Shown here: one piece after another, positions 1-64,000 of the stretch
Numbering within the stretch: position 1 is the first letter of the stretch
How the letters are laid out: each line of letters begins with the position of its first letter
Source: Microbacterium halophytorum
GTDB taxonomy: Bacteria; Actinomycetota; Actinomycetes; Actinomycetales; Microbacteriaceae
Length of the DNA: 64,000 nucleotides
NCBI RefSeq assembly: GCF_002970975.1
Contig: NZ_PNFA01000014.1
Span: 1 to 64,000, forward strand
Reading direction: 5' to 3'
Position numbers and translations under genes: made by a program
Notes under the pieces: generated by a model
What the model was told of the DNA's origin: nothing
The model's database searches: none
Seen by the model: only the letters and a program-made list of their open reading frames with translations

Positions 1-120
1 ACCGATGACGACCTCGCCCGAGCACAACACCTGTTGAACACACGCGCTCGGAAGACCCTCGACTACTGGACCCCGAGTGAGAAGCTACGAGAAGCAATAG
101 GCGTTGCACTCGAAACTTGA
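1..120 (+). CDS. IS30-family transposase, C-terminal fragment (runs off window start)
   Basis: The window opens inside a reading frame that stays open to a TGA at 118-120. The visible 39 residues contain the typical end of an IS30-type transposase, with a motif like LLNTRARKTLDYWTPSE, where family members carry 'LNTRPRKTLGYRTPAE'. The protein would cut and join DNA ends of its own element. The upstream part, including the DDE catalytic residues, lies outside the window, so it cannot be said whether the gene is intact. No clear terminal inverted repeat was recognised just downstream. Confidence 0.75.
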   Translation, partial: TDDDLARAQHLLNTRARKTLDYWTPSEKLREAIGVALET

Positions 121-182
121 ACCCGCCCGCCCGCAAAGCGCGGATCCTGCGACCGCGGCGGTTCTGCGTCGCGAACCGACGA

Positions 183-1409
183 CTACTTCGACGTCTTCCC
201 GCCGACGTTCTGGAGCATGCCGGCGACCACGAGGGCGACGGCCCCGACGACGACGAGGAGCCAGAGGCCGAGGCCGTACGAGTTGGTCTCGGCGTTGTAG
301 GTCGCCCCCATCACCAGGGGCGGGAAGTATCCGCCGAGGCCGCCGGCCGCCGCGACGACGCCGGAGACCGCACCCACGCGGTCGGGCGGGGTCGACGGGC
401 CGATCCAGGCGTACACGGCGCCCATGCCGAGGCCCATCGCGGCGGCCATCAGCAGGAACGTCACACCCGTGAGCACGCCTTCGGGCGGCTGCTGACCGAC
501 GACGTAGGCGCACGTGACGATGCCGGCCAGAGAGATGAGCGAGATCAGCTTGGGGCCGAGCTTGTCGGCGAGCCAGCCGCCGATCGGGCGGGCGATGACG
601 GCGGCCGCGGCGAACGATGCCGCGCGCGTTCCGGCGCCGACCGCGTCGACCTCGTCGGGGTAGAGGGTCGTGAGGTACTTCGGCAGGAACGTGGAGAACG
701 CGACGAAGCCGCCGAACACGATGCCGTAGAGGAACGACATCTCCCACGTGATCCGGAGCTTCAGAGCGCTCGCGACCTTCGGGACGAGCTTCTGACGGCT
801 CGGCTGCCACGTCGGCGACTCGCGCATCACGAACCACACGAGAGCCGCGACCGCGACGAGGATGCCGGCGAGGATCAGGTGGGTCGTCAGGTACCCGATC
901 GATTCGGCCATTCGGGGCGTGAAGAACGCCGAGACCGCCGTGCCGATCATGCCCATGCCGAAGATGCCGTTCGCGAGCCCGCGCTTGGCCGGGGGGAACC
1001 ACGCGCTCGAGAACGGGATGCCGACGGCGAAGATCGTGCCGCCGATGCCGAGCAGGAAGCCGCCCAGGATGAGCAGCGGGAAGCTCCCGATCTCGCCGGC
1101 GAGCGCGACGATCAGGACGGCCGGCACCGACGCGAGCAGCACGATCGTGAACATCCGTCGCCCGCCGAAGCGGTCAGTCATCGCGCCCGTCACGATGCGC
1201 CCGAGCGCGCCGACCAGAACCGGCGTGGCGAGCATCAGGGAGATCTCCCCCTCGCTGAGGCCCATCTCGCTCGCGTAATAGGCCTGCAGCGGCGAGATCA
1301 CCATCCATGCCCAGAACCCGAAGGCCGAGGCGATCATCGCGAGGACGACTTGGAACATGCCGCCGCGCAGCGCTGGAGCGGTGCCCGACCCGACGGATTC
1401 TGTCGACAT
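183..1409 (-). CDS. narK: NarK-type nitrate/nitrite transporter (MFS), copy 1
   Basis: This 408-residue major facilitator protein has about 12 hydrophobic segments and is inferred to exchange or import nitrate and nitrite across the cytoplasmic membrane. The stretch FAVGIPFSSAWFPP followed by KRGLANGIFGMGMIGTA, and the later GGWLADKLGPK loop, match actinobacterial NarK porters. The ATG at 1409 was chosen because the hydrophobic core starts soon after it; the frame is open further upstream, but that extension (up to 1604) is Arg-rich and unlike a transporter. A close paralogue lies at 21209-22444, and a full nitrate reductase operon is at 28376-35194. The exact mode (nitrate/proton symport or nitrate/nitrite antiport) cannot be read from the sequence. 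Confidence 0.85.
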   Translation of the reverse strand: MSTESVGSGTAPALRGGMFQVVLAMIASAFGFWAWMVISPLQAYYASEMGLSEGEISLMLATPVLVGALGRIVTGAMTDRFGGRRMFTIVLLASVPAVLIVALAGEIGSFPLLILGGFLLGIGGTIFAVGIPFSSAWFPPAKRGLANGIFGMGMIGTAVSAFFTPRMAESIGYLTTHLILAGILVAVAALVWFVMRESPTWQPSRQKLVPKVASALKLRITWEMSFLYGIVFGGFVAFSTFLPKYLTTLYPDEVDAVGAGTRAASFAAAAVIARPIGGWLADKLGPKLISLISLAGIVTCAYVVGQQPPEGVLTGVTFLLMAAAMGLGMGAVYAWIGPSTPPDRVGAVSGVVAAAGGLGGYFPPLVMGATYNAETNSYGLGLWLLVVVGAVALVVAGMLQNVGGKTSK

Positions 1410-1560
1410 CGTTCGTCCCTTCATCGGTGTACCGGTGTGACAAGTGACCTGAGGCCGAGCGTAGCGGCGCGCTCGCGAACGGTGAAGGGCGGTGCACACA
1501 GCCGCGGCTCTGTTTCTTACAATCGAGCGGCGTGGAACTCCGCAGAGATTGGTTCGAGGG

Positions 1561-1734
1561 CTACCGCCAGGTCGCCCGCCCGTCAGGCTGGAAGTCTGTA
1601 TCATCGCGCACCAGTACGCCTGCCATCAGGTTCAACAGCGTGACCACACCAGCAACGGCACAGCACGTGATGACGGCACACCGCAGGATGAACGAACCCA
1701 CGCCATGTCGGCAGGGGGATGAAGGAGCTTGCAT
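1561..1734 (-). CDS. Small single-pass membrane protein (57 aa), unrecognised
   Basis: A short reading frame begins with ATG at 1734 and has a GGAG-like ribosome site about 9 bases upstream. It encodes 57 residues with one strong membrane segment (roughly residues 15-43, rich in V, L, A and C) and a polar, acidic then basic tail. There is no family I recognise. The main support besides the hydrophobic profile is position: a four-element repeat array (1785-1859) sits 51 bp upstream, as in front of the other accessory genes here. It could equally be a chance frame in the long gap upstream of narK. Confidence 0.4.
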   Translation of the reverse strand: MQAPSSPCRHGVGSFILRCAVITCCAVAGVVTLLNLMAGVLVRDDTDFQPDGRATWR

Positions 1735-1784
1735 GACTCTAGGCTCCGCCTCGACAACGCGCACGAAGGTGATTCCCTCGTATC

Positions 1785-1859
1785 TTCCGTAGCGGTGGCC
1801 TGTATGTTGCGTGTTCGGCAGCCACCGATTGCGTAGTCGCGTGCGGCCCCTTGCGTAGT
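1785..1859. promoter_or_regulatory. Phased operator-like array A1 (4 elements, 22-bp spacing)
   Basis: Four 9-bp elements start at 1785 (TTCCGTAGC), 1807 (TTGCGTGTT), 1829 (TTGCGTAGT) and 1851 (TTGCGTAGT), exactly 22 bp apart. Read towards the minus-strand genes at 1734 and 1409 they become ACTACGCAA-like. The remaining 13 bp of each period are not conserved, which argues for a protein-binding array rather than a duplicated sequence. Confidence 0.6.
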
Positions 1860-1940
1860 TCCTCGGTACCGGACGTGCACTGGGCTCACGCAACCGGCGC
1901 GAGGCGATTGCCGCCGAGCCGGGATGGACGTGGGCAGTAG

Positions 1941-3005
1941 TCACGGCAAACGCGGGCGAAGGTGTTGCACAATCGCGGGGACCGCGGTGAGGTTCGGATC
2001 GGGGAGCGGGAGGGATGCGCCCGGCCAGTCGCTCTGCAGGAACTCCTTCGCGGCGGTCCCAGCTTCTCGAGTCGCCGCGAGGAAATCGAGCGCGAAAGCG
2101 GTGGCGATCTGAGCGTTCCGCCAGTAATCCGCTGGGGAGGCGAAGCACGCTGCAGCAACTGCCGCCGGGAGCTCGAGCAGTTCCCAAGCCCGAGCCTCCG
2201 ATACGAGACCGGCCTCGAAGGCATGTCGGATGAGCGTGACCGCGCGGCGTACATCCTCGGCCCAGAGCAATCGCGCGGGCCGACCAGGTATGGCATGGCC
2301 GAGGGCCTCGATCTCGGTGGCGTTCGTGTCGCACAATCGCGCGATGCGCCAGACGCGTTCCTGCGCGCCGAGCTCAGAGAACATGTCGACGAAGCGGAGG
2401 CTGAGGCTGTCCTGCTCGAATGCGTCGTGAACTCGTCGGCCCAGGTCTGCGGCGTCGAGTACGCGGGCGTCTTCGTCGAGAGCGAGTCGGTCGTCCGCCG
2501 AGGCCCAGAGCGGCAGCGTCAGGAGTTTCGGCGCGGAACCGCTCGGAAACCGGGCGTCCGTTGGCAGGCGCTCGAGCGTCGAGTTCCACAGCCCCTTCGC
2601 GTAGTCATCACGACCGTTCAACGCGAGGATGCGCTGTTGCTGTTCGGTCGGCGGACGGATCCCCGCGAGACTCAGGTAGCGAGATTGGTCGCGGATGGGT
2701 CGCCAGATGTCGGCGATCACGAGCGGAAGCACGAGAACCGCCGCGAAGATGGCGGCGAGACTGATTCCCGAAACGAAGAGGTGGAGTGCGCGGTCGTCGG
2801 TGCCGAGTTCGGTCGGTTTCGACTGGCGTTCGACGATGAACAACGTCGCAATCGCGAGCGCGACGCTTCCCAACGACAGCAACGCCCCGCGCCTGCGGTC
2901 AAGCGCCGAGGCACGCCGATGTCGGCTGTCTCTGGTCAGCCGGACATTGGTGAGCCGCGCACGCACCGGGAATGTTCGGTCCCCGGGATGATTCTGCAGA
3001 GTCAT
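1941..3005 (-). CDS. DUF1266-domain membrane protein
   Basis: This 354-residue protein has a basic N terminus, two membrane segments (about residues 40-60 and 76-100) and a long soluble part. The C-terminal region, with RVWRIARLCDTNATEIEAL, then LLWAEDVRRAVTLIRHAFEAG and the motif RAWELLELPAA followed by FASPADYWRNAQIATAF, resembles DUF1266. Proteins with that domain usually have 'W D..R...L.R.g...g.is..eAw..i..aa......F.sW.e...sy..Gr..w'. The function of the family is unknown. The gene starts 65 bp downstream of the stop of the next minus-strand gene (3070-4041) and may be cotranscribed with it. Confidence 0.7.
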   Translation of the reverse strand: MTLQNHPGDRTFPVRARLTNVRLTRDSRHRRASALDRRRGALLSLGSVALAIATLFIVERQSKPTELGTDDRALHLFVSGISLAAIFAAVLVLPLVIADIWRPIRDQSRYLSLAGIRPPTEQQQRILALNGRDDYAKGLWNSTLERLPTDARFPSGSAPKLLTLPLWASADDRLALDEDARVLDAADLGRRVHDAFEQDSLSLRFVDMFSELGAQERVWRIARLCDTNATEIEALGHAIPGRPARLLWAEDVRRAVTLIRHAFEAGLVSEARAWELLELPAAVAAACFASPADYWRNAQIATAFALDFLAATREAGTAAKEFLQSDWPGASLPLPDPNLTAVPAIVQHLRPRLP

Positions 3006-3069
3006 AGAAGTTCAGTTCTCACGAGCGAGTAGCGCGTCGGCCGGAGAGTGAGCACCCCGGCATACGACC

Positions 3070-4041
3070 CTATTCGAGGGCGCCTGAGGCCCATTCTCGG
3101 GCCAATTGGGTGAAGCCCTGCACGTCTCGGAGCCGCCAGTACTCCGGCGCATCGTGGACCTCGGTTTGGTTCGCGATGAGTCGATGTACATCGATGTCGC
3201 TCTGTCGAAGAGCGCGAGCGTGTTCCCGAGGCATCGTGCGGGGTGGCTGACCGAGCACTTTGGAGTGGAGCCGGCGGTCCGTGAGTACAAGTCCGTACGG
3301 GCCAGCAACCGTACCGTACGTGAAGCCGGCGAGCACACGCTCATCCCGCAGCTCCGGGAATGTCACGCGAAGTGACTCGAAATGCCTGGCAAAGCGGGGA
3401 ACACTCGGCAGCTTCATGATCCGCGCAAGGCGAAGATCGTATGCGCGGTCGCGCAGCGTGCCGGGTGTGGCCAACGCGCGAATGCGGAGCATGCCCAGCT
3501 CGTCGAGCGAGTTGAGCACTGTGTGCAAGAACTTCTCCAGGAAGCTCGCGACATGAGGCTTCACCGCACCGAGAGTGGTGACAAGCGCCCGAGCCGAGTG
3601 CATCAGGCCACGGGTGTCTGCATACCAGGGATAGTCGCGGACCGCACCGCGGACGATGTGTTCTGCCCCGGGCCCGCGCACGACGAGACGCGCGTCGGTG
3701 ACGAGCGCGAGGCTTCGCTGCGAACGGAATACGTCAGGACGAGGGACGCGAGACGTCGTCGCTCGCATGCCGTCGGAAGCGGTAAGCGCGCCGAGATCTA
3801 TCAATGCCAGTGGGGTTTCATCAGTCCGGAGCTGCCACAGGCGCGACCGGGCCTGGCCACGTTGTCCGGCGCGTGGCACGTGCGCTCCCCCGAAGATTTC
3901 GACGGCACGCACGATGCGCGGATCCGGCCAGCGGGCGACGACGGCCTCGAGGTCGGACGCCAGGCAATAGAACTGTGCGCGTGCGGAGGGAGACGACGAG
4001 TCGGTGCCCTCGGTGACGCGTGACATCGTGCGTGCGCTCAT
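3070..4041 (-). CDS. Conserved-looking protein of unknown function
   Basis: I do not recognise this 323-residue protein. ATG 4041 was chosen because AAAGGAC lies 7 bases upstream; the frame is open further upstream to 4344, but without a better ribosome site. It has no signal peptide or obvious membrane span. The middle part (LALVTDARLVVRGPG) and a later stretch (GTVAGPYGLVLTDRRLHSKV) look like two beta-rich repeats, somewhat reminiscent of bacterial PH-like domains; this is only an impression. The DUF1266 gene follows 65 bp downstream. A three-element array (4218-4270) lies about 180 bp upstream in the expected orientation. Confidence 0.6.
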   Translation of the reverse strand: MSARTMSRVTEGTDSSSPSARAQFYCLASDLEAVVARWPDPRIVRAVEIFGGAHVPRAGQRGQARSRLWQLRTDETPLALIDLGALTASDGMRATTSRVPRPDVFRSQRSLALVTDARLVVRGPGAEHIVRGAVRDYPWYADTRGLMHSARALVTTLGAVKPHVASFLEKFLHTVLNSLDELGMLRIRALATPGTLRDRAYDLRLARIMKLPSVPRFARHFESLRVTFPELRDERVLAGFTYGTVAGPYGLVLTDRRLHSKVLGQPPRTMPREHARALRQSDIDVHRLIANQTEVHDAPEYWRLRDVQGFTQLAREWASGALE

Positions 4042-4217
4042 CCAGAGTCCTTTGCATAGCCCAGTGAGCGGGCGGCGATCGGGAGATGGCAAGGATGAAG
4101 CAGAAACATCTCCCATGTGGGTGGGATCATTGCCGCCCGCTCGGGGCGTCGGGATGGGGGCCCGGCGCATTTCCAGTAGATACCGGTCCCGCGGGCGCTG
4201 CGCCCAGAAGTCACAGT

Positions 4218-4270
4218 TTGCGTAGTCCGAGCGTGCCGATGCAGTGGTTGGGACAGAACGTTTCAGTAGT
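4218..4270. promoter_or_regulatory. Phased operator-like array A2 (3 elements)
   Basis: Elements start at 4218 (TTGCGTAGT), 4240 (TGCAGTGGT) and 4262 (TTCAGTAGT), 22 bp apart. In the direction of the minus-strand gene 3070-4041 they read ACTACGCAA, ACCACTGCA and ACTACTGAA. The region between 4042 and 4309 holds nothing else that I recognise. Confidence 0.6.
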
Positions 4271-4309
4271 GCGCGCGCGAGAGTACCGGGCACGGTCGAC
4301 GCCCAACTC

Positions 4310-4696
4310 TTACAGGCCGGTGGTCGTTTGCGATCCAGCCGCACGTCCGGACGCGGATGCTCCCGACCGGCGTGTTGCCGTCGGCATCGGATTTGCCCGG
4401 GTAATGAGTGCGCGTACCGCCTCGCGGCGCATCCGGTGCAGGCGCTGGTATGTGTCGCCGGTCATTCGATGATCGCTCCGCGCCGATGATCGCGGATGCG
4501 GCTCGCCAGAATCGTCGCCGACAGCTGCGGTGGCGTCTTCGACGTCGGCAACGGGTGATGCGTACCGGTAACCGTCGGGATGCATGCCGGGGCCGTGGCC
4601 TGAGACGGCCTCTGGCGCTGACGACGCGCTTGAACTGCGAGGTGGTTGCCGCCCAGGAGTGAGTACGTCTTGGGACGCCCTCTTCAGTTTGCACAC
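4310..4696 (-). CDS. Hypothetical protein (128 aa), uncertain
   Basis: A GTG-initiated frame of 128 residues is open here. Its composition (mixed Asp, Glu, Ser, Ala and a segment HRMTGDTYQRLHRMRREAVRALI that would form a basic helix) is more protein-like than the Arg-rich alternative frames. No family is recognised and no convincing ribosome site is visible. The array at 4787-4860 lies about 90 bp upstream, in the same orientation as at better-supported genes, which is the main reason for listing it. Confidence 0.3.
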   Translation of the reverse strand: MCKLKRASQDVLTPGRQPPRSSSASSAPEAVSGHGPGMHPDGYRYASPVADVEDATAAVGDDSGEPHPRSSARSDHRMTGDTYQRLHRMRREAVRALITRANPMPTATRRSGASASGRAAGSQTTTGL

Positions 4697-4786
4697 CGAC
4701 TCAGGGCGGCAACCTGTTCCACCGTGTCATGAGGGCGCGGTGCTGCGGGGCGGTTTCCGCCCTCTTACGCACTCGACGCCACCGGA

Positions 4787-4860
4787 TGCAGTACTCCCGA
4801 TGCCCCGATTGCGAGGCTGCACCGCGTGCGTGCAGTAGTCCGACCGCCCGGGCTGGTGAA
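4787..4860. promoter_or_regulatory. Phased operator-like array A2b (3-4 elements)
   Basis: Elements start at 4787 (TGCAGTACT), 4809 (TTGCGAGGC), 4831 (TGCAGTAGT) and weakly at 4852 (GCTGGTGAA), spaced 22, 22 and 21 bp. The fourth overlaps the truncated end of the IS21 transposase fragment, so it may be fortuitous. The orientation fits a minus-strand gene downstream, such as the frame at 4310-4696. Confidence 0.45.
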
Positions 4861-5194
4861 CGATCCGGTCCGCCGGATCGAAGCCGGCGTAATCCGGGCG
4901 GATCCGCCGGATCTGGTCTTTCAAGATCGTGATCGAGTGCTCCCAACCGATGCGCTCCGCGATCACCGTCGCGGCCATCTTCGCGTCCACCGCGAGCAGC
5001 TGACGAGCCTCGGGCTCGACCGCGTCGACGAGCGAGCCCTTTCTCGCGCGTCGATACGCCGACGGCTCGTCCGACGCGCGCGTGGCCCGCACCGTGTTTC
5101 TGGCGACGCTGAGCGTGCGGGCGATGGCCTTGATCGGCATGCTCTCGGCCTTGTGCAGTCGGCGGATCTCCGCCCAGTCTTGCACTGAAATCAC
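4843..5194 (-). pseudogene. istA: IS21-family transposase IstA, N-terminal fragment
   Basis: The first about 117 residues match the start of IstA-type transposases: SVQDWAEIRRLHKAESMPIK, then AIARTLSVARNTVRA (helix-turn-helix) and RKGSLVDAVEPEARQLL, TVIAERIGW and LKDQIRRIRPDY. After the segment DPADRIVHQPG the similarity stops and unrelated sequence follows, so the catalytic DDE domain is gone. No istB ATPase gene is present. The fragment abuts the truncated ISL3 transposase at 5240, showing repeated insertion and deletion at this place. Confidence 0.8.
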
Positions 5195-5239
5195 CCTCTA
5201 AGAGTGTCGGAGCGGGTCAAGATTCATCCGACGCTACGG

Positions 5240-6140
5240 GGCAGTGTTCACGCGGCGTCGACACAGGCGTCGGCAGCCGTAGATCCGGTTGCCGGTCTGG
5301 CCTCCATGGCCGAGGGGCTCCTGCTGAACACGCTGGCGAGTCCGGTCGAGCGCGTCGCCGAACAAGGCAATGACATGGAACGGATCCATGACCGCTGTCG
5401 CACCCGGGATCTCGTCACCGGCGGCGGTCTTGTAACCGGCGAACCCGTCCATCGCGACCACGTCGACGCCATCACGCCACGTCTTCGGGCGCTGCGCGAG
5501 CCAGATCTTGAACGCGTTCTCTGACCGTGCTGGGACCATGTCGAGCAGCCGCACCGGCCCCGTCTTCTGCGGGCCGGAGTGAGGTCGATGATGACGGGCA
5601 CGTACCTGTCGCCCAGGCGCGTGTGGCGCCAGACGTGCTCATCGACACCGATCGTGGTCACCCCGTCGAACCTGACCGGATCGTCGATGAGGAGCTGCTG
5701 CCCCTCGGCGAGGATCGCGTCGTTCGCGGCATGCCAGGACGCGTCGAGCGATTCCACGACGCGAGCGACGGGAAGACGCTGGCAGACGATGGCCTCACGG
5801 GCCTACCTGATGGCGGCGCGGGTGGGCCGCCCGCGCTGCTCGGCCGCGGTCGTGGTGTCCGCGCGCCAAATGGTCCCGCACGAGGAGCACGCGAATCGGC
5901 GGACGCGAACGAGGAGAGGCGTCGGTCGCCAGCCCAGCGGCACATGCGCGAGACGGCGAGCCTGTGTCCCGCGGGCGATGCCTCGGCGCCGCACCCGCGG
6001 CAGAACGGGGCACGCTCGATGACTCGGCACTCCAGCACCGCCTTGTCAGGCGAGTTCTCCTGACCCGTCGCGGTCAGGCCGTGGTCGTCGAGGAGGCAGA
6101 ACGCAGAGAGATCAGGGTCGGCGAAGGTACCGCGGGACAC
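5240..6140 (-). pseudogene. ISL3-family transposase, frameshifted and C-terminally truncated
   Basis: Pieces of one ISL3 transposase are spread over several frames. They are an N-terminal part with the zinc-finger-like cysteines (RVIERAPFCRGCGAEA), then LAHVPLGWRPTPLLVRVRR with CSSCGTIW, then the start of the catalytic part (TIGVDEHVWRHTRLGDRYV), then DVVAMDGFAGYKTA with AVMDPFHVIALFGDALDR. At least two frameshifts separate them and the C terminus is lost at about 5240. The gene reads from the terminal repeat at 6245-6266, so this is the left copy of the two ISL3 remnants that bracket the microcin C-like cluster. Confidence 0.8.
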
Positions 6141-6244
6141 GTCGAGGTCTTTCGGATGGCGAGCGTAGGAACTTCCATCTTCGGGAAGCCTCGAGCTCGT
6201 CTCCGCGACCGCTACGCCGCCGCACCGTCAACCGACCGCAACAC

Positions 6245-6266
6245 CCTCATCCGCGAAGAGCCCCCA
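6245..6266 (-). repeat. ISL3 terminal inverted repeat (transposase start side)
   Basis: Read on the minus strand this end is GGCTCTTCGCGGATGAGGGT followed by GT. It pairs with the ISL3 end at 8986-9007 (GGCTCTTCATGAATGAGGGC followed by GT), and both resemble known ISL3-type ends. It lies 105 bp upstream of the transposase start and only about 10 bp from the stop codon of the MFS gene. Confidence 0.7.
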
Positions 6267-6274
6267 TCGCTCCG

Positions 6275-7531
6275 TCATGTCCGGCCCGGCATTGAGATCT
6301 GGGTGAGGTCTGTCTCTCGAAGCACGGCAAGCCTGGGTATAGCGCGCAACGCGCGACTCAGAAGCGTCACTGCAACTGTGACAATCGCGGCGCCAGCGGA
6401 GACCAGGAGCGCAACCAAGGCGCCGTAGTGGTCGAAGAGCACACCGGCGACCAAAGAGCCGACCGGCATCAGAATCATTCCCGGAACACCAGATGCTGCG
6501 GCGATCCTCCCCATGTAGGCAGCTGGAGTCACAGCGGCCGTGTACGCGCTGATCGCGGCGTTGAAGGACGGTAGCGGCAGCGCGGACAGCGTCAGCACCG
6601 TTGTGGTGATCCAGAAATCTTGATAACTGAAGAGAACAGCGATCTGTCCGCCCGCGAAGCCGGCGAGCGACAGAACCCCGAGCACACCCAATCGGACCTT
6701 GGTGGCAAGCAGCCCCGCGACGAAAGAGCCGAGCACCATCCCGACACCGAAGGCGCTCGCCATGACGCCGATGAGCACGGGGGACACACCTTGCGACTGA
6801 TACTCAGCGATGAGTGTCAACGGCAGCGCGACGACAGGGAGATTCGCGAGCCCCGAAACGATTGCGATCCCTCGGAGTCCGTCGTGGTGAAACACGGCGC
6901 GAAACCCGATGACCAACTGGCTGAGGAATCGCTCGTCGGCGGCAGGTGGCGATGAGTGTCGGACGCGCGGGGCGAACACCGCCGCCAGCATATTCAGCGC
7001 GGCTTGAGACGCGGGCGCGAGCGCGGGCGCCAGACCGACGAGGATCCCGCCCGCCGGCGCCCCAAGCAGGCCTGCCGCGGCCTCTCGCCCTTGACCCAGT
7101 GCCGCGGCTCGGCCGTACTGGTCCTGCGGCACGATCACCTTCAACAGCGCGTGCTCACTCGGCCCATCAACCCCCGAGGCAGCACCGGCCACGCCGGCAC
7201 CGACCAACACAAGAGCCACGGATGCATCCGGCACGTACAGCGCAATCACCACGATAGCCCAGCCGATGGCCTGCACCGCCGATGACCCGCGCAGCATTAA
7301 GGACGGGGAGTATCGGTCGACAAGGACACCCGCAAACGTCTGGGACGCGATCAGCGCGCCCGTCAGAACGGCGAGCGCAAAGCCGGCAAGTGCTGCAGAG
7401 CCACTCACAACCACGACGAGTAGTGGTAATGCTAGGTTTCCTATCGACGACGAGAGTTCGTTGGCGACCTTTGCGACGACAAGGCGTTGGAATGCCCAGT
7501 TCTTCCTCAACGGCACGCCATCAGCTGCCAT
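6275..7531 (-). CDS. MFS exporter of the microcin C-like cluster (MccC-like)
   Basis: This 418-residue protein has about 12 membrane segments and belongs to the MFS_3 / enterobactin-exporter type. It carries ELSSSIGNLALPLLVVVVSG near the N terminus and VLVDRYSP as the cytoplasmic loop 2-3 motif. ATG 7531 lies inside the end of the upstream thiF-like gene (11-bp overlap), which implies translational coupling; a longer N terminus from the same frame is Arg/Thr-rich and unlikely. In microcin C operons the MFS protein MccC exports the modified peptide and gives partial self-immunity, and the position directly after an MccB-like gene suggests the same job. The substrate is inferred from context only. 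Confidence 0.75.
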   Translation of the reverse strand: MAADGVPLRKNWAFQRLVVAKVANELSSSIGNLALPLLVVVVSGSAALAGFALAVLTGALIASQTFAGVLVDRYSPSLMLRGSSAVQAIGWAIVVIALYVPDASVALVLVGAGVAGAASGVDGPSEHALLKVIVPQDQYGRAAALGQGREAAAGLLGAPAGGILVGLAPALAPASQAALNMLAAVFAPRVRHSSPPAADERFLSQLVIGFRAVFHHDGLRGIAIVSGLANLPVVALPLTLIAEYQSQGVSPVLIGVMASAFGVGMVLGSFVAGLLATKVRLGVLGVLSLAGFAGGQIAVLFSYQDFWITTTVLTLSALPLPSFNAAISAYTAAVTPAAYMGRIAAASGVPGMILMPVGSLVAGVLFDHYGALVALLVSAGAAIVTVAVTLLSRALRAIPRLAVLRETDLTQISMPGRT

Positions 7532-8588
7532 GCGTGCAATCCTCCGGCACGTCAATTGCGTATGAGTGCGCGTAATCGTACATGTTCTGGTGCCACGCAC
7601 GACCGACCGTTCGCGGATTCAATCCTGCGAGCAATCGGATCCCTTCGTATGCCGCCAACGAACCTGCTGCGTGCACCACCGGCCCGATAGCAGCGTTGAA
7701 CGCAGGTGGATCATCGGAAATGACCTGTGATCGCCCTTCCGCCACCAGGCACTCTCGCTCCGCGCGACGCAGACACCGGTAACAACCTGTCTTTCCGGGC
7801 ACGTAAGTACAGCAGTTGATCACGGGGCCGGCGTAGCTGCAATTTATCCATGGCGTCCCGACGGCGAGCGCGGCGTCTGACACCCAGTAGGGCATGGATG
7901 GCGGTGTGTCGGCGGCACGGAAGAACAGGTCGGCGCCTCGAAGCAGCTCCGCTGCGTGCTGCGCACTATCGATCGACGTATCGATCGCCTCGATCTCACA
8001 GTCGCTGTTGACCCTGCGCAGCCGCTCCGCCGCGACGTGCACCTTTCGCGCCCCGACGTCTGCTTCGGAGAACAGGTACTGCCGATTCAGGTTCGACAGC
8101 TCGACCGAGTCGCAGTCGACCAGTCGCAACGCGCCGATTCCTGCGGCCGCAAGGTGCATGGCGATCGCGCCGCCGATACCGCCGACACCGGCGATCGTCA
8201 CACTCGCCGCCCCGAGCGCCTCCTGTGCATGCCACCGGCTCGGCTCGCGGTGCTTCGTGATCCACGCGTAAAAGTGCGCGCTCCGCGAGTATCGATCCTG
8301 CTCTTGAGGTGTCAGCGATGTGCGGGCGTCAGCATCCTCGATGTGACCGTTCTCAACGAGCGCATCGAAGAACTCATGCGCGGCAGGGGCATCGACACTC
8401 GCGAGCCGGCAGATCTGTTCGATGATCTGCTCGCGCGTGCGTCTACCGTCCAGCAGGTCATTCAGTTCAAGCAACTGCGCGTCCGGGTCCCTGATCGACT
8501 GCCCGAGGCCGTAGGTCATGGAGCCGATCACCGAATCGCCCCGCTCGAGGTGGACGATCGAGTGACCAGAGCGAATTCGTGGTCTCAT
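7521..8588 (-). CDS. MccB-like ThiF-family peptide nucleotidyltransferase
   Basis: MccB enzymes activate the C terminus of a short precursor peptide with ATP and attach a nucleotide, giving a Trojan-horse aminoacyl-tRNA synthetase inhibitor. This 355-residue protein has the MccB layout and length (E. coli MccB is 350): an N-terminal peptide-clamp/RRE-like region (residues 8-85), then RYSR, the nucleotide loop GVGGIGG (134-140), acidic D158/D160, SNLNRQYLFSEADVGARK (165-182) and YVPGKTGCYRC (262-272). The last segment is almost identical to E. coli MccB. The usual second zinc pair CxxC at the C terminus is reduced to C351-T-H353. Start ATG 8588 follows AGGAG. It lies 66 bp downstream of the precursor gene and overlaps the exporter gene. 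Confidence 0.85.
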   Translation of the reverse strand: MRPRIRSGHSIVHLERGDSVIGSMTYGLGQSIRDPDAQLLELNDLLDGRRTREQIIEQICRLASVDAPAAHEFFDALVENGHIEDADARTSLTPQEQDRYSRSAHFYAWITKHREPSRWHAQEALGAASVTIAGVGGIGGAIAMHLAAAGIGALRLVDCDSVELSNLNRQYLFSEADVGARKVHVAAERLRRVNSDCEIEAIDTSIDSAQHAAELLRGADLFFRAADTPPSMPYWVSDAALAVGTPWINCSYAGPVINCCTYVPGKTGCYRCLRRAERECLVAEGRSQVISDDPPAFNAAIGPVVHAAGSLAAYEGIRLLAGLNPRTVGRAWHQNMYDYAHSYAIDVPEDCTHGS

Positions 8589-8604
8589 TGACTTCTCCTG
8601 GTAC

Positions 8605-8644
8605 TGCGGTGCGCATGATTCTGCGTTGAGCCATGCGCACCGCA
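8605..8644 (-). terminator. Hairpin between precursor and mccB-like gene (attenuator-like)
   Basis: A perfect 13-bp stem (TGCGGTGCGCATG at 8605-8617 with its complement at 8632-8644) encloses a 14-nt loop. It lies 10 nt after the precursor stop and overlaps the start region of the mccB-like gene. There is no run of T after it. A hairpin at the same place in the E. coli microcin C operon is known to limit readthrough so that far more precursor than enzyme message is made. The same role is inferred here. Confidence 0.6.
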
Positions 8645-8654
8645 TTGGGGCCGA

Positions 8655-8720
8655 TCACTGCTGACCGACGCGGTACTGCCAGGCATCCTGCGGCGGGATG
8701 TCGACGATCTGAAGATCCAT
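8655..8720 (-). CDS. Candidate microcin C-like precursor peptide (21 aa)
   Basis: A 22-codon frame starts with ATG 8720, preceded by GAGGGGG with 8-base spacing, and ends with TGA just before the hairpin. The peptide is MDLQIVDIPPQDAWQYRVGQ plus a final Q. In microcin C systems mccA is a tiny gene directly upstream of mccB, as here. Known MccA peptides end in Asn, which is the residue that receives the nucleotide; this one ends in Gln-Gln, so the chemistry may differ. An in-frame ATG at 8753 would give 32 residues but has a poor ribosome site. No other short frame ending in Asn was found between here and the enzyme gene. Confidence 0.65.
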   Translation of the reverse strand: MDLQIVDIPPQDAWQYRVGQQ

Positions 8721-8796
8721 AGTGTTCACCCCCTCGTGATTGCTCGTCTTCATGTCACCTGTGACGAGCCGAACTCCGCCAGTGCAGAAAGACTGG

Positions 8797-8892
8797 TTGC
8801 GTGGTTCCCGTCGCACGTTAAGTACCGGCAACTGCCGAACTGAGTATCGAGTGCAGCCGCTATCAGTAGTTCACCCGGTCAGACTCAGTACT
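8797..8892. promoter_or_regulatory. Phased operator-like array A3 (5 elements) upstream of the microcin C-like cluster
   Basis: Elements start at 8797 (TTGCGTGGT), 8818 (TTAAGTACC), 8840 (CTGAGTATC), 8862 (ATCAGTAGT) and 8884 (CTCAGTACT), spaced 21, 22, 22 and 22 bp. The inner edge is 77 bp from the precursor ATG, and the elements read ACTAC-like towards that gene. It is the longest array in the window. Confidence 0.6.
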
Positions 8893-8983
8893 GCCACCGA
8901 CGTCCCTCAGCAATCGTCTCGCGGCGTTGGTTCGCGTGATGTGCATAGCGAGAGGCCGGAATGAACGCACCCAGCAACTCAAT

Positions 8984-9240
8984 GGGGCTCTTCATGAATG
9001 AGGGCGTAGGTGGAGCCTGATCCCGCCGGTCTTGAGGAGCGACCGGGCGATGTAGTTCGTGGTGTTCCGGAAGCCCAATGCAGTCCCGCGTAGGTGCTCG
9101 AGGCGGCCGTTGATGGCCTCGGTGGGACCGTTCCAGGTCTCCCGGCCGGTCGACGTAGGCCAGGACATCGACCGCGCGGCGTGCGAGTGTGCTGCCGAGC
9201 TTGCGGACCTCGACGAGCGCGGTCGGGAGCCGGTGCTGAT
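8984..9240 (-). pseudogene. ISL3-family transposase C-terminal fragment with terminal repeat
   Basis: The minus strand encodes the end of an ISL3 transposase in two frames: LGSTLARRAVDVLAYVDRPG, then after a frameshift near 9140 WNGPTEAINGRLEHLRGTAL followed by GFRNTTNYIARSLLKTGG and RPHS with a TGA at 8992-8994. The terminal repeat GGCTCTTCATGAATGAGGGC starts at 8986, inside the end of the coding part. Everything upstream of about 9240 is missing. Together with the left remnant (5240-6266), both copies point the same way and the microcin C-like cluster lies between their ends. Confidence 0.75.
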
Positions 9241-9248
9241 GTCGTCGA

Positions 9249-9500
9249 TCAGTTTCGATCAGTTTCGTCATTCGAGCTGTGGGACTGTGCGATGAAGGTG
9301 CCGAGGGTGAGGACGACGATGCCAGCGATCAGTACGAACCAACGTGCAGTGTTGCCGTCTCGCATCTCCGCATCCGCGGCGTAGCCGTCCCAGATACTGA
9401 GTACTACGCCAGCGATCGACAACACGACGCCAGCGATTGACAGCGCGACACCGGTGAGCGTGATGCTCTTCCCCGCGTGTTGCTTGAACAAGTGCTTCAA
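9249..9500 (-). CDS. Small two-span membrane protein with GYAADAE motif (83 aa)
   Basis: The frame is read from a TTG at 9500 that overlaps the TGA of the upstream gene (TTGA), with a GGAG-like site 9-10 bases before it; an ATG far upstream would run through the neighbouring gene. The product has two membrane segments separated by a short outside or inside loop containing GYAADAEMRDGN. The same loop (GYAADAEGRGGN) occurs in the 98-residue protein at 39451-39747, so the two are related. The first membrane segment consists of a doubled unit (SIAGVVL twice). Function unknown. The stop codon adjoins the ISL3 fragment. Confidence 0.6.
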   Translation of the reverse strand: MKHLFKQHAGKSITLTGVALSIAGVVLSIAGVVLSIWDGYAADAEMRDGNTARWFVLIAGIVVLTLGTFIAQSHSSNDETDRN

Positions 9501-9943
9501 GATGGGTCGCTCCGCTCTGGAGTCGTTGCTCCTACGCGATTCGGGTTCAGCCTGCGCAGTCTGCAGAAGGAGTATCCGAAGTAGCACGCGAGTGTGAGAT
9601 GCACGACGCCTGAATACATGCTGACCCAGGTCGGTTCGTTCGCCGGTATGAGTGTCGAGGCGGCGGATGTCACGAAGTACGCAGTCAGCCATGCGCTGCC
9701 CTTGGTGGTGGCGGTGGCTCGCCACCAGGCTCGCCGGGGCGGGATCGACTCAAAAGGACCTCGGAACAGACGGGTCAGTACGAGTATCGCCACTGCCCAG
9801 ACGGTGAGAGCGGTTGGGCTGATCCAGAGGTCAAAACCGAGCCCGACACCTACGACCACCCCCGCAGTGAAAGCAAGGAGCAGAGCGACCAGGACCGCTC
9901 CAACCTTGGAACTCGGCGTTGTGATCCTGAGGCGCTTCGACAT
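9497..9943 (-). CDS. Four-span membrane protein of unknown function (148 aa)
   Basis: ATG 9943 begins MSKRLRITTPSSKVG, followed by about four hydrophobic segments (VGAVLVALLLAFTAGVVVGV, then LTVWAVAILVLT, WLTAYFVTSAAST and MYSGVVHLTLACYFGYSF). It starts 5 bp after the stop of the upstream 73-residue gene and overlaps the next gene by 4 bp, so the three genes form one operon. No family is recognised. The N-terminal extension available in the same frame (to 10012) overlaps the preceding gene and was rejected. Confidence 0.6.
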   Translation of the reverse strand: MSKRLRITTPSSKVGAVLVALLLAFTAGVVVGVGLGFDLWISPTALTVWAVAILVLTRLFRGPFESIPPRRAWWRATATTKGSAWLTAYFVTSAASTLIPANEPTWVSMYSGVVHLTLACYFGYSFCRLRRLNPNRVGATTPERSDPS

Positions 9944-9947
9944 CGCG

Positions 9948-10169
9948 TTACCGCCGTGCCGTTCGACGGCGCTCGGGGCGTCGATTAGCCATAAGCGATA
10001 GCACCGATCCAACTATCGGCACGAGCAGGATTACCAGAACGTCGTACAGCTGACGACGCGGCCGTCCGGCGCGCGCCCGCCGAGCAAGCGCTGCAAACAC
10101 CAGCGCCGCATGCGTCAGCGCACCGAGCGCCCAGAGCATGTCGACGAACGCCGGGAGCAACGGATTCAT
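9948..10169 (-). CDS. Small membrane protein, PLDc_N-like (73 aa)
   Basis: The 73-residue product has two membrane segments (MLWALGALTHAALVFAALA and YDVLVILLVPIVGSVLSLMA) and a very basic C terminus. The second segment, ending in a 'P-x-V-G-S/P' turn, resembles the short phospholipase-D-nuclease N-terminal (PLDc_N) domain that is often found alone in actinobacteria. It is the first gene of a three-gene operon (10169 to 9249). The array at 10366-10440 lies 197 bp upstream in the matching orientation. Confidence 0.6.
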   Translation of the reverse strand: MNPLLPAFVDMLWALGALTHAALVFAALARRARAGRPRRQLYDVLVILLVPIVGSVLSLMANRRPERRRTARR

Positions 10170-10365
10170 AGCGCGAAGCGTATCTCAGCGCTACCGACCA
10201 TGCGGAAGGATCAGCCGTGTTTAATGTCGGTGTGCTCGAGGGGTCCGGGCGTGCGGGTCAAGAAGAGTCCTGCAGAGTGGTGCAACGCCCGATGGGCGGC
10301 CTGGACCTGCTGAGGGGCTGGTTGACTTCTGCACGCGCGCCGACGTGCGCGCGTCGAAGCGAACT

Positions 10366-10440
10366 TGCCGTACGAGGCGTGGGAACATGCAGTAGTCGGC
10401 CGAGTCGCATTGCGTATCCGCGACGGTCCTGGTGCGTAGG
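10366..10440. promoter_or_regulatory. Phased operator-like array A4 (4 elements, for the minus-strand operon)
   Basis: Elements start at 10366 (TGCCGTACG), 10388 (TGCAGTAGT), 10410 (TTGCGTATC) and 10432 (GTGCGTAGG), each 22 bp apart. The orientation points to the minus-strand operon beginning at 10169. The 478-bp intergenic region 10170-10647 contains this array and A4b and nothing else that I recognise. Confidence 0.6.
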
Positions 10441-10501
10441 CGCGGGTGCGCGCCGATGCCTGGTTCGTCGGCGTCGACAGGCGCTGCCGATCAGTGCGGC
10501 G

Positions 10502-10574
10502 ACTACGTGCGCCACGAGGAAGAACACGCAAACGGGGACGCCGCAGTACTTAGTCGGGAAGATTCCATACGGTA
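10502..10574. promoter_or_regulatory. Phased operator-like array A4b (4 elements, for the sortase operon)
   Basis: In the opposite orientation to A4, elements start at 10502 (ACTACGTGC), 10523 (AACACGCAA), 10545 (AGTACTTAG) and 10566 (CATACGGTA), spaced 21, 22 and 21 bp. A further good match (ACTACGCAT at 10598) is out of phase. The last phased element ends 73 bp before the sortase ATG. Confidence 0.5.
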
Positions 10575-10647
10575 TCTGCTTCGTGAATCGGTGTGAGACT
10601 ACGCATTCGCCTCTTAAACGGAGATCGACACAGGTCGTCGCGGCATC

Positions 10648-11343
10648 ATGGGAAGCGTGAGCCAGAGCCAATCGCACGAGGAGGGCGCGTCCGTACGCCG
10701 GGCGCACCCGCCTGGTGCGGTGTGGGTGCTGGCCTGTGTCGGTCTTGCAGCGCTTGCCGTGGCCCTGCTGCTCGCTTCGGGGGCCGGCGATGCCTCGACG
10801 GCCGCTGGTCGGGCGCAGATCGACATGAAGGGCAATGCCGTGGAGCTGCAGGATCCGATCGGTGACCCCACCGTGCTCGAGCGCATGCGCGTGTCCGAGG
10901 ACGACGGGGAGCGGCTGCAGGTTCCCTCGGTAGCGCTGGACGTCCCTCTGGGTTCGTTGGATCTCGTCGAAGGCGCGATCACGCCCCCGGGGTTCTCGTC
11001 CGCGTACGTCGTGCGCAACGTCGGCACGCCAAACGAGCCGACGGCCGGCACCACCTACGTCGCCATGCATTCCATCCCTGCGCCGGGGCTGGCGCCTGGC
11101 AACTTTCTGATCGACGTCGATAGCGGCATGCCGTCGGTTTCGCCGGGCGCGCGCGTCGTGCTAGGGGACGAGACCTACGCTGTAGATTCCGCCTACACCG
11201 TCGACAAGGACGAGCTGCCGTCGCGGGAGGACGTCTGGAAGGACGTCCCGGGTCGACTCGTCGTCATCACCTGTCAGCAATTGCCATCTGGGGCGCCCTC
11301 GGTGCAGAACTCGGTGATCGAAGCGCACCTGGTCGACCGCTGA
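10648..11343 (+). CDS. Sortase-like protein, catalytic Arg not evident
   Basis: Sortases cleave LPxTG-like signals and link surface proteins to the cell wall. This 231-residue protein has an N-terminal membrane anchor (about residues 24-44) and an extracellular sortase-type barrel. The His motif is TYVAMHSIPAPG (H141) and the Cys motif is RLVVITCQ (C209). The Arg that normally follows the Cys by about 10 residues, in an 'xRxNxV' context, is replaced: the segment reads PSVQNSVIEAHLVD and has no Arg before the final residue. It may use another residue or act differently. A LANTG-bearing protein lies 3 kb downstream (14247-18050) and is the natural substrate candidate. The LuxR-type gene starts 33 bp after its stop. 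Confidence 0.75.
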   Translation: MGSVSQSQSHEEGASVRRAHPPGAVWVLACVGLAALAVALLLASGAGDASTAAGRAQIDMKGNAVELQDPIGDPTVLERMRVSEDDGERLQVPSVALDVPLGSLDLVEGAITPPGFSSAYVVRNVGTPNEPTAGTTYVAMHSIPAPGLAPGNFLIDVDSGMPSVSPGARVVLGDETYAVDSAYTVDKDELPSREDVWKDVPGRLVVITCQQLPSGAPSVQNSVIEAHLVDR

Positions 11344-11375
11344 CACTCCGTTTTCACGGCCTCCCCCCCTTTCGC

Positions 11376-13949
11376 GTGAGCCGTCGCGCTGACATGATGG
11401 TGACAATGATCGGAAACCAGGCGACACTCAGCGACGCCGTGGCATACGTTCAGCTCGGGGTCGACGTCGCACTGTACGGGCGCCCGGGCAGCGGACGCAC
11501 GACGCTGTTGCGTGCGATTGCAGACAAACTGAGGGCAAACGGCTTCCAGACTCGGCTGGTCGCGGGAACTGCGGGATTGCAGGCGATCCCACTGGCAGGA
11601 CTGGCGGATCGTTTCCCCGAGCCGACCAACGCCAGTCGCGTGCTGAATTTGGCGAGCGCGACACAGCGCATGGTCGACGAAGGCACCGCAGGTAAGTACG
11701 TGGTGCTCGTCGACGACGCTGAGCTGCTCGACGACACCTCGTGGGGTGTCATCCGCGCGGCGCAATATCGGGTGGGCTTTCCTATCGTGACAGGGCATCT
11801 GCGCACGCGCGAGCTCTTCCAGGGGGCGAAGAATCGTCATCTGGCTCGGGCTTACCAACTCGAGGTGCAGTCGTTGAGGCTTGCCGAGATGGAGGCCCTG
11901 TTGGAGAAACGGATCGGCGGCAGGATTGAATCCGTCACGCTGAGTCGGATCTTCGGCAAGTCCGGCGGCCTGCCGGGCTTGGCGTGCGGGATGGTTGACA
12001 TCGGTGTGCAGGAGGGGCGGCTTGCCGAGAACGGTGATGAATGGGTCGCACGTCAGGAACTGTGGAGCCCGGCCCTGGCAAGACTCGTTGAACGGCACAT
12101 CGCGCCCTTGCACCGCGAAGACCGCGAGGCGCTCGAGACGATCAGCCTCGTCGGCCCGCAGAGCCTCGACGCCTTAGTCGAGCTGATTGGAGCCGACTCC
12201 GTCGAGCGGCTCGAAGAGCGCTCGTTGCTGACGTACGAGTCGACCGGCGGCCAGACCAGGCCAGGCGTAATGCCGCCCTTGATCACGGAGTACTACCGTC
12301 ATCTGATGCTGCCGGGCAGAGCGGCGCGCCTCTCGAAGCGAAAGTCCGACCTCGTCGGGCGCATGTTCGATGCTCCGGTCGACGTTGCGACCTTATCAGC
12401 CGCACAACCGGATGCGATGTTCGTGAGGGCCGTGCAGGACCAGGTCCGGGCGCGTGTGGACGACGCGAGAGCTGAATGGCGGCGCGCGCCTGCATTGGAG
12501 AGCGCCGTCACGTACCTCAGCGCGTTGGGTGACGCCGGTGGCGACGAGAGCGCGATCGACGCGGTCCTTCGCACTGTCGACACTGACGACGTGTCTGAGG
12601 CGGGCATCCGACTCACCGTCTGGCGGGCGAGCTGGCTCGCGTCGCGCGGCGACCTGGCCGGGGCGAAAGACCTGTTGCGGCGTGCAGAGGCTCGTGCGGT
12701 CGTGTATAAGTCTTTGGCGCAGGCTGCGCGAGTCCGGTTGTGTCTGGTGTACGACGGCTACACAGGTGACGTGCGTGCCGACGTGGTCGAGCCGGTTGGC
12801 ATGGATCCCGCTACCCAGGCGACGGTCTACGGGGTGCGTGCTGCGGCGCTGTTGGTACAGGGGCGGGTTGCCGCCGCTGAAGAAGAGCTCGCTTCGGTCG
12901 ACCCTGCTAGCGCCGGTAGCGACTGGGTGGAGTACGAGCTTTTGCGCGGCTTGATCCGTCTCGCCAAAGGCGAGCACTCTGAGGCGACGATCTTGGGCTA
13001 CCGGGCGCTCGAGCGTGCACGGGCGAACCTGTCTGGCAGCGCGATCCGTGCCGCGGCGTACTTCGCGTCGTTGTGCCAGCTCTTGCACGGTAATTATCGA
13101 GAAGTGACGACCCTGGTCGAGACCGCGGTGGCGGTCGGAGCACCGAATGCGAACGCACCGGCGTCGCTGTTGGGGGTCCTGTGTATGGGGAGCATCGTCG
13201 CCGGTAGACGAGGGAACACGGGGTTGGCCGAGGTTCGTTTGCGGCAGGCAGAGCAGCTTCCCATCGCTGATGGCTCTCTTCCCGGGATGACGACGAGTTG
13301 GCCGCGGAGCCAGCTGCGGATGGTCGAAGGTCAGATGGCGATGGCGCGGCAAGAACTCCGGGAAGGCGCGGACCGTCTTTGGAGCAGGGGAGCGCGTTGG
13401 AACGCAGCGCTTGAACATCTGATCGAGCTCGAACTGTGGCCGGAGCCGAAGCGGCTGGAGGAGCTGGCGCCCCGTCTCGACCAAGTCGAGGGCGAACTTG
13501 TGGCGGCGCTGCGTGCGTATGTCGAAGGCCTGGTGTTCTCGGACCCGACGCGGCTGGAGGAGTCTGCGCCGAGGCTCGTGCGCACAGGCCGGCCGGGGTT
13601 CGCGATCACCGCTTATGAACGCGCGCGGGCCCACTTCGAAAACGCGGCCGATACCGAGAGCGCGCGCCGAGTGCAGCGGGCGAGCGAACGCTTGGTCGCG
13701 CAACTCGAACCGGGCTCGTTTGACGCGCTTCGGTTCCGCAGCGCCGACATCCTGCTCACGCCCCGGGAGATCCAACTGGCGCGTCTTGCAGCAAGCGGGA
13801 GATCGAATCAGCAGATCGCCAGCGAGCTCGTCTTGAGCGTACGCACCGTCGAGAGTCATATCCACAGGATCATGAAGAAGGTGTCTGCGAACAACCGGCG
13901 TGATCTTGCGCGTTTTCTCGCGGACGCGAATGTGCCGGAACCTGAGTGA
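11376..13949 (+). CDS. Large AAA-ATPase/LuxR-type transcriptional regulator (LAL/STAND-like)
   Basis: This 857-residue protein starts at a GTG (an ATG at 11394 is an alternative). It has an N-terminal ATPase with Walker A GRPGSGRT (35-42) and Walker B VVLVDDAELLDD (about 110-121), a long helical middle region likely made of TPR-like repeats, and a C-terminal LuxR/NarL helix-turn-helix (about 790-848): LTPREIQLARLAASGRSNQQ, then IASELVLSVRTVESHIHRIM. Such regulators (MalT is the model) bind ATP and an inducer, multimerise and activate transcription from arrays of short sites. It is downstream of the sortase, probably in the same operon. It is the best candidate in the window for reading the 22-bp-phased arrays, but that link is inference. 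Confidence 0.85.
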   Translation: MSRRADMMVTMIGNQATLSDAVAYVQLGVDVALYGRPGSGRTTLLRAIADKLRANGFQTRLVAGTAGLQAIPLAGLADRFPEPTNASRVLNLASATQRMVDEGTAGKYVVLVDDAELLDDTSWGVIRAAQYRVGFPIVTGHLRTRELFQGAKNRHLARAYQLEVQSLRLAEMEALLEKRIGGRIESVTLSRIFGKSGGLPGLACGMVDIGVQEGRLAENGDEWVARQELWSPALARLVERHIAPLHREDREALETISLVGPQSLDALVELIGADSVERLEERSLLTYESTGGQTRPGVMPPLITEYYRHLMLPGRAARLSKRKSDLVGRMFDAPVDVATLSAAQPDAMFVRAVQDQVRARVDDARAEWRRAPALESAVTYLSALGDAGGDESAIDAVLRTVDTDDVSEAGIRLTVWRASWLASRGDLAGAKDLLRRAEARAVVYKSLAQAARVRLCLVYDGYTGDVRADVVEPVGMDPATQATVYGVRAAALLVQGRVAAAEEELASVDPASAGSDWVEYELLRGLIRLAKGEHSEATILGYRALERARANLSGSAIRAAAYFASLCQLLHGNYREVTTLVETAVAVGAPNANAPASLLGVLCMGSIVAGRRGNTGLAEVRLRQAEQLPIADGSLPGMTTSWPRSQLRMVEGQMAMARQELREGADRLWSRGARWNAALEHLIELELWPEPKRLEELAPRLDQVEGELVAALRAYVEGLVFSDPTRLEESAPRLVRTGRPGFAITAYERARAHFENAADTESARRVQRASERLVAQLEPGSFDALRFRSADILLTPREIQLARLAASGRSNQQIASELVLSVRTVESHIHRIMKKVSANNRRDLARFLADANVPEPE

Positions 13950-14049
13950 GCGCGCGAGTCGGACGCGTTCCGCGGAGCTCGTGAACGATGGGAGAACCCC
14001 GGGAGCCGCATCGACGAACGTGGCGTTCCTGAGCGAACGCTGGGCGTGC

Positions 14050-14124
14050 AGACCGCAACAAGGGGCGTCCGACTACTTAGAGCGGTTCCTCCGGCTACGC
14101 AATTGCGAGCTCTGCGGTACGTAA
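14050..14124. promoter_or_regulatory. Phased operator-like array A5 (3-4 elements) upstream of the surface protein
   Basis: Elements start at 14050 (AGACCGCAA, weak), 14072 (ACTACTTAG), 14094 (GCTACGCAA) and 14116 (GGTACGTAA), each 22 bp apart. They read in the direction of the surface-protein gene, whose ATG is 123 bp beyond the last element. The 297-bp gap 13950-14246 holds nothing else recognisable. Confidence 0.55.
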
Positions 14125-14246
14125 TCCCGACGTGACGACCCGCACGGGCGCGGGTGGCGCCGGACGATAGATGTATCGAACTGCGCCCGTCGGGCGTGGG
14201 GGAGTACGCCGGGCCGGGTGGCCCGTGCGCAAGTACAAGGGGAACC

Positions 14247-17200
14247 ATGAGAAAATCACTCTCGCCCGTCGCTCTGCGAGGCGCGGGTATGTTGACGGCG
14301 GGCGTGGTGCTCGCCAGCTGTGCGCTCGTAGCGGGCGCCCCCGCGTCCTATGCGGCGACGGGCAGCATCCGTGACTTGTCGGTCAAGGTCGCCAACGACG
14401 GTGGCGACCCGGCGAACCCAGCCGACGACAACACGTCGAACGGCAAGGTTGGTCTCAATGACTACGTCGAGTACGCCTGGACGTTCGCGACCACGGGAAC
14501 GGACGACCTCCTGCTGAGCCAGACCCTTCCTGAGGGCTGGAAATGGGACGAGAACCGCCTGGATCTCGTGAACACCGATCTCGAGCAGTACTCCAGCACG
14601 GCAACGGTGAGCGAAGACGGCCGCACGCTGTCGGCCACCGTCGATGTGCCGGTGGGATCCGACAGCACGATCACGCTCGACAAGATCTATGCACAGCCGA
14701 CCAGGCCCGCAGTGGGTCAGTCGTACGCGGCGGAACTCGCCGCAACGGACGAGACGGGTGTACAGACTGCCGATGCGACGTCTGTCGATGTCGTCAAGGT
14801 GGACGTGCCGGAGTTGGCAGTCCCGACGAAGAACTCAGTGACGTCGAAGACGTATGACTTCGGCTCCGGTGCTGAGCCAGCTACGAGCATCGACACGGGG
14901 TTCGACATTGTCGATGTCCTTTCGGATGAGGTTCTCACTGACGTGCGCGTTGCGGGTTCGGGCAATGAGAGGGCATCCGAACCGGCCGGCATTGATGCGG
15001 TGACGTCGATGGCTGGTCCGATCGAGGTCAAGATGAACTTGGCTTTTTTGAAGCCGGAGTTCGGTTGGACGTCACCTGATCGCGTCGCGGCGCTGGTGAC
15101 GTCGACGAGCCCGTCCGGTGCGACCGTAGAGGTCAAGGACGTCACCGTCGGCGCAAGCGGTGCGATTGTCACTCTGCTCGTGGAGAATTGGTCGGGGAAC
15201 GTTCAGAGCGACCCGCTCCACGCCGATGTGTCGCTCCTGATGCCCGACGCCGACCTCGTTCCCGGTAGCAAAGCTTCTGCCTCTTTCAGGAGTTCGGTCT
15301 CCTACGCGCCAGCGGAGGGGCAGAGGCTCGAAGAAGTCTTCTCCAACAACAACAGTGCCGGAGAGCCCGTTTTCGGTCCGAGAACGGACCAGTACGGTGT
15401 TCTGAAGACCATCTATGTGCCTAAGGACGGAACGGACGCCGACTCTTCGTCCCCCGTCCGTGCAAACGCTGAATGGACCGCCAACCCGGTCGCCGGAGAA
15501 GGTGGCGTGAAGACGGCATCGCCCGGGAGCCGAATCTGGGCATCTGTGAATGCGAACGATCTCGGGAAGGGCGAAGACGCAGCGTTCACTCTCTACGACT
15601 ACTGGAACCCTGACGAGCAGCAGATTGCTGACGCAGCAGTCGAATTCCGGAGCGATGCCGAGAACTGGAGCATCGAGTACTCGAGCGATGCCGATCGTGA
15701 AGGAGACCCTGAGAATGCGACGTGGCACTCGTCCGTCGCAGCTGCGGGTGGTCCGGCGAAGGTCAATGCAGTGCGCGGAAAGTTTGCCGGCACCGCTGAC
15801 TCAACTGGCGCCGAAGCAATGTTCGTGCCGTTTGACGTCGTGAGCGACGTGGACGGTGCTGAGGTCTTCGACTACGGCGAGGTCCGGGCTTCTGGACAAC
15901 AGGAGCGGGAATCCAAGGCCAGGGTCGTGGTTGATGACGACCATCAGGTGCGTACGGAACTGACAACGGCTGAGTCGGTGATCGGGAGCAACTCCTTCCC
16001 CGTGTCCGTGAAGGCCGTTGCGGGGGCACAACCCGGTCTGAATGAGAGTCAGGCCGAGCGTGAGATCAATGATCTGGTGATCACAACAGCGTTCGAAGCA
16101 GACAGCGGTGTTGTGGGTGTCGACGATAGCCGGTTGGATCCGTTCTGGGAGATGACGATCTCGGGCAACGCGAAGGACGGTTTCACGGCGGAATTCCGCC
16201 CGACTGTTCCGGTATACGCGGATGAGTCGGATGAGTGGCCGATGATTGAGGTTGACGCACAGACTTCACTTCTGGTGAAGGATGGCGAGCAGGTGCTCGT
16301 GACATCGCGGGCCGATGCCGCCAACGCCGCCCCTTCGGACTCGATTCTTGACACGCGGAAGGAGAAGGCGAACGTCACGACCGTTGCGCCGAAGCTCGCG
16401 GGTATTCAGAAGATTCTGACCTCCGACGCACTCGTGAGCGGTCCCGGCGCGCACGACATCACGTGGGACGTGGAGATGATCAACACTCTGGCGCAGACAC
16501 AGGGTGAGACCAACTTCCTCGATGTGCTGCCATATGAAGGTGACCCGCACGGGTCTGACTTCGCGGGTGAACTCGACCTGACCGGTATCAGCGCGTCGGG
16601 CGATGCGGCAGACCTGCAGTTCGAATACACGACGGATGCCCCGGCAGCAGTTGAGGCGGCGCCGGACGCGGCCGACTGGAAGCCGCTTCCGGCGGACGTG
16701 GCGAGCGTCGGCGAAGACGTGACGGCGCTCCGCGCGGCGACGGAGGACTTCGGCGCAGGGTTCGCTGGGACGGTGACCATCAGTGCTGAGGCCGACGGCC
16801 TTGACGCTGGTGATGAGCTCGTCAACGGCATCTCGGCCGAGACGACTTCCGAGACCGAGCTGACCTCGGAGGCACTGCCCGTCGCAGTTGCCGACTCGGC
16901 GATCCGCGGCGTGGCCTGGATCGATGACGGTGACGGTATCCGACAGAGCGGCGAGGCGATCGCCAGCGGTATCGACGTGACGCTCAAGAGCGCCGACGGG
17001 TCTGAGACCGCGACGACGAAGACCAATGCGAAGGGGCAGTACGCCTTCTCAGGTCTCTACGGCGGTGACTACACGGTCACGTTCGACGTGAACGGTGAGA
17101 CGGCTCCGCAGAAGGCCGGTTCGAACCGCGCTCTCGACTCGGATGTCGACGCCAAGGGCGTGGCTGCGGTGTCGGTCACCCCGGGCGACGAGCTGCGCCA

Positions 17201-18050
17201 CATCGACGCCGGAATCGTGAAGTCGATTGCGGTGGCGGATGTTGCTGATCAGGAGAACACGGTTGGTGACGAGGTTGAGGTTCCGGTGAAGGCGTCGTCT
17301 AACGACGGTTCGGAGCTGGAGTTCTCGGCGGAGGGTCTGCCGGAGGGTGTGTCGATTGATGCAGCCACGGGTGTGATCTCGGGTTCGCCGACGACGAAGG
17401 GTGACTACGCGGTCACGGTGTCGGTGTCGTCGAACACGATCAAGCCGGTCGAGACCACGTTCAACTGGAAGGTGAACCCGGTTCCCGCGATTGCGGTGGC
17501 GGATGTTGCTGACCAGGAGAACACGGTTGGTGACGAGGTTGAGGTTCCGGTGAAGGCGTCGTCTAACGACGGTTCGGAGCTGGAGTTCTCGGCGGAGGGT
17601 CTGCCGGAGGGTGTGTCGATTGATGCAGCCACGGGTGTGATCTCGGGTTCGCCGACGACGAAGGGTGACTACGCGGTCACGGTGTCGGTGTCGTCGAACA
17701 CGATCAAGCCGGTCGAGACCACGTTCAACTGGGTTGTCAATGAGGTGCCCAAGGTGCCCGGTGACGACACGGATGGTGACAACACCGACGGTGGTGACAC
17801 TGACGGTGGGAACACGGATGGTGGGAACACTGACGGTGGGAACACTGACGGTGGGAACATCGACGGCGGTAGTAGTCACGGTGATGACACGGGTGCTGAC
17901 GGCGGTTCCGACGGCGCCTCGGTCCACACGGGCGGCGAGCTGGCCAACACCGGTGGAGGCATCTTCGCCCTGCTCGGTGCGCTCGCTGCGGCGATCGCCG
18001 CTGGCTTCGCCGGCGTGATGGCCTTCCTGCGGCGTCGCCGCGCGGAGTAA
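14247..18050 (+). CDS. Wall-anchored multi-domain surface protein with LANTG sorting signal
   Basis: ATG 14247 follows AAGGGGAACC. The 1267-residue product has a signal peptide (MRKSLSPVALRG, a hydrophobic core, probable cleavage after SYA near residue 38) and a large extracellular region of beta-rich, DUF11/isopeptide-like character. An SdrD-B/Cna-B-like domain follows (about 886-960, IRGVAWIDDGDGIRQSGE). Then come two nearly identical Ig-like (He_PIG) repeats of 88 residues (about 993-1168) and an Asp/Asn/Gly/Thr-rich spacer (about 1173-1228). The protein ends with a sorting signal LANTG (about 1232), a membrane segment and the basic tail RRRRAE. It is likely attached to peptidoglycan by a sortase, perhaps the one at 10648. 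Its ligand is unknown. Confidence 0.85.
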   Translation: MRKSLSPVALRGAGMLTAGVVLASCALVAGAPASYAATGSIRDLSVKVANDGGDPANPADDNTSNGKVGLNDYVEYAWTFATTGTDDLLLSQTLPEGWKWDENRLDLVNTDLEQYSSTATVSEDGRTLSATVDVPVGSDSTITLDKIYAQPTRPAVGQSYAAELAATDETGVQTADATSVDVVKVDVPELAVPTKNSVTSKTYDFGSGAEPATSIDTGFDIVDVLSDEVLTDVRVAGSGNERASEPAGIDAVTSMAGPIEVKMNLAFLKPEFGWTSPDRVAALVTSTSPSGATVEVKDVTVGASGAIVTLLVENWSGNVQSDPLHADVSLLMPDADLVPGSKASASFRSSVSYAPAEGQRLEEVFSNNNSAGEPVFGPRTDQYGVLKTIYVPKDGTDADSSSPVRANAEWTANPVAGEGGVKTASPGSRIWASVNANDLGKGEDAAFTLYDYWNPDEQQIADAAVEFRSDAENWSIEYSSDADREGDPENATWHSSVAAAGGPAKVNAVRGKFAGTADSTGAEAMFVPFDVVSDVDGAEVFDYGEVRASGQQERESKARVVVDDDHQVRTELTTAESVIGSNSFPVSVKAVAGAQPGLNESQAEREINDLVITTAFEADSGVVGVDDSRLDPFWEMTISGNAKDGFTAEFRPTVPVYADESDEWPMIEVDAQTSLLVKDGEQVLVTSRADAANAAPSDSILDTRKEKANVTTVAPKLAGIQKILTSDALVSGPGAHDITWDVEMINTLAQTQGETNFLDVLPYEGDPHGSDFAGELDLTGISASGDAADLQFEYTTDAPAAVEAAPDAADWKPLPADVASVGEDVTALRAATEDFGAGFAGTVTISAEADGLDAGDELVNGISAETTSETELTSEALPVAVADSAIRGVAWIDDGDGIRQSGEAIASGIDVTLKSADGSETATTKTNAKGQYAFSGLYGGDYTVTFDVNGETAPQKAGSNRALDSDVDAKGVAAVSVTPGDELRHIDAGIVKSIAVADVADQENTVGDEVEVPVKASSNDGSELEFSAEGLPEGVSIDAATGVISGSPTTKGDYAVTVSVSSNTIKPVETTFNWKVNPVPAIAVADVADQENTVGDEVEVPVKASSNDGSELEFSAEGLPEGVSIDAATGVISGSPTTKGDYAVTVSVSSNTIKPVETTFNWVVNEVPKVPGDDTDGDNTDGGDTDGGNTDGGNTDGGNTDGGNIDGGSSHGDDTGADGGSDGASVHTGGELANTGGGIFALLGALAAAIAAGFAGVMAFLRRRRAE
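17225..17732 (+). repeat. Tandem 264-bp repeat within the surface-protein gene
   Basis: Positions 17225-17468 and 17489-17732 are identical over almost 244 bp, with a period of 264 bp (88 codons). They encode the two Ig-like domains. Near-identity at DNA level shows a recent duplication or ongoing gene conversion, and the number of copies may vary between strains. Confidence 0.9.
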
Positions 18051-18063
18051 TCCGAAGTAGTGC

Positions 18064-18106
18064 ATGACGCGGGTCCTGGGTCTTCTCGACCCGGGGCCCG
18101 CGTCAT
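18064..18106 (+). terminator. Strong hairpin terminator after the surface-protein gene
   Basis: A stem beginning ATGACGCGGGTCC (18064 onward) pairs with the sequence ending GGGCCCGCGTCAT (18106), with one small internal mismatch and a CTTCTCG-type loop. It starts 14 bp after the stop codon. No T-run follows, as is usual in this GC range. Confidence 0.7.
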
Positions 18107-18176
18107 GTGATCACTCCGACAGTTGTCGAGTCTCGCCGAGATGTGGCGCAGACGATTCGCAGAAGGTGAGAAGAAC

Positions 18177-19484
18177 ATGAACGAACCCCACGAGCACCGT
18201 GTTGCGGACGCCGGTCCCGACTTCCACGAGCTCCTGGCAGGGGAGACAGCGCCGGAGCAGCAGACCTTCGCGACCGCGTTCCGCGGGTACGACAAGGATG
18301 AGGTGGACGCGGCACTTGGGACGCTGCAACAGCGGTTGCAGCGCGCGGAGAGTGAGGCGGCGTTGGCTCGAACGCGGGCGGGGCGTGAGGCCGACGTACT
18401 CCGGGACGAAGCCTCGGCGGCACAACAACAGGCGACGCGCCGCATCGCGGCGCTCGAGGAAGAACTCGCTGCCGCGCGGGCGCAGGCCGCCGATGCGACG
18501 GACAAGGTCGCGACGCTGACGAATCAGCTCGCAACGGTGCCCGCGGAGGGAGTCGTCGACCCGGATACACGTATCCAGTTCGAGGCGGTACTGCGGGTTG
18601 CGGAAGACCAGGCGGACGCATTGCTCCGCAATGCGACGGTACAGTCCGAACGACTACTGACGATTGCCAGCGAAGAGATCGATGCCAGACGCGTCGAGCT
18701 CGAAGCCGACGGGGCGCGCATCCGGGCGGAGGCCGAGCAGGAGGCCGATCAGGTGCGCCTCCGTATCGAGACGGAGTTCGTCGGCCATGAAGCACGCATC
18801 GCGCGAGAAGCGGCACACGCCGCTGAGCGTGTCAAACAAGCCGAGCAAGAGGCAGAGGCGATCCGGGTCGAGGCGGAGAAGGCCGCGACCGCGCTCCGCT
18901 CGATGGTCGCGCGGGAGACGCAACAGCAGCGAGCAGATGCCGAACGCGACGTGCGAGAGACGAACACGCGTGTTGTGGAGTTCGAGGAGAGCTTGGCGCG
19001 CCGACAGAATGACGCGCAGCAGGAGTTCCTGGCACTGCATAACCAGGCCGTTGCACATGCGGAGAGGATCACCTCGGACGCGAACGACCAAGTGCAGTCT
19101 TCCCTCGAGCACGCGAAGCTCATCTCCGGGAAGGCCGACGACTACGAGCGGCTCAAGAGAGCGCAGGCGCAGGAGATCATGGCCGAGGCGCACGTCCGTT
19201 CCCGTGACGTACTGGACCGCGCACGCGTCAAGGCGCAGAAGATCGTCGACACCGTGATCGGTCATAGCACTGAGGTGCTGCGCGATGCGGAGGATCGCAC
19301 GCGCCAACTCCGCTGGCAGCAACAGAAGCTGGACAGTTTTATGGCCGAAGTGCGTGAACTCATCCGTCCGGATGGTGCGCTCACCGCGATGGCGGAAACC
19401 GATGTGGAACCGGCGAGTGATGGTGATGGCCCCCTTTTGGAGGCTGATGACACCATGCTCACAGAGAACCCCGAGGCATCGTAA
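18177..19484 (+). CDS. DivIVA-domain coiled-coil protein
   Basis: ATG 18177 follows GAAGGTGAG. The 435-residue product has a short N-terminal DivIVA-like motif (FATAFRGYDKDEVDAALGTL, about 38-57), followed by almost continuous coiled coil rich in Ala, Glu, Arg and Gln to about residue 400 and an acidic tail. DivIVA/Wag31-type proteins mark curved membranes and organise polar growth; long relatives act as cytoskeletal scaffolds. It has no membrane segment. The genuine chromosomal Wag31 would normally sit beside ftsZ/sepF, so this is a separate paralogue, perhaps linked to the neighbouring surface proteins. Confidence 0.7.
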   Translation: MNEPHEHRVADAGPDFHELLAGETAPEQQTFATAFRGYDKDEVDAALGTLQQRLQRAESEAALARTRAGREADVLRDEASAAQQQATRRIAALEEELAAARAQAADATDKVATLTNQLATVPAEGVVDPDTRIQFEAVLRVAEDQADALLRNATVQSERLLTIASEEIDARRVELEADGARIRAEAEQEADQVRLRIETEFVGHEARIAREAAHAAERVKQAEQEAEAIRVEAEKAATALRSMVARETQQQRADAERDVRETNTRVVEFEESLARRQNDAQQEFLALHNQAVAHAERITSDANDQVQSSLEHAKLISGKADDYERLKRAQAQEIMAEAHVRSRDVLDRARVKAQKIVDTVIGHSTEVLRDAEDRTRQLRWQQQKLDSFMAEVRELIRPDGALTAMAETDVEPASDGDGPLLEADDTMLTENPEAS

Positions 19485-19711
19485 AGCCGAGCGACGCTAT
19501 CAATGTCGTCGCGCTCAGTATCAGTTGGAGACCAAAAGCCTCGACGGGATAAGTTGAAAAGTCCGCCCGTCGGTGAGCAGCGAGGTGTTTCGCAGTGCCT
19601 CCTCTCCGACAGGGTGAGGGGTTAACTGCAGCATGTCATGCCTCGGTCATTCTGGCTCGCATAGAAGGCTTGTGTCCTATTGCGCGCAGGTTGGCGGGGC
19701 GAACACCCCGC

Positions 19712-20323
19712 TCACGATCTGCGCAAGCGGACGGTGCATTCCTCAGGAGTCTTGGCCTCGAGTATGGAATCCGCCGACAGCGGGCCGCCGGCCTCGTTGA
19801 GCACACTCTGCATCAATGAGAGGTGGACCTGGCACAGAACTGGGCGATGCTCTGGCAGTGCGGCGGCGTGCGGGCACGGGCTGAGGTCGATCTCAAGTGC
19901 GATCTCGTCGATGTGTGGTTCGAAGCCGCTGTCCTCGAGATCTTCGATGAGCGCGTCCAGCTGGTGCGTAGCTTCCGTGCCGAGCTTCGACTCCGGTTCG
20001 TGCAGTACACGCCGCATCAGGTCTCCGCGTCGAGCCGCGGCCGCGACGCGCTCGCGGGCGATCATGCTTGATGCCTCGGGTTCGCCGGTGACGACCGTGT
20101 AGAGCGAACGGGGGCGCCCATGGGTTCCGGCGTGCTCCGGAGCAGCAATGACGTAGCCGCCGTCAATGAGCCGTTTGAGGTGTTCACGCACCGTGTTCTG
20201 GTGAAGACCTGTCGCGTCGCAGAGCTCCGTGATCGCGCAACCAGGGTGCTCCTGAAGGTGATGCAGGATTCGCACCCGTGAGTAGCTCGAGATCGGGCCG
20301 CAAGCAGGTCGGAAGCTGTCCAT
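19712..20323 (-). CDS. Winged-helix regulator with C-terminal Cys/His cluster
   Basis: ATG 20323 begins MDSFRPACGPISSYSRVRIL. The N-terminal half is an ArsR-like winged helix (ITELCDATGLHQNTVREHLK, then RLIDGGYV). The C-terminal half has the pattern CPHAAALPEHRPVLCQVHLS, which resembles the 'CPF....hp.lVC.lh..l' segment of SufR-like regulators that hold an Fe-S cluster or metal. It is 203 residues long. It is transcribed away from the NrdI-like/NarK genes and may control them in response to redox state, nitric oxide or iron. That is inference. No operator was identified in the 262-bp divergent region. Confidence 0.7.
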   Translation of the reverse strand: MDSFRPACGPISSYSRVRILHHLQEHPGCAITELCDATGLHQNTVREHLKRLIDGGYVIAAPEHAGTHGRPRSLYTVVTGEPEASSMIARERVAAAARRGDLMRRVLHEPESKLGTEATHQLDALIEDLEDSGFEPHIDEIALEIDLSPCPHAAALPEHRPVLCQVHLSLMQSVLNEAGGPLSADSILEAKTPEECTVRLRRS

Positions 20324-20585
20324 GTTCGCATTCTCTCGGTTTCTACTGAAACTTGTGGGGGAGCGGGCCGTGAATAATATCTGAGCATCGCGCGCAGCCG
20401 CCCCGGGGTGTAAACCGTGTCGTGGCGGACGGCGTGAGACTGCCGAACGCGAGCACGATCGAGGCATCAGCGGTGGGGACGAGGCGCGTTGCGGAATTCA
20501 GCTTTTTACCGGTCTCCGGAACGTCCGTCGAGTCGGGTGGTGCCCCAACATTGAGGGGATGCGTGGCGACACCGGAAGGAACATG

Positions 20586-21119
20586 ATGGGTACCGAGGTG
20601 TGCTCGAACAATGGTGCTCGGCGCGGGCCTCGTCCGAGGCAAGCGAATCTGCCGGTGTACTTCTATTCCAACTCCTCGGGAAACGTCCGCAGCTTCGCGC
20701 ACAGGTTGGAACGCCCCGTTTACGATATCGGCCAGCGGGCGGTGCGTACGTCCGTGCCGGAGACAAACTACGTGTTGATCATGCCGTTGTATGCCATGAG
20801 CGATCCGGCGGCTGACGCGATGCCGAAGTCGCTGCGCCGTTTCATGCGCAGCCCGCTGACGCGTCGCCGGTTGCTGGGGGTGATGAGCTCCGGCGAGAGC
20901 CGCTTCGACGAGTCGCATCAGGCGGCCTGTCGCGAGCTCGCCCGTTGTTTTCACCGACCTGTTCTGTTCGAGTTCGACATGCAAGGGACGCGATGGGATG
21001 TCGTGATCGCCCGCGCAATCCTGGCCGAACTCGATGATGCGGCCTGGGACGCAGGCGTACTGACTCGGGAGCCTGCGTCAACGGTGCTGTCGCTGGCGCC
21101 GGGGGTACGACAGACATGA
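20586..21119 (+). CDS. NrdI-like flavodoxin (orphan)
   Basis: Of two adjacent ATGs, 20586 is 5 bases after GGAAGGA and is preferred over 20583. The 177-residue product has the NrdI pattern: VYFYSNSSGNVRSFAHRL (phosphate-binding loop), YVLIMPLYA, then LGVMSSGESRFDESHQAACR and PVLFEFDMQGTRWDV. NrdI flavodoxins normally supply an oxidant to the Mn cofactor of class Ib ribonucleotide reductase and lie beside nrdE/nrdF/nrdH, none of which is here. Here the gene overlaps or closely precedes narK. It may have a different redox partner. An N-terminal extension and a C-terminal tail are longer than in usual NrdI (about 130-150 residues). Confidence 0.7.
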   Translation: MGTEVCSNNGARRGPRPRQANLPVYFYSNSSGNVRSFAHRLERPVYDIGQRAVRTSVPETNYVLIMPLYAMSDPAADAMPKSLRRFMRSPLTRRRLLGVMSSGESRFDESHQAACRELARCFHRPVLFEFDMQGTRWDVVIARAILAELDDAAWDAGVLTREPASTVLSLAPGVRQT

Positions 21120-21208
21120 GTACTCGCGGCCGAACCGGCGTATGGCGTTCGCGCCGTGCGCCCCTCGTCAATCGTGACCACGGCGCTGCAACCGAGAAGG
21201 AGCCGGCG

Positions 21209-22444
21209 ATGGCCGCACGCACGATGCACACCCGATCAATGTCCGGCGTGGGTGAGCTGGATCTGCGGGGCGGCATGGCCAACGTCGTGCTTGCGACCCT
21301 GGCATCCGCGGTCGGGTTCTGGGCGTGGATGATCATCGCGCCATTGCAAGCGCGTTACGCGACCGAGATGGGCCTGACCGAAGGGCAGATATCGCTCATG
21401 CTCGCAACCCCGGTGCTCGTGGGTTCGCTCGGGCGGGTCGTGGTCGGCGCCCTCGCTGATCGTCTCGGTGGTCGGAGGATGTTCACCGCCCTGCTTCTTG
21501 CATCGGTGCCTGGCGTGCTTCTCGTGGTGGTCGCTGGTGAGAACGGCAGCTTTGGATTGCTCATCACAGGCGGTTTTGTCTTAGGAGTCGCGGGAACGAT
21601 CTTCGCCGTGGGGATACCGTTCTCGAGCGCATGGTTCCCACCTGACAAGCGTGGGCTCGCAACGGGGATCTTCGGAATGGGGATGATCGGCACCGCGCTC
21701 GCGGCCTTTGCAACTCCGCGGCTCGAACGCGTCGTCGGCTACGTGCCCACGCATCTGATCGTCGTGGCACTGCTGCTCATGATGGCGGTGCTGACCTGGG
21801 TGCTTCTGCGCGAGTCTCCTGCGTGGCGGCAGAGTACGGAACCGGTCGTGCCGAAAGTTGTCGGCGCGTTGAAGCTGCGCATCACATGGGAGATGTCGTT
21901 GTTGTACGCGATCGTGTTCGGCGGGTTCGTCGCGTTCTCGACGTTCCTACCGAAGTACCTGGTCACGATCTACCCCGATGACGTCGATGTTGTCGGCGCC
22001 GGCACCCGCGCAGCGACGTTCGCGGCGGCCGCGGTGGTTGCGCGACCGATCGGTGGGGTCCTGGCCGACAAGCTCGGGCCGAAGCTCATCACACTCGTGT
22101 CCTTGGCGTCCCTCGTGGCGCTCGGTTACGTCGTCGGTCAGCAGCCCGCGGAAGGGATCGTGGCGGGCTTGACGTTCATTCTGCTCGCGGCCGCGATGGG
22201 CCTGGGCATGGGGTCCGTGTACGCGTGGATCGGGTCGTCGTCACCTCCGGGTCGCGCGGGAGCCGTCGCCGGTGTCGTCGCCGCGGCCGGTGGTCTCGGG
22301 GGGTACATTCCTCCGTTGGTGATGGGAGCCACGTACGATCCCGTGTCCAACTCATACCATCTCGGGCTCTGGCTCCTGGTGGTTTCGGCCGCCTTCGCGC
22401 TCGTGCTCACTGGGCTGCTCCCACCAGGGCGAGAGCGCACATGA
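21209..22444 (+). CDS. narK: NarK-type nitrate/nitrite transporter (MFS), copy 2
   Basis: This 411-residue porter is closely related to the one at 183-1409; long stretches such as LKLRITWEMS, GGFVAFSTFLPKYL and FAVGIPFSSAWFPP are shared. ATG 21209 follows AAGGAG with good spacing. An ATG at 21116 overlaps the stop of the NrdI-like gene (ATGA) and would add 31 Arg-rich residues, so coupling from there is possible. The two copies stand in different operons, with different regulators near them, which suggests use under different conditions. Confidence 0.85.
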   Translation: MAARTMHTRSMSGVGELDLRGGMANVVLATLASAVGFWAWMIIAPLQARYATEMGLTEGQISLMLATPVLVGSLGRVVVGALADRLGGRRMFTALLLASVPGVLLVVVAGENGSFGLLITGGFVLGVAGTIFAVGIPFSSAWFPPDKRGLATGIFGMGMIGTALAAFATPRLERVVGYVPTHLIVVALLLMMAVLTWVLLRESPAWRQSTEPVVPKVVGALKLRITWEMSLLYAIVFGGFVAFSTFLPKYLVTIYPDDVDVVGAGTRAATFAAAAVVARPIGGVLADKLGPKLITLVSLASLVALGYVVGQQPAEGIVAGLTFILLAAAMGLGMGSVYAWIGSSSPPGRAGAVAGVVAAAGGLGGYIPPLVMGATYDPVSNSYHLGLWLLVVSAAFALVLTGLLPPGRERT

Positions 22445-22507
22445 ACTGCGGCCAGAACAAGCTTCGCCGACGGACGCCGACGACATCAGAGAACACCGGA
22501 TGCCATC

Positions 22508-23230
22508 ATGGATAAGTTCGAGCTCACGACCTCTGCTCACCCCGAGTTTCCCGCCTTGCGCCGTATCCGAGCGCTCACGGATGTACCAGAAGCTGGAGTC
22601 CGCGCCGGAGACCTCGGTGGATACGTCGCGTCGGCGGACAACCTCTCGCAGGTCGGGGCATCATGGGTGTTCGACGACGCGCTCGTGTTCGATGCGGCGC
22701 GCGTTTCGGAGAACGCGCAGACGCGCGGGAGAGCGTGGGTGTTCGGTTGCGCGCGCATCACGGACACCGCCGTCGTGGAAGATCGTGCCTGGGTGTTCGG
22801 GAACGCGCACGTTCTCGAAAGCGCCCGAGTAAGCGAACAGGCCGCGGTGTGGGGGTCCGCGCGTTTGTCAGGTACCGCGTGGGCCCGTGGGAGCTCGGAC
22901 ATCGGAGCACGTGCGCGCATCAGCGACGAAAGGGAGCTTCTTGCGGTCGCGCTGTGGGGCGCGGCGAGGCCGGTATGGGCGACGCTCGTGCGCACGGGAA
23001 CGGGGCATGAGATCAGGTTCGATCGATGGCGTGGGTCGATCGCTGATTTTCGAGCGCGGGTCGCCGAGGCGAACTCACTCGCGGGCCGGGTGCGGCCGCA
23101 GTGGAGTCAGTGCGACGAGCTCTTGGCCTTCGCGGATATGTGCGCCGCGAGAACCGCCACGTGGTCGCGCGGCAATGAAGGCACAGGTTCCGGAGGTACT
23201 CGTATGCGCGGTACCGAGTGGCTGGTCTGA
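22508..23230 (+). CDS. Left-handed beta-helix repeat protein
   Basis: The central part (about residues 40-135) of this 240-residue protein consists of imperfect hexapeptide-like repeats such as SQVGASWVFDDALVFDAARV and VEDRAWVFGNAHVLESARV, typical of a left-handed beta-helix like that of the YdcK/polymer-forming type. The rest has an N-terminal cap and a C-terminal domain without recognised motifs. It has no acyltransferase signature (no clear catalytic His), so a structural or binding role is as likely as an enzymatic one. It lies 63 bp after narK copy 2. The C-terminal tail (GNEGTGSGGTRMRGTEW) is low-complexity. Confidence 0.6.
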   Translation: MDKFELTTSAHPEFPALRRIRALTDVPEAGVRAGDLGGYVASADNLSQVGASWVFDDALVFDAARVSENAQTRGRAWVFGCARITDTAVVEDRAWVFGNAHVLESARVSEQAAVWGSARLSGTAWARGSSDIGARARISDERELLAVALWGAARPVWATLVRTGTGHEIRFDRWRGSIADFRARVAEANSLAGRVRPQWSQCDELLAFADMCAARTATWSRGNEGTGSGGTRMRGTEWLV

Positions 23231-23338
23231 TGAACCGCAGGCGAATGCTGAGCGATCGAACCTTATCCGGGTGCGCGAGCCGGCGGTCGGCGATGTCCGC
23301 GCACGCTGCGCAAGACCGCTGCGAGGCCGCCTGCGGGT

Positions 23339-23413
23339 TATACGACAGGATGTGGGCCTCGACTACTGCACCGGCGCCTGTGAGTACTGAACTCCACGCC
23401 GTTCGCCACTGCA
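23339..23413. promoter_or_regulatory. Phased operator-like array A6 (3-4 elements) upstream of the GMC oxidoreductase
   Basis: Elements start at 23339 (TATACGACA, weak), 23362 (ACTACTGCA), 23383 (AGTACTGAA) and 23405 (GCCACTGCA), spaced 23, 21 and 22 bp. They read in the direction of the gene beginning at 23495, 82 bp further on. Confidence 0.5.
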
Positions 23414-23494
23414 CGTCCCCGGCCGATCCTCATCGGTGCGCGCGGCCGACGTACGTTCGGTCGACGCGAAGGGTATCGAGAGCTGAGGGAACGT

Positions 23495-25228
23495 ATGTCA
23501 ACATCTGATTACGACGTGATCGTCGTGGGCTCTGGTTTCGGTGGTAGTGTCGCCGCGTTGCGCGCGGCCGAGAAGGGTTACCGAGTCGGGGTGCTTGAGG
23601 CCGGGCGTCGGTGGCCGGACTCTGAGATTCCCCGTACGAACTGGGACCTGCGAAGGTTCGTGTGGCAACCGGAACTCGAGACCTACGGCATCCAGCGCGT
23701 CGAGGTGCTCGATGACGTGCTCGTGCTCTCGGGCGCCGGAGTGGGCGGCGGCTCACACGTCTACGGCAACACGCTCTACGTGCCGCCGCGACAGTTCTTC
23801 GCAGCGAAGGAATGGGCCGGTATCACGGACTGGGCGGAGGAACTGGCGCCCTACATCGACCTGGCGCAACGTATGCTCGGTGTCGTACGGGTTCCATACC
23901 TGCCGACCGACGTTGACCGGTACATGCAGAAGGCTGCTCAAGCTCTTGGGCACGGCGAGACGTTCAATCGTGCTCCGGTCGGCGTGTACTTCGGCAAGCC
24001 GGGCGTCGAGGCCGACGACCCGTACTTCGGCGGGGCGGGGCCGCGGCGCACCGGTTGCGTGAACTGCGGCAACTGCATGATCGGGTGTGGGCGCGGTGCG
24101 AAGAACAAGCTCACGGTCAACTATCTGTACCTCGCTGAGAAGCTCGGCGTTGATGTCCACGAGTTGAGCGAGGTGCATGACATCGAGCCGCTCGATGGCG
24201 GGGGGTACGCTGTCAGCGCCCGTCACCCCGGGTGGGCTCAGCGAGCGGTGCACGCGGGACGGCGCCGATTCACCGCCGATCAGGTGATCATCGCTGCGCA
24301 CGCGTACGGCTCGTCGAAGCTCCTTCATCACATGCGTGCCAAGAACCGACTGACGGTGCTGTCGGACGAACTGGGCAAGAGGGCGCGGACGAACTCCGAA
24401 CAGCTCATCAGCATTCAGCGCCCGTATGACGAATGGAAGCGCGATCCTGAGAGATACCACGTCGCGCCGGGGGCGGTTTCGATCACATCGGGTGTGTGGC
24501 CCGACGCGCAGACGAGCATCGAGCCGGTGACCTACGGCGTCGGCAGCAACGTCATGGAGTTCCTGCTGAGCTACCATCAGCACGGCGCTCAGGCACATCC
24601 GACGGCGAACTTCGTGAAGCACATGCTCGAACACCCGGTGAAGTTTCTCGAATCGGAGGACGCGCGGCACTGGTCCGAACGGATGCACATTCTGCTCTGC
24701 ATGCAGACCACCGACACGTCGATCGATCTGTTCTGGAAGGACGGCGTGCTTCGAAGCCGGCCCGGCCAGGGAGAACTCCCGTCGCCGCACATTCCGATCG
24801 TCGAGCAGTTCGCCGACAAAATTGCGGAGCTCATGGGTTCTGAGCAGCAGGCCTTGGCCTTCGAGGTTGTCAATCGAACGGCTTCCGCGCACTTCATCGG
24901 CGGTCTGACGATCGGCGACACATCCGATACCGGCGTCGTCGACCCGTATCAGCGCGTGTTCGGCCATCCGGGGCTGCACGTCATGGATGGCAGCGTGATG
25001 CCGGCCAACCCGGGCGTGAACCCGTCGCTGATGATCACGGCGCTCGCGGAACGGGCAATGTCGCTCTGGCCCAATAAGGGCGAGGCTGACGCGCGGCCGG
25101 CGCTCGGTTCCTCGTACCGGCCCGTCGACGCGGTCCGGGCTCGCCGACAGGCCGTTCCTGACGGGAGCCCGGCGGAGTACCGCCTCGATGTGACCGCGGC
25201 CGACATCATCCCCGAATACCCGTACTGA
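23495..25228 (+). CDS. GMC-family FAD oxidoreductase (cholesterol-oxidase-like) with Cys-rich motif
   Basis: This 577-residue flavoprotein begins with the dinucleotide fold VIVVGSGFGGSVAALRAAE and has the GMC segments VLVLSGAGVGGGSHVYGN and, near the end, LHVMDGSVMPANPGVNPSL. GMC enzymes oxidise alcohols, including sterols. An unusual feature is the motif CVNCGNCMIGCGRGAKN around residues 188-204, with four closely spaced cysteines as in some GMC oxidoreductases that may carry an Fe-S cluster. There is no signal peptide, so it is cytoplasmic. A Rieske-like protein follows 30 bp downstream and could be its electron partner. Confidence 0.8.
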   Translation: MSTSDYDVIVVGSGFGGSVAALRAAEKGYRVGVLEAGRRWPDSEIPRTNWDLRRFVWQPELETYGIQRVEVLDDVLVLSGAGVGGGSHVYGNTLYVPPRQFFAAKEWAGITDWAEELAPYIDLAQRMLGVVRVPYLPTDVDRYMQKAAQALGHGETFNRAPVGVYFGKPGVEADDPYFGGAGPRRTGCVNCGNCMIGCGRGAKNKLTVNYLYLAEKLGVDVHELSEVHDIEPLDGGGYAVSARHPGWAQRAVHAGRRRFTADQVIIAAHAYGSSKLLHHMRAKNRLTVLSDELGKRARTNSEQLISIQRPYDEWKRDPERYHVAPGAVSITSGVWPDAQTSIEPVTYGVGSNVMEFLLSYHQHGAQAHPTANFVKHMLEHPVKFLESEDARHWSERMHILLCMQTTDTSIDLFWKDGVLRSRPGQGELPSPHIPIVEQFADKIAELMGSEQQALAFEVVNRTASAHFIGGLTIGDTSDTGVVDPYQRVFGHPGLHVMDGSVMPANPGVNPSLMITALAERAMSLWPNKGEADARPALGSSYRPVDAVRARRQAVPDGSPAEYRLDVTAADIIPEYPY

Positions 25229-25258
25229 CTCCAGAACCCGACGAGGAACATCGACATC

Positions 25259-25591
25259 ATGACTCTCCCGACCAGTATCGCGCTCGGAGGCAGTGACGAC
25301 ATCGGCTTCGGGGCCGTGATCCCGTTCTATCTCGAGGTATCGAAGGAACGTATAGCGATCGCACGGACGGCCGATGGGCTCTTCGCGTTCGATGACCTCT
25401 GCCCGCACGATGGTGCACCGCTGTCATCGGGCTTGCTTGCGCGGCGCGCGATCATGTGTCCCTGTGACGGCTCGCTCTTCGACCTGGGCACGGGGGTGGT
25501 GCTTGACGGGCCGGCCGAGATGCCGCTCCGTCGGTTCATCGTCCATGAGGAGCGCGGCACCGTGACCCTCGGGCGCCAACTGGGTGACTGA
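25259..25591 (+). CDS. Rieske-like [2Fe-2S] protein with altered second ligand motif
   Basis: This 110-residue protein has the fold and length of a small Rieske ferredoxin or nitrite reductase small subunit. The first ligand box is normal (C48-P-H50-D-G-A-P-L). The second box, usually CPWHG or CPxHG, reads C67-P-C69-D70-G, so the expected second His is Asp and an extra Cys is present. The cluster might be held by three Cys and one His, by Asp, or not at all. It lies 30 bp after the GMC gene, probably cotranscribed, and might pass electrons to or from it. Confidence 0.75.
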   Translation: MTLPTSIALGGSDDIGFGAVIPFYLEVSKERIAIARTADGLFAFDDLCPHDGAPLSSGLLARRAIMCPCDGSLFDLGTGVVLDGPAEMPLRRFIVHEERGTVTLGRQLGD

Positions 25592-26188
25592 GCGCGTTCC
25601 TCACCGCTTGGCGCGATAATGCTGCGCGAACGGGTCGTCAGGGCCCATCGGCAGCGCGCAACCGCACGGGCGTGAGCAATAACCACCACGGCGATACGTC
25701 CGGTTCCGGAAATCGCCCTGTGCAGACCCGGTCACTGCTCGAAGTCAACGGCTTCAGGTCGCCCTATAGCCCGGGTGCGATGAGTCGCAAATGTTCGTGC
25801 CCGCTGTCGTGCCCGCTCTTCGCCCGCCGCGCGATTATTCGTTGCCGTGATGGTGCGCGGTCAACTTGCGATCCGGCATGGGTTTCTAGGGCCTGAGTCA
25901 GACGGGCTCGTTGTGTTCAACGTGCACGGTGCGCAGGGAGTTCCGGCCCTCGGAGCACGAGTGCGCGGGCGAGGAACAGCCGAACGCTTCCTCCGGTTCG
26001 GGGAGAAGCACCGACCTCATGTCGCAGGGTGTCGGACGCGATGCGTCGGCGGTCTCTTTCCTCGTCGACCGCCGGCGTGAGATATTCCGGATGCAGCGTC
26101 GCAGGCACGAGGCGAGGATGCGCGTGGCCGTCGCCCTGACCTCCGAGGAGACGCGCGCGAGAACAGTCGACGATCGTGGTTGTTTACG
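25592..26188 (+). other. Gap with a possible decayed Rieske-domain remnant (about 25813-25920)
   Basis: No intact gene is evident in this 597-bp gap. At 25813-25860 one frame reads LFARRAIIRCRDGAR, strikingly like LLARRAIMCPCDGS of the Rieske-like protein just upstream. The continuation GFLGPESDGLVVFNV, typical of the end of a Rieske domain, is in another frame from about 25875. This suggests a second, frameshifted copy of a Rieske domain. The rest of the gap shows nothing recognisable. Confidence 0.35.
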
Positions 26189-27907
26189 TCATTCAACGAA
26201 GCTGCTGCGCTGAAGCAGGTCGATCACGGACAGGGCGCTCGTGGCATGCGACTGGTCCTGCCCGCCGGTGTTCGATCTCGCGTACTGTGCTCGTACAGGC
26301 GCGGTGCGACGCAATTGATCGTACGTTGCAGTCACGGTGAACTCTCCGCGCCCGTTCGCGCCGATGGCCGCGGAACGCAATGGCGAGCCGTCGACGAAGA
26401 ACAGCACAGTCGAGTCTGGTTCGCCCACCACAACTCCGCGGAACTCCCAGCGCCCGTTGACGAACGTCTTCGTGCCAGGTTGCAGCGACAGCGGTGCCGC
26501 GACCTCCTGCGGATCGTCAGCGGGAGCAGCGGAAGAATCGGTGTCGTCGGTCGCCGGCTCCGACGGGGTCGGCGAGGGCGACGGAGCGGAGGAATTGTCG
26601 GCTGACAGTTCCTTTGTGTCAGCGGAGGCAGGCGATCCGTCGGGTGACGGTGTGGAGTCGCCCGCAGACGAGGCCGACGATTCGCTTGACGAAGATGACG
26701 AGTCGGACGCCGACGACGAGCCAGCCGAACGTGTCGCTGTGCCCGAAGGGTGTTGTGAGGAAACAGTGCCGGGAGCCTGACCGATACCGGGAGTTGCGTC
26801 ACTTCTGCCGTCCGGAGTCGGCACGAGCGGCAGCGGCCGCGGTTGAGACGTGCGGTCCGTACCCGTCGGGCTACCCGTTGTGTATTCCGGGATCGTGACA
26901 ACCTCAGTGCGCAAGTCGTCGACGCACAGTGAGCGACGCACGTCGCATGGTCGGTCAGCTTTCGTGGAATCTGCATCGAGTTCAGCGCCGCTGAACCCGA
27001 TGGTGTTGACACCGAGCGCGACCACGCCGGCTGTCGCAAGAGCGGCAACGGCGCCAAGGGCACGGACAGGTGTGCGCTCGAAACGACCGATCGAGCGCGA
27101 CTTCAGTGCGGTGAGCGCCCGCGCAGATAGCGTGGTTCGCACTGGCGTCGTACGTAGGGCAGGCGCAGCGAGCCGAGCTGACAGGTACTGATCGGCGCCG
27201 GCACGTCCGAGTAACGCGGGCACCACGGATTCGCGGATCTCCACGATCGTGCGATCAGCTCGATCGAGGCGCATGTCGCATCGAGGGCATGCGTCGGCCT
27301 CGATCGCAGCGGCGCGTTCGCTCTCTGAGTCACTCGGAGCGTTCCCGGTGCCGAGCACATGCGCGATCGGATTGCGGTGGTGACAGGTCCGCATCACGCG
27401 ACCCTCGGACCGCAGGACGGCTTCGCCGAGTTCGAGACGCGCCGCGAAACCCATCTGCCCGACCCTGTGAGTCGGTGCGCCGAGGAACGCAGCGGCGTCG
27501 TGAGGCCGAAGTCGCTCGACGTCCAAGTGCCAGAGCGCAAGCTGGCCGCGACGTCGAACTCTCGTGAGGGCCACTACTGAGCGCATTGTCATTGCGGCAT
27601 CGGTCTCGGTCAGGCGGCGGGGGATGTCTATTGCTGCTTCCTGTGACATCGCGTGGAGTGCGAGCAAGCGGAATGGGGCGTTCGTTTGATCGGCCGAGAT
27701 GCGAGTACGCACGTCGACGAACGCCTTCTCGACGAGGCGATCCGCCGCTGTAGGTCTGCTGGTCGTGAGAGACGCCGCTGCCTCGTGCATCGCCGGGTAG
27801 TGGCGACGACGGAGTTCCTCGAACGCGCCGGCAAGGCCGTGCTTCGTCTGATCGACGAGATCGGAGTCTGCTCCGTTGACGACGACCGGGATATCGTTCC
27901 GGCGCAC
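26189..27907 (-). CDS. Sigma-factor-like/anti-sigma-like membrane fusion protein
   Basis: A GTG at 27907 follows GAGGAG. The 572-residue product starts with about 165 residues resembling an ECF-type sigma factor (region-2-like FEELRRRHYPAMHEAA; region-4-like ALWHLDVERLRPHDAAAFLG). A zf-HC2-like segment follows (C175-H176 and C207-x2-C210), then one membrane helix (282-303), a long Ser/Pro/Asp-rich extracellular linker (about 350-480) and a terminal beta-rich domain. Sigma/anti-sigma fusions with membrane segments occur in actinobacteria and sense envelope signals; whether this one still binds RNA polymerase is unknown. It is divergent from narG, with array A7 between them. Confidence 0.65.
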   Translation of the reverse strand: MRRNDIPVVVNGADSDLVDQTKHGLAGAFEELRRRHYPAMHEAAASLTTSRPTAADRLVEKAFVDVRTRISADQTNAPFRLLALHAMSQEAAIDIPRRLTETDAAMTMRSVVALTRVRRRGQLALWHLDVERLRPHDAAAFLGAPTHRVGQMGFAARLELGEAVLRSEGRVMRTCHHRNPIAHVLGTGNAPSDSESERAAAIEADACPRCDMRLDRADRTIVEIRESVVPALLGRAGADQYLSARLAAPALRTTPVRTTLSARALTALKSRSIGRFERTPVRALGAVAALATAGVVALGVNTIGFSGAELDADSTKADRPCDVRRSLCVDDLRTEVVTIPEYTTGSPTGTDRTSQPRPLPLVPTPDGRSDATPGIGQAPGTVSSQHPSGTATRSAGSSSASDSSSSSSESSASSAGDSTPSPDGSPASADTKELSADNSSAPSPSPTPSEPATDDTDSSAAPADDPQEVAAPLSLQPGTKTFVNGRWEFRGVVVGEPDSTVLFFVDGSPLRSAAIGANGRGEFTVTATYDQLRRTAPVRAQYARSNTGGQDQSHATSALSVIDLLQRSSFVE

Positions 27908-28188
27908 GCCTCAGCGCTCCTCGCGTTGGCGGCGTACTCGATGCGCAACGGGTCCAAATGTCAGGTGCGCGAAGCGAGGCGCGCGGCAGGAGCTTCCGAC
28001 GCTGTCCATGGGTGCTCATCTCAATGCGTGTGGGTCGTCGTCACGGGACTCGCGTACGGCCCCGTCCCCACTGAGTTGTCGTCAAGTGCGGCGGGTCATG
28101 GCGGCTTCACCCGGTGCGGGTCCGTTCGAGTTCCAGAGAAGCCCCATCTTTCCTTGCATCGGATCGTATGGATGCCCTTTCGCCGGAT

Positions 28189-28262
28189 TCGAGTATCGGG
28201 AGCGGGTGAATTGCGTAGTCGAGCTCTCGAATTCAGTGGTGGCCGGGGCACGGAGCAGTAGT
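28189..28262. promoter_or_regulatory. Phased operator-like array A7 (4 elements) between the sigma-like gene and narG
   Basis: Elements start at 28189 (TCGAGTATC), 28211 (TTGCGTAGT), 28232 (TTCAGTGGT) and 28254 (AGCAGTAGT), spaced 22, 21 and 22 bp. By the orientation rule seen at the other arrays it would serve the minus-strand gene (start 27907, 282 bp away) and not narG. A separate site for narG was not identified in 28263-28375. Confidence 0.5.
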
Positions 28263-28375
28263 TCGCGACGCGGTGTTCAGAACGCGGGGTACGCCGGATA
28301 AAACCGGCACACCCCCATTCCCTTCCCCTCAGGAAGTCACCATACTGGGCCGTGTACACCTGGCGGAAGGAACAG

Positions 28376-31300
28376 ATGATGACGGATGGGGTCCGCACCG
28401 CTCGCAGGTCGGCAACGGACGGGCCGCTCGCGGATGCGCTCGTCGGAATGGGGCGCTTCCTGCGCCGGGGTGAGACGTCGGAGGACCTGCGCGCCCTCTT
28501 CCTCGACGGCGGGCGCGCCGGCGACGTGTTCTACCGCGACCGGTGGTCGCACGACAAGATGGTGCGCTCGACGCACGGCGTCAACTGCACCGGCTCCTGC
28601 TCGTGGAAGGTGTACGTCAAGGACGGCATCATCACGTGGGAGACGCAGCAGACCGACTATCCGTCGATCGGCCCGGATTCGCCGGAGTACGAGCCTCGCG
28701 GGTGCCCGCGCGGGGCCGCGTTCAGCTGGTACACGTACTCACCGACGCGCGTGCGCTACCCGTACATCCGGAGCGCGCTCGCCGCGCTCTACCGGGAAGC
28801 GAAGCGGCAGCACCCCGACCCCGTCGAGGCCTGGGCATCGATCGTCGAGGACCCCGAGAAGGCGGCGGCGTACAAGCGGCAGCGGGGGAAGGGCGGGCTC
28901 GTGCGCACGACGTGGGAGGAGGCGCTCGAGATCGCCGCCGCGGCCCACGTGCACACCGTCAAGGCCTACGGCCCGGATCGCGTCGCGGGCTTCTCCCCGA
29001 TTCCAGCGATGTCGATGGTTTCGCACGGCGCCGGAAGCCGATTCATGAATCTCGTCGGCGGCACAATGCTCTCCTTTTATGACTGGTATGCGGACCTTCC
29101 CGTGGCGAGCCCGCAGGTGTTCGGCGACCAGACCGACGTGCCGGAGTCGGCCGATTGGTGGAACGCCGGCTACCTCATCATGTGGGGTTCGAACGTGCCG
29201 GTCACCCGCACGCCCGACGCGCATTTCATGGCGGAGGCCCGGTACCGGGGCCAGAAGGTCGTCACGGTCTCGCCCGATTACACCGACAACACGAAGTTCG
29301 CCGATGAATGGGTCGCACCGCACCCCGGAACCGATGCGGCGCTGGCGATCTCGATGGGCCACGTCATCCTGACCGAACACTTCGTCAAGGCGCGCACCGA
29401 GCGCTTCGAGGAGTACATGCGGCGCTATACCGACTCGCCGTTCCTCGTCGAGCTCGTCGAGCGCGACGGTGCGCTCGTGCCGGGCAAGTTCGTCACGGCG
29501 AGCGACCTCTCCGGCGCGCCGGCATCGGCCGCGCATGCGGAGTTCAAGCCCGTGCTGCTCGACCAGACGGGCGCTCCCGTCGTTCCGGGCGGCTCGCTGG
29601 GCCACCGGTTCTCGGCGGAGGACAAGGGCAGGTGGAATCTCGACCTCGGCGACGTCGTGCCGCCCCTGTCGATCGCCGAGTCGACCGGATGGGCGGGCGG
29701 GGCGGCCGAGGTATCGCTGCCGCGCTTCGACCTCCCGCCGGCGCCGGGGCAGGAGCACGCGGGCGGCTCCGGCTCGATCGCCAGGGGTGTACCGGTGAGC
29801 GAGGTGGCGGGCAGGGTCGTCACGACGGTCTTCGACCTGATGCTCGCCCAGTACGGCGTCGCCCGCGACGGCCTGCCGGGCGCGTGGCCGACGGGGTACG
29901 ACGATGCGTCAGCGCCCGGCACACCGGCCTGGCAGCAGGAGCACACGGGCGTGCCGGCCGAGCAGGCGGCACGCATCGGGCGCGAGTTCGCCGACAACGC
30001 CGAGCGCTCGGGCGGGCGCTCGATGATCCTGATGGGCGCGGGCACGAATCACTGGTTCCACTCCGACACGATCTACCGGGCGTTCCTCGCGCTGACGACG
30101 ATGACCGGCTGTCAGGGCGTCAACGGCGGCGGCTGGGCGCACTACGTCGGCCAGGAGAAGGTGCGCCCCATCACCGGCTACCAGCAGTACGCGGGCGCGG
30201 CCGACTGGAACCGACCGCCTCGGCACACGATCGGCACGGCGTTCTGGTACCTCGCGACCGATCAGTGGCGCTACGACGGCCTGCCCGCCGACCAGCTCTC
30301 CTCGCCGCTCGGCACGGGGCTGTTCGGCGACCGGACGACCGCCGATTGCCTCGTCGAGTCGGTCAAGCGCGGTTGGATGCCGAGCTACCCGACCTTCGAC
30401 CGCAACCCGCTCGACCTGGCGGACGAGGCCGAGGAAGCAGGCAAGGATGCGGCGGCGCACATCGTCGACGAGCTGAACGCCGGCTCGCTGAAGTACGCCG
30501 TGGAGGACCCGGATGACCCGGCCAACTTCCCGCGCGTCATCACGATCTGGCGCGCGAACATCCTCGGCTCCTCCGGGAAGGGCAACGAGTACTTCCTGAA
30601 GCACCTGCTCGGAACGGACGCGTCCATCCGGGCCGAGGAGTCGGGCCCCGGCTCGCGGCCGCGCGACATGGTCTGGCGCGACGAGGCGCCAGAGGGCAAG
30701 GTCGACCTGCTGATGACGGCAGACTTCCGCATGACCAGCACGACCCTGTTCAGCGATCTCGTGCTGCCCGCTGCCACCTGGTACGAGAAGCACGACCTGT
30801 CGTCGACCGACATGCACCCGTTCATCCATTCGTTCTCGCCGGCGATCGCGCCGCCGTGGCAGACGAAGACCGACTTCGAGATGTTCGGTCAGCTCGCGGA
30901 CCGCTTCAGCCAGATGGCCGCGAAGCACCTCGGGCGCCGTCGCGACGTCGTCGCGACGGCGCTGCAGCACGACACCCCGGACGCCATGGCCACGCCGCAC
31001 GGCCGCGTCGGGGACGCCCCGCTCGTGCCGGGCGTGACGATGCCGAAGCTCGCCGTGGTCGAGCGCGACTATCCGAACCTCGCCGCGAGGTGGCGCTCCC
31101 TCGGCCCGCTCGCGCAGAAGGCGGGCATGACGACGAAGGGCATCACGTACCGCCCGGACGAGGAGGTCGCGCGGCTGGAGCGGCTCAACGGAACCGTCGC
31201 ATCCGGGCCGACGGCGGGCGCCGTCCGGCTCGACACCGACCAGCGCGTGTGCGAGCTCATCCTCGCGTTCTCGGGCACGAGCAACGGCCGGCTCGCGGTG

Positions 31301-32101
31301 CAGGGCTTCCGGCAGCTCGAGGAGCAGACGGGCCAGCGCATCGCTCAGCTCGCCGAAGACCACGAGGGCGCGCACATCTCCTTCGGAGACGTGCAGATCC
31401 AACCGCGCAGCGTCATCACGTCGCCCGAATGGTCGGGCTCGGAGCACGGCGGCCGGCGCTACACGGCGTTCGCGATCAACGTCGAGCACCTGAAGCCCTG
31501 GCACACGCTCACGGGTCGGCAGCACTTCTACCTCGACCACGACTGGATGGACGAGCTCGGCGAGGCCCTGCCGGTGTATCGGCCGCCGCTCGACATGCAC
31601 CGCCTGTTCGGCGACGTCGTGCCCGGCACCTCATCCGGTGCCGAGGTCTCCGTGCGCTACCTCACACCGCACTCGAAGTGGTCGATCCACTCGGAGTACC
31701 AGGACAACCTCTTCATGCTCTCGCTCTCGCGCGGCGGCCCCACGATCTGGATGAGCCCCGCCGACGCCGAGAAGATCGGCGTGCGCGACAACGACTGGAT
31801 CGAGTCGTACAACCGCAACGGCGTCGTCGTCGCGCGGGCGAACGTGTCGCACCGGATGCCGGAGGGCACGGTGTACATGTACCACGCCAAGGATCGCACG
31901 GTCGACGTGCCGATCGCCGAGACGAGCGGCAAGCGAGGCGGCATCCACAACTCCCTGACCCGCATCCTGCTCAAGCCCAGCCACCTCATCGGCGGGTACG
32001 CGCAGCTGTCGTGGGCGTTCAACTACCTCGGACCGACGGGAAACCAGCGAGACGAAGTGACGACGATCCGCCGACGCAGCCAGGAGGTGCAGTACCGATG
32101 A
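28376..32101 (+). CDS. narG: Respiratory nitrate reductase alpha subunit
   Basis: NarG carries the Mo-bisMGD cofactor and reduces nitrate to nitrite on the cytoplasmic side of the membrane. The 1241-residue product has the N-terminal FS0 motif HGVNCTGSCSWKVYVKDG (His and Cys ligands of the [4Fe-4S] cluster) and the Mo-ligand region YDWYADLPVASPQVFGDQTD with its Asp. The typical NarG body follows. ATG 28376 (or 28379) follows GGAAGGA. The stop overlaps the narH start by 4 bp (ATGA). It is full length. Confidence 0.97.
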   Translation: MMTDGVRTARRSATDGPLADALVGMGRFLRRGETSEDLRALFLDGGRAGDVFYRDRWSHDKMVRSTHGVNCTGSCSWKVYVKDGIITWETQQTDYPSIGPDSPEYEPRGCPRGAAFSWYTYSPTRVRYPYIRSALAALYREAKRQHPDPVEAWASIVEDPEKAAAYKRQRGKGGLVRTTWEEALEIAAAAHVHTVKAYGPDRVAGFSPIPAMSMVSHGAGSRFMNLVGGTMLSFYDWYADLPVASPQVFGDQTDVPESADWWNAGYLIMWGSNVPVTRTPDAHFMAEARYRGQKVVTVSPDYTDNTKFADEWVAPHPGTDAALAISMGHVILTEHFVKARTERFEEYMRRYTDSPFLVELVERDGALVPGKFVTASDLSGAPASAAHAEFKPVLLDQTGAPVVPGGSLGHRFSAEDKGRWNLDLGDVVPPLSIAESTGWAGGAAEVSLPRFDLPPAPGQEHAGGSGSIARGVPVSEVAGRVVTTVFDLMLAQYGVARDGLPGAWPTGYDDASAPGTPAWQQEHTGVPAEQAARIGREFADNAERSGGRSMILMGAGTNHWFHSDTIYRAFLALTTMTGCQGVNGGGWAHYVGQEKVRPITGYQQYAGAADWNRPPRHTIGTAFWYLATDQWRYDGLPADQLSSPLGTGLFGDRTTADCLVESVKRGWMPSYPTFDRNPLDLADEAEEAGKDAAAHIVDELNAGSLKYAVEDPDDPANFPRVITIWRANILGSSGKGNEYFLKHLLGTDASIRAEESGPGSRPRDMVWRDEAPEGKVDLLMTADFRMTSTTLFSDLVLPAATWYEKHDLSSTDMHPFIHSFSPAIAPPWQTKTDFEMFGQLADRFSQMAAKHLGRRRDVVATALQHDTPDAMATPHGRVGDAPLVPGVTMPKLAVVERDYPNLAARWRSLGPLAQKAGMTTKGITYRPDEEVARLERLNGTVASGPTAGAVRLDTDQRVCELILAFSGTSNGRLAVQGFRQLEEQTGQRIAQLAEDHEGAHISFGDVQIQPRSVITSPEWSGSEHGGRRYTAFAINVEHLKPWHTLTGRQHFYLDHDWMDELGEALPVYRPPLDMHRLFGDVVPGTSSGAEVSVRYLTPHSKWSIHSEYQDNLFMLSLSRGGPTIWMSPADAEKIGVRDNDWIESYNRNGVVVARANVSHRMPEGTVYMYHAKDRTVDVPIAETSGKRGGIHNSLTRILLKPSHLIGGYAQLSWAFNYLGPTGNQRDEVTTIRRRSQEVQYR

Positions 32102-33744
32102 AGGTCATGGCGCAGATGTCGATGGTGATGAACCTCGACAAATGCATCGGATGCCACACGTGCTCGGTCACATGCAAGCAGGCGTGGACGAACCGATCCG
32201 GTGTCGAGTACGTGTGGTTCAACAACGTCGAGACCCGGCCGGGCGTGGGCTACCCGCGCGGCTACCAGGACCAGGAGAAGTGGGGAGGGGGCTGGGTGCG
32301 CGACAAGCGCGGTCGCCTGCGCCTGCGCAGCGGCGGCCGGCTGAAGAAGCTCGCCAGCATCTTTTCGAACCCGACGCTGCCTGGCATCGACGACTACTAC
32401 GAGCCGTGGACCTACGACTACGACATGCTCGTGAACGCCCCCAGCGGCGAGCACACCCCGGTCGCGCGGCCGAAGAGCCTCGTCACGGGCAAGGACATGA
32501 AGATCTCGTGGTCGGCCAACTGGGACGACGACCTCGGCGGCTCGACCGAGACGATGGCCGACGACCCCATCCTCAAGAAGATGAGCGAGGAGGTCTCGGC
32601 CGAGTTCGAGAAGGCCTTCATGTTCTACCTGCCGCGCATCTGCGAGCACTGCCTCAACCCGTCGTGCGTCGCGAGCTGCCCGTCCGGCGCCATGTACAAG
32701 CGCGCGGAGGACGGCATCGTTCTCGTCGACCAGGACCAGTGCCGCGGCTGGCGCATGTGCGTCTCCGGATGCCCGTACAAGAAGGTCTACTTCAACCACA
32801 AGACGGGCAAGGCCGAGAAGTGCACGCTCTGCTACCCGCGCATCGAGGTCGGCCTGCCGACGGTGTGCTCCGAGACGTGCGTCGGCCGCCTGCGCTACCT
32901 CGGCCTCGTGCTCTACGACGCCGACCGCGTCGCGGAGGCCGCGTCGGTCGAGGACGAGCACGAACTGCTCGACGCGCAGCGGCAGGTTCTGCTCGACCCG
33001 AACGATCCGGATGTCATCGAACAGGCCCGCAGGGACGGCATCCCGGAGGACTGGATCGACGCGGCCCAGCGCAGCCCGATCTGGAAGCTCATCCGGGACT
33101 ACGAGGTCGCGCTGCCGCTGCACCCCGAGTACCGGACCATGCCGATGGTCTGGTACATCCCGCCGCTCTCGCCCGTCGTCGACGTCGTGACCGGATCCGG
33201 CAACGACGGCGAGGACGCGCGCACGCTGTTCGCCGCGATCGACAAGCTGCGCATCCCGATCGGATACCTCGCGGAGCTGTTCACGGCCGGCGACACCGCG
33301 CCGGTCGACGGATCGCTGCGCAAGCTCGCCGCGATGCGCTCGTACATGCGCGGCATCAACCTCGACGAGGGGCGCGACGAGTCGATCGCGAACGCCGTCG
33401 GCATGACGGGCGCCGAGATCGAGGAGATGTACCGACTCCTCGCGATCGCGAAGTACGAGGAGCGCTACGTGATCCCCTCGGCCCACACGGAACAGGCGCA
33501 CCAGCTCGAGGAGATGGCGTGCTCGCTCGACACCGACGGCGGGCCGGGCATGGGCGGGCCGTTCGGCGCCGCGAGCGGGCACGCGACGCCCGCGACCGTC
33601 GAGACCTTCCATGCGCTCGCTGACCGGCAGTCGGCGGACAGGCCGTCGACGCCGGGCCGCGTCAACCTGCTGAACTGGGACGGCAACGGGTCTCCGGATG
33701 GGCTGTTCCCGCCGCCGAGCGAGCACGCGGAGGAGCCGCGATGA
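32098..33744 (+). CDS. narH: Respiratory nitrate reductase beta subunit
   Basis: NarH holds one [3Fe-4S] and three [4Fe-4S] clusters that carry electrons from NarI to NarG. All four cysteine groups are visible: CIGCHTCSVTC, CEHCLNPSCVASCP, CRGWRMCVSGCPYKK (Trp in place of one Cys, as in all NarH) and CTLCYPRIEVGLPTVCSETC. It is 548 residues long, overlaps narG and narJ by ATGA junctions and looks intact. Confidence 0.97.
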   Translation: MKVMAQMSMVMNLDKCIGCHTCSVTCKQAWTNRSGVEYVWFNNVETRPGVGYPRGYQDQEKWGGGWVRDKRGRLRLRSGGRLKKLASIFSNPTLPGIDDYYEPWTYDYDMLVNAPSGEHTPVARPKSLVTGKDMKISWSANWDDDLGGSTETMADDPILKKMSEEVSAEFEKAFMFYLPRICEHCLNPSCVASCPSGAMYKRAEDGIVLVDQDQCRGWRMCVSGCPYKKVYFNHKTGKAEKCTLCYPRIEVGLPTVCSETCVGRLRYLGLVLYDADRVAEAASVEDEHELLDAQRQVLLDPNDPDVIEQARRDGIPEDWIDAAQRSPIWKLIRDYEVALPLHPEYRTMPMVWYIPPLSPVVDVVTGSGNDGEDARTLFAAIDKLRIPIGYLAELFTAGDTAPVDGSLRKLAAMRSYMRGINLDEGRDESIANAVGMTGAEIEEMYRLLAIAKYEERYVIPSAHTEQAHQLEEMACSLDTDGGPGMGGPFGAASGHATPATVETFHALADRQSADRPSTPGRVNLLNWDGNGSPDGLFPPPSEHAEEPR

Positions 33745-34439
33745 GCCCGCTCGCGATCGGTCGCGCGACGCCGCGCCGCAAGCTCCCGCCCGAGATCGCA
33801 CCGGCGAGGCTCCGCGACGGCGAGCGCCGCACGACCCACATGCTCGCGTCGCTGCTGCTCGACTACCCGGACGCCGAATGGTTCGCCAGGCTCCCGGTCA
33901 TCCGGTCGCATGCCGCGGAGCTGCCGGAGGCGGTGTCCCGGCCGCTCGTGACATTCATCGACGCGGCTCGCCTCGCGGGGGAGGAGGAATGGCAGCGCCG
34001 GTACGTCGCGACGTTCGACATGAAGCGCAAGTGCTCGCTGTACCTCAGCTACTTCGCGACGGGAGACACCCGCAAGCGCGGCACGGCGCTCGTGACGTTC
34101 CTCGACGCCTACCGCGCGGCCGGGTGGGAGTTCGACGCCGACGAGCTCCCCGACTACCTGCCGGCGGTGCTCGAGTTCTCGGCCAGGAGCGACTCGCCGA
34201 TCGCCGGCGCCGTCCTCTCGGCCCACCGCGAGGGGATCGAGGTGCTGCGGGCCGCGCTCGAGGGGCTCTCCAGCCCGTGGGCCGACGCCGTGCGCGCCGT
34301 GACGCTCTCGCTTCCGCCGATCGACGAGGCGACCCGCGAGCGCGTGCTCGCCCTCGTGACCGAGGGGCCGCCGACCGAGACGGTCGGACTCAGCTTTCCC
34401 GAGGGCCTTGCGCCCTTCGCCGCCAGGGAGGAACGATGA
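33741..34439 (+). CDS. narJ: Nitrate reductase assembly chaperone
   Basis: NarJ binds apo-NarG and helps insert the molybdenum cofactor and Fe-S cluster before membrane attachment. The 232-residue protein has the characteristic segments LLLDYPDAEW and YVATFDMKRKCSLYLSYFAT followed by GDTRKRGTALV. It overlaps narH and narI by 4 bp on each side, keeping expression coupled. Confidence 0.95.
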   Translation: MSPLAIGRATPRRKLPPEIAPARLRDGERRTTHMLASLLLDYPDAEWFARLPVIRSHAAELPEAVSRPLVTFIDAARLAGEEEWQRRYVATFDMKRKCSLYLSYFATGDTRKRGTALVTFLDAYRAAGWEFDADELPDYLPAVLEFSARSDSPIAGAVLSAHREGIEVLRAALEGLSSPWADAVRAVTLSLPPIDEATRERVLALVTEGPPTETVGLSFPEGLAPFAAREER

Positions 34440-35194
34440 CGACCCTCGTGATCATCCTGTGGGTCGCCGTGCCGTACATCACGGCGGCGATCTTCATCGT
34501 CGGCCACATCTGGCGCTATCGGTACGACAAGTTCGGGTGGACGACGCGGTCGTCGCAGACGTACGAGAACCGGCTGCTCCGGTGGGGCTCGCCGATGTTC
34601 CACCTCGGCATCCTCTTCGTGATCGCCGGCCACGTCGTCGGCCTTCTCATCCCGCGCGAGTGGCTCTACGCCATCGGCATCGACGAGCACACGTACCACA
34701 TCGGTGCCACGGTGCTCGGTACGGCCGCCGCCATCCTGACGCTCGCGGGCCTGACCATCCTGATCTTCCGCCGCCGCTCGATCGCCGCGGTGTTCCTGGC
34801 GACGACGCGGATGGACAAGCTGATGTACGCCGTGCTCGGGGCGGTGCTGCTGTTCGGCACGGCCGCCACCGTCGCACTGCAGGTCTTCGGCGGGGGCTAC
34901 GGCTACCGGGAGACGATCTCGCCGTGGTTCCGCAGCCTGATCCTGCTCCAGCCGCAGCCCGAGCTGATGGTCGGCGTGCCCATCCTGTTCCAGGCCCACA
35001 TCCTGTGCGCCTGCGTGCTGTTCGCGCTGTGGCCGTTCACCCGCCTGGTGCACGTGTTCTCGGCGCCGGTCGGCTACCTCTTCCGGCCCTACATCGTGTA
35101 CCGCTCCCGCGATGACGACCGCGGAAACCGCGGCCCGCGCCGCGGGTGGGACCCGGTGACGACGCCCGACGCGGAGCGACTGCGGCGGCCGTAG
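34436..35194 (+). CDS. narI: Respiratory nitrate reductase gamma subunit (cytochrome b)
   Basis: NarI anchors the complex in the membrane, oxidises quinol and binds two b hemes. The 252-residue product has five membrane helices, with likely heme His in FHLGILFVIAGHVVGL and, further on, in FQAHILCACVLFALWPFTRL followed by VH. The C terminus is a short charged tail. It ends the narGHJI operon; no narK is in the operon itself. A 168-bp gap without recognisable signals follows before the BCCT gene. Confidence 0.95.
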   Translation: MTTLVIILWVAVPYITAAIFIVGHIWRYRYDKFGWTTRSSQTYENRLLRWGSPMFHLGILFVIAGHVVGLLIPREWLYAIGIDEHTYHIGATVLGTAAAILTLAGLTILIFRRRSIAAVFLATTRMDKLMYAVLGAVLLFGTAATVALQVFGGGYGYRETISPWFRSLILLQPQPELMVGVPILFQAHILCACVLFALWPFTRLVHVFSAPVGYLFRPYIVYRSRDDDRGNRGPRRGWDPVTTPDAERLRRP

Positions 35195-35362
35195 TGCCGG
35201 ACGAAGCGCCGCCGATGCTCGGTTTCCGGAATACTCGCGCCGATGCCGCGTCGCGCGGAATCGGCGGGCCCCTCGTGCGAACGGCAAGCGGGTCTGTAGC
35301 GTCGGGAACGATCGGATGCCCGGGGCGCGGCCGCGGGCGGGGCGGGATGGACACGAGAGACC

Positions 35363-37507
35363 ATGACTGAGAAGAACGACAAGACAGGCGACGCTGGCGG
35401 CGAGGCCGCCGCTCGTGCCAAGAAACAGCCGATGAAGAATCTCGTGCGCGAGGTGACGCATCCGGCGCTGATACCCGGTATCGGCGTGGAGGACACGCCG
35501 CGCACCTTCCCGACGAACTGGGTCGTGCTGGGCGTCGCGGGCCTCGCGGTCGCGGGCGTGATCGCCTGGGGAATCATCGCGCCGGAGACGATCGTGCCCG
35601 TCGGCACGGCGATGCTCGGCTTCACGATGGAGAACCTCGGTTGGCTGTTCTCGCTGATCGCGGTCGTCACGCTCGTCTTCATGCTGGTGCTCGGCTACGG
35701 CCGCACGGGCGGCGTGCGCCTCGGCGCTGACGAGGAGAAGCCCGAGTTCTCGACGACGGCATGGATTGCGATGCTGTTCTCGGCCGGCATGGGCATCGGC
35801 CTGCTGTTCTGGGGCCCGGCCGAGCCGCTCGACTACATGAACAACGTGCCGCCGGGGCTCGGCGGCATCGACGAGGTCACGCTCTCCGACGGCACGGTCG
35901 AGCAGGTGCCCTGGGGCGTCCAGGCCGGCACGCGCGAGGCCATGATGGCCTCGCTGGCGCAGTCGACGCTCCACTGGGGCCCGATCCCGTGGGCCTTCTA
36001 CGCCCTCGTCGGCGGCGCCATCGCCTACGCCGCATACCGCCGTGGGCGCGCGCCGCTGATCTCGGCCATCCTGTATCCGATCTTCAAGGAGAAGACCGAC
36101 GGGCCGATCGGCTCGATCATCGACATCTTCGCGATCCTCGTCACGCTGTTCGGCACCGCCGTCACGCTGGGCCTCGGAACTCTGCAGGTGTCGGCGGGCA
36201 TCCAGGAGGTCACGGGCATCGCGGACCTCGGCGAGATCGGGCTGATCCTGATCGTGACGATCCTGACCGGCGCCTTCGTCATCTCTGCCGTCTCTGGCAT
36301 CAAGCGCGGCATCCGGCTGCTGTCGAACATCAACATGGTGCTCGCCGGCGTCATCGCGCTGATCGTGTTCATCGGCGGCCCGACGCTGTTCCTGCTGAAC
36401 ATCATCCCGTCGACCGTGCCGGAATTCCTCGGCAACATGTTCCAGATGCTCGCGCGCAACCCGGCCCAGGGCGAGGACGCCGCGGCCTTCACGAGCAGCT
36501 GGACGAATTACTATTGGGCGTGGTGGATCTCGTGGACGCCCTTCGTCGGCATGTTCATCGCGAAGATCTCGCGCGGCCGCACCCTGCGCGAGTTCGTCAC
36601 GGTCATCATCATCGTGCCGAGCATCGTCAGCGTGTTCTGGTTCGGCATCATGGGCGGCGCGACGATGTACTTCGACGAGCAGACCGGCGGCGAGCTCTTC
36701 GCCGCATACAACGACAGCGGGGCGCAGGCGGTGCTGTACAGCCTGTTCTCGGCGCTGCAGTCGAACCTCGTCGTCTTCGGCACCGAGATCCCGATCGCGT
36801 TCATCCTGAACGTCGTCGCGATGTTCTCGATCATCGTGTTCTTCGTGACGTCCGCCGACTCGGCGTCGATCGTGATGGGCTCGATCAGCCAGCGCGGCCG
36901 CCCGGAGCCGTCGACGTGGATCACCGTGATGTGGGGCGTTCTGCTCGGCGGCACGGCGCTGGTGCTGCTGCTGGCAGGCGGCACGGACGCGCTCAACGGG
37001 CTGCAGTCGATCATGGTGGTCACCGCCGTGCCGTTCGTGATCATCCTGATCGGCGTGCTGTTCTCGTGGGCGAGCGACCTGCGCACCGACCCGTACATGC
37101 TGCGCCGCAAGTTCGCCAAGGCCGCGATCGCCCAGGGCGTCAGGAGGGGCATCGAGGAGCACGGCGACGACTTCGTGTTCGATGCGGCGCAGGTCGCGCC
37201 GGATGAGGGCGCCGGCGCGAACGTCGACACGGAGGACCCGGAGCTCACCGAGTGGTGGGATACTGCCACCTCTCAGCTCGACATCATCGGTGCGGAGGTC
37301 CCGCGGGCCGTCACGGCAACCGACGTCGCGCGCACGCTCGATCCTGGGGTCATCCAGCCGCGCAGCGAGGCGGACCCGCGCCACACGGCATCGGGAGAGG
37401 CATCGCTCACGGTCGGCGAGACCCGCGGCGAGACGCGCCGCGCCCGCCGCGAGGGCGGCGCGGCAGAGCCAGAGGGTGACTCGGCCGACGACCAATTCAA
37501 GGAGTGA
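35363..37507 (+). CDS. BCCT-family betaine/choline/carnitine transporter
   Basis: BCCT carriers take up glycine betaine and similar trimethylammonium compounds, usually with sodium. This 714-residue protein has about 12 membrane segments, the glycine stretch AGMGIGLLFWGPAEP (the GMGIG form is typical of sodium-coupled betaine carriers) and the signature tract YYWAWWISWTPFVGMFIAKI followed by SRGRTLREF. A long acidic/basic cytoplasmic tail (about 140 residues) could sense ionic strength, as the BetP tail does. Its link to the nar operon is only positional. Confidence 0.9.
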   Translation: MTEKNDKTGDAGGEAAARAKKQPMKNLVREVTHPALIPGIGVEDTPRTFPTNWVVLGVAGLAVAGVIAWGIIAPETIVPVGTAMLGFTMENLGWLFSLIAVVTLVFMLVLGYGRTGGVRLGADEEKPEFSTTAWIAMLFSAGMGIGLLFWGPAEPLDYMNNVPPGLGGIDEVTLSDGTVEQVPWGVQAGTREAMMASLAQSTLHWGPIPWAFYALVGGAIAYAAYRRGRAPLISAILYPIFKEKTDGPIGSIIDIFAILVTLFGTAVTLGLGTLQVSAGIQEVTGIADLGEIGLILIVTILTGAFVISAVSGIKRGIRLLSNINMVLAGVIALIVFIGGPTLFLLNIIPSTVPEFLGNMFQMLARNPAQGEDAAAFTSSWTNYYWAWWISWTPFVGMFIAKISRGRTLREFVTVIIIVPSIVSVFWFGIMGGATMYFDEQTGGELFAAYNDSGAQAVLYSLFSALQSNLVVFGTEIPIAFILNVVAMFSIIVFFVTSADSASIVMGSISQRGRPEPSTWITVMWGVLLGGTALVLLLAGGTDALNGLQSIMVVTAVPFVIILIGVLFSWASDLRTDPYMLRRKFAKAAIAQGVRRGIEEHGDDFVFDAAQVAPDEGAGANVDTEDPELTEWWDTATSQLDIIGAEVPRAVTATDVARTLDPGVIQPRSEADPRHTASGEASLTVGETRGETRRARREGGAAEPEGDSADDQFKE

Positions 37508-37617
37508 CCTCCGCGCGGTAGGGGGCGCCTGACGACGATGACTTGCGCATCGGTCGTGCCGTTGCCCGATGCGTCAGCGCGCCGTCGTTCGGACGGCTGC
37601 ACATGCTGGCGACGTGA

Positions 37618-37692
37618 ACTACGCAAGCGCGAGCCTCGCACTACGCAAAAGCTGGTGCGTGCCTACGCAAGATGGCGCGATTCGATACGCAA
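37618..37692. promoter_or_regulatory. Phased operator-like array A8 (4 elements, exact 22-bp spacing)
   Basis: Elements start at 37618 (ACTACGCAA), 37640 (ACTACGCAA), 37662 (CCTACGCAA) and 37684 (GATACGCAA), precisely 22 bp apart, with unrelated 13-bp spacers. They read towards the sulfite-oxidase-like gene at 37873 (181 bp). This is the cleanest array in the window. The remainder of the 365-bp gap 37508-37872 shows nothing else that I recognise. Confidence 0.7.
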
Positions 37693-37872
37693 TTACGTGG
37701 GAGCACCGTCGTCTTCAGGTTCGTTGCTGGTGTGCTTGAGGCAGTGTTCACAGCCCCGCGAACTCGTGGGCTCGGCTGTTTCCGGAACAAGGCCATGCTC
37801 TGCGACCCGAAGCGCCACCTGGGGGCTGAGCGATGGTTGCACGATGTATCCCAGTAGTAGTGAGGACACCTG

Positions 37873-38466
37873 ATGGCAGTCATCTCCCGGGGCTTCGGTT
37901 CCCATCGCCGCGAGTCCGATCCGGACCTGCCGCCAGGGCAGTATCTGACGGCAGATTTTCCTGTGCTGTCGGCCGGGCCGACGCCGCAGATCGACACAGA
38001 CGAATGGACGTTCGGCATCCGGAATGAAGTCGGGCATTCGTCGGTATGGACGTGGGAGCAACTGCATTCGCTGCCCGCTGAAGACGTGCACACTGACATC
38101 CATTGCGTGACGCGCTGGTCGAAGCTCGGCACGTCGTGGCGCGGAGTCTCCCTCGACACGCTGTTCGCTGAGGTCAATACCTCTGCCGAATTCGCCATGG
38201 CGCACTCGTACGGCGGGTATACGACGAACGTCGCGCTGGAGGACCTCCTCGACGGGAATGCGTGGATCGCCTTCGAGTACGAGGGCGAACCCCTCGACCC
38301 CGAACACGGTGGCCCCGCGCGCTTGATCGTGCCGCACCTCTACTTCTGGAAGAGCGCGAAATGGATCAAAGGCCTCACACTCATGCATGACGACGAGCCA
38401 GGGTTCTGGGAGCAGAACGGCTACAGCATGCACGGCGACCCTTGGGCAGAGGAGCGCTACTGGTGA
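37873..38466 (+). CDS. Cytosolic sulfite-oxidase-fold molybdopterin protein (YedY/MsrP-like domain)
   Basis: The 197-residue protein is little more than the molybdopterin-binding domain of the sulfite oxidase/YedY family. The Mo-ligand Cys is in DIHCVTRWSK, and LIVPHLYFWKSAKWIKGLTL is the usual C-terminal part of the domain. It has no Tat signal, so it acts in the cytoplasm, unlike MsrP. The next gene, overlapping by 4 bp, encodes a flavin reductase-like protein that can supply electrons from NAD(P)H. The substrate is unknown. Confidence 0.85.
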   Translation: MAVISRGFGSHRRESDPDLPPGQYLTADFPVLSAGPTPQIDTDEWTFGIRNEVGHSSVWTWEQLHSLPAEDVHTDIHCVTRWSKLGTSWRGVSLDTLFAEVNTSAEFAMAHSYGGYTTNVALEDLLDGNAWIAFEYEGEPLDPEHGGPARLIVPHLYFWKSAKWIKGLTLMHDDEPGFWEQNGYSMHGDPWAEERYW

Positions 38467-39185
38467 CCGTCGGCGGCTGGCACGCGGCGCGGGTGTCGGA
38501 TGTCCGGATCCAGACGGCGAAGGCCCGCAGCATCAGGCTCGAGGTGTCGGCCTGGCCGGGCAGCATCGCCGGTCAGCACGTCGACCTGCGCCTCACCGCG
38601 GAAGACGGGTACCAGGCGGTGCGCTCGTACTCGCTCGCGTCGTATGGGCCGGGCGAGACGATCGAACTCGCGGTCGATGAGGTCGCCGACGGTGAAGTGT
38701 CGCCCTACCTCGTGCGCGAGTTGCGGGTCGGGGACGAACTCGAGGTAAAGGGGCCCCTCGGGCAGTACTTCGTGTGGGAGCCGAGGGCCGCCGCGCCTAC
38801 GCAATTGATCGCCGGCGGCTCCGGCATCGTTCCTCTGCACGCGATGGTGCGCGCGGCGACCGACGCGGGGCTCGGGGCGTCGATGCGCCTGCTCTACTCG
38901 GTGCGCGGCCTGGAGGATGCGATCTTCCGCGACGAGCTTGACGGCGCGCACGCGGGCGGCGTCGACGTGAGTTGGGTTTTCACGCGGAGGGCTCCCGCGG
39001 GCTGGGGCGGCCGCACCGGCCGTGTGGACGCGGACGTGCTACGCGAGGCCACGTGGTCGGCCGACCGGCAGCCGGCGGTCTTCGTCTGCGGCCCGACGGG
39101 ATTCGTCGAGCACGTGTCGAGGCTGCTCGTCGAACTGGGCCACGACCCAGCGCGCGTGCGCACGGAACGATTCGGGGGCAAGTGA
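38463..39185 (+). CDS. Ferredoxin-reductase-type FAD/NAD(P) oxidoreductase
   Basis: A GTG at 38463 overlaps the TGA of the molybdoprotein gene (GTGA). The 240-residue protein has the FAD-binding motif RSYSLAS, the nucleotide region LIAGGSGIVPLHAMVR and the C-terminal VFVCGPTGFVEHV of the ferredoxin-NADP reductase family. It lacks an Fe-S domain. The overlap suggests that it works as the electron donor or acceptor of the sulfite-oxidase-fold protein; family pairs of this type are known in actinobacteria. Confidence 0.85.
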   Translation: MTVGGWHAARVSDVRIQTAKARSIRLEVSAWPGSIAGQHVDLRLTAEDGYQAVRSYSLASYGPGETIELAVDEVADGEVSPYLVRELRVGDELEVKGPLGQYFVWEPRAAAPTQLIAGGSGIVPLHAMVRAATDAGLGASMRLLYSVRGLEDAIFRDELDGAHAGGVDVSWVFTRRAPAGWGGRTGRVDADVLREATWSADRQPAVFVCGPTGFVEHVSRLLVELGHDPARVRTERFGGK

Positions 39186-39451
39186 TGAGTACGGCTGATG
39201 GCACGACGACGGTCGACGGGAACGCGATCGCTGGCGCCCTGCTCGACGTGTTCGGCGCCGACATGACCGCACGCCGCGGCGCCTGCGAAGCGTGCGGGCG
39301 CGAGGCGGCCTTCGCTTCCACCGTCGTCGAGCTGAATCGGCGCTCGGCGATCGTGCGATGCCCGTTCTGCACCCGTACCCTGTTCACGATCCTGCACCTC
39401 GACGCGGAGCCGGCTCTCGTGCTCGGCTCGCTCGGAAGGATCCGGGTGTGA
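39185..39451 (+). CDS. DUF6510-family zinc-ribbon protein
   Basis: This 88-residue protein begins one base inside the previous stop (TGATG) and has two Cys pairs, CEACG and CPFCT, separated by about 22 residues, as in a zinc ribbon. The N-terminal segment DGNAIAGALLDVFGADMTA matches DUF6510 proteins, which commonly accompany sulfite-oxidase-like/flavin reductase pairs. The role is unknown; it may aid assembly or electron transfer. Confidence 0.75.
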   Translation: MSTADGTTTVDGNAIAGALLDVFGADMTARRGACEACGREAAFASTVVELNRRSAIVRCPFCTRTLFTILHLDAEPALVLGSLGRIRV

Positions 39452-39747
39452 TGCGCTGCCGTGCCGTGCGGCTCGTTCTCGCCGCCTGGGGCGGCCTGTT
39501 GCTTGTCGTCGTCGGCGTGGTCATGCTGACCGCGGCAGCGGCTGCGGCGATCCACGAAGGGTACGCCGCCGACGCCGAGGGGCGTGGCGGGAATGTGCTG
39601 CCTGCGATGGTTCCGATGGCGTTCGGCCTGATCGCGATCGTCGTCGGCTCGATCGCCCAAGCGCGTCGGCATCGGGCCGTTCGCGGCGCCGAATCGGCGC
39701 CGCTCGACAAAGGCGTGGGCGCTCATGCCCGCGCGGACAAGGAGTAG
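39451..39747 (+). CDS. Small two-span membrane protein with GYAADAE motif (98 aa)
   Basis: ATG 39451 overlaps the preceding TGA (TGATG). The product has two membrane segments (about 7-32 and 50-68) joined by a loop with GYAADAEGRGGN, nearly the same loop as in the protein at 9249-9500. The C-terminal tail is basic. It is the fourth gene of the operon beginning at 37873. Function unknown. Confidence 0.65.
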   Translation: MRCRAVRLVLAAWGGLLLVVVGVVMLTAAAAAAIHEGYAADAEGRGGNVLPAMVPMAFGLIAIVVGSIAQARRHRAVRGAESAPLDKGVGAHARADKE

Positions 39748-39756
39748 CGTTCGACT

Positions 39757-40488
39757 ATGAGTGGAGTGAAGACGCCACCGGCTTCCTACGACGACTTGCG
39801 CGCCGTGTTCGTGAATTGCACGCTCAAGCCCAGCCCCGAGACGAGCAACACCCAAGGACTGATGGACCGCAGCATCGCGCTGATGCGCTCGCAGGGCGTG
39901 ACGGTCGACAGCGTACGCTTCATCGACCACGACGTTGCGACGGGCGTGTACCCGGACATGCGGGAGCACGGCTGGGAGACGGATGCGTGGCCCGACGAGA
40001 TCTGGCCGCTGATCGAGGCGGCCGACGTCCTCGTGGTCGGCGGCCCGATCTGGCTCGGCGACAACTCGTCGGAGACGCGGAAACTGATTGAGCGCCTGTA
40101 CGGCATGAGCGGCCTGTTCAACGACCGCGGCCAGTACGTGTACTACGGCAAGGTCGGCGGGGCGATTCTGACGGGCAACGAGGACGGTGTGAAGCACTGC
40201 GCGATGTCGCTCCTGTACAGCCTCCAACACATCGGATACACGATCCCGCCAGGCGCAGACGCCGGCTGGATCGGCCCGATCGGGCCGGGCCCGAGCTACC
40301 TCGACGAAGGTTCCGGTGGCCCCGAGAGCGACTTCACCAACCGCAATACGACGTTCATGACGTGGAACTTGTTGCACACAGCGCGTCGACTGAAGGATGC
40401 CGGTGGGATCCCGGGGTACGGGAACCTGCGTGGGATGTGGAACGAGGGTGAGCGGTTCCAGTACGACGCGAACCCCGAGTACCGCTGA
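39757..40488 (+). CDS. NAD(P)H-dependent FMN reductase-like / flavodoxin-fold protein
   Basis: This 243-residue protein has a flavodoxin-like fold: VFVNCTLKPSPETSNTQGLM forms the phosphate loop, ADVLVVGGPIWLGDNSSETR the flavin-binding loop and YYGKVGGAILTGNEDGVKHC a later strand-loop. Such proteins reduce quinones, azo compounds or free FMN. It follows the operon by 9 bp, so it is probably cotranscribed. It ends before a strong bidirectional terminator. Confidence 0.8.
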   Translation: MSGVKTPPASYDDLRAVFVNCTLKPSPETSNTQGLMDRSIALMRSQGVTVDSVRFIDHDVATGVYPDMREHGWETDAWPDEIWPLIEAADVLVVGGPIWLGDNSSETRKLIERLYGMSGLFNDRGQYVYYGKVGGAILTGNEDGVKHCAMSLLYSLQHIGYTIPPGADAGWIGPIGPGPSYLDEGSGGPESDFTNRNTTFMTWNLLHTARRLKDAGGIPGYGNLRGMWNEGERFQYDANPEYR

Positions 40489-40505
40489 GGTTTCTAGGCG
40501 CCAGC

Positions 40506-40546
40506 GTTCACGATGCTCGCCGCGCTACGCGGCGAGCATCGTGAAC
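40506..40546. terminator. Perfect 19-bp bidirectional hairpin between convergent genes
   Basis: The stem from 40506 to 40524 (GTTCACGATGCTCGCCGCG) pairs perfectly with 40528-40546 around a CTA loop. It lies 17 bp after the flavodoxin-like gene and overlaps or touches the end of the convergent cupin gene, so it can terminate transcription from both sides. Confidence 0.85.
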
Positions 40547-40547
40547 C

Positions 40548-40964
40548 TCAGCGAGCGGTCCCGACCGAACCGTCGTAGCGGGTCGCCGCGGCCGCGTACT
40601 CCTCGTCGGTGACGAGGTCGTGCCAGGCGATGTTCTCTTGTTCATACATCGCCAGGTGGCTCATGAACTGGTCGGGAACGGCACCGTGCCAGTGCAGCTC
40701 ACCTGGCGGCGTGTGCACCGTGTCGCCCGGGCGCATGATGATGACGTTCGTGTGCGTCGCGATGATGCCGGTGCCGGTCGTAACGCGGATCGTCTGCCCG
40801 AATGGATGACTGTGCCATGCCGTTCGGGCACAGGGCGCGAAGTGCACGAGCCCCGCCTGAAGGCGTGACGGCGCCTCACCCTGCACGATGGGGTCGTACC
40901 AGGCATCGCCGGAGAAGCGAGACGGGGAGCCTGCGATGGTCGGGGGAGTGGGGAGAAGTTCCAT
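40548..40964 (-). CDS. Cupin-domain protein
   Basis: This 138-residue single-domain cupin has the two metal-binding boxes: ARTAWHSHPFGQTIRVTTGTG with its paired His, and MRPGDTVHTPPGELHWHG with the second His box. Small cupins of this type often act as quercetin-, carboxymuconolactone- or cysteine-related enzymes, but the specific reaction is not apparent. It starts 10 bp downstream of another cupin gene in the same operon. Confidence 0.8.
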   Translation of the reverse strand: MELLPTPPTIAGSPSRFSGDAWYDPIVQGEAPSRLQAGLVHFAPCARTAWHSHPFGQTIRVTTGTGIIATHTNVIIMRPGDTVHTPPGELHWHGAVPDQFMSHLAMYEQENIAWHDLVTDEEYAAAATRYDGSVGTAR

Positions 40965-40974
40965 ACCGGCTCCG

Positions 40975-41391
40975 TCACCCCTGTGCAGCGTCAGCCGCGG
41001 GATCGAGCAAATCGGCGCCGATGATGATCGCGCTTGTGTCGCCGGGATTGCGCCACCAGTGCTCGGCCTTGGGCATTGCGATCGCCGGCGCCGTGTATTC
41101 GGTCGCGGTGTCGCTGGACGAGGAGAACTCCAATAGGCGACCCGTCATGATGTAGAGGATCGTGGGGCGATTGGCGTGCGGGTGTGCGGCGATGACGCCG
41201 CCCGACTCGACCACCACCTTGCGCATGCGCAGCGTCCGCTCTTCCAGCGGGGCGGTGCCTTCGGGGAGCGCGACGTCTGCAAGGGGGAGGCGCGCGAGCA
41301 CTTCAATGGTCTCACCAGCGGAGTGGAAGGGCTTGTCGATCGCGCGGTCGTTCTGCTCGGTCATCATTTCACTTTCGGTTTCGGTTGTCAT
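40975..41391 (-). CDS. Cupin-domain protein, second
   Basis: This 138-residue protein has one cupin barrel: MRKVVVESGGVIAAHPHANR with the His pair and the later KAEHWWRNPGDTSAIIIGAD. Several ATG codons lie near the start (41391, 41367 and 41364), so the N terminus is uncertain. It belongs to the minus-strand run 42961-40548. The substrate is unknown. Confidence 0.75.
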   Translation of the reverse strand: MTTETESEMMTEQNDRAIDKPFHSAGETIEVLARLPLADVALPEGTAPLEERTLRMRKVVVESGGVIAAHPHANRPTILYIMTGRLLEFSSSSDTATEYTAPAIAMPKAEHWWRNPGDTSAIIIGADLLDPAADAAQG

Positions 41392-41412
41392 CGGTTACGG
41401 GGCAGCAACGGT

Positions 41413-41733
41413 CTACGGGATCGTGACATGCGGGTTCGGGTGCTGCTGCAGGATGCGAAGCGCTTCGCACACGGTGATCGTGTACTCGACGAAGAACGAC
41501 TCTCGGCCGCGGGACATCGCCTTGCGGTGGATCGGGTTCGCGATCCACCGATTGTGTGCTTCCAAGTCCTCGAACTCGACAACCGTGCACGACTCGCCGT
41601 CGTCGGCCTGGAACCGCTTGAATGAGATGAATCCGGGAACCTCTGGCGCCGCCGCCACGACGTCCTTGCCGATGTCGCCGTACTCGGAGACGAATGCCGG
41701 ATCGGTCCGCTGACGGAAAACTGTGACGATCAT
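41413..41733 (-). CDS. Antibiotic biosynthesis monooxygenase (ABM)-like protein
   Basis: ATG 41733 follows AAAGGAC. The 106-residue product begins MIVTVFRQRTDPAFVSEY and contains VPGFISFKRFQADDGESCTV followed by VEFEDLEAHNRW, the typical ferredoxin-like ABM fold. Such proteins form dimers and oxidise aromatic or quinone-like compounds, or degrade heme. No cofactor-binding residues can be assigned here. Confidence 0.75.
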   Translation of the reverse strand: MIVTVFRQRTDPAFVSEYGDIGKDVVAAAPEVPGFISFKRFQADDGESCTVVEFEDLEAHNRWIANPIHRKAMSRGRESFFVEYTITVCEALRILQQHPNPHVTIP

Positions 41734-41765
41734 TTGCTGTCCTTTCGTTGAGTGTGGAGAGGCTG

Positions 41766-42158
41766 TTACTGGCTCGTGCGCTGATCGCCCTCGAGGATCT
41801 GCTCGCTGACGAGCGCCGCCGAGAGGATGGTCCGGGCGCGTGCACGGTCCTGTGCGGCTTCGACTCGCTGTGTCAGGAGCAGCACGGGCCCGTAGAGCGC
41901 CGCGAGCAGGGAGAGCCCGGCGCTCAGCCCGCTGATCATCACCATGGGGAACGGTGACAGCGGAAGGATGGCGATGTTCAGGATGATCCACGTGAGCGCG
42001 CCCGTCAGCACGATCGCCACGAACCGCCAGTTCGCGATCGCGCGTGCGACCCGCATCGCAGCGCGTTCGCCGAAACGCGAGCCCTCAGTGGGCTGGTCGG
42101 ACACCGGAGCACGGCAGAAGGGGCACAAGCCGTGCGCTTGACGATCGGGCATGCTCAT
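41766..42158 (-). CDS. DUF1003-like membrane protein with N-terminal Cys pair
   Basis: ATG 42158 overlaps the stop of the upstream gene (ATGA). The 130-residue product has a short N-terminal motif CPFC and two membrane segments (FVAIVLTGALTWIILNIAIL and MISGLSAGLSLLAALYGPVL), followed by LLTQRVEAAQDRARAR. This resembles DUF1003 proteins, whose function is unknown. The CPFC pair might bind zinc. Confidence 0.65.
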   Translation of the reverse strand: MSMPDRQAHGLCPFCRAPVSDQPTEGSRFGERAAMRVARAIANWRFVAIVLTGALTWIILNIAILPLSPFPMVMISGLSAGLSLLAALYGPVLLLTQRVEAAQDRARARTILSAALVSEQILEGDQRTSQ

Positions 42159-42961
42159 GAATTGACCGTTCTTTCCATCTGAGCGGGAATGGATGTGCTT
42201 CCCTGCGGGAGCGATCGCGATACCTCGAAGACCGCTGCGACGCCGGCGCACAGAAACGCTAGCGATCCGATCCCATACCCGAGGGCCGTCAGCCAACGCG
42301 TCGCCGCCAGAGCTTCGTCCGGGTCCACGAGGCCGGGAACGGCGGAGAGCAGGAAGATCACGCTTCCCGCGAGGTTGAGGTTCGCGATACGGGATCCGAG
42401 ATCGTGTGCGGGCCGGGCCTCCGCCGCATACAGCCACCCGGACCAGGCGAAGCCGATGCCGCCGAGGAAGCTCGGCACCCACACGAGGAACAACGCGGTT
42501 GACCCGCTGACGTCGGCCGAAGCTGCGATCGTGGAGATCTGGAACACGCCGGCAGCCGAGACGAGCTGCACTGTTGCGGCAAGGGCAGCTGTGGTCCGGA
42601 ACCGTTGCTGTCGTGCGCCAGACAGTTCCTTGGCAGCCCCGTTGGCTTCGAGCACGGCATATACCGCGCCGAGCGAGAAGAGAAGGGAACCTACGAGATT
42701 CAGTGCGTCAGCCCCCGGGCGCCTGGAGAGAGCGATCGGGGCGGCCACGACGAAACACGCGGCGCCGATCGCAAAGAGCACCCCGACAGCGCGAGCGTAG
42801 AATCGCTGTTTCGTTGCGGTTGGCCCACGGGCGGAGGACCGTGCTTTTCGGTGCCAGCGTGCGTTCCACTGCAGAACGTTCTTCCCGTCGTTGACGGATG
42901 CGATGTGCACGACGCGTCCGGCAACGGTCTGCACCCAGAGTTGCGCAGTGCTAGTCGTCAT
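42155..42961 (-). CDS. Multi-span membrane protein of unknown function (268 aa)
   Basis: The product has a basic, soluble first 55 residues (with NDGKNVLQWNARWHRKAR) and then about six membrane helices, the last three separated by short loops. The organisation resembles YrhK-domain proteins, but I cannot confirm this. It is translationally coupled to the DUF1003-like gene. The array A9 and a 16-bp direct repeat lie upstream. Confidence 0.6.
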   Translation of the reverse strand: MTTSTAQLWVQTVAGRVVHIASVNDGKNVLQWNARWHRKARSSARGPTATKQRFYARAVGVLFAIGAACFVVAAPIALSRRPGADALNLVGSLLFSLGAVYAVLEANGAAKELSGARQQRFRTTAALAATVQLVSAAGVFQISTIAASADVSGSTALFLVWVPSFLGGIGFAWSGWLYAAEARPAHDLGSRIANLNLAGSVIFLLSAVPGLVDPDEALAATRWLTALGYGIGSLAFLCAGVAAVFEVSRSLPQGSTSIPAQMERTVNS

Positions 42962-42994
42962 GAGAACGTCCGGTCGTCATGCATGATCCCGTCA

Positions 42995-43031
42995 GTGAAG
43001 CGTGTCCAGTCCTCGGTGAAGCGTGTCCAGT
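42995..43031. repeat. 16-bp direct repeat, 21 bp apart, upstream of the membrane-protein operon
   Basis: GTGAAGCGTGTCCAGT occurs at 42995-43010 and again at 43016-43031. The 21-bp centre-to-centre spacing equals about two helical turns, as in the nearby arrays. It may be an operator pair or a small duplication. Confidence 0.55.
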
Positions 43032-43096
43032 TCTGTGCGGCACCTCGTGTTCACCGAACCACCGGGCGATGGGACGACGCCGCCGAAAGTTGGAGA

Positions 43097-43149
43097 TGCA
43101 GTAGTACTGGCCGGGAGATTAAGTGGTCCGGCGGGCCGTACTAGGTAAT
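43097..43149. promoter_or_regulatory. Phased operator-like array A9 (3 elements)
   Basis: Elements start at 43097 (TGCAGTAGT), 43119 (TTAAGTGGT) and 43141 (CTAGGTAAT), 22 bp apart. The orientation points to the minus-strand operon starting at 42961 (136 bp away). The 345-bp gap 42962-43306 contains this array, the 16-bp repeat and the hairpin at 43250. Confidence 0.55.
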
Positions 43150-43249
43150 TGCGAGGTTGTGTCCGCGGCAGTGCTGATCATCATCGGCCTGCTCCGCCTA
43201 TGGCAAGTCATCGTCACAGTCCCGAGAGCTCCAAGGTGCGAATCGTCGA

Positions 43250-43293
43250 CACGGATCGTGCCCCGGCGCTGAGGCAACGGGGCACGATCCGTG
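43250..43293. terminator. Perfect 15-bp hairpin adjacent to the IS3 element
   Basis: CACGGATCGTGCCCC (43250-43264) pairs with its complement at 43279-43293 around a 14-nt loop. It ends 13 bp before the left end of the IS3 element. It may once have terminated a plus-strand gene that is no longer recognisable. Confidence 0.65.
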
Positions 43294-43375
43294 CGGTTTG
43301 TGCCGAGGGTCTGCTGTAGGAACGGGTGACATCTGAGGTGGCTAGCCGTTGGGGCTGGCCTGGAAGGATGTCGTC

Positions 43376-43669
43376 ATGCCCAAACCGTTTCCCAAGGAGT
43401 TCCGCGATGACGTCGTGCGTGTGGCTCAGAACCGTGATCCGGAGGTCACTCTCGCGGAGATCGCGAAGGACTTCGGTGTCCATGTCGGAACGCTCGACAA
43501 GTGGATGCGGCAGGCTCGCATCGAAGACGGCGAACAGTCGGGTGTGACGGTGTCGGAGTCCGGTGAGCTGCGAGAGTTGCGGAAGCGGAACCGGCTGTTG
43601 GAGCAGGAGAACGAGGTATTGCGTCGCGCCGCGGCGTATCTGTCTCAGGCGAACCTGCCGGGAAAATGA
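43376..43669 (+). CDS. IS3-family transposase OrfA
   Basis: This 97-residue protein has an N-terminal helix-turn-helix (FPKEFRDDVVRVAQNRDPEV, then TLAEIAKDFGVHVGTLDKWM) and a C-terminal leucine zipper (LRELRKRNRLLEQENEVLRR). It binds the IS ends and forms the fused OrfAB transposase by frameshifting with OrfB. Its stop overlaps the orfB ATG (ATGA). It looks intact. Confidence 0.88.
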   Translation: MPKPFPKEFRDDVVRVAQNRDPEVTLAEIAKDFGVHVGTLDKWMRQARIEDGEQSGVTVSESGELRELRKRNRLLEQENEVLRRAAAYLSQANLPGK

Positions 43670-44569
43670 TCTACCCGCTCGTTTCCGAGCTCGCTGCAGA
43701 CAGGATCCCTGTCGTGGTGTCGTGCCGGGTACTGAAGCTCGCTCGCCAGCCCTACTACCGGTGGTTGAAGAAACCCGATCAGCAGGCGTGAACTCGACGA
43801 GGCGTATCGGGCGAACGCCCTGTTCGATGCGCACCGGGACGACCCGGAGTTCGGGCATCGCCTCCTCGCCGATGAGGCCCGTGAGGCGGGCGAGGCGATG
43901 AGTGATCGGACGGCGTGGCGGATCACGTCAGCGAACGGCTGGTGGAGCGTGTTCGGGAAGAAGCGCGGCAAGAACGGTAAGCGGTCCGGTCCCGCCGTTC
44001 ATGATGATCTCTGCGTCGTGGTCGGTGACGACGGACGCGAAAGTCATCGGTTCATCGCAGAGGGTCCGAACGTGCTGTGGCTCACGGACATCACCGAGCA
44101 CGCCACTGCCGAGGGCAAGCTCTATCTCTGCGCGGTCAAGGACGCATTCTCCGGTCGGATCGTCGGCTACTCGATCGACTCGAGGATGAAAGCTTCGCTC
44201 GCGGTTCGGGCCGTCAGGAACGCCGCTCGGATGCGCGGGGACGTGGCCGGATGCATCGTGCATTCGGATCGTGGATCGCAATTTCGAAGCCGGAAACTGC
44301 GCCGCGAACTCTCCCGTCACGGCCTCGTCGGATCGATGGGCAGAGTCGCCTCCTGCGGCGACAACGCGGCCATGGAATCGTTCTTCAGCCTGCTGCAGAA
44401 GAACGTCCTCGACCGGCGATCCTGGGCCACACGCGTACAGCTGCGTATCGCGATCGTGACCTGGATCGAGCGGACCTACCACCGTCGGCGTCGACAGGTC
44501 CGGCTCGGCCGTTTGACGCCGGTCGAGTTCGAGACCATCATGAACCAGAACCTGGCCCTCGCGGCCTAA
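43666..44569 (+). pseudogene. IS3-family transposase OrfB with a frameshift
   Basis: The N-terminal part (IYPLVSELAADRIPVVVSCR, then VLKLARQPYYRWLKKPDQQA) ends at a TGA at 43789-43791, while the rest continues in the +1 frame: ELDEAYRANALFDAHRDDPE and the DDE integrase core. That core has LWLTDITEH with the first Asp, HSDRGSQF with the second Asp and a Glu in NAAMESFFSLLQKN. One small deletion near 43788 therefore disrupts the gene, unless a second programmed shift occurs, which is not typical at this place. Confidence 0.8.
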
Positions 44570-44609
44570 CAAGAACTGTCACCTGTTCCCACAGCAGACC
44601 CGAGGAACG

Positions 44610-44918
44610 ATGACCGACATCAACAAGGTGCTCGAGGAGGCGTCGGCTGACGCCGAGCAGAACCGCGGCGAGCCGCCGCGCACGGTGCGCGCACAGCGCC
44701 GTGCGGGCGCGGGCAGCCCCGCGGTGCTCTCGGTGCGGCTGACACAGGAGCAGTTGCAGCAGCTGTCCGATCGCGCGGCGCGCGCGGGGAAGCCGACGTC
44801 CGCTCTTGCCAGGGACATCCTGCTCGCGGCCCTCGGCGAGAGCGACGACGATCAGCTGAGCGCGAAGATCGAACAGGTGCTGCGGCGCACCCTCTCCCCC
44901 GACGTGCTCGCGGCCTGA
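44610..44918 (+). CDS. Ribbon-helix-helix-like small protein (possible antitoxin type)
   Basis: This 102-residue protein has a charged, disordered N terminus and then AVLSVRLTQEQLQQLSDRAA followed by RAGKPTSALARDILLAAL, a ribbon-helix-helix-type pattern (beta strand LSVRLT, then two helices). Such proteins are DNA-binding regulators or antitoxins. No toxin gene is next to it; any upstream partner may have been lost through the IS3 insertion 8 bp before the start. Confidence 0.6.
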   Translation: MTDINKVLEEASADAEQNRGEPPRTVRAQRRAGAGSPAVLSVRLTQEQLQQLSDRAARAGKPTSALARDILLAALGESDDDQLSAKIEQVLRRTLSPDVLAA

Positions 44919-44981
44919 CGCCCGGTTGCGGCGTTTCTCCCATAGGCGGCGAGGGGTGGCGCTGATGGGAGGATTGGTGCT

Positions 44982-45320
44982 GTGCGATACGTATTGACTG
45001 CTGAACATGAGATTCCAGGGCGCGCCCCGTTGACGATCAGGCCCGGCGACGTCGTTCAGGTCGGAGATCGGGACACCGAGTGGCCCGCTTTCGTGTTCGT
45101 GACAGCATCCCTAGGGACGGGGTGGGTGCCCGCGCGCCACATAGATATCGACGGCTCCAACGGCACCGTGCGCGTCGCATACGACACGACCGAGCTGCCG
45201 GCCGTTGCGGGCGAGAGCGTCGATGTCATTGAGGACGATCCCGAGAGCGGCTGGTCCTGGTGTCGGAACTCCGATGGCCGTGAGGGAAGGATCCCTCACC
45301 GCGTGCTTACTGGTGCGTGA
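44982..45320 (+). CDS. Tandem SH3-like domain protein
   Basis: A GTG start at 44982 follows GGGAGG. The 112-residue product consists of two SH3-like units: residues 1-55 (RPGDVVQVGDRDTEWPAFVF, then GTGWVPARHI) and 60-112 (VAGESVDVIEDDPESGWSWC, then REGRIPHRVL). There is no signal peptide, so it is cytoplasmic, unlike wall-binding SH3b proteins. The partner is unknown. Confidence 0.65.
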   Translation: MRYVLTAEHEIPGRAPLTIRPGDVVQVGDRDTEWPAFVFVTASLGTGWVPARHIDIDGSNGTVRVAYDTTELPAVAGESVDVIEDDPESGWSWCRNSDGREGRIPHRVLTGA

Positions 45321-45404
45321 CCGATCATCATACGCGTAGCCAGGTCCGGACAGCGTAGAGAGGAGCAGCTGCCGCGCGGCGCGTCGCGCCGGTAGCGTGT
45401 GGGG

Positions 45405-46166
45405 ATGGCCACGATCGACCTGAACGCCGATATGGGCGAGAGCTTCGGGCGCTGGCGCCTCGGCGACGACGAAGCGATGCTCGACATCGTCACGAGCGCC
45501 AACGTCGCGTGCGGGTTTCACGCGGGTGACCCGCTGACGCTCCTCGACACGACGAGGGCCGCCGCGGAGCGCGGCGTGGTCGTCGGCGCGCAGCCGGGGT
45601 ACCGCGACCTCGCCGGTTTCGGGCGCCGTGCCCTCGGAGCGACGGGCCGCGAGGTGTACGGCGACGTGCTCTACCAGCTCGGCGCCCTGGCGGGCATCGC
45701 GCGGGCGGCGGGCACGCGCATCCGGTTCGTGAAGCCCCACGGCGCGCTGTACAACACCGTGGCGAGCGACGACGAGCACGCGCCCGCCGTGATCGACGCG
45801 ATCGGCGACTTCGACCCCGAGCTCGTGGTCGTCGGGCTCGCGCGCTCGCGCTTCGTGCAGCGCGCGGAGGCCGCGGGCCTGCGCGTCGCGGGCGAGGCCT
45901 TCGCCGACCGCGCATATGCACCGGACGGCACGCTCGTCGGCCGCCGCGAACCCGGTGCCGTGCTCACCGACCCGAGCGAGATCGCCGACCGGATGCTCCG
46001 CCTCGTCACCGAGCGCGAGATCGTCGCCGTCGACGGGCGCATCGTGATGTGCGAGGCCGACTCGATCTGCGTGCACGGCGATACCCCGGGCGCCGTCGAG
46101 ATGGCCCGCGCCGTGCGCGCGACGGTCGAGGGCGCGGGTATCGAGGTGCGGCCCTTTGCGGGGTAA
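45405..46166 (+). CDS. pxpA: 5-oxoprolinase subunit A (LamB/YcsF family)
   Basis: PxpA with PxpB and PxpC opens 5-oxoproline to glutamate using ATP. This 253-residue protein begins MATIDLNADMGESFGRW and contains NVACGFHAGDPLTL and VKPHGALYN, conserved in the LamB/YcsF family. ATG 45405 is preferred over the GTG at 45399. The pxpB-pxpC fusion follows 15 bp downstream. Confidence 0.92.
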   Translation: MATIDLNADMGESFGRWRLGDDEAMLDIVTSANVACGFHAGDPLTLLDTTRAAAERGVVVGAQPGYRDLAGFGRRALGATGREVYGDVLYQLGALAGIARAAGTRIRFVKPHGALYNTVASDDEHAPAVIDAIGDFDPELVVVGLARSRFVQRAEAAGLRVAGEAFADRAYAPDGTLVGRREPGAVLTDPSEIADRMLRLVTEREIVAVDGRIVMCEADSICVHGDTPGAVEMARAVRATVEGAGIEVRPFAG

Positions 46167-46181
46167 GGGCTGGGGTGCGCG

Positions 46182-47921
46182 GTGAGGTTCCTGCCATGCG
46201 GCGACGATGCGCTCCTGGTCGACCTGGCCGACGCCGACGAGGCGATCGCGCTGGCGCGCTCGCTCGCGGCGCGGCCGGTGCCGGGCGTCGTCGACGCCGT
46301 GCCCGGCGCCCGCACCGTGCTGCTGCAGTTGGCCCGCACGGCCGATCGGGACAGCGTGCGGCGCGACGTCGCGGCGCGCGAAGGGGAGCGAGGCGCCTCG
46401 GATGAGGACGAAGCGGTCGAGATCGGGGTCGTCTACGACGGTGAAGACCTCGCGGAGGTCGCCGACCTCACGGGCCTGACGCCCGCCCAGGTCATCGAGC
46501 GCCACGCGGCCGCCGAGTACGCGGTCGCCTTCACGGGCTTCGCGCCTGGCTTCGCCTACCTGTCCGGGCTCGACCCTGCGCTGCACGTGCCGAGGCGGAG
46601 CACCCCGCGCACGCGCATCCCGGCGGGCTCGGTGGCGATCGCCGGGGAGTTCGCAGGCGTGTACCCGAGTGACAGCCCCGGCGGCTGGCGCCTGCTCGGC
46701 CGCGCGCTCGACCAGATGTGGAGCCTCGACCGAGACCCGCCCGCGCTCCTCCGGCCGGGCATGCGGGTGCGGTTCGTGCCCGTTGCGGCGGAGGGAGCAG
46801 CGCGGCCCGGCACGAGCTCCGGGCATGCGGCCGACTCCGTGCGCGCCGCCGCGCGCATCGATGCCGAGCCGAACGCCCCGGAAGCAGGCGGTGCGGGGCG
46901 CCCGATCGGTGCATACGAAGACGCCTCGGCATCAGGTGCAACGGGAGGCAGATCAGCGCACTCGCTCACGTCGCGGAATCAGCTCGCCGCAGCTGACGCT
47001 CTCGTTCGCGAACTCAGGCCGGCGCTCGAAGTCCTCGCCGTGGGCCCGCACGCCCTCCTCGAAGACCTCGGGCGGCCCGGGAAGGCCGAGCTCGGCGTCT
47101 CGCCGTCGGGCGCAATGGATCGCACGGCGCTGCGCCGGGCGAACGCGTTCGTCGGCGGCGACCCCGGCTGCCCGACGATCGAGACGGCGCTCGGCGGGCT
47201 GCGCCTGCGCGCACGAGGCCATGTGACGCTCGCCGTCACGGGGGCGCCCGTGCCGCTCACGATCATCCGGAGCGTGCCCGACGGCGAGGCGCAGCCCGCC
47301 GTGCAGGAGCGCCCGGCACCGTTCGACGCGCCGTTCGCGCTCGCCGCGGGGGAGGAGGTCATCGTCGGGGCGCCGGAGCGCGGCGTGTACTCGTACGTCG
47401 CCGCGCGCGGTGGCTTCGACGCCGAGCCCGTGCTGGGCAGCGCATCGCGCGACGTGCTCGCCGGGCTGGGCCCCGCGCCGTTCGTGCCGGGCGCCGTGCT
47501 GCCGATCGGATCGCGCATCGCGGGTGCCGTCGAGCCGTGGGCGGGCCACCCGGATCCTCTCCCGGCGCCGGGAGAGACGCTCTGGCTCGACGTCGTTCCC
47601 GGGCCCCGCGACGACTGGTTCACCCCGGAATCGCTCGAACTGCTCGCCGACCAGGACTGGCTCGTCTCGCCGCGGTCGAACCGCGCGGGGCTGCGGCTCG
47701 AGGGTGAGCGCCCGCTCGAGCGCGCGGGCGGCGGCGAGCTGCCCAGCGAGGGCACCGTCACGGGCGCGCTGCAGGTACCGCCCGACGGGCAGCCGATCCT
47801 GTTCGCGGCCGATCGTCCGCTGACGGGCGGCTACCCGGTGGTCGGCGTCGTGGCCCGCGCCCACCTGTCACGAGCCGCCCAGGCCCCGCCGGGCACGCGC
47901 ATCCGGTTCCGGATGATGTGA
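46182..47921 (+). CDS. pxpBC: 5-oxoprolinase subunits B and C, fused
   Basis: The 579-residue product joins a PxpB/KipI domain (about 1-215: MRFLPCGDDALLVDLAD, then AFTGFAPGFAYLSGLDPALH and PSDSPGGWRLLGRA) to a PxpC/KipA domain (about 285-579: ALLEDLGRPGKAELGVSPSG, then AMDRTALRRANAFVGG). The two are separated by a linker of about 70 residues that is low in conserved features. In most bacteria they are adjacent genes; fused forms are common in actinobacteria. It starts at GTG 46182. Confidence 0.9.
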   Translation: MRFLPCGDDALLVDLADADEAIALARSLAARPVPGVVDAVPGARTVLLQLARTADRDSVRRDVAAREGERGASDEDEAVEIGVVYDGEDLAEVADLTGLTPAQVIERHAAAEYAVAFTGFAPGFAYLSGLDPALHVPRRSTPRTRIPAGSVAIAGEFAGVYPSDSPGGWRLLGRALDQMWSLDRDPPALLRPGMRVRFVPVAAEGAARPGTSSGHAADSVRAAARIDAEPNAPEAGGAGRPIGAYEDASASGATGGRSAHSLTSRNQLAAADALVRELRPALEVLAVGPHALLEDLGRPGKAELGVSPSGAMDRTALRRANAFVGGDPGCPTIETALGGLRLRARGHVTLAVTGAPVPLTIIRSVPDGEAQPAVQERPAPFDAPFALAAGEEVIVGAPERGVYSYVAARGGFDAEPVLGSASRDVLAGLGPAPFVPGAVLPIGSRIAGAVEPWAGHPDPLPAPGETLWLDVVPGPRDDWFTPESLELLADQDWLVSPRSNRAGLRLEGERPLERAGGGELPSEGTVTGALQVPPDGQPILFAADRPLTGGYPVVGVVARAHLSRAAQAPPGTRIRFRMM

Positions 47922-47992
47922 CGCGGGGCGCACCGCATATCGAAGCGCGTCTCGCGAAGGCAGCGGTCGATCGCTCGGGCGCCTCCCCGCGC

Positions 47993-48553
47993 TCAGATGA
48001 TCGTCGCGCTGCCCGTGTAGCCGCTGCCGGGCCCGGAGCCGAGGCCGAGCGAGTCGGCGAGGCGTGAGTGCCCGCCTTCGCGGTCGAGGCGGCGTTCGAT
48101 GCGCCGCACGCTCGCTGCGGTCGGGAACGCGTACACGGCGTGCAGGACGAGGGAGATCGCACCGCCGATGAGGTAGGGGATCGCGGACGGCTCGTCGGCG
48201 ATGAAGACCGCGGCGATGCCGACGAGCGTGGGCAGCTCGGCCGCCGCGAGGCGGACGAAGAGCGTGGACTGGAAGGCGGCGAATGCCGTCGACGCCGCCT
48301 GGTCCGCCGGCGTCGTGGGCGGGAGTGCGGGCACGTGGTGCCCCATCGTCAGCATCAGGACGAGGCCGAGGGCGCCGCCCGCAGCCGGGAGCGCCAGGCC
48401 GATGGCGCCCGGGCCGGTGAACCACTGCTCTGACGGAACGATGAGCGCGACGACGACGCCGAGGAGCACCACCATGCCGGCGAACGAGCCGGCGATCATC
48501 CGGACGGTCGTGAGTCTGGGGTCGCCGCCGTTGGCCCGTCCGGTGCTCGTCAT
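47993..48553 (-). CDS. Four-span membrane protein, unknown
   Basis: ATG 48553 begins MTSTGRANGGDPRLTTV; the 186-residue product has about four hydrophobic segments (MIAGSFAGMVVLLGVVVALI and GAIGLALPAAGGALGLVLML among others). The C-terminal part is soluble and rich in Arg, Gly and Ser. It is convergent with the pxpBC gene and 106 bp downstream of... no operon partner is evident. I do not recognise a family. Confidence 0.6.
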   Translation of the reverse strand: MTSTGRANGGDPRLTTVRMIAGSFAGMVVLLGVVVALIVPSEQWFTGPGAIGLALPAAGGALGLVLMLTMGHHVPALPPTTPADQAASTAFAAFQSTLFVRLAAAELPTLVGIAAVFIADEPSAIPYLIGGAISLVLHAVYAFPTAASVRRIERRLDREGGHSRLADSLGLGSGPGSGYTGSATII

Positions 48554-48659
48554 GACCCTGAGTCTGCCGTGGCGCCGCGGTCCGCGGCAAGCGGAAGAGG
48601 TGCCCATCGGGCGTCTCGTCGCCCGTCTGCGGCGGGGAGGCCGGTCGGCCGGGCAGGGC

Positions 48660-49544
48660 TCAGGCCGCGGTCATCTTCTCCAACAGCTCGCGGTAGCGCG
48701 CGACCGTGCGCTCGACGATCTCGGCGGGCAGCACGGGCGGGGTGCCCTGCTTGTCCCAGTTCGCCGCGAGCCAGTTGCGGACGATCTGTTTGTCGAAGCT
48801 CGCCATCCGCTCCTTCGGCGTCGTGCCGTTCTCCCACGCCTGAAGGTCCCAGTAGCGCGACGAGTCGCTCGTGAGCACCTCGTCGGCGAGGCGCATCACC
48901 CCGCCCTCGTCGACGCCGAACTCGAACTTCGTGTCGGCGAGGATCAGCCCTCGCGCCTCGGCGGCCGAGGCCGCGCGGCGGTAGATCGCGAGCGACTGGT
49001 CGCGCAGCTCGCGCGCCCGCTCCTCACCGATGAGCTCGACCGTGCGCTCGTACGAGATGTTCTCGTCATGCTCGCCGAGGGGCGCCTTGTACGCCGGCGT
49101 GTAGATCGGCTCGGGCAGGCGGTCGCCGTCGTTCAGCCCCGCCGGCAGCGCGATGCCGCAGACGGTGCCGTGCTCGGAGTACTCGAGCCAGCCCGAACCC
49201 GTCAGGTACCCGCGCACGACCGCCTCGATCGGCAGCATCTCGAGCCTGCGCACGACCATGGCGCGCCCCGCGGCCTCGGCGGGCGGCTCCTCGCCCGTGA
49301 GGTGGTTGGGCACGGCTGGCCCGCCGTCGGCACCGGCGAGCTGGTCGAACCACCACATGCTCAGCTCCGTGAGCAGCGCGCCCTTGCCCGTGATCGGCGG
49401 CTCCAGCGCGAAGTCGAACGCGCTGACGCGGTCCGACGCGACCACGAGCATCCGGTCGTCGGTGCCCTCCGCCGGTCGGTACAGGTTGCGCACCTTGCCC
49501 GAGTAGAAGTGCGTCCAGCCGGGGATCTGCGGGGCATCGCTCAT
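48660..49544 (-). CDS. purC: Phosphoribosylaminoimidazole-succinocarboxamide synthase
   Basis: PurC joins CAIR and aspartate with ATP to give SAICAR in purine synthesis. The 294-residue product has the family segments HFYSGKVRNLYRP (nucleotide loop), LEMLPIEAVVRGYLTGSGW, LILADTKFEFGVDEGGVMRL and LTSDSSRYW. It is the long form usual in actinobacteria. purD, purM and purF lie within 14 kb, but in separate transcription units. Confidence 0.95.
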   Translation of the reverse strand: MSDAPQIPGWTHFYSGKVRNLYRPAEGTDDRMLVVASDRVSAFDFALEPPITGKGALLTELSMWWFDQLAGADGGPAVPNHLTGEEPPAEAAGRAMVVRRLEMLPIEAVVRGYLTGSGWLEYSEHGTVCGIALPAGLNDGDRLPEPIYTPAYKAPLGEHDENISYERTVELIGEERARELRDQSLAIYRRAASAAEARGLILADTKFEFGVDEGGVMRLADEVLTSDSSRYWDLQAWENGTTPKERMASFDKQIVRNWLAANWDKQGTPPVLPAEIVERTVARYRELLEKMTAA

Positions 49545-49583
49545 GCCCCCATTATCCAGGCTCGCCGGGGAGACCGACGCTGG

Positions 49584-49952
49584 TCAGGCGTGCACGAACC
49601 GGATGAGCGCGAAACGGTCGGCCTTCACCGTCGCGAACCGGAACGCGTGCGCGAACTGCACCGCGCCATCCGGTCGCCGCCACACGCCCCAGGTCGCGCC
49701 CTCCCTGCCGTGGGACAGGGCGGCCTCGACGGCGCCGCCCACCAGCTCTCCCCGGATGTCGCGGAGCCGGTCGGAGACGTCGCCGCCGGTGACCGCGTCG
49801 AGGGAGCCGTGCACGGCGATCTCGAGCCGCGTGTCGTCGGAGAGCATCGCCGCGACGTCGCCCCATGCGCCGAGGGCGAGCGCTCGCTCCCACTGTGCGA
49901 GGCGCAGGTTCTTGGGGGAATTTCCGCAGTCTTCGACGCCCGTGAACTCCAT
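49584..49952 (-). CDS. SnoaL/NTF2-like small protein
   Basis: ATG 49952 gives a 122-residue product whose helix-rich start (LAQWERALALGAWGDVAAML) and following strands (DTRLEIAVHGS, then AVQFAHAFRFATVKADRFAL) resemble an NTF2/SnoaL cone fold. The frame is open further upstream, but that part overlaps the divergent permease gene. It starts 40 bp upstream of purC. No catalytic residues can be assigned. Confidence 0.55.
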   Translation of the reverse strand: MEFTGVEDCGNSPKNLRLAQWERALALGAWGDVAAMLSDDTRLEIAVHGSLDAVTGGDVSDRLRDIRGELVGGAVEAALSHGREGATWGVWRRPDGAVQFAHAFRFATVKADRFALIRFVHA

Positions 49953-50022
49953 GCGGCGAGGGTACGCCCGCCGCCGAGCGGGCGCCAGGCGAGGCGCCCG
50001 CGGTCGGCCTAGACTGCGTCGA

Positions 50023-50787
50023 ATGGGGACCGGATGGGATCTCGCGATCATCGTTGCCGCCGTGCTGGTCGGCACGATGCTGCAGCGGCTCTCGGGCACG
50101 GGCGTCGGGCTCGTCGTTGCGCCCGTTCTGTCGCTGCTGTTCGGGCCCGCGCTCGGCGTGCTGGTCACGAACATGACGACGGTCGTCTCGGGCTTCATCA
50201 TCATGCTGAGCGTGCTGGCCGCCGTCGACTGGCGCCGTTACCTGCTGATCGCACCTGCGGCCGTCGTCGGCGCCGTCCCCGGCGCGTGGGTCGTCTCGCG
50301 CCTCCCGGCGGGGTGGCTGTCGATCCTGCTCGGCGCCATCGTGCTCGCGGCCCTGCTCGTCACCGTGACGCTGCGGCGCCTGCCGGAGTGGCGGAGCGGT
50401 TCCGCGGCCGTGCTGGCGGGTGCGATCGGGGGCTTCTTCAACACGACATCCGGCGTCGCGGCTCCCGTCATGGTCATCTACTCGCGGCTGTCGCGCTGGC
50501 AGCAGGCGGGCTTCGCCGCGACGATGCAGCCCGTGTTCATGACGATGGGCGCCGTGTCGGTGCTCAGCAAGCTCCTCTTCGGGTCCGTTGACACCGACGG
50601 TGGCATCGGCCTGTCGCTCGGATGGATGTTCCTAGCCATCGTCGTCACGGTCGCGCTGGGCGTGCTGGTAGCGGCGCGCCTGGCCCGGCGCGTGCCCGCG
50701 GCGCGGGCCCGGCGTCTCGCGATGCTCCTGGCGGCCCTCGGCGGCGCGGCCGCGATCGTGCGCGGCATCATCGACGTCACGGTGTAG
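50023..50787 (+). CDS. TauE/SafE-family sulfite/anion permease
   Basis: This 254-residue protein has about eight membrane segments with the TauE/SafE pattern: GTGVGLVVAPVLSLLFGPAL in the first repeat and LAGAIGGFFNTTSGVAAPVM in the second. Such proteins export or import sulfite, sulfoacetate or other organic anions. The substrate is unknown. It is convergent with the SLC13 transporter gene, with a hairpin between them. Confidence 0.85.
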   Translation: MGTGWDLAIIVAAVLVGTMLQRLSGTGVGLVVAPVLSLLFGPALGVLVTNMTTVVSGFIIMLSVLAAVDWRRYLLIAPAAVVGAVPGAWVVSRLPAGWLSILLGAIVLAALLVTVTLRRLPEWRSGSAAVLAGAIGGFFNTTSGVAAPVMVIYSRLSRWQQAGFAATMQPVFMTMGAVSVLSKLLFGSVDTDGGIGLSLGWMFLAIVVTVALGVLVAARLARRVPAARARRLAMLLAALGGAAAIVRGIIDVTV

Positions 50788-50792
50788 GGCTT

Positions 50793-50824
50793 GTGCGGCG
50801 GCGCTCTCCGGTGCGCCGCCGCAC
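50793..50824. terminator. Bidirectional hairpin terminator
   Basis: GTGCGGCGGCGC (50793-50804) pairs perfectly with 50813-50824 around an 8-nt loop. It lies 5 bp after the permease stop and 7 bp before the end of the convergent transporter gene. Confidence 0.8.
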
Positions 50825-50831
50825 GGCAGGT

Positions 50832-52433
50832 TCAGTAGGCGATGCCGAACACCCACGCCGCGAGCGTGAGCGTGACGGTCGAGACCAGCACGATGCCGAT
50901 GACGTTCAGCCAGACGCCGCCCTTGATCATCTGTCCGATCGTGACGTAGCCGCTGCCGAACACGACGGCGTTCGGCGGGGTCGCGACCGGCAGCATGAAC
51001 GCGCAGGTGGCGGCGAGCGCCACCGGGATCGTCAGCAGCAGCGGGTCCTGGCCGATGCCGACGGCGACGCCTCCGACGAGCGGCACGAAGGTCGCCGCGG
51101 TCGCGGTGTTGGACGTGATCTCCGTCAGGAAGATCACCGCCGTCGCCAGGATGACGACGATCAGGATGACCGGGAGCGTGCCGAGCTGAGCGGACACCTC
51201 GCCGATCCACGTCGTCAGGCCCGAGCTCGAGAACTGCCCTGCCAGGGCGAGGCCGCCGCCGAACAGGAGCAGGACGCCCCACGGCAGCTTGACCGCCGAC
51301 TCCCAGTCGAGGAGGCGCACGCCCCTGGCGGCGCCCGCGGGAAGGATGAAGAGCAGCACGCCGGCGACGAGCGCGATCCCGGCGTCGGAGATCGGTGCGG
51401 GGTCGAACAGGGTCGGGACCAGGATCCAGCTCAGCGCCGCGAGGGCGAAGATGACCAGCACGAGCTTCTCGCCGGTCGACGTCGGGCCGAGCTTCGCGAG
51501 CTCCGCCCGAATCATGGCGCGGCCGCCGGGGATCCGCGCGACCTCCGGCTTGAACAGAACCTTCGCGATCAGGAACCAGGCGGCGACCATCATCACGAGC
51601 GCGAGCGGCACACCGACGAGCATCCAGCGGCCGAAGCCGAGGTCGATGCCGAACTCCTGCTCGAGGTACCCGTTGAGGAAGGCGTTCGGCGGCGTGCCGA
51701 TCAGCGTGCCGAGCGAACCGATCGACGCCGAGTACGCGATCGCGAGCATCAGCGCGGCGCCGAACTTCGTCTGCACGACGGCCGCGAGACCGCCGCCCTT
51801 CTCGATCACGCCGTCGCGCTCCATCGCCTCCGTGACGAGGGTGAGCACCGAAAGCCCGATCGGCAGCATCAGCACGGCGGTGGCGGTGTTCGAGATCCAC
51901 ATCGACAGGAAGCCCGTCGCGATCATGAACCCGCCGATGAGCGCCTGCGTCCGGTCGCCCATGGCGGCCAGCACCAGGAGCGCGATGCGCCGGTGCAGGT
52001 TCCACCGCTGCATCGCCAGGGCGATCATGAACCCGCCCATGAACAGGAAGATCGTGTCTGCGCCGTAGCTCGCGCCGACGGACGAGACCGTGACGGGCGC
52101 TTCCTCCGTGCCGTCGGCGAGGATCGGGAAGGCGACGAGCGGGACGAGCGCCGTCACGGGGATCGGGATCGCCTCCGTCATCCACCACACGGCCATCAGG
52201 CCGGCGATCGCTGCGGTCAGGCGCGCGTCGTGCGGAACATCCTGCGGCATGGCGAGCCACAGCGCGGCGGCGAGGACGAAGCCTCCGATGAAGCCGAGCC
52301 ACCGCGTCGTATTGGTGCGCGACGTGAAGCCCTCGGCCCGTTCGCCGGGGGAGGTCAGGTCTATCTCAGTGGCGGCGGTGGGCAGCGGGGAGTTGAGCGA
52401 AGCGTGTTCGCCGGCCCGGCGTGCTGCGGACAT
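50832..52433 (-). CDS. SLC13/DASS-family sodium/dicarboxylate-type transporter
   Basis: ATG 52433 follows AGGAG. The 533-residue product has about 11-12 membrane segments and the two 'SNT' cores of the family: WISNTATAVLMLPIGLSVL and EITSNTATAATFVPLVGG. DASS carriers take up succinate, citrate or other dicarboxylates with sodium. An upstream extension in frame (to 52481) has no ribosome site. Confidence 0.9.
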   Translation of the reverse strand: MSAARRAGEHASLNSPLPTAATEIDLTSPGERAEGFTSRTNTTRWLGFIGGFVLAAALWLAMPQDVPHDARLTAAIAGLMAVWWMTEAIPIPVTALVPLVAFPILADGTEEAPVTVSSVGASYGADTIFLFMGGFMIALAMQRWNLHRRIALLVLAAMGDRTQALIGGFMIATGFLSMWISNTATAVLMLPIGLSVLTLVTEAMERDGVIEKGGGLAAVVQTKFGAALMLAIAYSASIGSLGTLIGTPPNAFLNGYLEQEFGIDLGFGRWMLVGVPLALVMMVAAWFLIAKVLFKPEVARIPGGRAMIRAELAKLGPTSTGEKLVLVIFALAALSWILVPTLFDPAPISDAGIALVAGVLLFILPAGAARGVRLLDWESAVKLPWGVLLLFGGGLALAGQFSSSGLTTWIGEVSAQLGTLPVILIVVILATAVIFLTEITSNTATAATFVPLVGGVAVGIGQDPLLLTIPVALAATCAFMLPVATPPNAVVFGSGYVTIGQMIKGGVWLNVIGIVLVSTVTLTLAAWVFGIAY

Positions 52434-52613
52434 AGGGGGCTCCTTGCGCGTCGGTGCGGCCCACCCCTCTGTGCGCCGCACATGAGATCGAGTTGCTTCG
52501 GGAACTGTATCCCCGGGCGCGGCCCGCGTACAGAGGCGCGCGGGGCGCGCGCCGCGCCGCCGGTGGCGGTGATGACGGGCCGCATGGTCGCCGTCGCGCG
52601 AGACAATGGGGCG

Positions 52614-53798
52614 ATGACACCCGCCGCGCCGCCCGACGAGCGCTGGCGCGGCGTGCAGTCAGGGGCGCTGCTGATCGGCGTCGCCGTGATGGCGGCCATC
52701 TACGCGCCGCAGCCGCTCCTCGCCGAGATCGCCGCGCACTTCGGGCGCAGCGCGTTCGAGGCGAACCTCGTCGTGTCGATGACGACGCTCGGCATCGCGC
52801 TCGGGGTGTTCCCCGCGTCCTGGTTCGCCGATCGCGTCGGCCGCGGCCGGCTGCTCGCGGTGTCGCTGGCAGGCGGGGCGGCGATCACGGTCGTCACGGC
52901 GCTCGCCGAGGAGTGGTCGGTCCTCGTCGCTTCGCGCGTCGTGCTGGGCTTCGTGATGAGCGGCGTGCTCGTGTCGGCGGTCGTGTGGACGGGCGGGGCC
53001 GTACCCCGTCGCCGCAGGGCGCGGGTCGCGACGGCGTACATCGCGGGCACGACGGCGGGCGGAATGCTCGGCCGTCTGCTGGCCGGATTCATGACCGAGT
53101 GGTTCGACTGGCGCGTCGGCATCCTCGCGGTCGACGGGGCGGTGCTGGTCGCCGCCGTTGCGGGGGTCGGCCTCGTCGCGGCGCTCTCGCGCCGCCGCGC
53201 GGCGGCATCCGGGGCGCACCCCACCACGGGAGCCGTGCGCATCACCGGACCGGCGTACGTCCCGACCGCGCTCTTCGCCGTCGGCTTCTTCGGCATGTGC
53301 GCGTTCATCGGCGTCTTCAATGCCATGGCCTTCCGGATGCTCGAACCGCCGTTCTCGTACGGCGTCGCGGTGACCTCGATGCTCTTCCTGGCATATGTCT
53401 CGGGCACGTACACATCGATGCGCGCCGGAGCCGTGCTCGAACGCGTCGGCGCACGGCGCGCCATCCTGCTCGGCGCCGCGCTCATGGCGGCCGGCCAGCT
53501 GCTCACGCTGCCGAACAGCATCGTTGCGATCGTCGTGGGGCTGCTCGCACTCGCGGCCGGCTTCTTCCTGGCGCACGCCGTCGCGAGCGCCGTCGTCCCG
53601 TCGGTCTCGCGGAAGCCCGTCGTCGGCTCCGCCTGGTACACGCTGTCGTACTACGCGGGGTCGTCCGTGAGCGCGCTCGCGCTCGGCTGGGCGTGGGACG
53701 CCGGCCGCTGGCCGCTCGTCGTGGGCATGGCGGTCGCCTTCGCGGCATGCGTCGCAGCCGTCGCCCTCGCCGTGCCGGCCCGCCTCGGCCGCCGCTGA
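52614..53798 (+). CDS. MFS transporter (YnfM/arabinose-efflux-like)
   Basis: The 394-residue product has 12 predicted membrane segments, the loop motif FADRVGRGRLL between helices 2 and 3, and the start YAPQPLLAEIAAHFGRSAFE, typical of the YnfM-like branch. It is probably an exporter; the substrate is unknown. ATG 52614 was chosen because upstream sequence is not membrane-like. It is convergent with purD. Confidence 0.85.
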   Translation: MTPAAPPDERWRGVQSGALLIGVAVMAAIYAPQPLLAEIAAHFGRSAFEANLVVSMTTLGIALGVFPASWFADRVGRGRLLAVSLAGGAAITVVTALAEEWSVLVASRVVLGFVMSGVLVSAVVWTGGAVPRRRRARVATAYIAGTTAGGMLGRLLAGFMTEWFDWRVGILAVDGAVLVAAVAGVGLVAALSRRRAAASGAHPTTGAVRITGPAYVPTALFAVGFFGMCAFIGVFNAMAFRMLEPPFSYGVAVTSMLFLAYVSGTYTSMRAGAVLERVGARRAILLGAALMAAGQLLTLPNSIVAIVVGLLALAAGFFLAHAVASAVVPSVSRKPVVGSAWYTLSYYAGSSVSALALGWAWDAGRWPLVVGMAVAFAACVAAVALAVPARLGRR

Positions 53799-53835
53799 CG
53801 GTCCGCCGGGCGATCGCTGCGGGGAGCGCCGCGCG

Positions 53836-55101
53836 TCAGGCGACCTTCGCGGCAATGTCGGTGCGGTGGTGGGAGCCCTCGAGGCCGATCAGCGCGATCG
53901 CCTCGTAGGCGCGGTCGCGGGCCTCTGCGAACGTCGGCGCGGTCGCGACGACGTTCAGCACGCGGCCGCCCGTCGCGATCAGGCCGCCGTCCTCCTTGGC
54001 CGTGGCCGCATGCGTGACGTGCACGCCCGGCACCTTCTCGGCCTCGTCGAGGCCCGTGATCTCGCGGCCCTTCACGGGCGCGGCGGGGTAGCCCTCGCTC
54101 GCGACGACGACCGTGACGGCGACATCGTCGGAGAACGCCGGCGCCGGCTGATCCTCGAGCGTGCCCGTCGCCGCGGCGAACAGCAGCTGCGAGAGCGGGG
54201 TCTGCATCCGGGGCAGCACGATCTGCGTCTCGGGGTCGCCGAAGCGCGCGTTGAACTCGATCACCTTGACGCCGTCGGTCGTGACGATCAGGCCGGCGTA
54301 CAGCAGGCCGACGAAGGGCGTGCCCTCGGCGTCGAGCTGCCGGATGACCGGGAGCGCGACCCGTTCGGTGACCTCGCGGACGAAGGCCTCCTGGCTGCCG
54401 AACTGGGTCGTGAGCCACGGAAGGGGCGAGTACGCGCCCATGCCGCCCGTGTTGGGGCCCTCGTCGCCGTCGAGCGCGCGCTTGAAGTCCTGCGCGGGGG
54501 AGAGCGGGCGCACGGTGTCGCCGTCGCTCAGGAAGAACAGCGAGACCTCTTCGCCGGCGAGGAACTCCTCGATCAGGACGGGGCCGCCCGGCAGGAACTC
54601 TTCGGCGTGCGCGAGCGCCGCTGCGCGGTCGTCGGTCACGATGACGCCCTTGCCTGCGGCGAGGCCGTCGGCCTTGACGACGTACGGGGCGCCGAAGGCG
54701 TCGAGGGTGGCGGCGGCCTCATCCGGCGTCGCGGCGTAGGCGGCGCGGCCGGTCGGAACGCCGGCCGACTCCATGATGCGCTTGGCGAACGCCTTCGAGC
54801 CCTCCAGCTGCGCGGCGGCCTTCCCCGGGCCGAATACGGCGATGCCGCGCTCGCGCAGCGGGTCGGCGACGCCGGCGACGAGAGGTGCCTCGGGGCCGAC
54901 GACCACGAGCGCGATGCCGTTCTCCGCGACGAACCCGGCGATGGCGTCGGTGTCGAACATGTCGAGGTCGACGAGCCGGGCGTCGCGCCCGAGCCCTGCG
55001 TTGCCGGGTGCCGCGAACACCTCGTGGCCGGCGCCCTCGTTGACGAGGGCAAGGACGATGGCGTGCTCGCGTGCGCCGGAGCCGAGAACCAGGATCTTCA
55101 C
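53836..55101 (-). CDS. purD: Phosphoribosylamine-glycine ligase
   Basis: PurD makes GAR from phosphoribosylamine and glycine with ATP. The 421-residue product starts [15 protein letters not shown] and shows [20 protein letters not shown], the ATP-grasp loop [18 protein letters not shown] and, further on, [15 protein letters not shown] and [14 protein letters not shown]. It is full length. The gene ends 38 bp from the convergent MFS gene. Confidence 0.96.
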
Positions 55102-55143
55102 GCCTCCCAGGGTACTTGGCGAGCCCGATGCCCCGAAGCGCAG

Positions 55144-55240
55144 CGCAGAACGCAGTCAGCTCTCGGGTGCGGGGGCCGCCTCGCCGCGGGAACCCGCGGC
55201 AGTGCGGTTCGGGCGACTGCCGGTCGACTGCGTACGGTTC
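55144..55240. repeat. Palindromic intergenic repeat, copy 1
   Basis: The ends CGCAGAACGCAGTCAG (55144 onward) and CGACTGCGTACGGTT are imperfect inverted repeats about 95 bp apart, enclosing GC-rich stems such as GCCGCGGG...CCCGCGGC. It lies between purD and the BisC-like gene and is the most diverged of three copies. Confidence 0.55.
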
Positions 55241-55302
55241 GGGGTGGGCCGCCCACGTGCATCCGGATGCCCGCGGGCGGACCGCTGTGGGAAAATCGGT
55301 GC

Positions 55303-57567
55303 ATGGCAGACGGCGTGATCCACAGCTCCCACTGGGGCGCGTTCCGGGCGCGGGTCGAGAACGGCCGCTTCGTCGAGGCCATGCCGTTCGAGGCCGACGC
55401 CGACCCGGCGGGGCTGCTGGAGAACATGCCGGGCGCGGTGCACGCCGAGAACCGGGTGAAGCGCCCCGCCGTGCGGCGCGGCTGGCTCGAGGGCCGCTCA
55501 CGCGGGGAAGCTCCGAGGGGGCATGACGAGTTCGTCGAGGTCGACTGGGACACCGCGATCGACCTGGTCGCCCGGGAGATCGAACGCGTCCACGACGCAT
55601 ACGGCCCCGCGGCGGTCTACGGCGGCAGCTACGGATGGGCGAGCGCCGGCCGCTTCCACCACGCGCAGACGCACCTGAAGCGCTTCCTCGCCGCGACCGG
55701 GGGCTTCACCGACTCCGCGGGCACGTACAGTCACGCGGCCTCGTCGTTCATCCTGCCGCACGTGATCGGCTACGACGCGAACGTCGCCGATTCGCACACC
55801 TGGGCCGAGGTCGCCGAGAACACGCAGACCTGGCTCATGCTCGGGGGCGTGCCGGCGCGCAGCATGCAGGTCGAATCGGGCGGCATGGGTTCGCACCGCG
55901 GCGCGCCGGGCCTGGCGCAGGTCGCTCGGGCCGGTGTGCGCGCCATCAGCGTCAACCCGATCGGCGGGGAGACCGTCGACCACGGCAACCTGGAGTGGCT
56001 GCCGATCCGCCCCGGCACCGACACGGCGCTGCTGCTCGGCATCGCCCGCACGCTCGACGCCGAGGGGCTCGCCGACAGGGCGTTCCTCGACGCGCACACG
56101 GTCGGCTACGACCGCTTCGCCTCTTACCTCCGGGGCGACTCCGACGGCGTCGAGAAGACGGCCGAGTGGGCCGAGTGCATCACGGGAGTCCCGGCCGACA
56201 CCATCCGGGCCCTGGCGCGCGACCTCGCGTCGACGCGGTCGCTGATCACGGCGACGTGGTCGCTGCAGCGGGCAGAGCACGGCGAGCAGCCGCACTGGCT
56301 CACGGTCGCCGTCGCCGCGATGCTCGGCGGCATCGGCCGGCCGGGTGAGGGCTTCGCGATCGGCTTCGGCTCCGAAGACGGCATCGGCTCGAACCGGCAG
56401 CCGTTCCCCGTGCCGCAGGCGCCGAAGCTGCGCAACCCGCTCGCCGGCACCGAGATCCCCGTCGCCCGCTTCGTCGACGCGCTCGAGACCCCCGGCGCCG
56501 AGTACGACTTCAACGGTGAGCGCCGCACCTACCCCGACCTGCGCCTCGTCTACTGGGCGGGCGGCAACCCCTTCCACCACCACCAGGACCTGCACCGGAT
56601 GGAGCGGGCCTGGCAGAAGCCCGAAACGGTCATCGTGCAGGACCCGTGGTGGACCCCGACCGCGAAGCGCGCCGACATCGTGCTGCCCGCGACGACATCG
56701 CTCGAGCGCGACGACATCGGGGCGAAATCGAACGACACGTGGATCATCGCGATGAAGCGCGCAATCGAGCCGCAGGGCGAAGCGCTCGACGACCAAGAGA
56801 TCCTGCGCCGCGTCGCGGCGCGCCTCGGCATCGAGGAGGCCTTCGACGCCGGTGCCACGCTGCGCAGCGCCTACGAGCTCTCGCGCGCCCGCGCGGCGGA
56901 GCGCGGTATCGAGATGCCGGGCTTCGACGCGTTCTGGGAGCGGGGCTACGTGCGCCTGCCCGCCGCACCCACGCGCAGCCCGATGGCGGCGCTCGTCGCA
57001 GGAACGCCGCTGCCGACGCCGAGCGGCAGGATCGAGATCTTCTCCGACACGATCGACGCGTTCGGCTACGACGACTGCCTCGGGCATCCGGCTTGGTTCG
57101 ACAAACACGAGGACGCCGTGGGGGCCGCCTACCCGCTGCGCCTCGTCTCGCACCAGCCGACGACGCGCCTGCACTCGCAGATGGACGTCGGCGACTACAG
57201 CCGCAGCGGCAAGGTGGCCGGCCGCGAGGCGTGCCGCATCCACCCGGATGACGCAGGCGCACGCGGCATCGCCACGGGCGACGTCGTGCGGCTGTTCAAC
57301 GACCGGGGGGCGTGCCTCGCGGGCGCCGTCGTGACCTCCGACGTCTCGCCCGGCGTCATCGCCCTGCCCACCGGCGCGTGGCTCGACGTCGACGGCGAAA
57401 CGGGCCTCGAGCGCCACGGCAACCCGAACGTGCTCACGGCCGACCGCGGCACCTCGAAGCTCGCGCAGGGCCCGACGGCGCAGACCGCCCGGGTCGACGT
57501 CGAGCGCTATGCGAGCGAGCCCCCGCGCGTCGAGGCCTTCGACCTGCCGGCTTTCGCGACCCGGTAG
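55303..57567 (+). CDS. BisC/DMSO-reductase-family molybdopterin oxidoreductase
   Basis: Members reduce S- or N-oxides such as biotin sulfoxide, methionine sulfoxide, DMSO or TMAO with a Mo-bisMGD cofactor. The 754-residue product has the Mo-ligand Ser region [20 protein letters not shown] (Ser about 109) and the later [11 protein letters not shown] and [20 protein letters not shown]. There is no Tat signal and no N-terminal Fe-S motif, which fits the cytoplasmic BisC branch. It stands alone, without an obvious electron donor gene beside it. Confidence 0.9.
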
Positions 57568-57570
57568 CCG

Positions 57571-57668
57571 CGCACAACGCAGTCAGATCTCCGGACCTGC
57601 CGGAGAGTGTGGCGGAGATCCCAGGAACTCGTCCCCGAACGGGTTCGGATCGACTGCGTTGTGTCGGG
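57571..57668. repeat. Palindromic intergenic repeat, copy 2
   Basis: The terminal inverted repeats are CGCACAACGCAGTCAGATC (57571 onward) and GATCGACTGCGTTGTGT, with internal smaller hairpins (CCGGACCTGCCGG; CCCCGAACGGGTTCGG). It starts 4 bp after the BisC-like stop codon. Together with copy 3 it fills most of the 357-bp gap 57568-57924. Confidence 0.7.
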
Positions 57669-57765
57669 GTGCTGTGGGCTGCGGGCGTCGTGCTGGCTGC
57701 ATCCGGCCGCCCCGTCACGGTGCCGATCGGCGGCCGTCGATCGTTCGCCGCGCGCTGCCCGGCGT

Positions 57766-57864
57766 GCACAACGCAGTCAGGTCTCTCAGCCTGCCGGGTC
57801 GCGGTGCGGAAACCCGAGGGTGTGGCCCCGGGATGGGGCCGGATTGACTGCACTGTGTCCGGGG
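57766..57864. repeat. Palindromic intergenic repeat, copy 3
   Basis: GCACAACGCAGTCAGGTCTC begins the copy and GGATTGACTGCACTGTGTC ends it, with the same layout and about the same length as copy 2. The interior is diverged but keeps pairing potential, for example CCCGGG and GGCCCCGGGATGGGGCC. Confidence 0.65.
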
Positions 57865-57924
57865 CGCCACGGGTGGGAGCGTGCCAGGGGCATCGGCCGG
57901 ATGGCGGTGCGCGAGAATGAGGGC

Positions 57925-58278
57925 ATGGCGCGGAAGATCCTGATGGGTGACGGGCGCGCGGCGCTCGCCGCCGTGCGGGCCGGGGGAGCCGGTCGCAGCG
58001 ACACGGCGACGGCCGTGCGCTACCTGCTGCAGCTGCTCGAGGAGCGCGCGCCCGGCAAGAGCGTCGAGGTGCGCGTTCCGCCGTTCGGCGCCGTGCAGGT
58101 CATCCAGGGGCCGCAGCACACCCGCGGCACCCCGCCCAACGTCATCGAGACCGACGCCACCACCTGGGTCCCGCTCGCGCTCGGTGAGCTCGACTGGGGC
58201 GAGGCGGTCGCATCCGGCGCGATCCGGGCATCCGGGACCCGCGCCGACATCGCCGCGCTGCTGCCGCTGCGCCCGTAG
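57925..58278 (+). CDS. Bacterial SCP-like (sterol carrier family) protein
   Basis: This 117-residue protein has the short SCP_3-type domain seen beside pur genes in actinobacteria: VRYLLQLLEERAPGKSVEVR, then VPPFGAVQVIQGPQHTRGTP with NVIETDATTWVPLALGEL and WGEAVASGAIRASGTRADI. The biochemical role is unknown; binding of a hydrophobic ligand is possible. Confidence 0.8.
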   Translation: MARKILMGDGRAALAAVRAGGAGRSDTATAVRYLLQLLEERAPGKSVEVRVPPFGAVQVIQGPQHTRGTPPNVIETDATTWVPLALGELDWGEAVASGAIRASGTRADIAALLPLRP

Positions 58279-58345
58279 GGGCGCACACCCGGCGGACAGC
58301 CGCTGTCCCACCATCTCCCAGGGTGGCGGTGTTTCAATGGAGGCC

Positions 58346-58681
58346 ATGACTTCCTCCACCCCCGACGAGCGGCACGACGAATCCGTCGTCCGCACGCGGC
58401 GGGCGCCCAAGTACGGCGTCTTCGTCGCACTCGGGGCGGCCGCGGGGCTGCTCGCCGCGGTCATCCTGTCGACGGTGTTCGACGGCACGGCCGAGGCGAG
58501 CCAGTACACCGAGATCGAGTACTCGACGAGCCAGGTCTTCGGCTTCATCGTGCTCTGGTGCGTCCCCGCCGGCATCGCCGTCGCGATGGTCGTCGCGCTC
58601 ATCCTCGACCGCACCGTCGGCCGCAAAGTGCACGAGCACCGCGCCGTCCGCGAGGTCACGGAAGAGCCGGACGAGGCCTGA
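58346..58681 (+). CDS. Two-span membrane protein (111 aa)
   Basis: ATG 58346 is a few bases after GGAGG. The 111-residue product has two membrane segments (YGVFVALGAAAGLLAAVILS and VFGFIVLWCVPAGIAVAMVV) and charged termini. It resembles conserved actinobacterial small membrane proteins that accompany the SCP-like gene, but I cannot name a family. Confidence 0.65.
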   Translation: MTSSTPDERHDESVVRTRRAPKYGVFVALGAAAGLLAAVILSTVFDGTAEASQYTEIEYSTSQVFGFIVLWCVPAGIAVAMVVALILDRTVGRKVHEHRAVREVTEEPDEA

Positions 58682-58858
58682 GCCGCACGGAGCAACGGCT
58701 CCGCGCCGGCGCACCAGCACCCGGCCGCAGCGGCCCCGTTCCGCGCCGCGCATCCGGCATTCGCCGGTCGCGCCGCGCGGGCACGATCGTCGCCATCCGG
58801 TGCGTCGACCACGAACGGCCGGACGCCTCGGTGCGTTCGGCGTCGTCGTCCGGCGCCG

Positions 58859-59437
58859 TCAGAACACGTCGGCCACGAACGGCCGGATGGTCCTGCCGAA
58901 CGCCGCGACGTCGCTGCGCAGGCCGTCGGTGACGGCGATCGTGAGGCCGCCGATCCACCACGCGCCTCGTTGTTCGAGGGGCAGGATCTCGACCTTCAGC
59001 AGGAACGCGCTCGAATCGCGGCCTCTCGTGCGCTCCTCGTCGCGCACCGCGTTCCGCCAGGCGGCGGCGTCGCCCTCCGGCAGCTGAGCGCGGCGGTGCG
59101 CCTCCTCCGCGTATGCGACGGCGTCCACCGCGAGCGGTGCGGCCGCTCGCCGCAGCACCTCGGCGGTGCGGGGAAGCGCGACGAGGGTCCCGAAACCGTC
59201 GACGAGGTCGAGCGGTACGTCGGCGGGGTGCGCCTCGGGCTCGACCGTCATCTGCCAGAACTGCTGCCACTGCGCCTCGAGCTCCTCGTCGGCAGGCGCC
59301 GCGGCGGCCGGAACGCCGCGCAGCGGCGGCAGCGCTGCCGGCTCCCGGATGCCCAGGGCCGTGCGCAGGTAGAGCGCGGCGAGCACGGCCCGGCTCGCGT
59401 CCTCGCGGACTTCCCACTGCGCGGGCTCGGTGTCCAT
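58859..59437 (-). CDS. Conserved-looking protein of unknown function (192 aa)
   Basis: This 192-residue acidic protein has no signal peptide or membrane segment. It begins MDTEPAQWEVREDASRAVLA and has a helix-rich first half with DEELEAQWQQFWQMTVEPEA and a second half with SSAFLLKVEILPLEQRGAWW. No motif is recognised. It is located between the SCP-like/membrane pair and purM and is transcribed towards the membrane-protein gene. Confidence 0.6.
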   Translation of the reverse strand: MDTEPAQWEVREDASRAVLAALYLRTALGIREPAALPPLRGVPAAAAPADEELEAQWQQFWQMTVEPEAHPADVPLDLVDGFGTLVALPRTAEVLRRAAAPLAVDAVAYAEEAHRRAQLPEGDAAAWRNAVRDEERTRGRDSSAFLLKVEILPLEQRGAWWIGGLTIAVTDGLRSDVAAFGRTIRPFVADVF

Positions 59438-59510
59438 AGAGCCAGCCTATTCGGGTGCGGGTGGTGTGCGTACCCGGCGGTGACGCGCACGCGAAACAGC
59501 CCGCTCCGGT

Positions 59511-59555
59511 GCGGCTTCTCGCGGGTGTGCGACCGGCGGACCCACGAGAAGCCGC
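59511..59555. repeat. Imperfect 16-bp hairpin upstream of purM
   Basis: GCGGCTTCTCGCGGGT (59511-59526) pairs with ACCCACGAGAAGCCGC (59540-59555) with one mismatch. It lies in the 247-bp region between the divergent 192-residue gene and purM. It may be a terminator-like structure or a repeat-family member. No purine riboswitch was recognised. Confidence 0.5.
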
Positions 59556-59684
59556 AATTGGGCGAGACGGGGTCGGGTCTTGAGCGGACTCGTCGACCGG
59601 TGCGGGATGGCGTAGGGCTCACGGGGATGCGCCCTGCCCCCGGCGCCCAGGTGAACACCCGGCGCGTGCCGCTAAGCTGTCCGG

Positions 59685-60824
59685 GTGGAATCGCAGTCCG
59701 CCAACGAGCGCCCCGGCGCCAGCAGTTCGACGTACGCACAGGCAGGGGTCGACACGGCAGCGGGCGACCTCGCCGTCGAGCTCATGAAGTCCTCCGTGAA
59801 GGCGACGCAGGGCCCCGAGGTCCTCGGCGGCGTCGGCGGCTTCGCCGGCCTGTACGACGCCAGCTTCCTCCTCGGCTACAAGCGCCCGCTGCTGGCCAGC
59901 AGCACCGACGGCGTCGGTACCAAGGTTGCGATCGCTCAGGCGATCGACAAGCACGACACGATCGGCCAGGACCTCGTCGGCATGGTCGTCGACGACATCG
60001 TCGTGACCGGCGCGAAGCCGCTGTTCATGACCGACTACATCGCCACGGGCAAGGTCTACCCCGAGCGCATCGCCGACATCGTGCGCGGCATCGCCGAGGC
60101 CTGCAGCGCAACGGGAACGGCCCTCGTCGGCGGCGAGACCGCTGAGCACCCCGGCCTCCTCGGTCCGGATGACTACGACGTCGCGGGCGCCGCGACGGGC
60201 GTCGTCGAGGCCGACGACATGCTCGGCGCGCACCTCGTGCGGCCCGGCGATGCGATCCTCGCGCTCGAGTCGAGCGGCGTGCACTCCAACGGGTACTCGC
60301 TCGTGCGCCACATCCTGAAGAACGCCTCGCTCGGCTACGGCGACCGCTCCGACGACCTGGGCGCGACCTGGGGCGAGGCCCTCCTCACGCCCACGCGCCT
60401 GTACACGCGCGAGCTGCTCAGCCTCATCCGGAACGTGCCCGGCTCCGTGCATGCCCTCAGTCACGTGACGGGCGGCGGCATCGCCGCCAACCTCGCGCGC
60501 GTGCTGCCGCAGGGCACGTGGGCCGAGGTCGACCGGTCGACGTGGAGCCCGCTCCCCGTCTTCCGCGCGCTCAGCGACGTCGCGGGCACCACGCTCGAAT
60601 CGAGCGAGGGCACGTGGAACCTCGGCGTGGGCTTCTTCGCCGTCGTCGACGCGGGAAGCGTCGACGCGGCCGTCGCGTCCCTCGCGGGCGACGGCATCGC
60701 GGCCTGGCAGGTCGGCGCCGTGCAGTCCGGCGCCGCCCCGAGCGACGATTTCGAGCAGGGCGCCAAGGGCGTCGACGGCGGCGCTGTCCGCCTGGTTGGT
60801 TCATACCGAGACGGAGCGAAGTAA
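59685..60824 (+). CDS. purM: Phosphoribosylformylglycinamidine cyclo-ligase (AIR synthetase)
   Basis: PurM closes the imidazole ring to AIR using ATP. The 379-residue product (GTG start) has the family motifs STDGVGTKVAIAQ, VDDIVVTGAKPLFMTDYIAT, GGETAEHPGL and ESSGVHSNGYSLVRHIL, then HVTGGGIAANLARVLP. It ends 7 bp before purF. Confidence 0.96.
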   Translation: MESQSANERPGASSSTYAQAGVDTAAGDLAVELMKSSVKATQGPEVLGGVGGFAGLYDASFLLGYKRPLLASSTDGVGTKVAIAQAIDKHDTIGQDLVGMVVDDIVVTGAKPLFMTDYIATGKVYPERIADIVRGIAEACSATGTALVGGETAEHPGLLGPDDYDVAGAATGVVEADDMLGAHLVRPGDAILALESSGVHSNGYSLVRHILKNASLGYGDRSDDLGATWGEALLTPTRLYTRELLSLIRNVPGSVHALSHVTGGGIAANLARVLPQGTWAEVDRSTWSPLPVFRALSDVAGTTLESSEGTWNLGVGFFAVVDAGSVDAAVASLAGDGIAAWQVGAVQSGAAPSDDFEQGAKGVDGGAVRLVGSYRDGAK

Positions 60825-60831
60825 CCCTCAC

Positions 60832-62313
60832 ATGTGCGGCATCGTCGGAATGGTCGGCAGCGGTCCGGTCAACCAGGAGATCTACGACTCCCTCCTCCTT
60901 CTGCAGCACCGTGGGCAGGATGCCACCGGCATCGCCACGGCCGAGCCCAGCGGCGTGATGCACTCGCACAAGGCGGGCGGCATGGTGCGCGAGGCGTTCC
61001 GCACCCGCGACATGCGGTCTCTGCTCGGCAACGTGGGGCTCGGCCACGTGCGCTACGCGACGAAGGGCACGGCGTCGAGCGAGGAGGAGGCGCAGCCGTT
61101 CTACGTCAACGCCCCGTACGGCATCACGCTGATCCACAACGGCAACCTCACCAACACGCGCGAGCTCACCGTAGACATGGCCCAGCGCGACCGCCGCCAC
61201 CTGAACTCGTCGAGCGACACCGAGCTGCTCGTGAACGTGCTCGCGAACGAGCTGCAGTCGACCCGCTCGAGCGTCGACCTCGAGCCCGACCGCATCTTCA
61301 GCGCCGTCACCCGCGTGCACGAGCGGGTCGAGGGCGCGTACGCCGCCATCGCGCTGATCGCCGGCTACGGCCTGCTCGCGTTCCGCGACCCCTTCGGCAT
61401 CCGGCCCCTCATCCTCGGCCGTCGCACGCGCGAAGACGGCCGCGACGACTGGGTCGTCGCGAGCGAGTCGCTCGTGCTCGAGAACGCCGATTACGAGGTC
61501 GTGCGGGACGTCGCGCCCGGCGAGGCCGTGTACATCACGACCGAGGGCGAGCTGCACATCCGCCAGTGCGCCGCCGACCCGAGGCTGCGGCCGTGCTCGT
61601 TCGAGTACGTCTACCTCGCGCGGCCCGACTCCGTGATGAACGGGATCTCCGTGTATGAGTCGCGGCTCCGGATGGGCGAGAAGCTCGCGAAGACCATCGC
61701 GAAGCACACGCCGGAGGGCGCGATCGACGTGGTCATGCCCATCCCGGATTCGGCCCGACCCGCCGCGATGGAGGTCGCCCGCGTCCTCGGCATCGAGTAC
61801 CGCGAGGGCTTCTACAAGAACCGCTACGTCGGCCGCACCTTCATCATGCCCGGACAGGCCGTGCGCAAGAAGAGCGTGCGCCAGAAGCTCAACGCGATGT
61901 CGACGGAGTTCCGCGGCAAGAACGTGCTGCTGATCGACGACTCGATCGTGCGAGGCACGACGAGCCGCCAGATCATCGAGATGGCACGCGCCGCCGGCGC
62001 GAAGAGCGTGACGTTCGCCTCGGCCGCGCCGCCCGTGCGCTACCCGCACGTGTACGGCATCAATATGCCGTCGCGCCACGAACTGATCGCCCACGGCCGC
62101 ACGATCCCCGAGATCGCCGAGGAGCTCGGCTGCGACCACCTCGTCTACCAGGAGGTCGAGGACCTCCGCGACGCGATCCTCGAGGGCTGCGAGTCCGACG
62201 AGGAGCGCGCCCGCTTCGACGACATGGACCTCAGCCCCTTCGACGGCCGCTACGTCACCGGTACCGTGTCGGACGAGTACCTCGCCTGGGTCGAGTCGAA
62301 CCAGGAGTCCTGA
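60832..62313 (+). CDS. purF: Amidophosphoribosyltransferase
   Basis: PurF makes phosphoribosylamine from PRPP and glutamine, the first committed step of purine synthesis. The start MCGIVGMVG places the catalytic Cys at position 2 after processing. The phosphoribosyltransferase loop is VLLIDDSIVRGTTSRQIIEM, with GFYKNRYVGRTFIMPGQAVR before it. It is 493 residues and full length, and probably forms an operon with purM. Confidence 0.97.
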   Translation: MCGIVGMVGSGPVNQEIYDSLLLLQHRGQDATGIATAEPSGVMHSHKAGGMVREAFRTRDMRSLLGNVGLGHVRYATKGTASSEEEAQPFYVNAPYGITLIHNGNLTNTRELTVDMAQRDRRHLNSSSDTELLVNVLANELQSTRSSVDLEPDRIFSAVTRVHERVEGAYAAIALIAGYGLLAFRDPFGIRPLILGRRTREDGRDDWVVASESLVLENADYEVVRDVAPGEAVYITTEGELHIRQCAADPRLRPCSFEYVYLARPDSVMNGISVYESRLRMGEKLAKTIAKHTPEGAIDVVMPIPDSARPAAMEVARVLGIEYREGFYKNRYVGRTFIMPGQAVRKKSVRQKLNAMSTEFRGKNVLLIDDSIVRGTTSRQIIEMARAAGAKSVTFASAAPPVRYPHVYGINMPSRHELIAHGRTIPEIAEELGCDHLVYQEVEDLRDAILEGCESDEERARFDDMDLSPFDGRYVTGTVSDEYLAWVESNQES

Positions 62314-62334
62314 CCGCAGACGCTCAGGCACGCC

Positions 62335-62546
62335 ATCTGCGGCGTTGTCCTCGTCGCTGGCCTGGGGGCCCGCTCCTCGTCCGCCTTGCAGCTGGCGCGC
62401 CTGAGCGCCTGCGGTGGTGGCGTCGTCTGCGGCGTTGTCCTCGTCGCTGGCCTGGGGGCCCGCTCCTCGTCCGCCTTGCAGCTGGCGCGCCTGAGCGCCT
62501 GCGGTGGTGGCGTCGTCTGCGGCGTTGTCCTCGTCGCTGGCCTGGG
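62335..62546. repeat. 90-bp tandem repeat, about 2.4 copies
   Basis: The unit begins CTGCGGCGTTGTCCTCGTCG at 62337, 62427 and 62517. The first two copies are essentially identical over 90 bp and the third breaks off after about 28 bp. It fills most of the 308-bp gap between purF and the PGPGW protein. Frames stay open through it on both strands because 90 is a multiple of 3, but none looks like a real gene. Confidence 0.85.
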
Positions 62547-62621
62547 GTCGTGGTTGGATGCTGATCGAACGCTCGGGCTTTCCCCAGCGCGCTCATCGCG
62601 CGAGCGTGCTGTGATGGACCG

Positions 62622-63023
62622 ATGGGGAACGACGACCGGAACGCACCGCACGGCGACGGTGACTCGGGTGTTCCCTCCGGCGCTGAGCTCGCCCGGATGG
62701 AGCACACCGCTCACCAGCGCTCGCACCGGTTCCGCGCCTGGCTGCACCGGCGGCATCCCGCCGTTCGGATCACGTACCGCGTGCTGATCGCGGTGCTGGG
62801 TGCGCTCGTGATCGCGATCGGCCTGATCATCGTGCCGCTGCCGGGGCCCGGCTGGCTCATCGTGTTCGGCGGCCTCGCGATCCTCGCGACCGAGTTCGCG
62901 TGGGCGCGCCGGCTCGCGCACTGGCTCAAGCGCCAGCTGGACCGCTTCTGGGCCTGGTGGAAGGCCCGGCGCGCGCGCAAGCGCGCCGAGAAGGCCGCCC
63001 GCCGCGCGGCTGGGCTCGCCTGA
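62622..63023 (+). CDS. TIGR02611-family PGPGW membrane protein
   Basis: This 133-residue protein has two close membrane segments around the signature IIVPLPGPGWLIVFGGLAIL, then ATEFAWARRLAHWLKRQL and a basic C-terminal tail. The PGPGW motif defines the family (TIGR02611), common in actinobacteria and of unknown function. Confidence 0.85.
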   Translation: MGNDDRNAPHGDGDSGVPSGAELARMEHTAHQRSHRFRAWLHRRHPAVRITYRVLIAVLGALVIAIGLIIVPLPGPGWLIVFGGLAILATEFAWARRLAHWLKRQLDRFWAWWKARRARKRAEKAARRAAGLA

Positions 63024-63031
63024 CCGCACCA

Positions 63032-63090
63032 TCGCTATCTCAGTCGTTGCGCCTCATCCGGCGGATTCACCGCAATAGATGAGATAGCGA
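63032..63090. terminator. Inverted repeat between convergent genes
   Basis: ATCGCTATCTCA (63032-63043) pairs perfectly with TGAGATAGCGAT (63079-63090), with a 35-nt interior that can form a further small stem. It lies between the stop codons of the PGPGW gene and the ABC permease gene and may stop transcription from both. Confidence 0.6.
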
Positions 63091-63101
63091 TTCGGTCGAA
63101 G

Positions 63102-63836
63102 CTACGGCGTGCGGCGGTGCAGCGTCAGTGCGGCGAGCAGGATGAAGCCGATGGTGCAGCCGACGATCACCGTCAGCGGGCCGTACACGTCCCATCCGGT
63201 CTCGCCGATCGTGACGGCGTCCATCGCATCGATCGCGTAGCTGAGCGGGAGCCAGTCTGAGACCGCCTGCAGCACGTCGGGCATCGTGTCGCGGGGCACG
63301 ATGACGCCGCCCAGCAGGATCTGCGGGAACACCAGCAGGGGCATGAACTGCACCGCCTGGAACTCGGTTCGGGCGAAGGCGCTCGCGAGCAGGCCGAGAG
63401 CTGTGCCGAGCAGCGCGTTCAGCACGGCGACGAGGCCGAGCTCCCAGACGGGGCCGTCCGAATCGAGGCCGCAGACCCACACCGCGAACGACACCGTCAC
63501 GACCGCCTGCGCCGCGGCGGCGAGGCCGAAGGCGAGGGCGTAGCCCGCGACGAAGTCGGCCTTGCCGAGCGGCGTCGTCATGAGCCGCTCCAGGGTGCCC
63601 GATCGGCGCTCCCGCAGGGTCGTGATCGACGTGATCAGGAACATCACGACGAAGGGGAACAGCGCCAGGATCGCGGGCCCGACCTGGTCGAAGACGCCGT
63701 CGGCGTCGACGAAGATCCAGGCGAAGAGGCCGACGAGCATGCTCGGTGCGACCAGCATGAGGACGATCGAACGCGGGTCGGCGCGCAACTGCAGGAGGAC
63801 GCGGCCGGCCGTCGCGAAGGTGCGCGCGGGGGTCAT
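63102..63836 (-). CDS. ABC-2-type exporter permease
   Basis: This 244-residue permease has six membrane segments and the ABC-2 region TTLRERRSGTLERLMTTPLG with QFMPLLVFPQILLGGVIVPR near the end, as in drug- or DrrB-like exporters. Its ATG overlaps the stop of the ATPase gene upstream (ATGA), so both are translated together. The substrate is unknown. Confidence 0.88.
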   Translation of the reverse strand: MTPARTFATAGRVLLQLRADPRSIVLMLVAPSMLVGLFAWIFVDADGVFDQVGPAILALFPFVVMFLITSITTLRERRSGTLERLMTTPLGKADFVAGYALAFGLAAAAQAVVTVSFAVWVCGLDSDGPVWELGLVAVLNALLGTALGLLASAFARTEFQAVQFMPLLVFPQILLGGVIVPRDTMPDVLQAVSDWLPLSYAIDAMDAVTIGETGWDVYGPLTVIVGCTIGFILLAALTLHRRTP

Positions 63837-64000
63837 CGCTCGGCCCGCCTCTCGCGGCGGGTGAGCGGGTGGTCGGCGGCATCCGGATGCGCGCCCGAGC
63901 GGATGAGCTCGAGGAACGCCGCGTCGGCGTCGGCTGCCCCGGTAGCGGCGAGGAGGCCGGCCGGCGTGGTGTCGGCGATGACGCGGCCCTCGCGCATCAG
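63833..64000 (-). CDS. ABC exporter ATPase subunit, C-terminal part (runs off window end)
   Basis: Only the last about 55 codons are in the window. The visible end includes LMREGRVIADTTPAGLLAAT, the usual 'G..v..gtp..l' segment after the H-loop of DrrA-like ATPases, and ends RRERRAER before a TGA at 63833-63835. The overlap with the permease start supports the pairing. The Walker motifs lie outside the window. Confidence 0.8.
   Translation of the reverse strand: MMREGRVIADTTPAGLLAATGAADADAAFLELIRSGAHPDAADHPLTRRERRAER

What the first reader, a model, noticed from the sequence alone, without database searches (positions are those of the whole stretch)
6275..8720. A microcin C-like peptide-nucleotide cluster in an actinobacterium
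Seen: a 21-codon frame with a good ribosome site, a hairpin, an MccB-type ThiF protein of near-canonical length and an MFS gene overlapping it, all on one strand. The ThiF protein has RYSR, GVGGIGG, NRQYLFSEADVGARK and YVPGKTGCYRC; the last segment is nearly identical to E. coli MccB. Known: mccA-mccB-mccC is the minimal set for making and exporting microcin C, a Trojan-horse aspartyl-tRNA synthetase inhibitor. Inferred: this cluster makes a related nucleotide-modified peptide. No MccE/MccF-type immunity gene is seen, so protection may rest on export or lie elsewhere.
Basis: partly seen in the sequence, partly recalled or inferred. Interest (0 to 1): 0.9.

Follow-up and report, generated by a model that had tools for sequence, protein, structure and literature searches.

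The report
Orphan three-gene peptide-modifying cluster
An actinobacterium carries a compact three-gene set that probably makes, chemically modifies and exports a small peptide; it is laid out like the microcin C antibiotic genes, but the peptide lacks the end residue that microcin C chemistry needs, so the product is probably something else and still unknown.

Summary
In detail: on the minus strand lie a 21-codon ORF, a 14-bp hairpin, a 355-aa ThiF protein and an MFS gene overlapping it by 11 nt. The ORF has the best Shine-Dalgarno match of 3,819 ATG/GTG codons in the window. The ThiF model matches MccB over its full length (Z 33; PaaA 28): a RiPP-type enzyme with a leader-binding domain, not housekeeping ThiF/MoeB. 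The microcin C reading is not supported. The peptide ends in Gln, while terminal Asn is described as strictly conserved in MccA peptides (PMC9239234, passages). In three trees the enzyme lies outside the MccB clade, although an AU test does not exclude joining it (p 0.101). Its nearest relatives are actinobacterial enzymes at up to 41% identity, many beside a precursor with an ETT leader or an M50-like protease gene; the window has neither. No close relative was found. Best reading: a lone variant of the ThiF/RRE RiPP operon that activates the 21-mer's C-terminus, more likely closing it on itself than attaching a nucleotide, and exports the product. The chemistry is unproven.

The parts
8726..8734 (-). 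Shine-Dalgarno sequence AGGGGGTGA, 5 nt before the ATG of the 21-codon ORF
   Evidence: duplex energy -16.6 kcal/mol, best of 3,819 ATG/GTG in the window
8655..8720 (-). 21-codon ORF, probable RiPP precursor MDLQIVDIPPQDAWQYRVGQQ
   Evidence: ribosome site; place relative to thiF as for precursor ORFs of relatives; no significant sequence similarity to them
8605..8644 (-). 14-bp hairpin between precursor ORF and thiF, candidate partial terminator or RNA-stabilising stem
   Evidence: of 26 related loci with spacers of 30 nt or more, 21 hold a stem of at least 12 bp (control 90 of 999)
7521..8588 (-). RRE-ThiF adenylyltransferase, 355 aa (leader-binding domain about residues 1-90, adenylation domain about 90-355)
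   Evidence: AlphaFold model pLDDT 93.7; full-length match to MccB Z 33.1 and PaaA Z 28.4, MoeB/ThiF only from residue 90 on; Pfam PaaA-like_N only E 0.036, below cut-off
6275..7531 (-). MFS transporter, 418 aa, probable exporter
   Evidence: weakly related to MFS proteins of other ThiF-MFS sets, best E 1.2e-8
8984..9007 (.). ISL3-type end, inverted with 6241-6264 (83%)
   Evidence: ISL3 transposase 3' piece 8995-9168 beside it
6241..6264 (.). ISL3-type end on the other side of the cluster
   Evidence: ISL3 transposase piece 5237-5554

Best explanation
A minimal RiPP operon. The 21-residue peptide is made in excess (very strong ribosome site; hairpin that may hold back thiF). Its N-terminal part is held by the RRE domain of the ThiF enzyme, which adenylates the peptide's C-terminal carboxylate (Gln21) with ATP. 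The activated end is then captured by a nucleophile within the peptide (Trp14, Tyr16 or an amide), giving a C-terminally closed peptide that the MFS protein exports. Shown: the genes, the ribosome site, the hairpin, the MccB/PaaA-type fold (predicted) and conserved R169/K182/D227. Inferred: that this ORF is the substrate, that its C-terminus is activated, that closure is intramolecular, and export. My split: RiPP operon 0.85; C-terminal activation given that 0.85; given both, intramolecular closure 0.5, nucleotide conjugate 0.2, another capture 0.3. The confidence below is for the whole chain with closure; it is 0.72 for operon plus C-terminal activation.
For: Best ribosome site of 3,819. The layout precursor-hairpin-thiF is found in E. 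coli and H. pylori mcc, used as positive controls (MRTGNAN and MKLSYRN recovered; stems 13 and 10 bp), and in other ThiF loci (21 of 26 stems at least 12 bp). Two-domain MccB/PaaA fold; PaaA aligned from residue 2 through the N-terminal domain. R169, K182 and D227 are invariant; R169 and K182 align with PaaA R174 and K187, whose mutants are impaired or dead (PMC12250964); the match to EnfB R167/K180/D225 rests on equal spacing only. GrcB, EnfB and IndF adenylate a carboxylate and close the peptide on itself (PMC12250964, PMC12150305). The 21-mer has no Cys and no Glu, which speaks against GrcB-type thiolactone and pantocin-type Glu-Glu chemistry.
Against: The peptide does not carry the relatives' leader motif: score -3.1 against 14.3-29.6 for 17 members left out in turn; 225 of 1,474 background ORFs do as well. 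An N-terminal strand pattern is only weak (16 of 935 window ORFs as good, itself included), and best-of-35 similarity is reached by 22.6% of shuffles. No protease gene lies in the cluster; a relative's M50-like protease found nothing in the own genome (an empty answer without positive control). The enzyme lacks the nearly invariant last zinc Cys. No close relative was found, so conservation cannot vouch for the ORF. The cluster lies between broken ISL3 pieces. Which nucleophile attacks is a guess.
Confidence: 0.38

Rival explanations
1. True microcin C type: the enzyme attaches a nucleotide to the peptide's end through an N-P bond, giving a Trojan-horse antibiotic, with Gln standing in for Asn.
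For: Same gene order and a hairpin as in mcc; best structural match MccB, Z 33.1 over 324 residues; YVPGKTGCYRC nearly identical to MccB; AU test does not reject window plus MccB, p 0.101.
Against: C-terminal Gln, whereas MccA peptides are reported to end in Asn (PMC9239234, PMC6495379, passages); the MccB clade (E. coli, H. pylori, L022, L023; 100/98) excludes the window, as do the MccB groups; MFS not similar to the H. pylori cluster's MFS (E 3.7; E. coli MccC not compared).
Confidence: 0.15
2. Divergent member of the actinobacterial ThiF RiPPs with ETT leader and M50-like protease, which lost these and took an MFS exporter; chemistry as in that group, itself unknown. This overlaps with the best explanation.
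For: Highest identities are to that group (L004, L006, L010, L011, L037; 36-41%); inside a 51-row clade with SH-aLRT 96; place of precursor and hairpin as there.
Against: No ETT leader, MFS in place of the protease, nothing from the own genome; in the careful tree the window's branch is deep and unresolved.
Confidence: 0.25
3. The 21-codon ORF is a regulatory leader peptide (attenuator) for a resistance-type MFS gene, and ThiF acts on another substrate.
For: Short ORF plus hairpin upstream of a drug-exporter-like MFS (TIGR00900 98 bits, below its cut-off of 320).
Against: In E. coli mcc the same layout carries the proven precursor (PMC6495379, passages); thiF stands between ORF and MFS; the thiF ribosome site AGGAG lies outside the 14-bp stem, though outer pairs of the predicted fold touch it.
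Confidence: 0.08
4. Decayed, non-functional remnant on an IS-littered island.
For: Flanking ISL3 pieces are broken; no match in the other 148 genomes sampled from the genus.
Against: All three frames intact, strong ribosome site, catalytic residues kept.
Confidence: 0.08

Closest known systems
Microcin C minimal operon mccABC (E. coli, H. pylori)
   Same: short precursor ORF with strong ribosome site, hairpin, RRE-ThiF enzyme of MccB fold, MFS gene
   Different: ORF of 21 codons ending in Gln, not (usually 7 codons) ending in Asn; enzyme outside the MccB clade in three trees; no MccD/E/F seen
Pantocin A enzyme PaaA
   Same: two-domain RRE-ThiF architecture; PDB 5ff5 aligned from residue 2 on, Z 28.4
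   Different: no Glu in the 21-mer; MFS beside thiF, and no PaaB-type oxygenase or EamA gene among the neighbouring ORFs scanned
EnfB (enterofaecin), IndF (indolylamide), GrcB (thiolactone)
   Same: RRE-ThiF enzymes acting on short precursors by carboxylate adenylation (PMC12250964, PMC12150305)
   Different: no WIVI or NWYFI motif and no Cys in the 21-mer; Bacillota hosts; enzymes not compared by sequence here
Actinobacterial ThiF clusters with ETT leader and M50-like gene (unnamed; L004, L010, L037, L040 and others)
   Same: closest enzymes; precursor, hairpin and thiF in the same order
   Different: window has no ETT leader, and MFS instead of the M50-like gene
ThiF-MFS sets L119, L123, L124, L088, L115
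   Same: 17-20 aa precursor ORF, RRE-ThiF, MFS
   Different: ORFs end in Gly or Ser; their MFS proteins are related among themselves but only weakly to the window's

Membership tests
Microcin C (MccABC) | RRE-ThiF nucleotidyltransferase of MccB fold | tested here: met
   predicted model: Z 33.1, 324 residues aligned, rmsd 2.9
Microcin C (MccABC) | precursor with C-terminal Asn | tested here: not met
   ends in Gln; Asn described as strictly conserved (PMC9239234; PMC6495379)
Microcin C (MccABC) | enzyme within the MccB clade | tested here: inconclusive
   outside in trees; AU p 0.101 does not reject inclusion
Microcin C (MccABC) | MFS exporter next to mccB | tested here: met
   MFS_1 E 5.5e-19; presence only, no useful similarity to the H. 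pylori cluster's MFS
Microcin C (MccABC) | transcription terminator between mccA and mccB | tested here: inconclusive
   14-bp hairpin but no U-tract terminator called
Microcin C (MccABC) | peptide-nucleotide product with N-P bond | not testable with these tools
   needs enzyme assay and mass spectrometry
Pantocin A (PaaPABC) | Glu-Glu core in the precursor | tested here: not met
   no Glu in the 21-mer
Pantocin A (PaaPABC) | PaaB oxygenase and PaaC EamA exporter beside the enzyme | tested here: not met
   neighbour is MFS; nine flanking ORFs scanned gave ISL3 pieces, a helix-turn-helix or nothing
Actinobacterial ETT-leader ThiF RiPPs | leader motif I-x-I-R-x-L-D/E-K-x-E-T-T | tested here: not met
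   score -3.1 against 14.3-29.6 in 17 members left out in turn
Actinobacterial ETT-leader ThiF RiPPs | M50-like protease gene after thiF (in 32 of 80 loci only) | tested here: not met
   MFS stands there
Housekeeping ThiF/MoeB | adenylation domain alone; equivalog scores | tested here: not met
   extra N-terminal domain; ThiF and MoeB equivalog scores below cut-off, e.g. 121 against 275 bits; two own-genome paralogues split off at 100/100
EnfB/IndF/GrcB types | their core motifs (WIVI, NWYFI, C-terminal Cys) | tested here: not met
   absent from the 21-mer; motifs from PMC12250964 and PMC12150305

The most novel reading that the evidence does not exclude
A glutamine version of microcin C: the C-terminal Gln is adenylated, closes to a glutarimide, and the imide nitrogen takes a nucleotide from a second ATP, so that after uptake and trimming a non-hydrolysable glutamyl-adenylate mimic inhibits glutamyl-tRNA synthetase instead of aspartyl-tRNA synthetase. 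The evidence neither shows nor excludes it.
Probability: 0.06. Interest if true: 0.88.

Novelty: new variant of a known kind. Interest (0 to 1): 0.5.

Why it matters
ThiF/RRE enzymes are a growing class of peptide-closing and peptide-capping catalysts with only a few chemistries known. This cluster is about as small as such a pathway can be (three genes, 21-residue peptide), and its peptide fits none of the known substrate motifs compared here, so one in vitro assay would show either a new closure chemistry or a Gln-based analogue of microcin C. The survey around it also shows a broad actinobacterial set of ThiF RiPPs with a shared ETT leader, which I did not see described in the papers searched (listings, with five of the papers read in part). 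The network of 27,400 RRE-ThiF candidates in PMC12150305 may well contain these enzymes without describing them.

Tried and rejected
A first impression that the 21-mer shares the relatives' leader (LQIVDIPPQD beside LQIRKLEKVE) was tested and dropped: score -3.1; 12 of 106 window ORFs with a Shine-Dalgarno (itself included) and 225 of 1,474 ORFs of other loci do as well; best-of-35 similarity is reached by 22.6% of shuffles. An N-terminal strand pattern, chosen after seeing the peptide, gave a weak signal: 16 of 935 window ORFs, itself included, and 166 of 9,636 ORFs of other loci do as well.

My early reading that no relative's precursor ends in Asn (note) was wrong: 15 of 34 motif-bearing peptides, in 32 of 80 loci, do. 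Seven of these 15 loci were put in a tree and fall in one 12-row clade away from the window, with neighbours whose peptides end in Ser or Ala.

A single-protein scan of 84,980 species found no close relative. 'M50-like' rests on HExxH, Pfam M50 matches below cut-off and one record's annotation (L007); that these proteins begin with an RRE-like domain is an impression by eye, not tested. In the hairpin survey 34 loci were measured, not every locus with a precursor candidate; near-copies (L010, L037, L039) count separately, and five spacers are over 100 nt, longer than the 75-nt controls. PADLOC matches were to E1 domains. Rfam found nothing at its cut-offs. NCBIfam had no model for six relatives' precursors or the 21-mer. 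PaaA in the tree is a 203-residue fragment; E. coli MccC, EnfB, IndF and GrcB were not compared by sequence.
Full report
What is there. On the minus strand the window holds a 21-codon ORF (8655-8720, MDLQIVDIPPQDAWQYRVGQQ), a 66-nt spacer with a 14-bp hairpin (8605-8644), a ThiF-family gene (7521-8588, 355 aa) and an MFS gene (6275-7531, 418 aa) overlapping it by 11 nt. The ORF's ribosome site AGGGGGTGA, 5 nt before the ATG, has the best predicted pairing with the 16S tail of all 3,819 ATG/GTG codons of the window, and of its 935 ORFs of 15-45 codons. The hairpin by itself could be chance: 66 of 1,938 window tiles hold a stem of 14 or more, and 274 of 1,938 fold as stably.

Layout compared. 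I measured the spacer between precursor ORF and thiF in 34 related loci. In 26 it is 30 nt or longer, and 21 of these 26 hold an uninterrupted stem of at least 12 bp, against 90 of 999 random 75-nt stretches of the same loci; the 26 include near-copies and five spacers over 100 nt. Eight have spacers of 11-21 nt and no room for it. The positive controls E. coli (MRTGNAN, stem 13 bp) and H. pylori (MKLSYRN, stem 10 bp) microcin C were recovered by the same kind of search; a terminator between mccA and mccB is described for E. coli (PMC6495379, passages). The window fits this layout, and this with the ribosome site is the reason to take the ORF for a precursor.

The enzyme. Sequence search of solved structures gives MccB (E 1.8e-27, residues 95-319), PaaA (5.2e-23, residues 2-204, so including the N-terminal domain) and ThiF. 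The AlphaFold model from 42 sequences has mean pLDDT 93.7. It matches MccB over the whole length (Z 33.1, 324 residues, rmsd 2.9), PaaA with Z 28.4 (312 residues, rmsd 4.5), and MoeB and ThiF (Z about 29) only from residue 90 on. That makes it an RRE-ThiF enzyme of the RiPP kind, although no Pfam RRE-type model passes its cut-off (PaaA-like_N E 0.036). NCBIfam equivalogs for ThiF and MoeB score below their cut-offs. R169, K182 and D227 are invariant; R169 and K182 align with R174 and K187 of PaaA, whose mutants are impaired or dead (PMC12250964, parts 1-5 of 8 read). One oddity: the nearly invariant last zinc cysteine is missing (the protein ends EDCTHGS).

Relatives. A single-sequence scan of 84,980 species found none; an alignment scan kept the best 80 of 587 or more, at 30-40% identity. 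The best identity seen is 41% over 277 residues (L006). Among the nearest enzymes, L004, L010, L037 and L040 stand between a precursor ORF with the leader I-x-I-R/K-x-L-E-K-x-E-T-T (first position I, L or V) and a membrane protein with HExxH; L011 has the latter, but I found no precursor. The membrane proteins match Pfam M50 only below cut-off (E 0.00077 and 0.0082). The relative found in the same order, L129, has a 25-codon ORF (ribosome site -20.3), thiF, and a similar downstream gene. Of the 80 loci, 32 have a motif-bearing ORF near thiF, 32 a downstream HExxH protein, 12 both.

The peptide is not recognisably one of theirs. With a profile of 17 relatives' leaders the window peptide scores -3.1, members left out in turn 14.3-29.6, and many random ORFs do as well. 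On an N-terminal strand pattern, chosen after seeing the peptide, 16 of 935 window ORFs, itself included, do as well. Best-of-35 similarity is reached by 22.6% of shuffles. So the precursor assignment rests on ribosome site, position and hairpin, not on homology.

Microcin C or not. The literature calls the C-terminal Asn strictly conserved in MccA peptides (PMC9239234, passages; PMC6495379, passages); the reaction runs through a succinimide formed at that Asn (PMC12250964). The window peptide ends in Gln-Gln. In the 70-row quick tree the window lies in a 51-row, mainly actinobacterial clade without the MccBs (SH-aLRT 96). In the 42-row careful tree the MccBs (E. coli, H. pylori, and L022 and L023 from genomes of the window's class) form a clade at 100/98 that excludes it, with the window's own branch deep and unresolved. 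A third, 54-row tree also keeps them apart. Against my reading: forcing the window into the MccB clade costs 16 log units but is not rejected (AU p 0.101), and long branches are present. The MFS protein shows no useful similarity to the H. pylori one and is only weakly related (best E 1.2e-8, L115) to MFS proteins of other ThiF-MFS sets, which are related among themselves. Those sets (L119 Macrococcus, L123 Pantoea, L124 Salmonella, L088 and L115 actinobacteria) have 17-20 aa precursor ORFs ending in Gly or Ser, so precursor-ThiF-MFS is not a microcin C signature. Actinobacterial microcin C clusters are in any case known, in Nocardia vaccinii and Mycobacteroides abscessus (PMC9239234, passages).

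Mechanism. Known ThiF RiPP enzymes share carboxylate adenylation and differ in what attacks: the Asn amide, then a second ATP (MccB); an internal thiol (GrcB); a backbone amide (EnfB); a Trp indole (IndF) (PMC12250964; PMC12150305, two of three parts read). The window peptide has no Cys and no Glu, but has Trp14, Tyr16 and Gln20-Gln21. I therefore favour activation of the Gln21 carboxylate and closure onto a nucleophile in the peptide, then MFS export, and give a nucleotide conjugate about 0.2 within that frame. The boldest version of the latter, a glutarimide route to a glutamyl-adenylate mimic, I put at 0.06. Nothing here measures chemistry.

Setting. The cluster lies between two inverted 24-nt ends (6241-6264 and 8984-9007, 83% complementary) that adjoin ISL3 transposase pieces (5237-5554 and 8995-9168). 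With no match in the other 148 genomes sampled from the genus this suggests arrival by transfer. I saw no immunity-type gene among the nine neighbouring ORFs scanned; minimal three-gene mcc operons lack one too (PMC9239234, passages).

Verdict. Observation confirmed; microcin C membership not met on its key feature; a lone variant of the ThiF/RRE RiPP operon. Statements that something was not found described cover only the searches, mostly seen as listings.

Noticed in passing
window 6241-6264 and 8984-9007, with 5237-5554 and 8995-9168: The cluster sits between two inverted ISL3-type ends and broken ISL3 transposase pieces, like cargo between two IS copies.
   Followed up: partly
L041, L042, L043, L049, L051, L055, L062, L071, L079, L082, L087, L101, L106, L110, L114: ThiF clusters of Streptosporangiaceae whose ETT-leader (some ETA) precursors end in Asn (15 of 34 motif peptides), e.g. 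..ETTVCSNSTGN; the seven put in a tree lie in one clade outside MccB. One checked, L110, has a DUF6879 gene after thiF. Possible peptide-nucleotide RiPPs with a removable leader; the cut site is a guess.
   Followed up: partly
HIT hydrolases are known microcin C immunity factors (PMC7157772, passages). No ORF ending in Asn was found within 500 nt upstream.
   Followed up: partly
L119, L123, L124, L088, L115: ThiF-MFS sets in Bacillota, Enterobacterales and actinobacteria with 17-20 aa precursor ORFs (MSLKMETIKNKAALLGGVPG, MKFTKFNASNATLAAVG, MKFTKHATSNAKLALVG, MRIRKHSVSVSDIALPS, MSVAMTTRKASIAGQANEG) and mutually related MFS proteins.
   Followed up: partly
L052 upstream of thiF: Three tandem precursor ORFs with different cores (GVCQDCNYA, QGCPTHGSG, QACPANNPGCGAG) before one ThiF gene.
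   Followed up: no
L064 (Bacillus sp. SA1-12), 159-78 nt upstream of thiF: Precursor-like ORF ending in AAGCCCCCGCC with a very strong ribosome site, -21.5 kcal/mol, and a downstream HExxH gene.
   Followed up: no
L076, L078, L084, L086, L093, L098, L107, L109: Pseudonocardiaceae ThiF genes preceded by a 19-24 aa ORF, often of the type MIEFIEV..., ending 12-21 nt before thiF or (L109) overlapping it, with no room for a hairpin.
   Followed up: partly
window 7524-7544: The ThiF protein lacks the nearly invariant last zinc cysteine, ending EDCTHGS, where a CxH ligand pair is conceivable.
   Followed up: no
window 14154-18050, + strand: 1,298-aa surface-type protein with a long repeated stretch (IAVADVADQENT...) and an anchor-like C-terminus LANTGGG...RRRRAE.
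   Followed up: no
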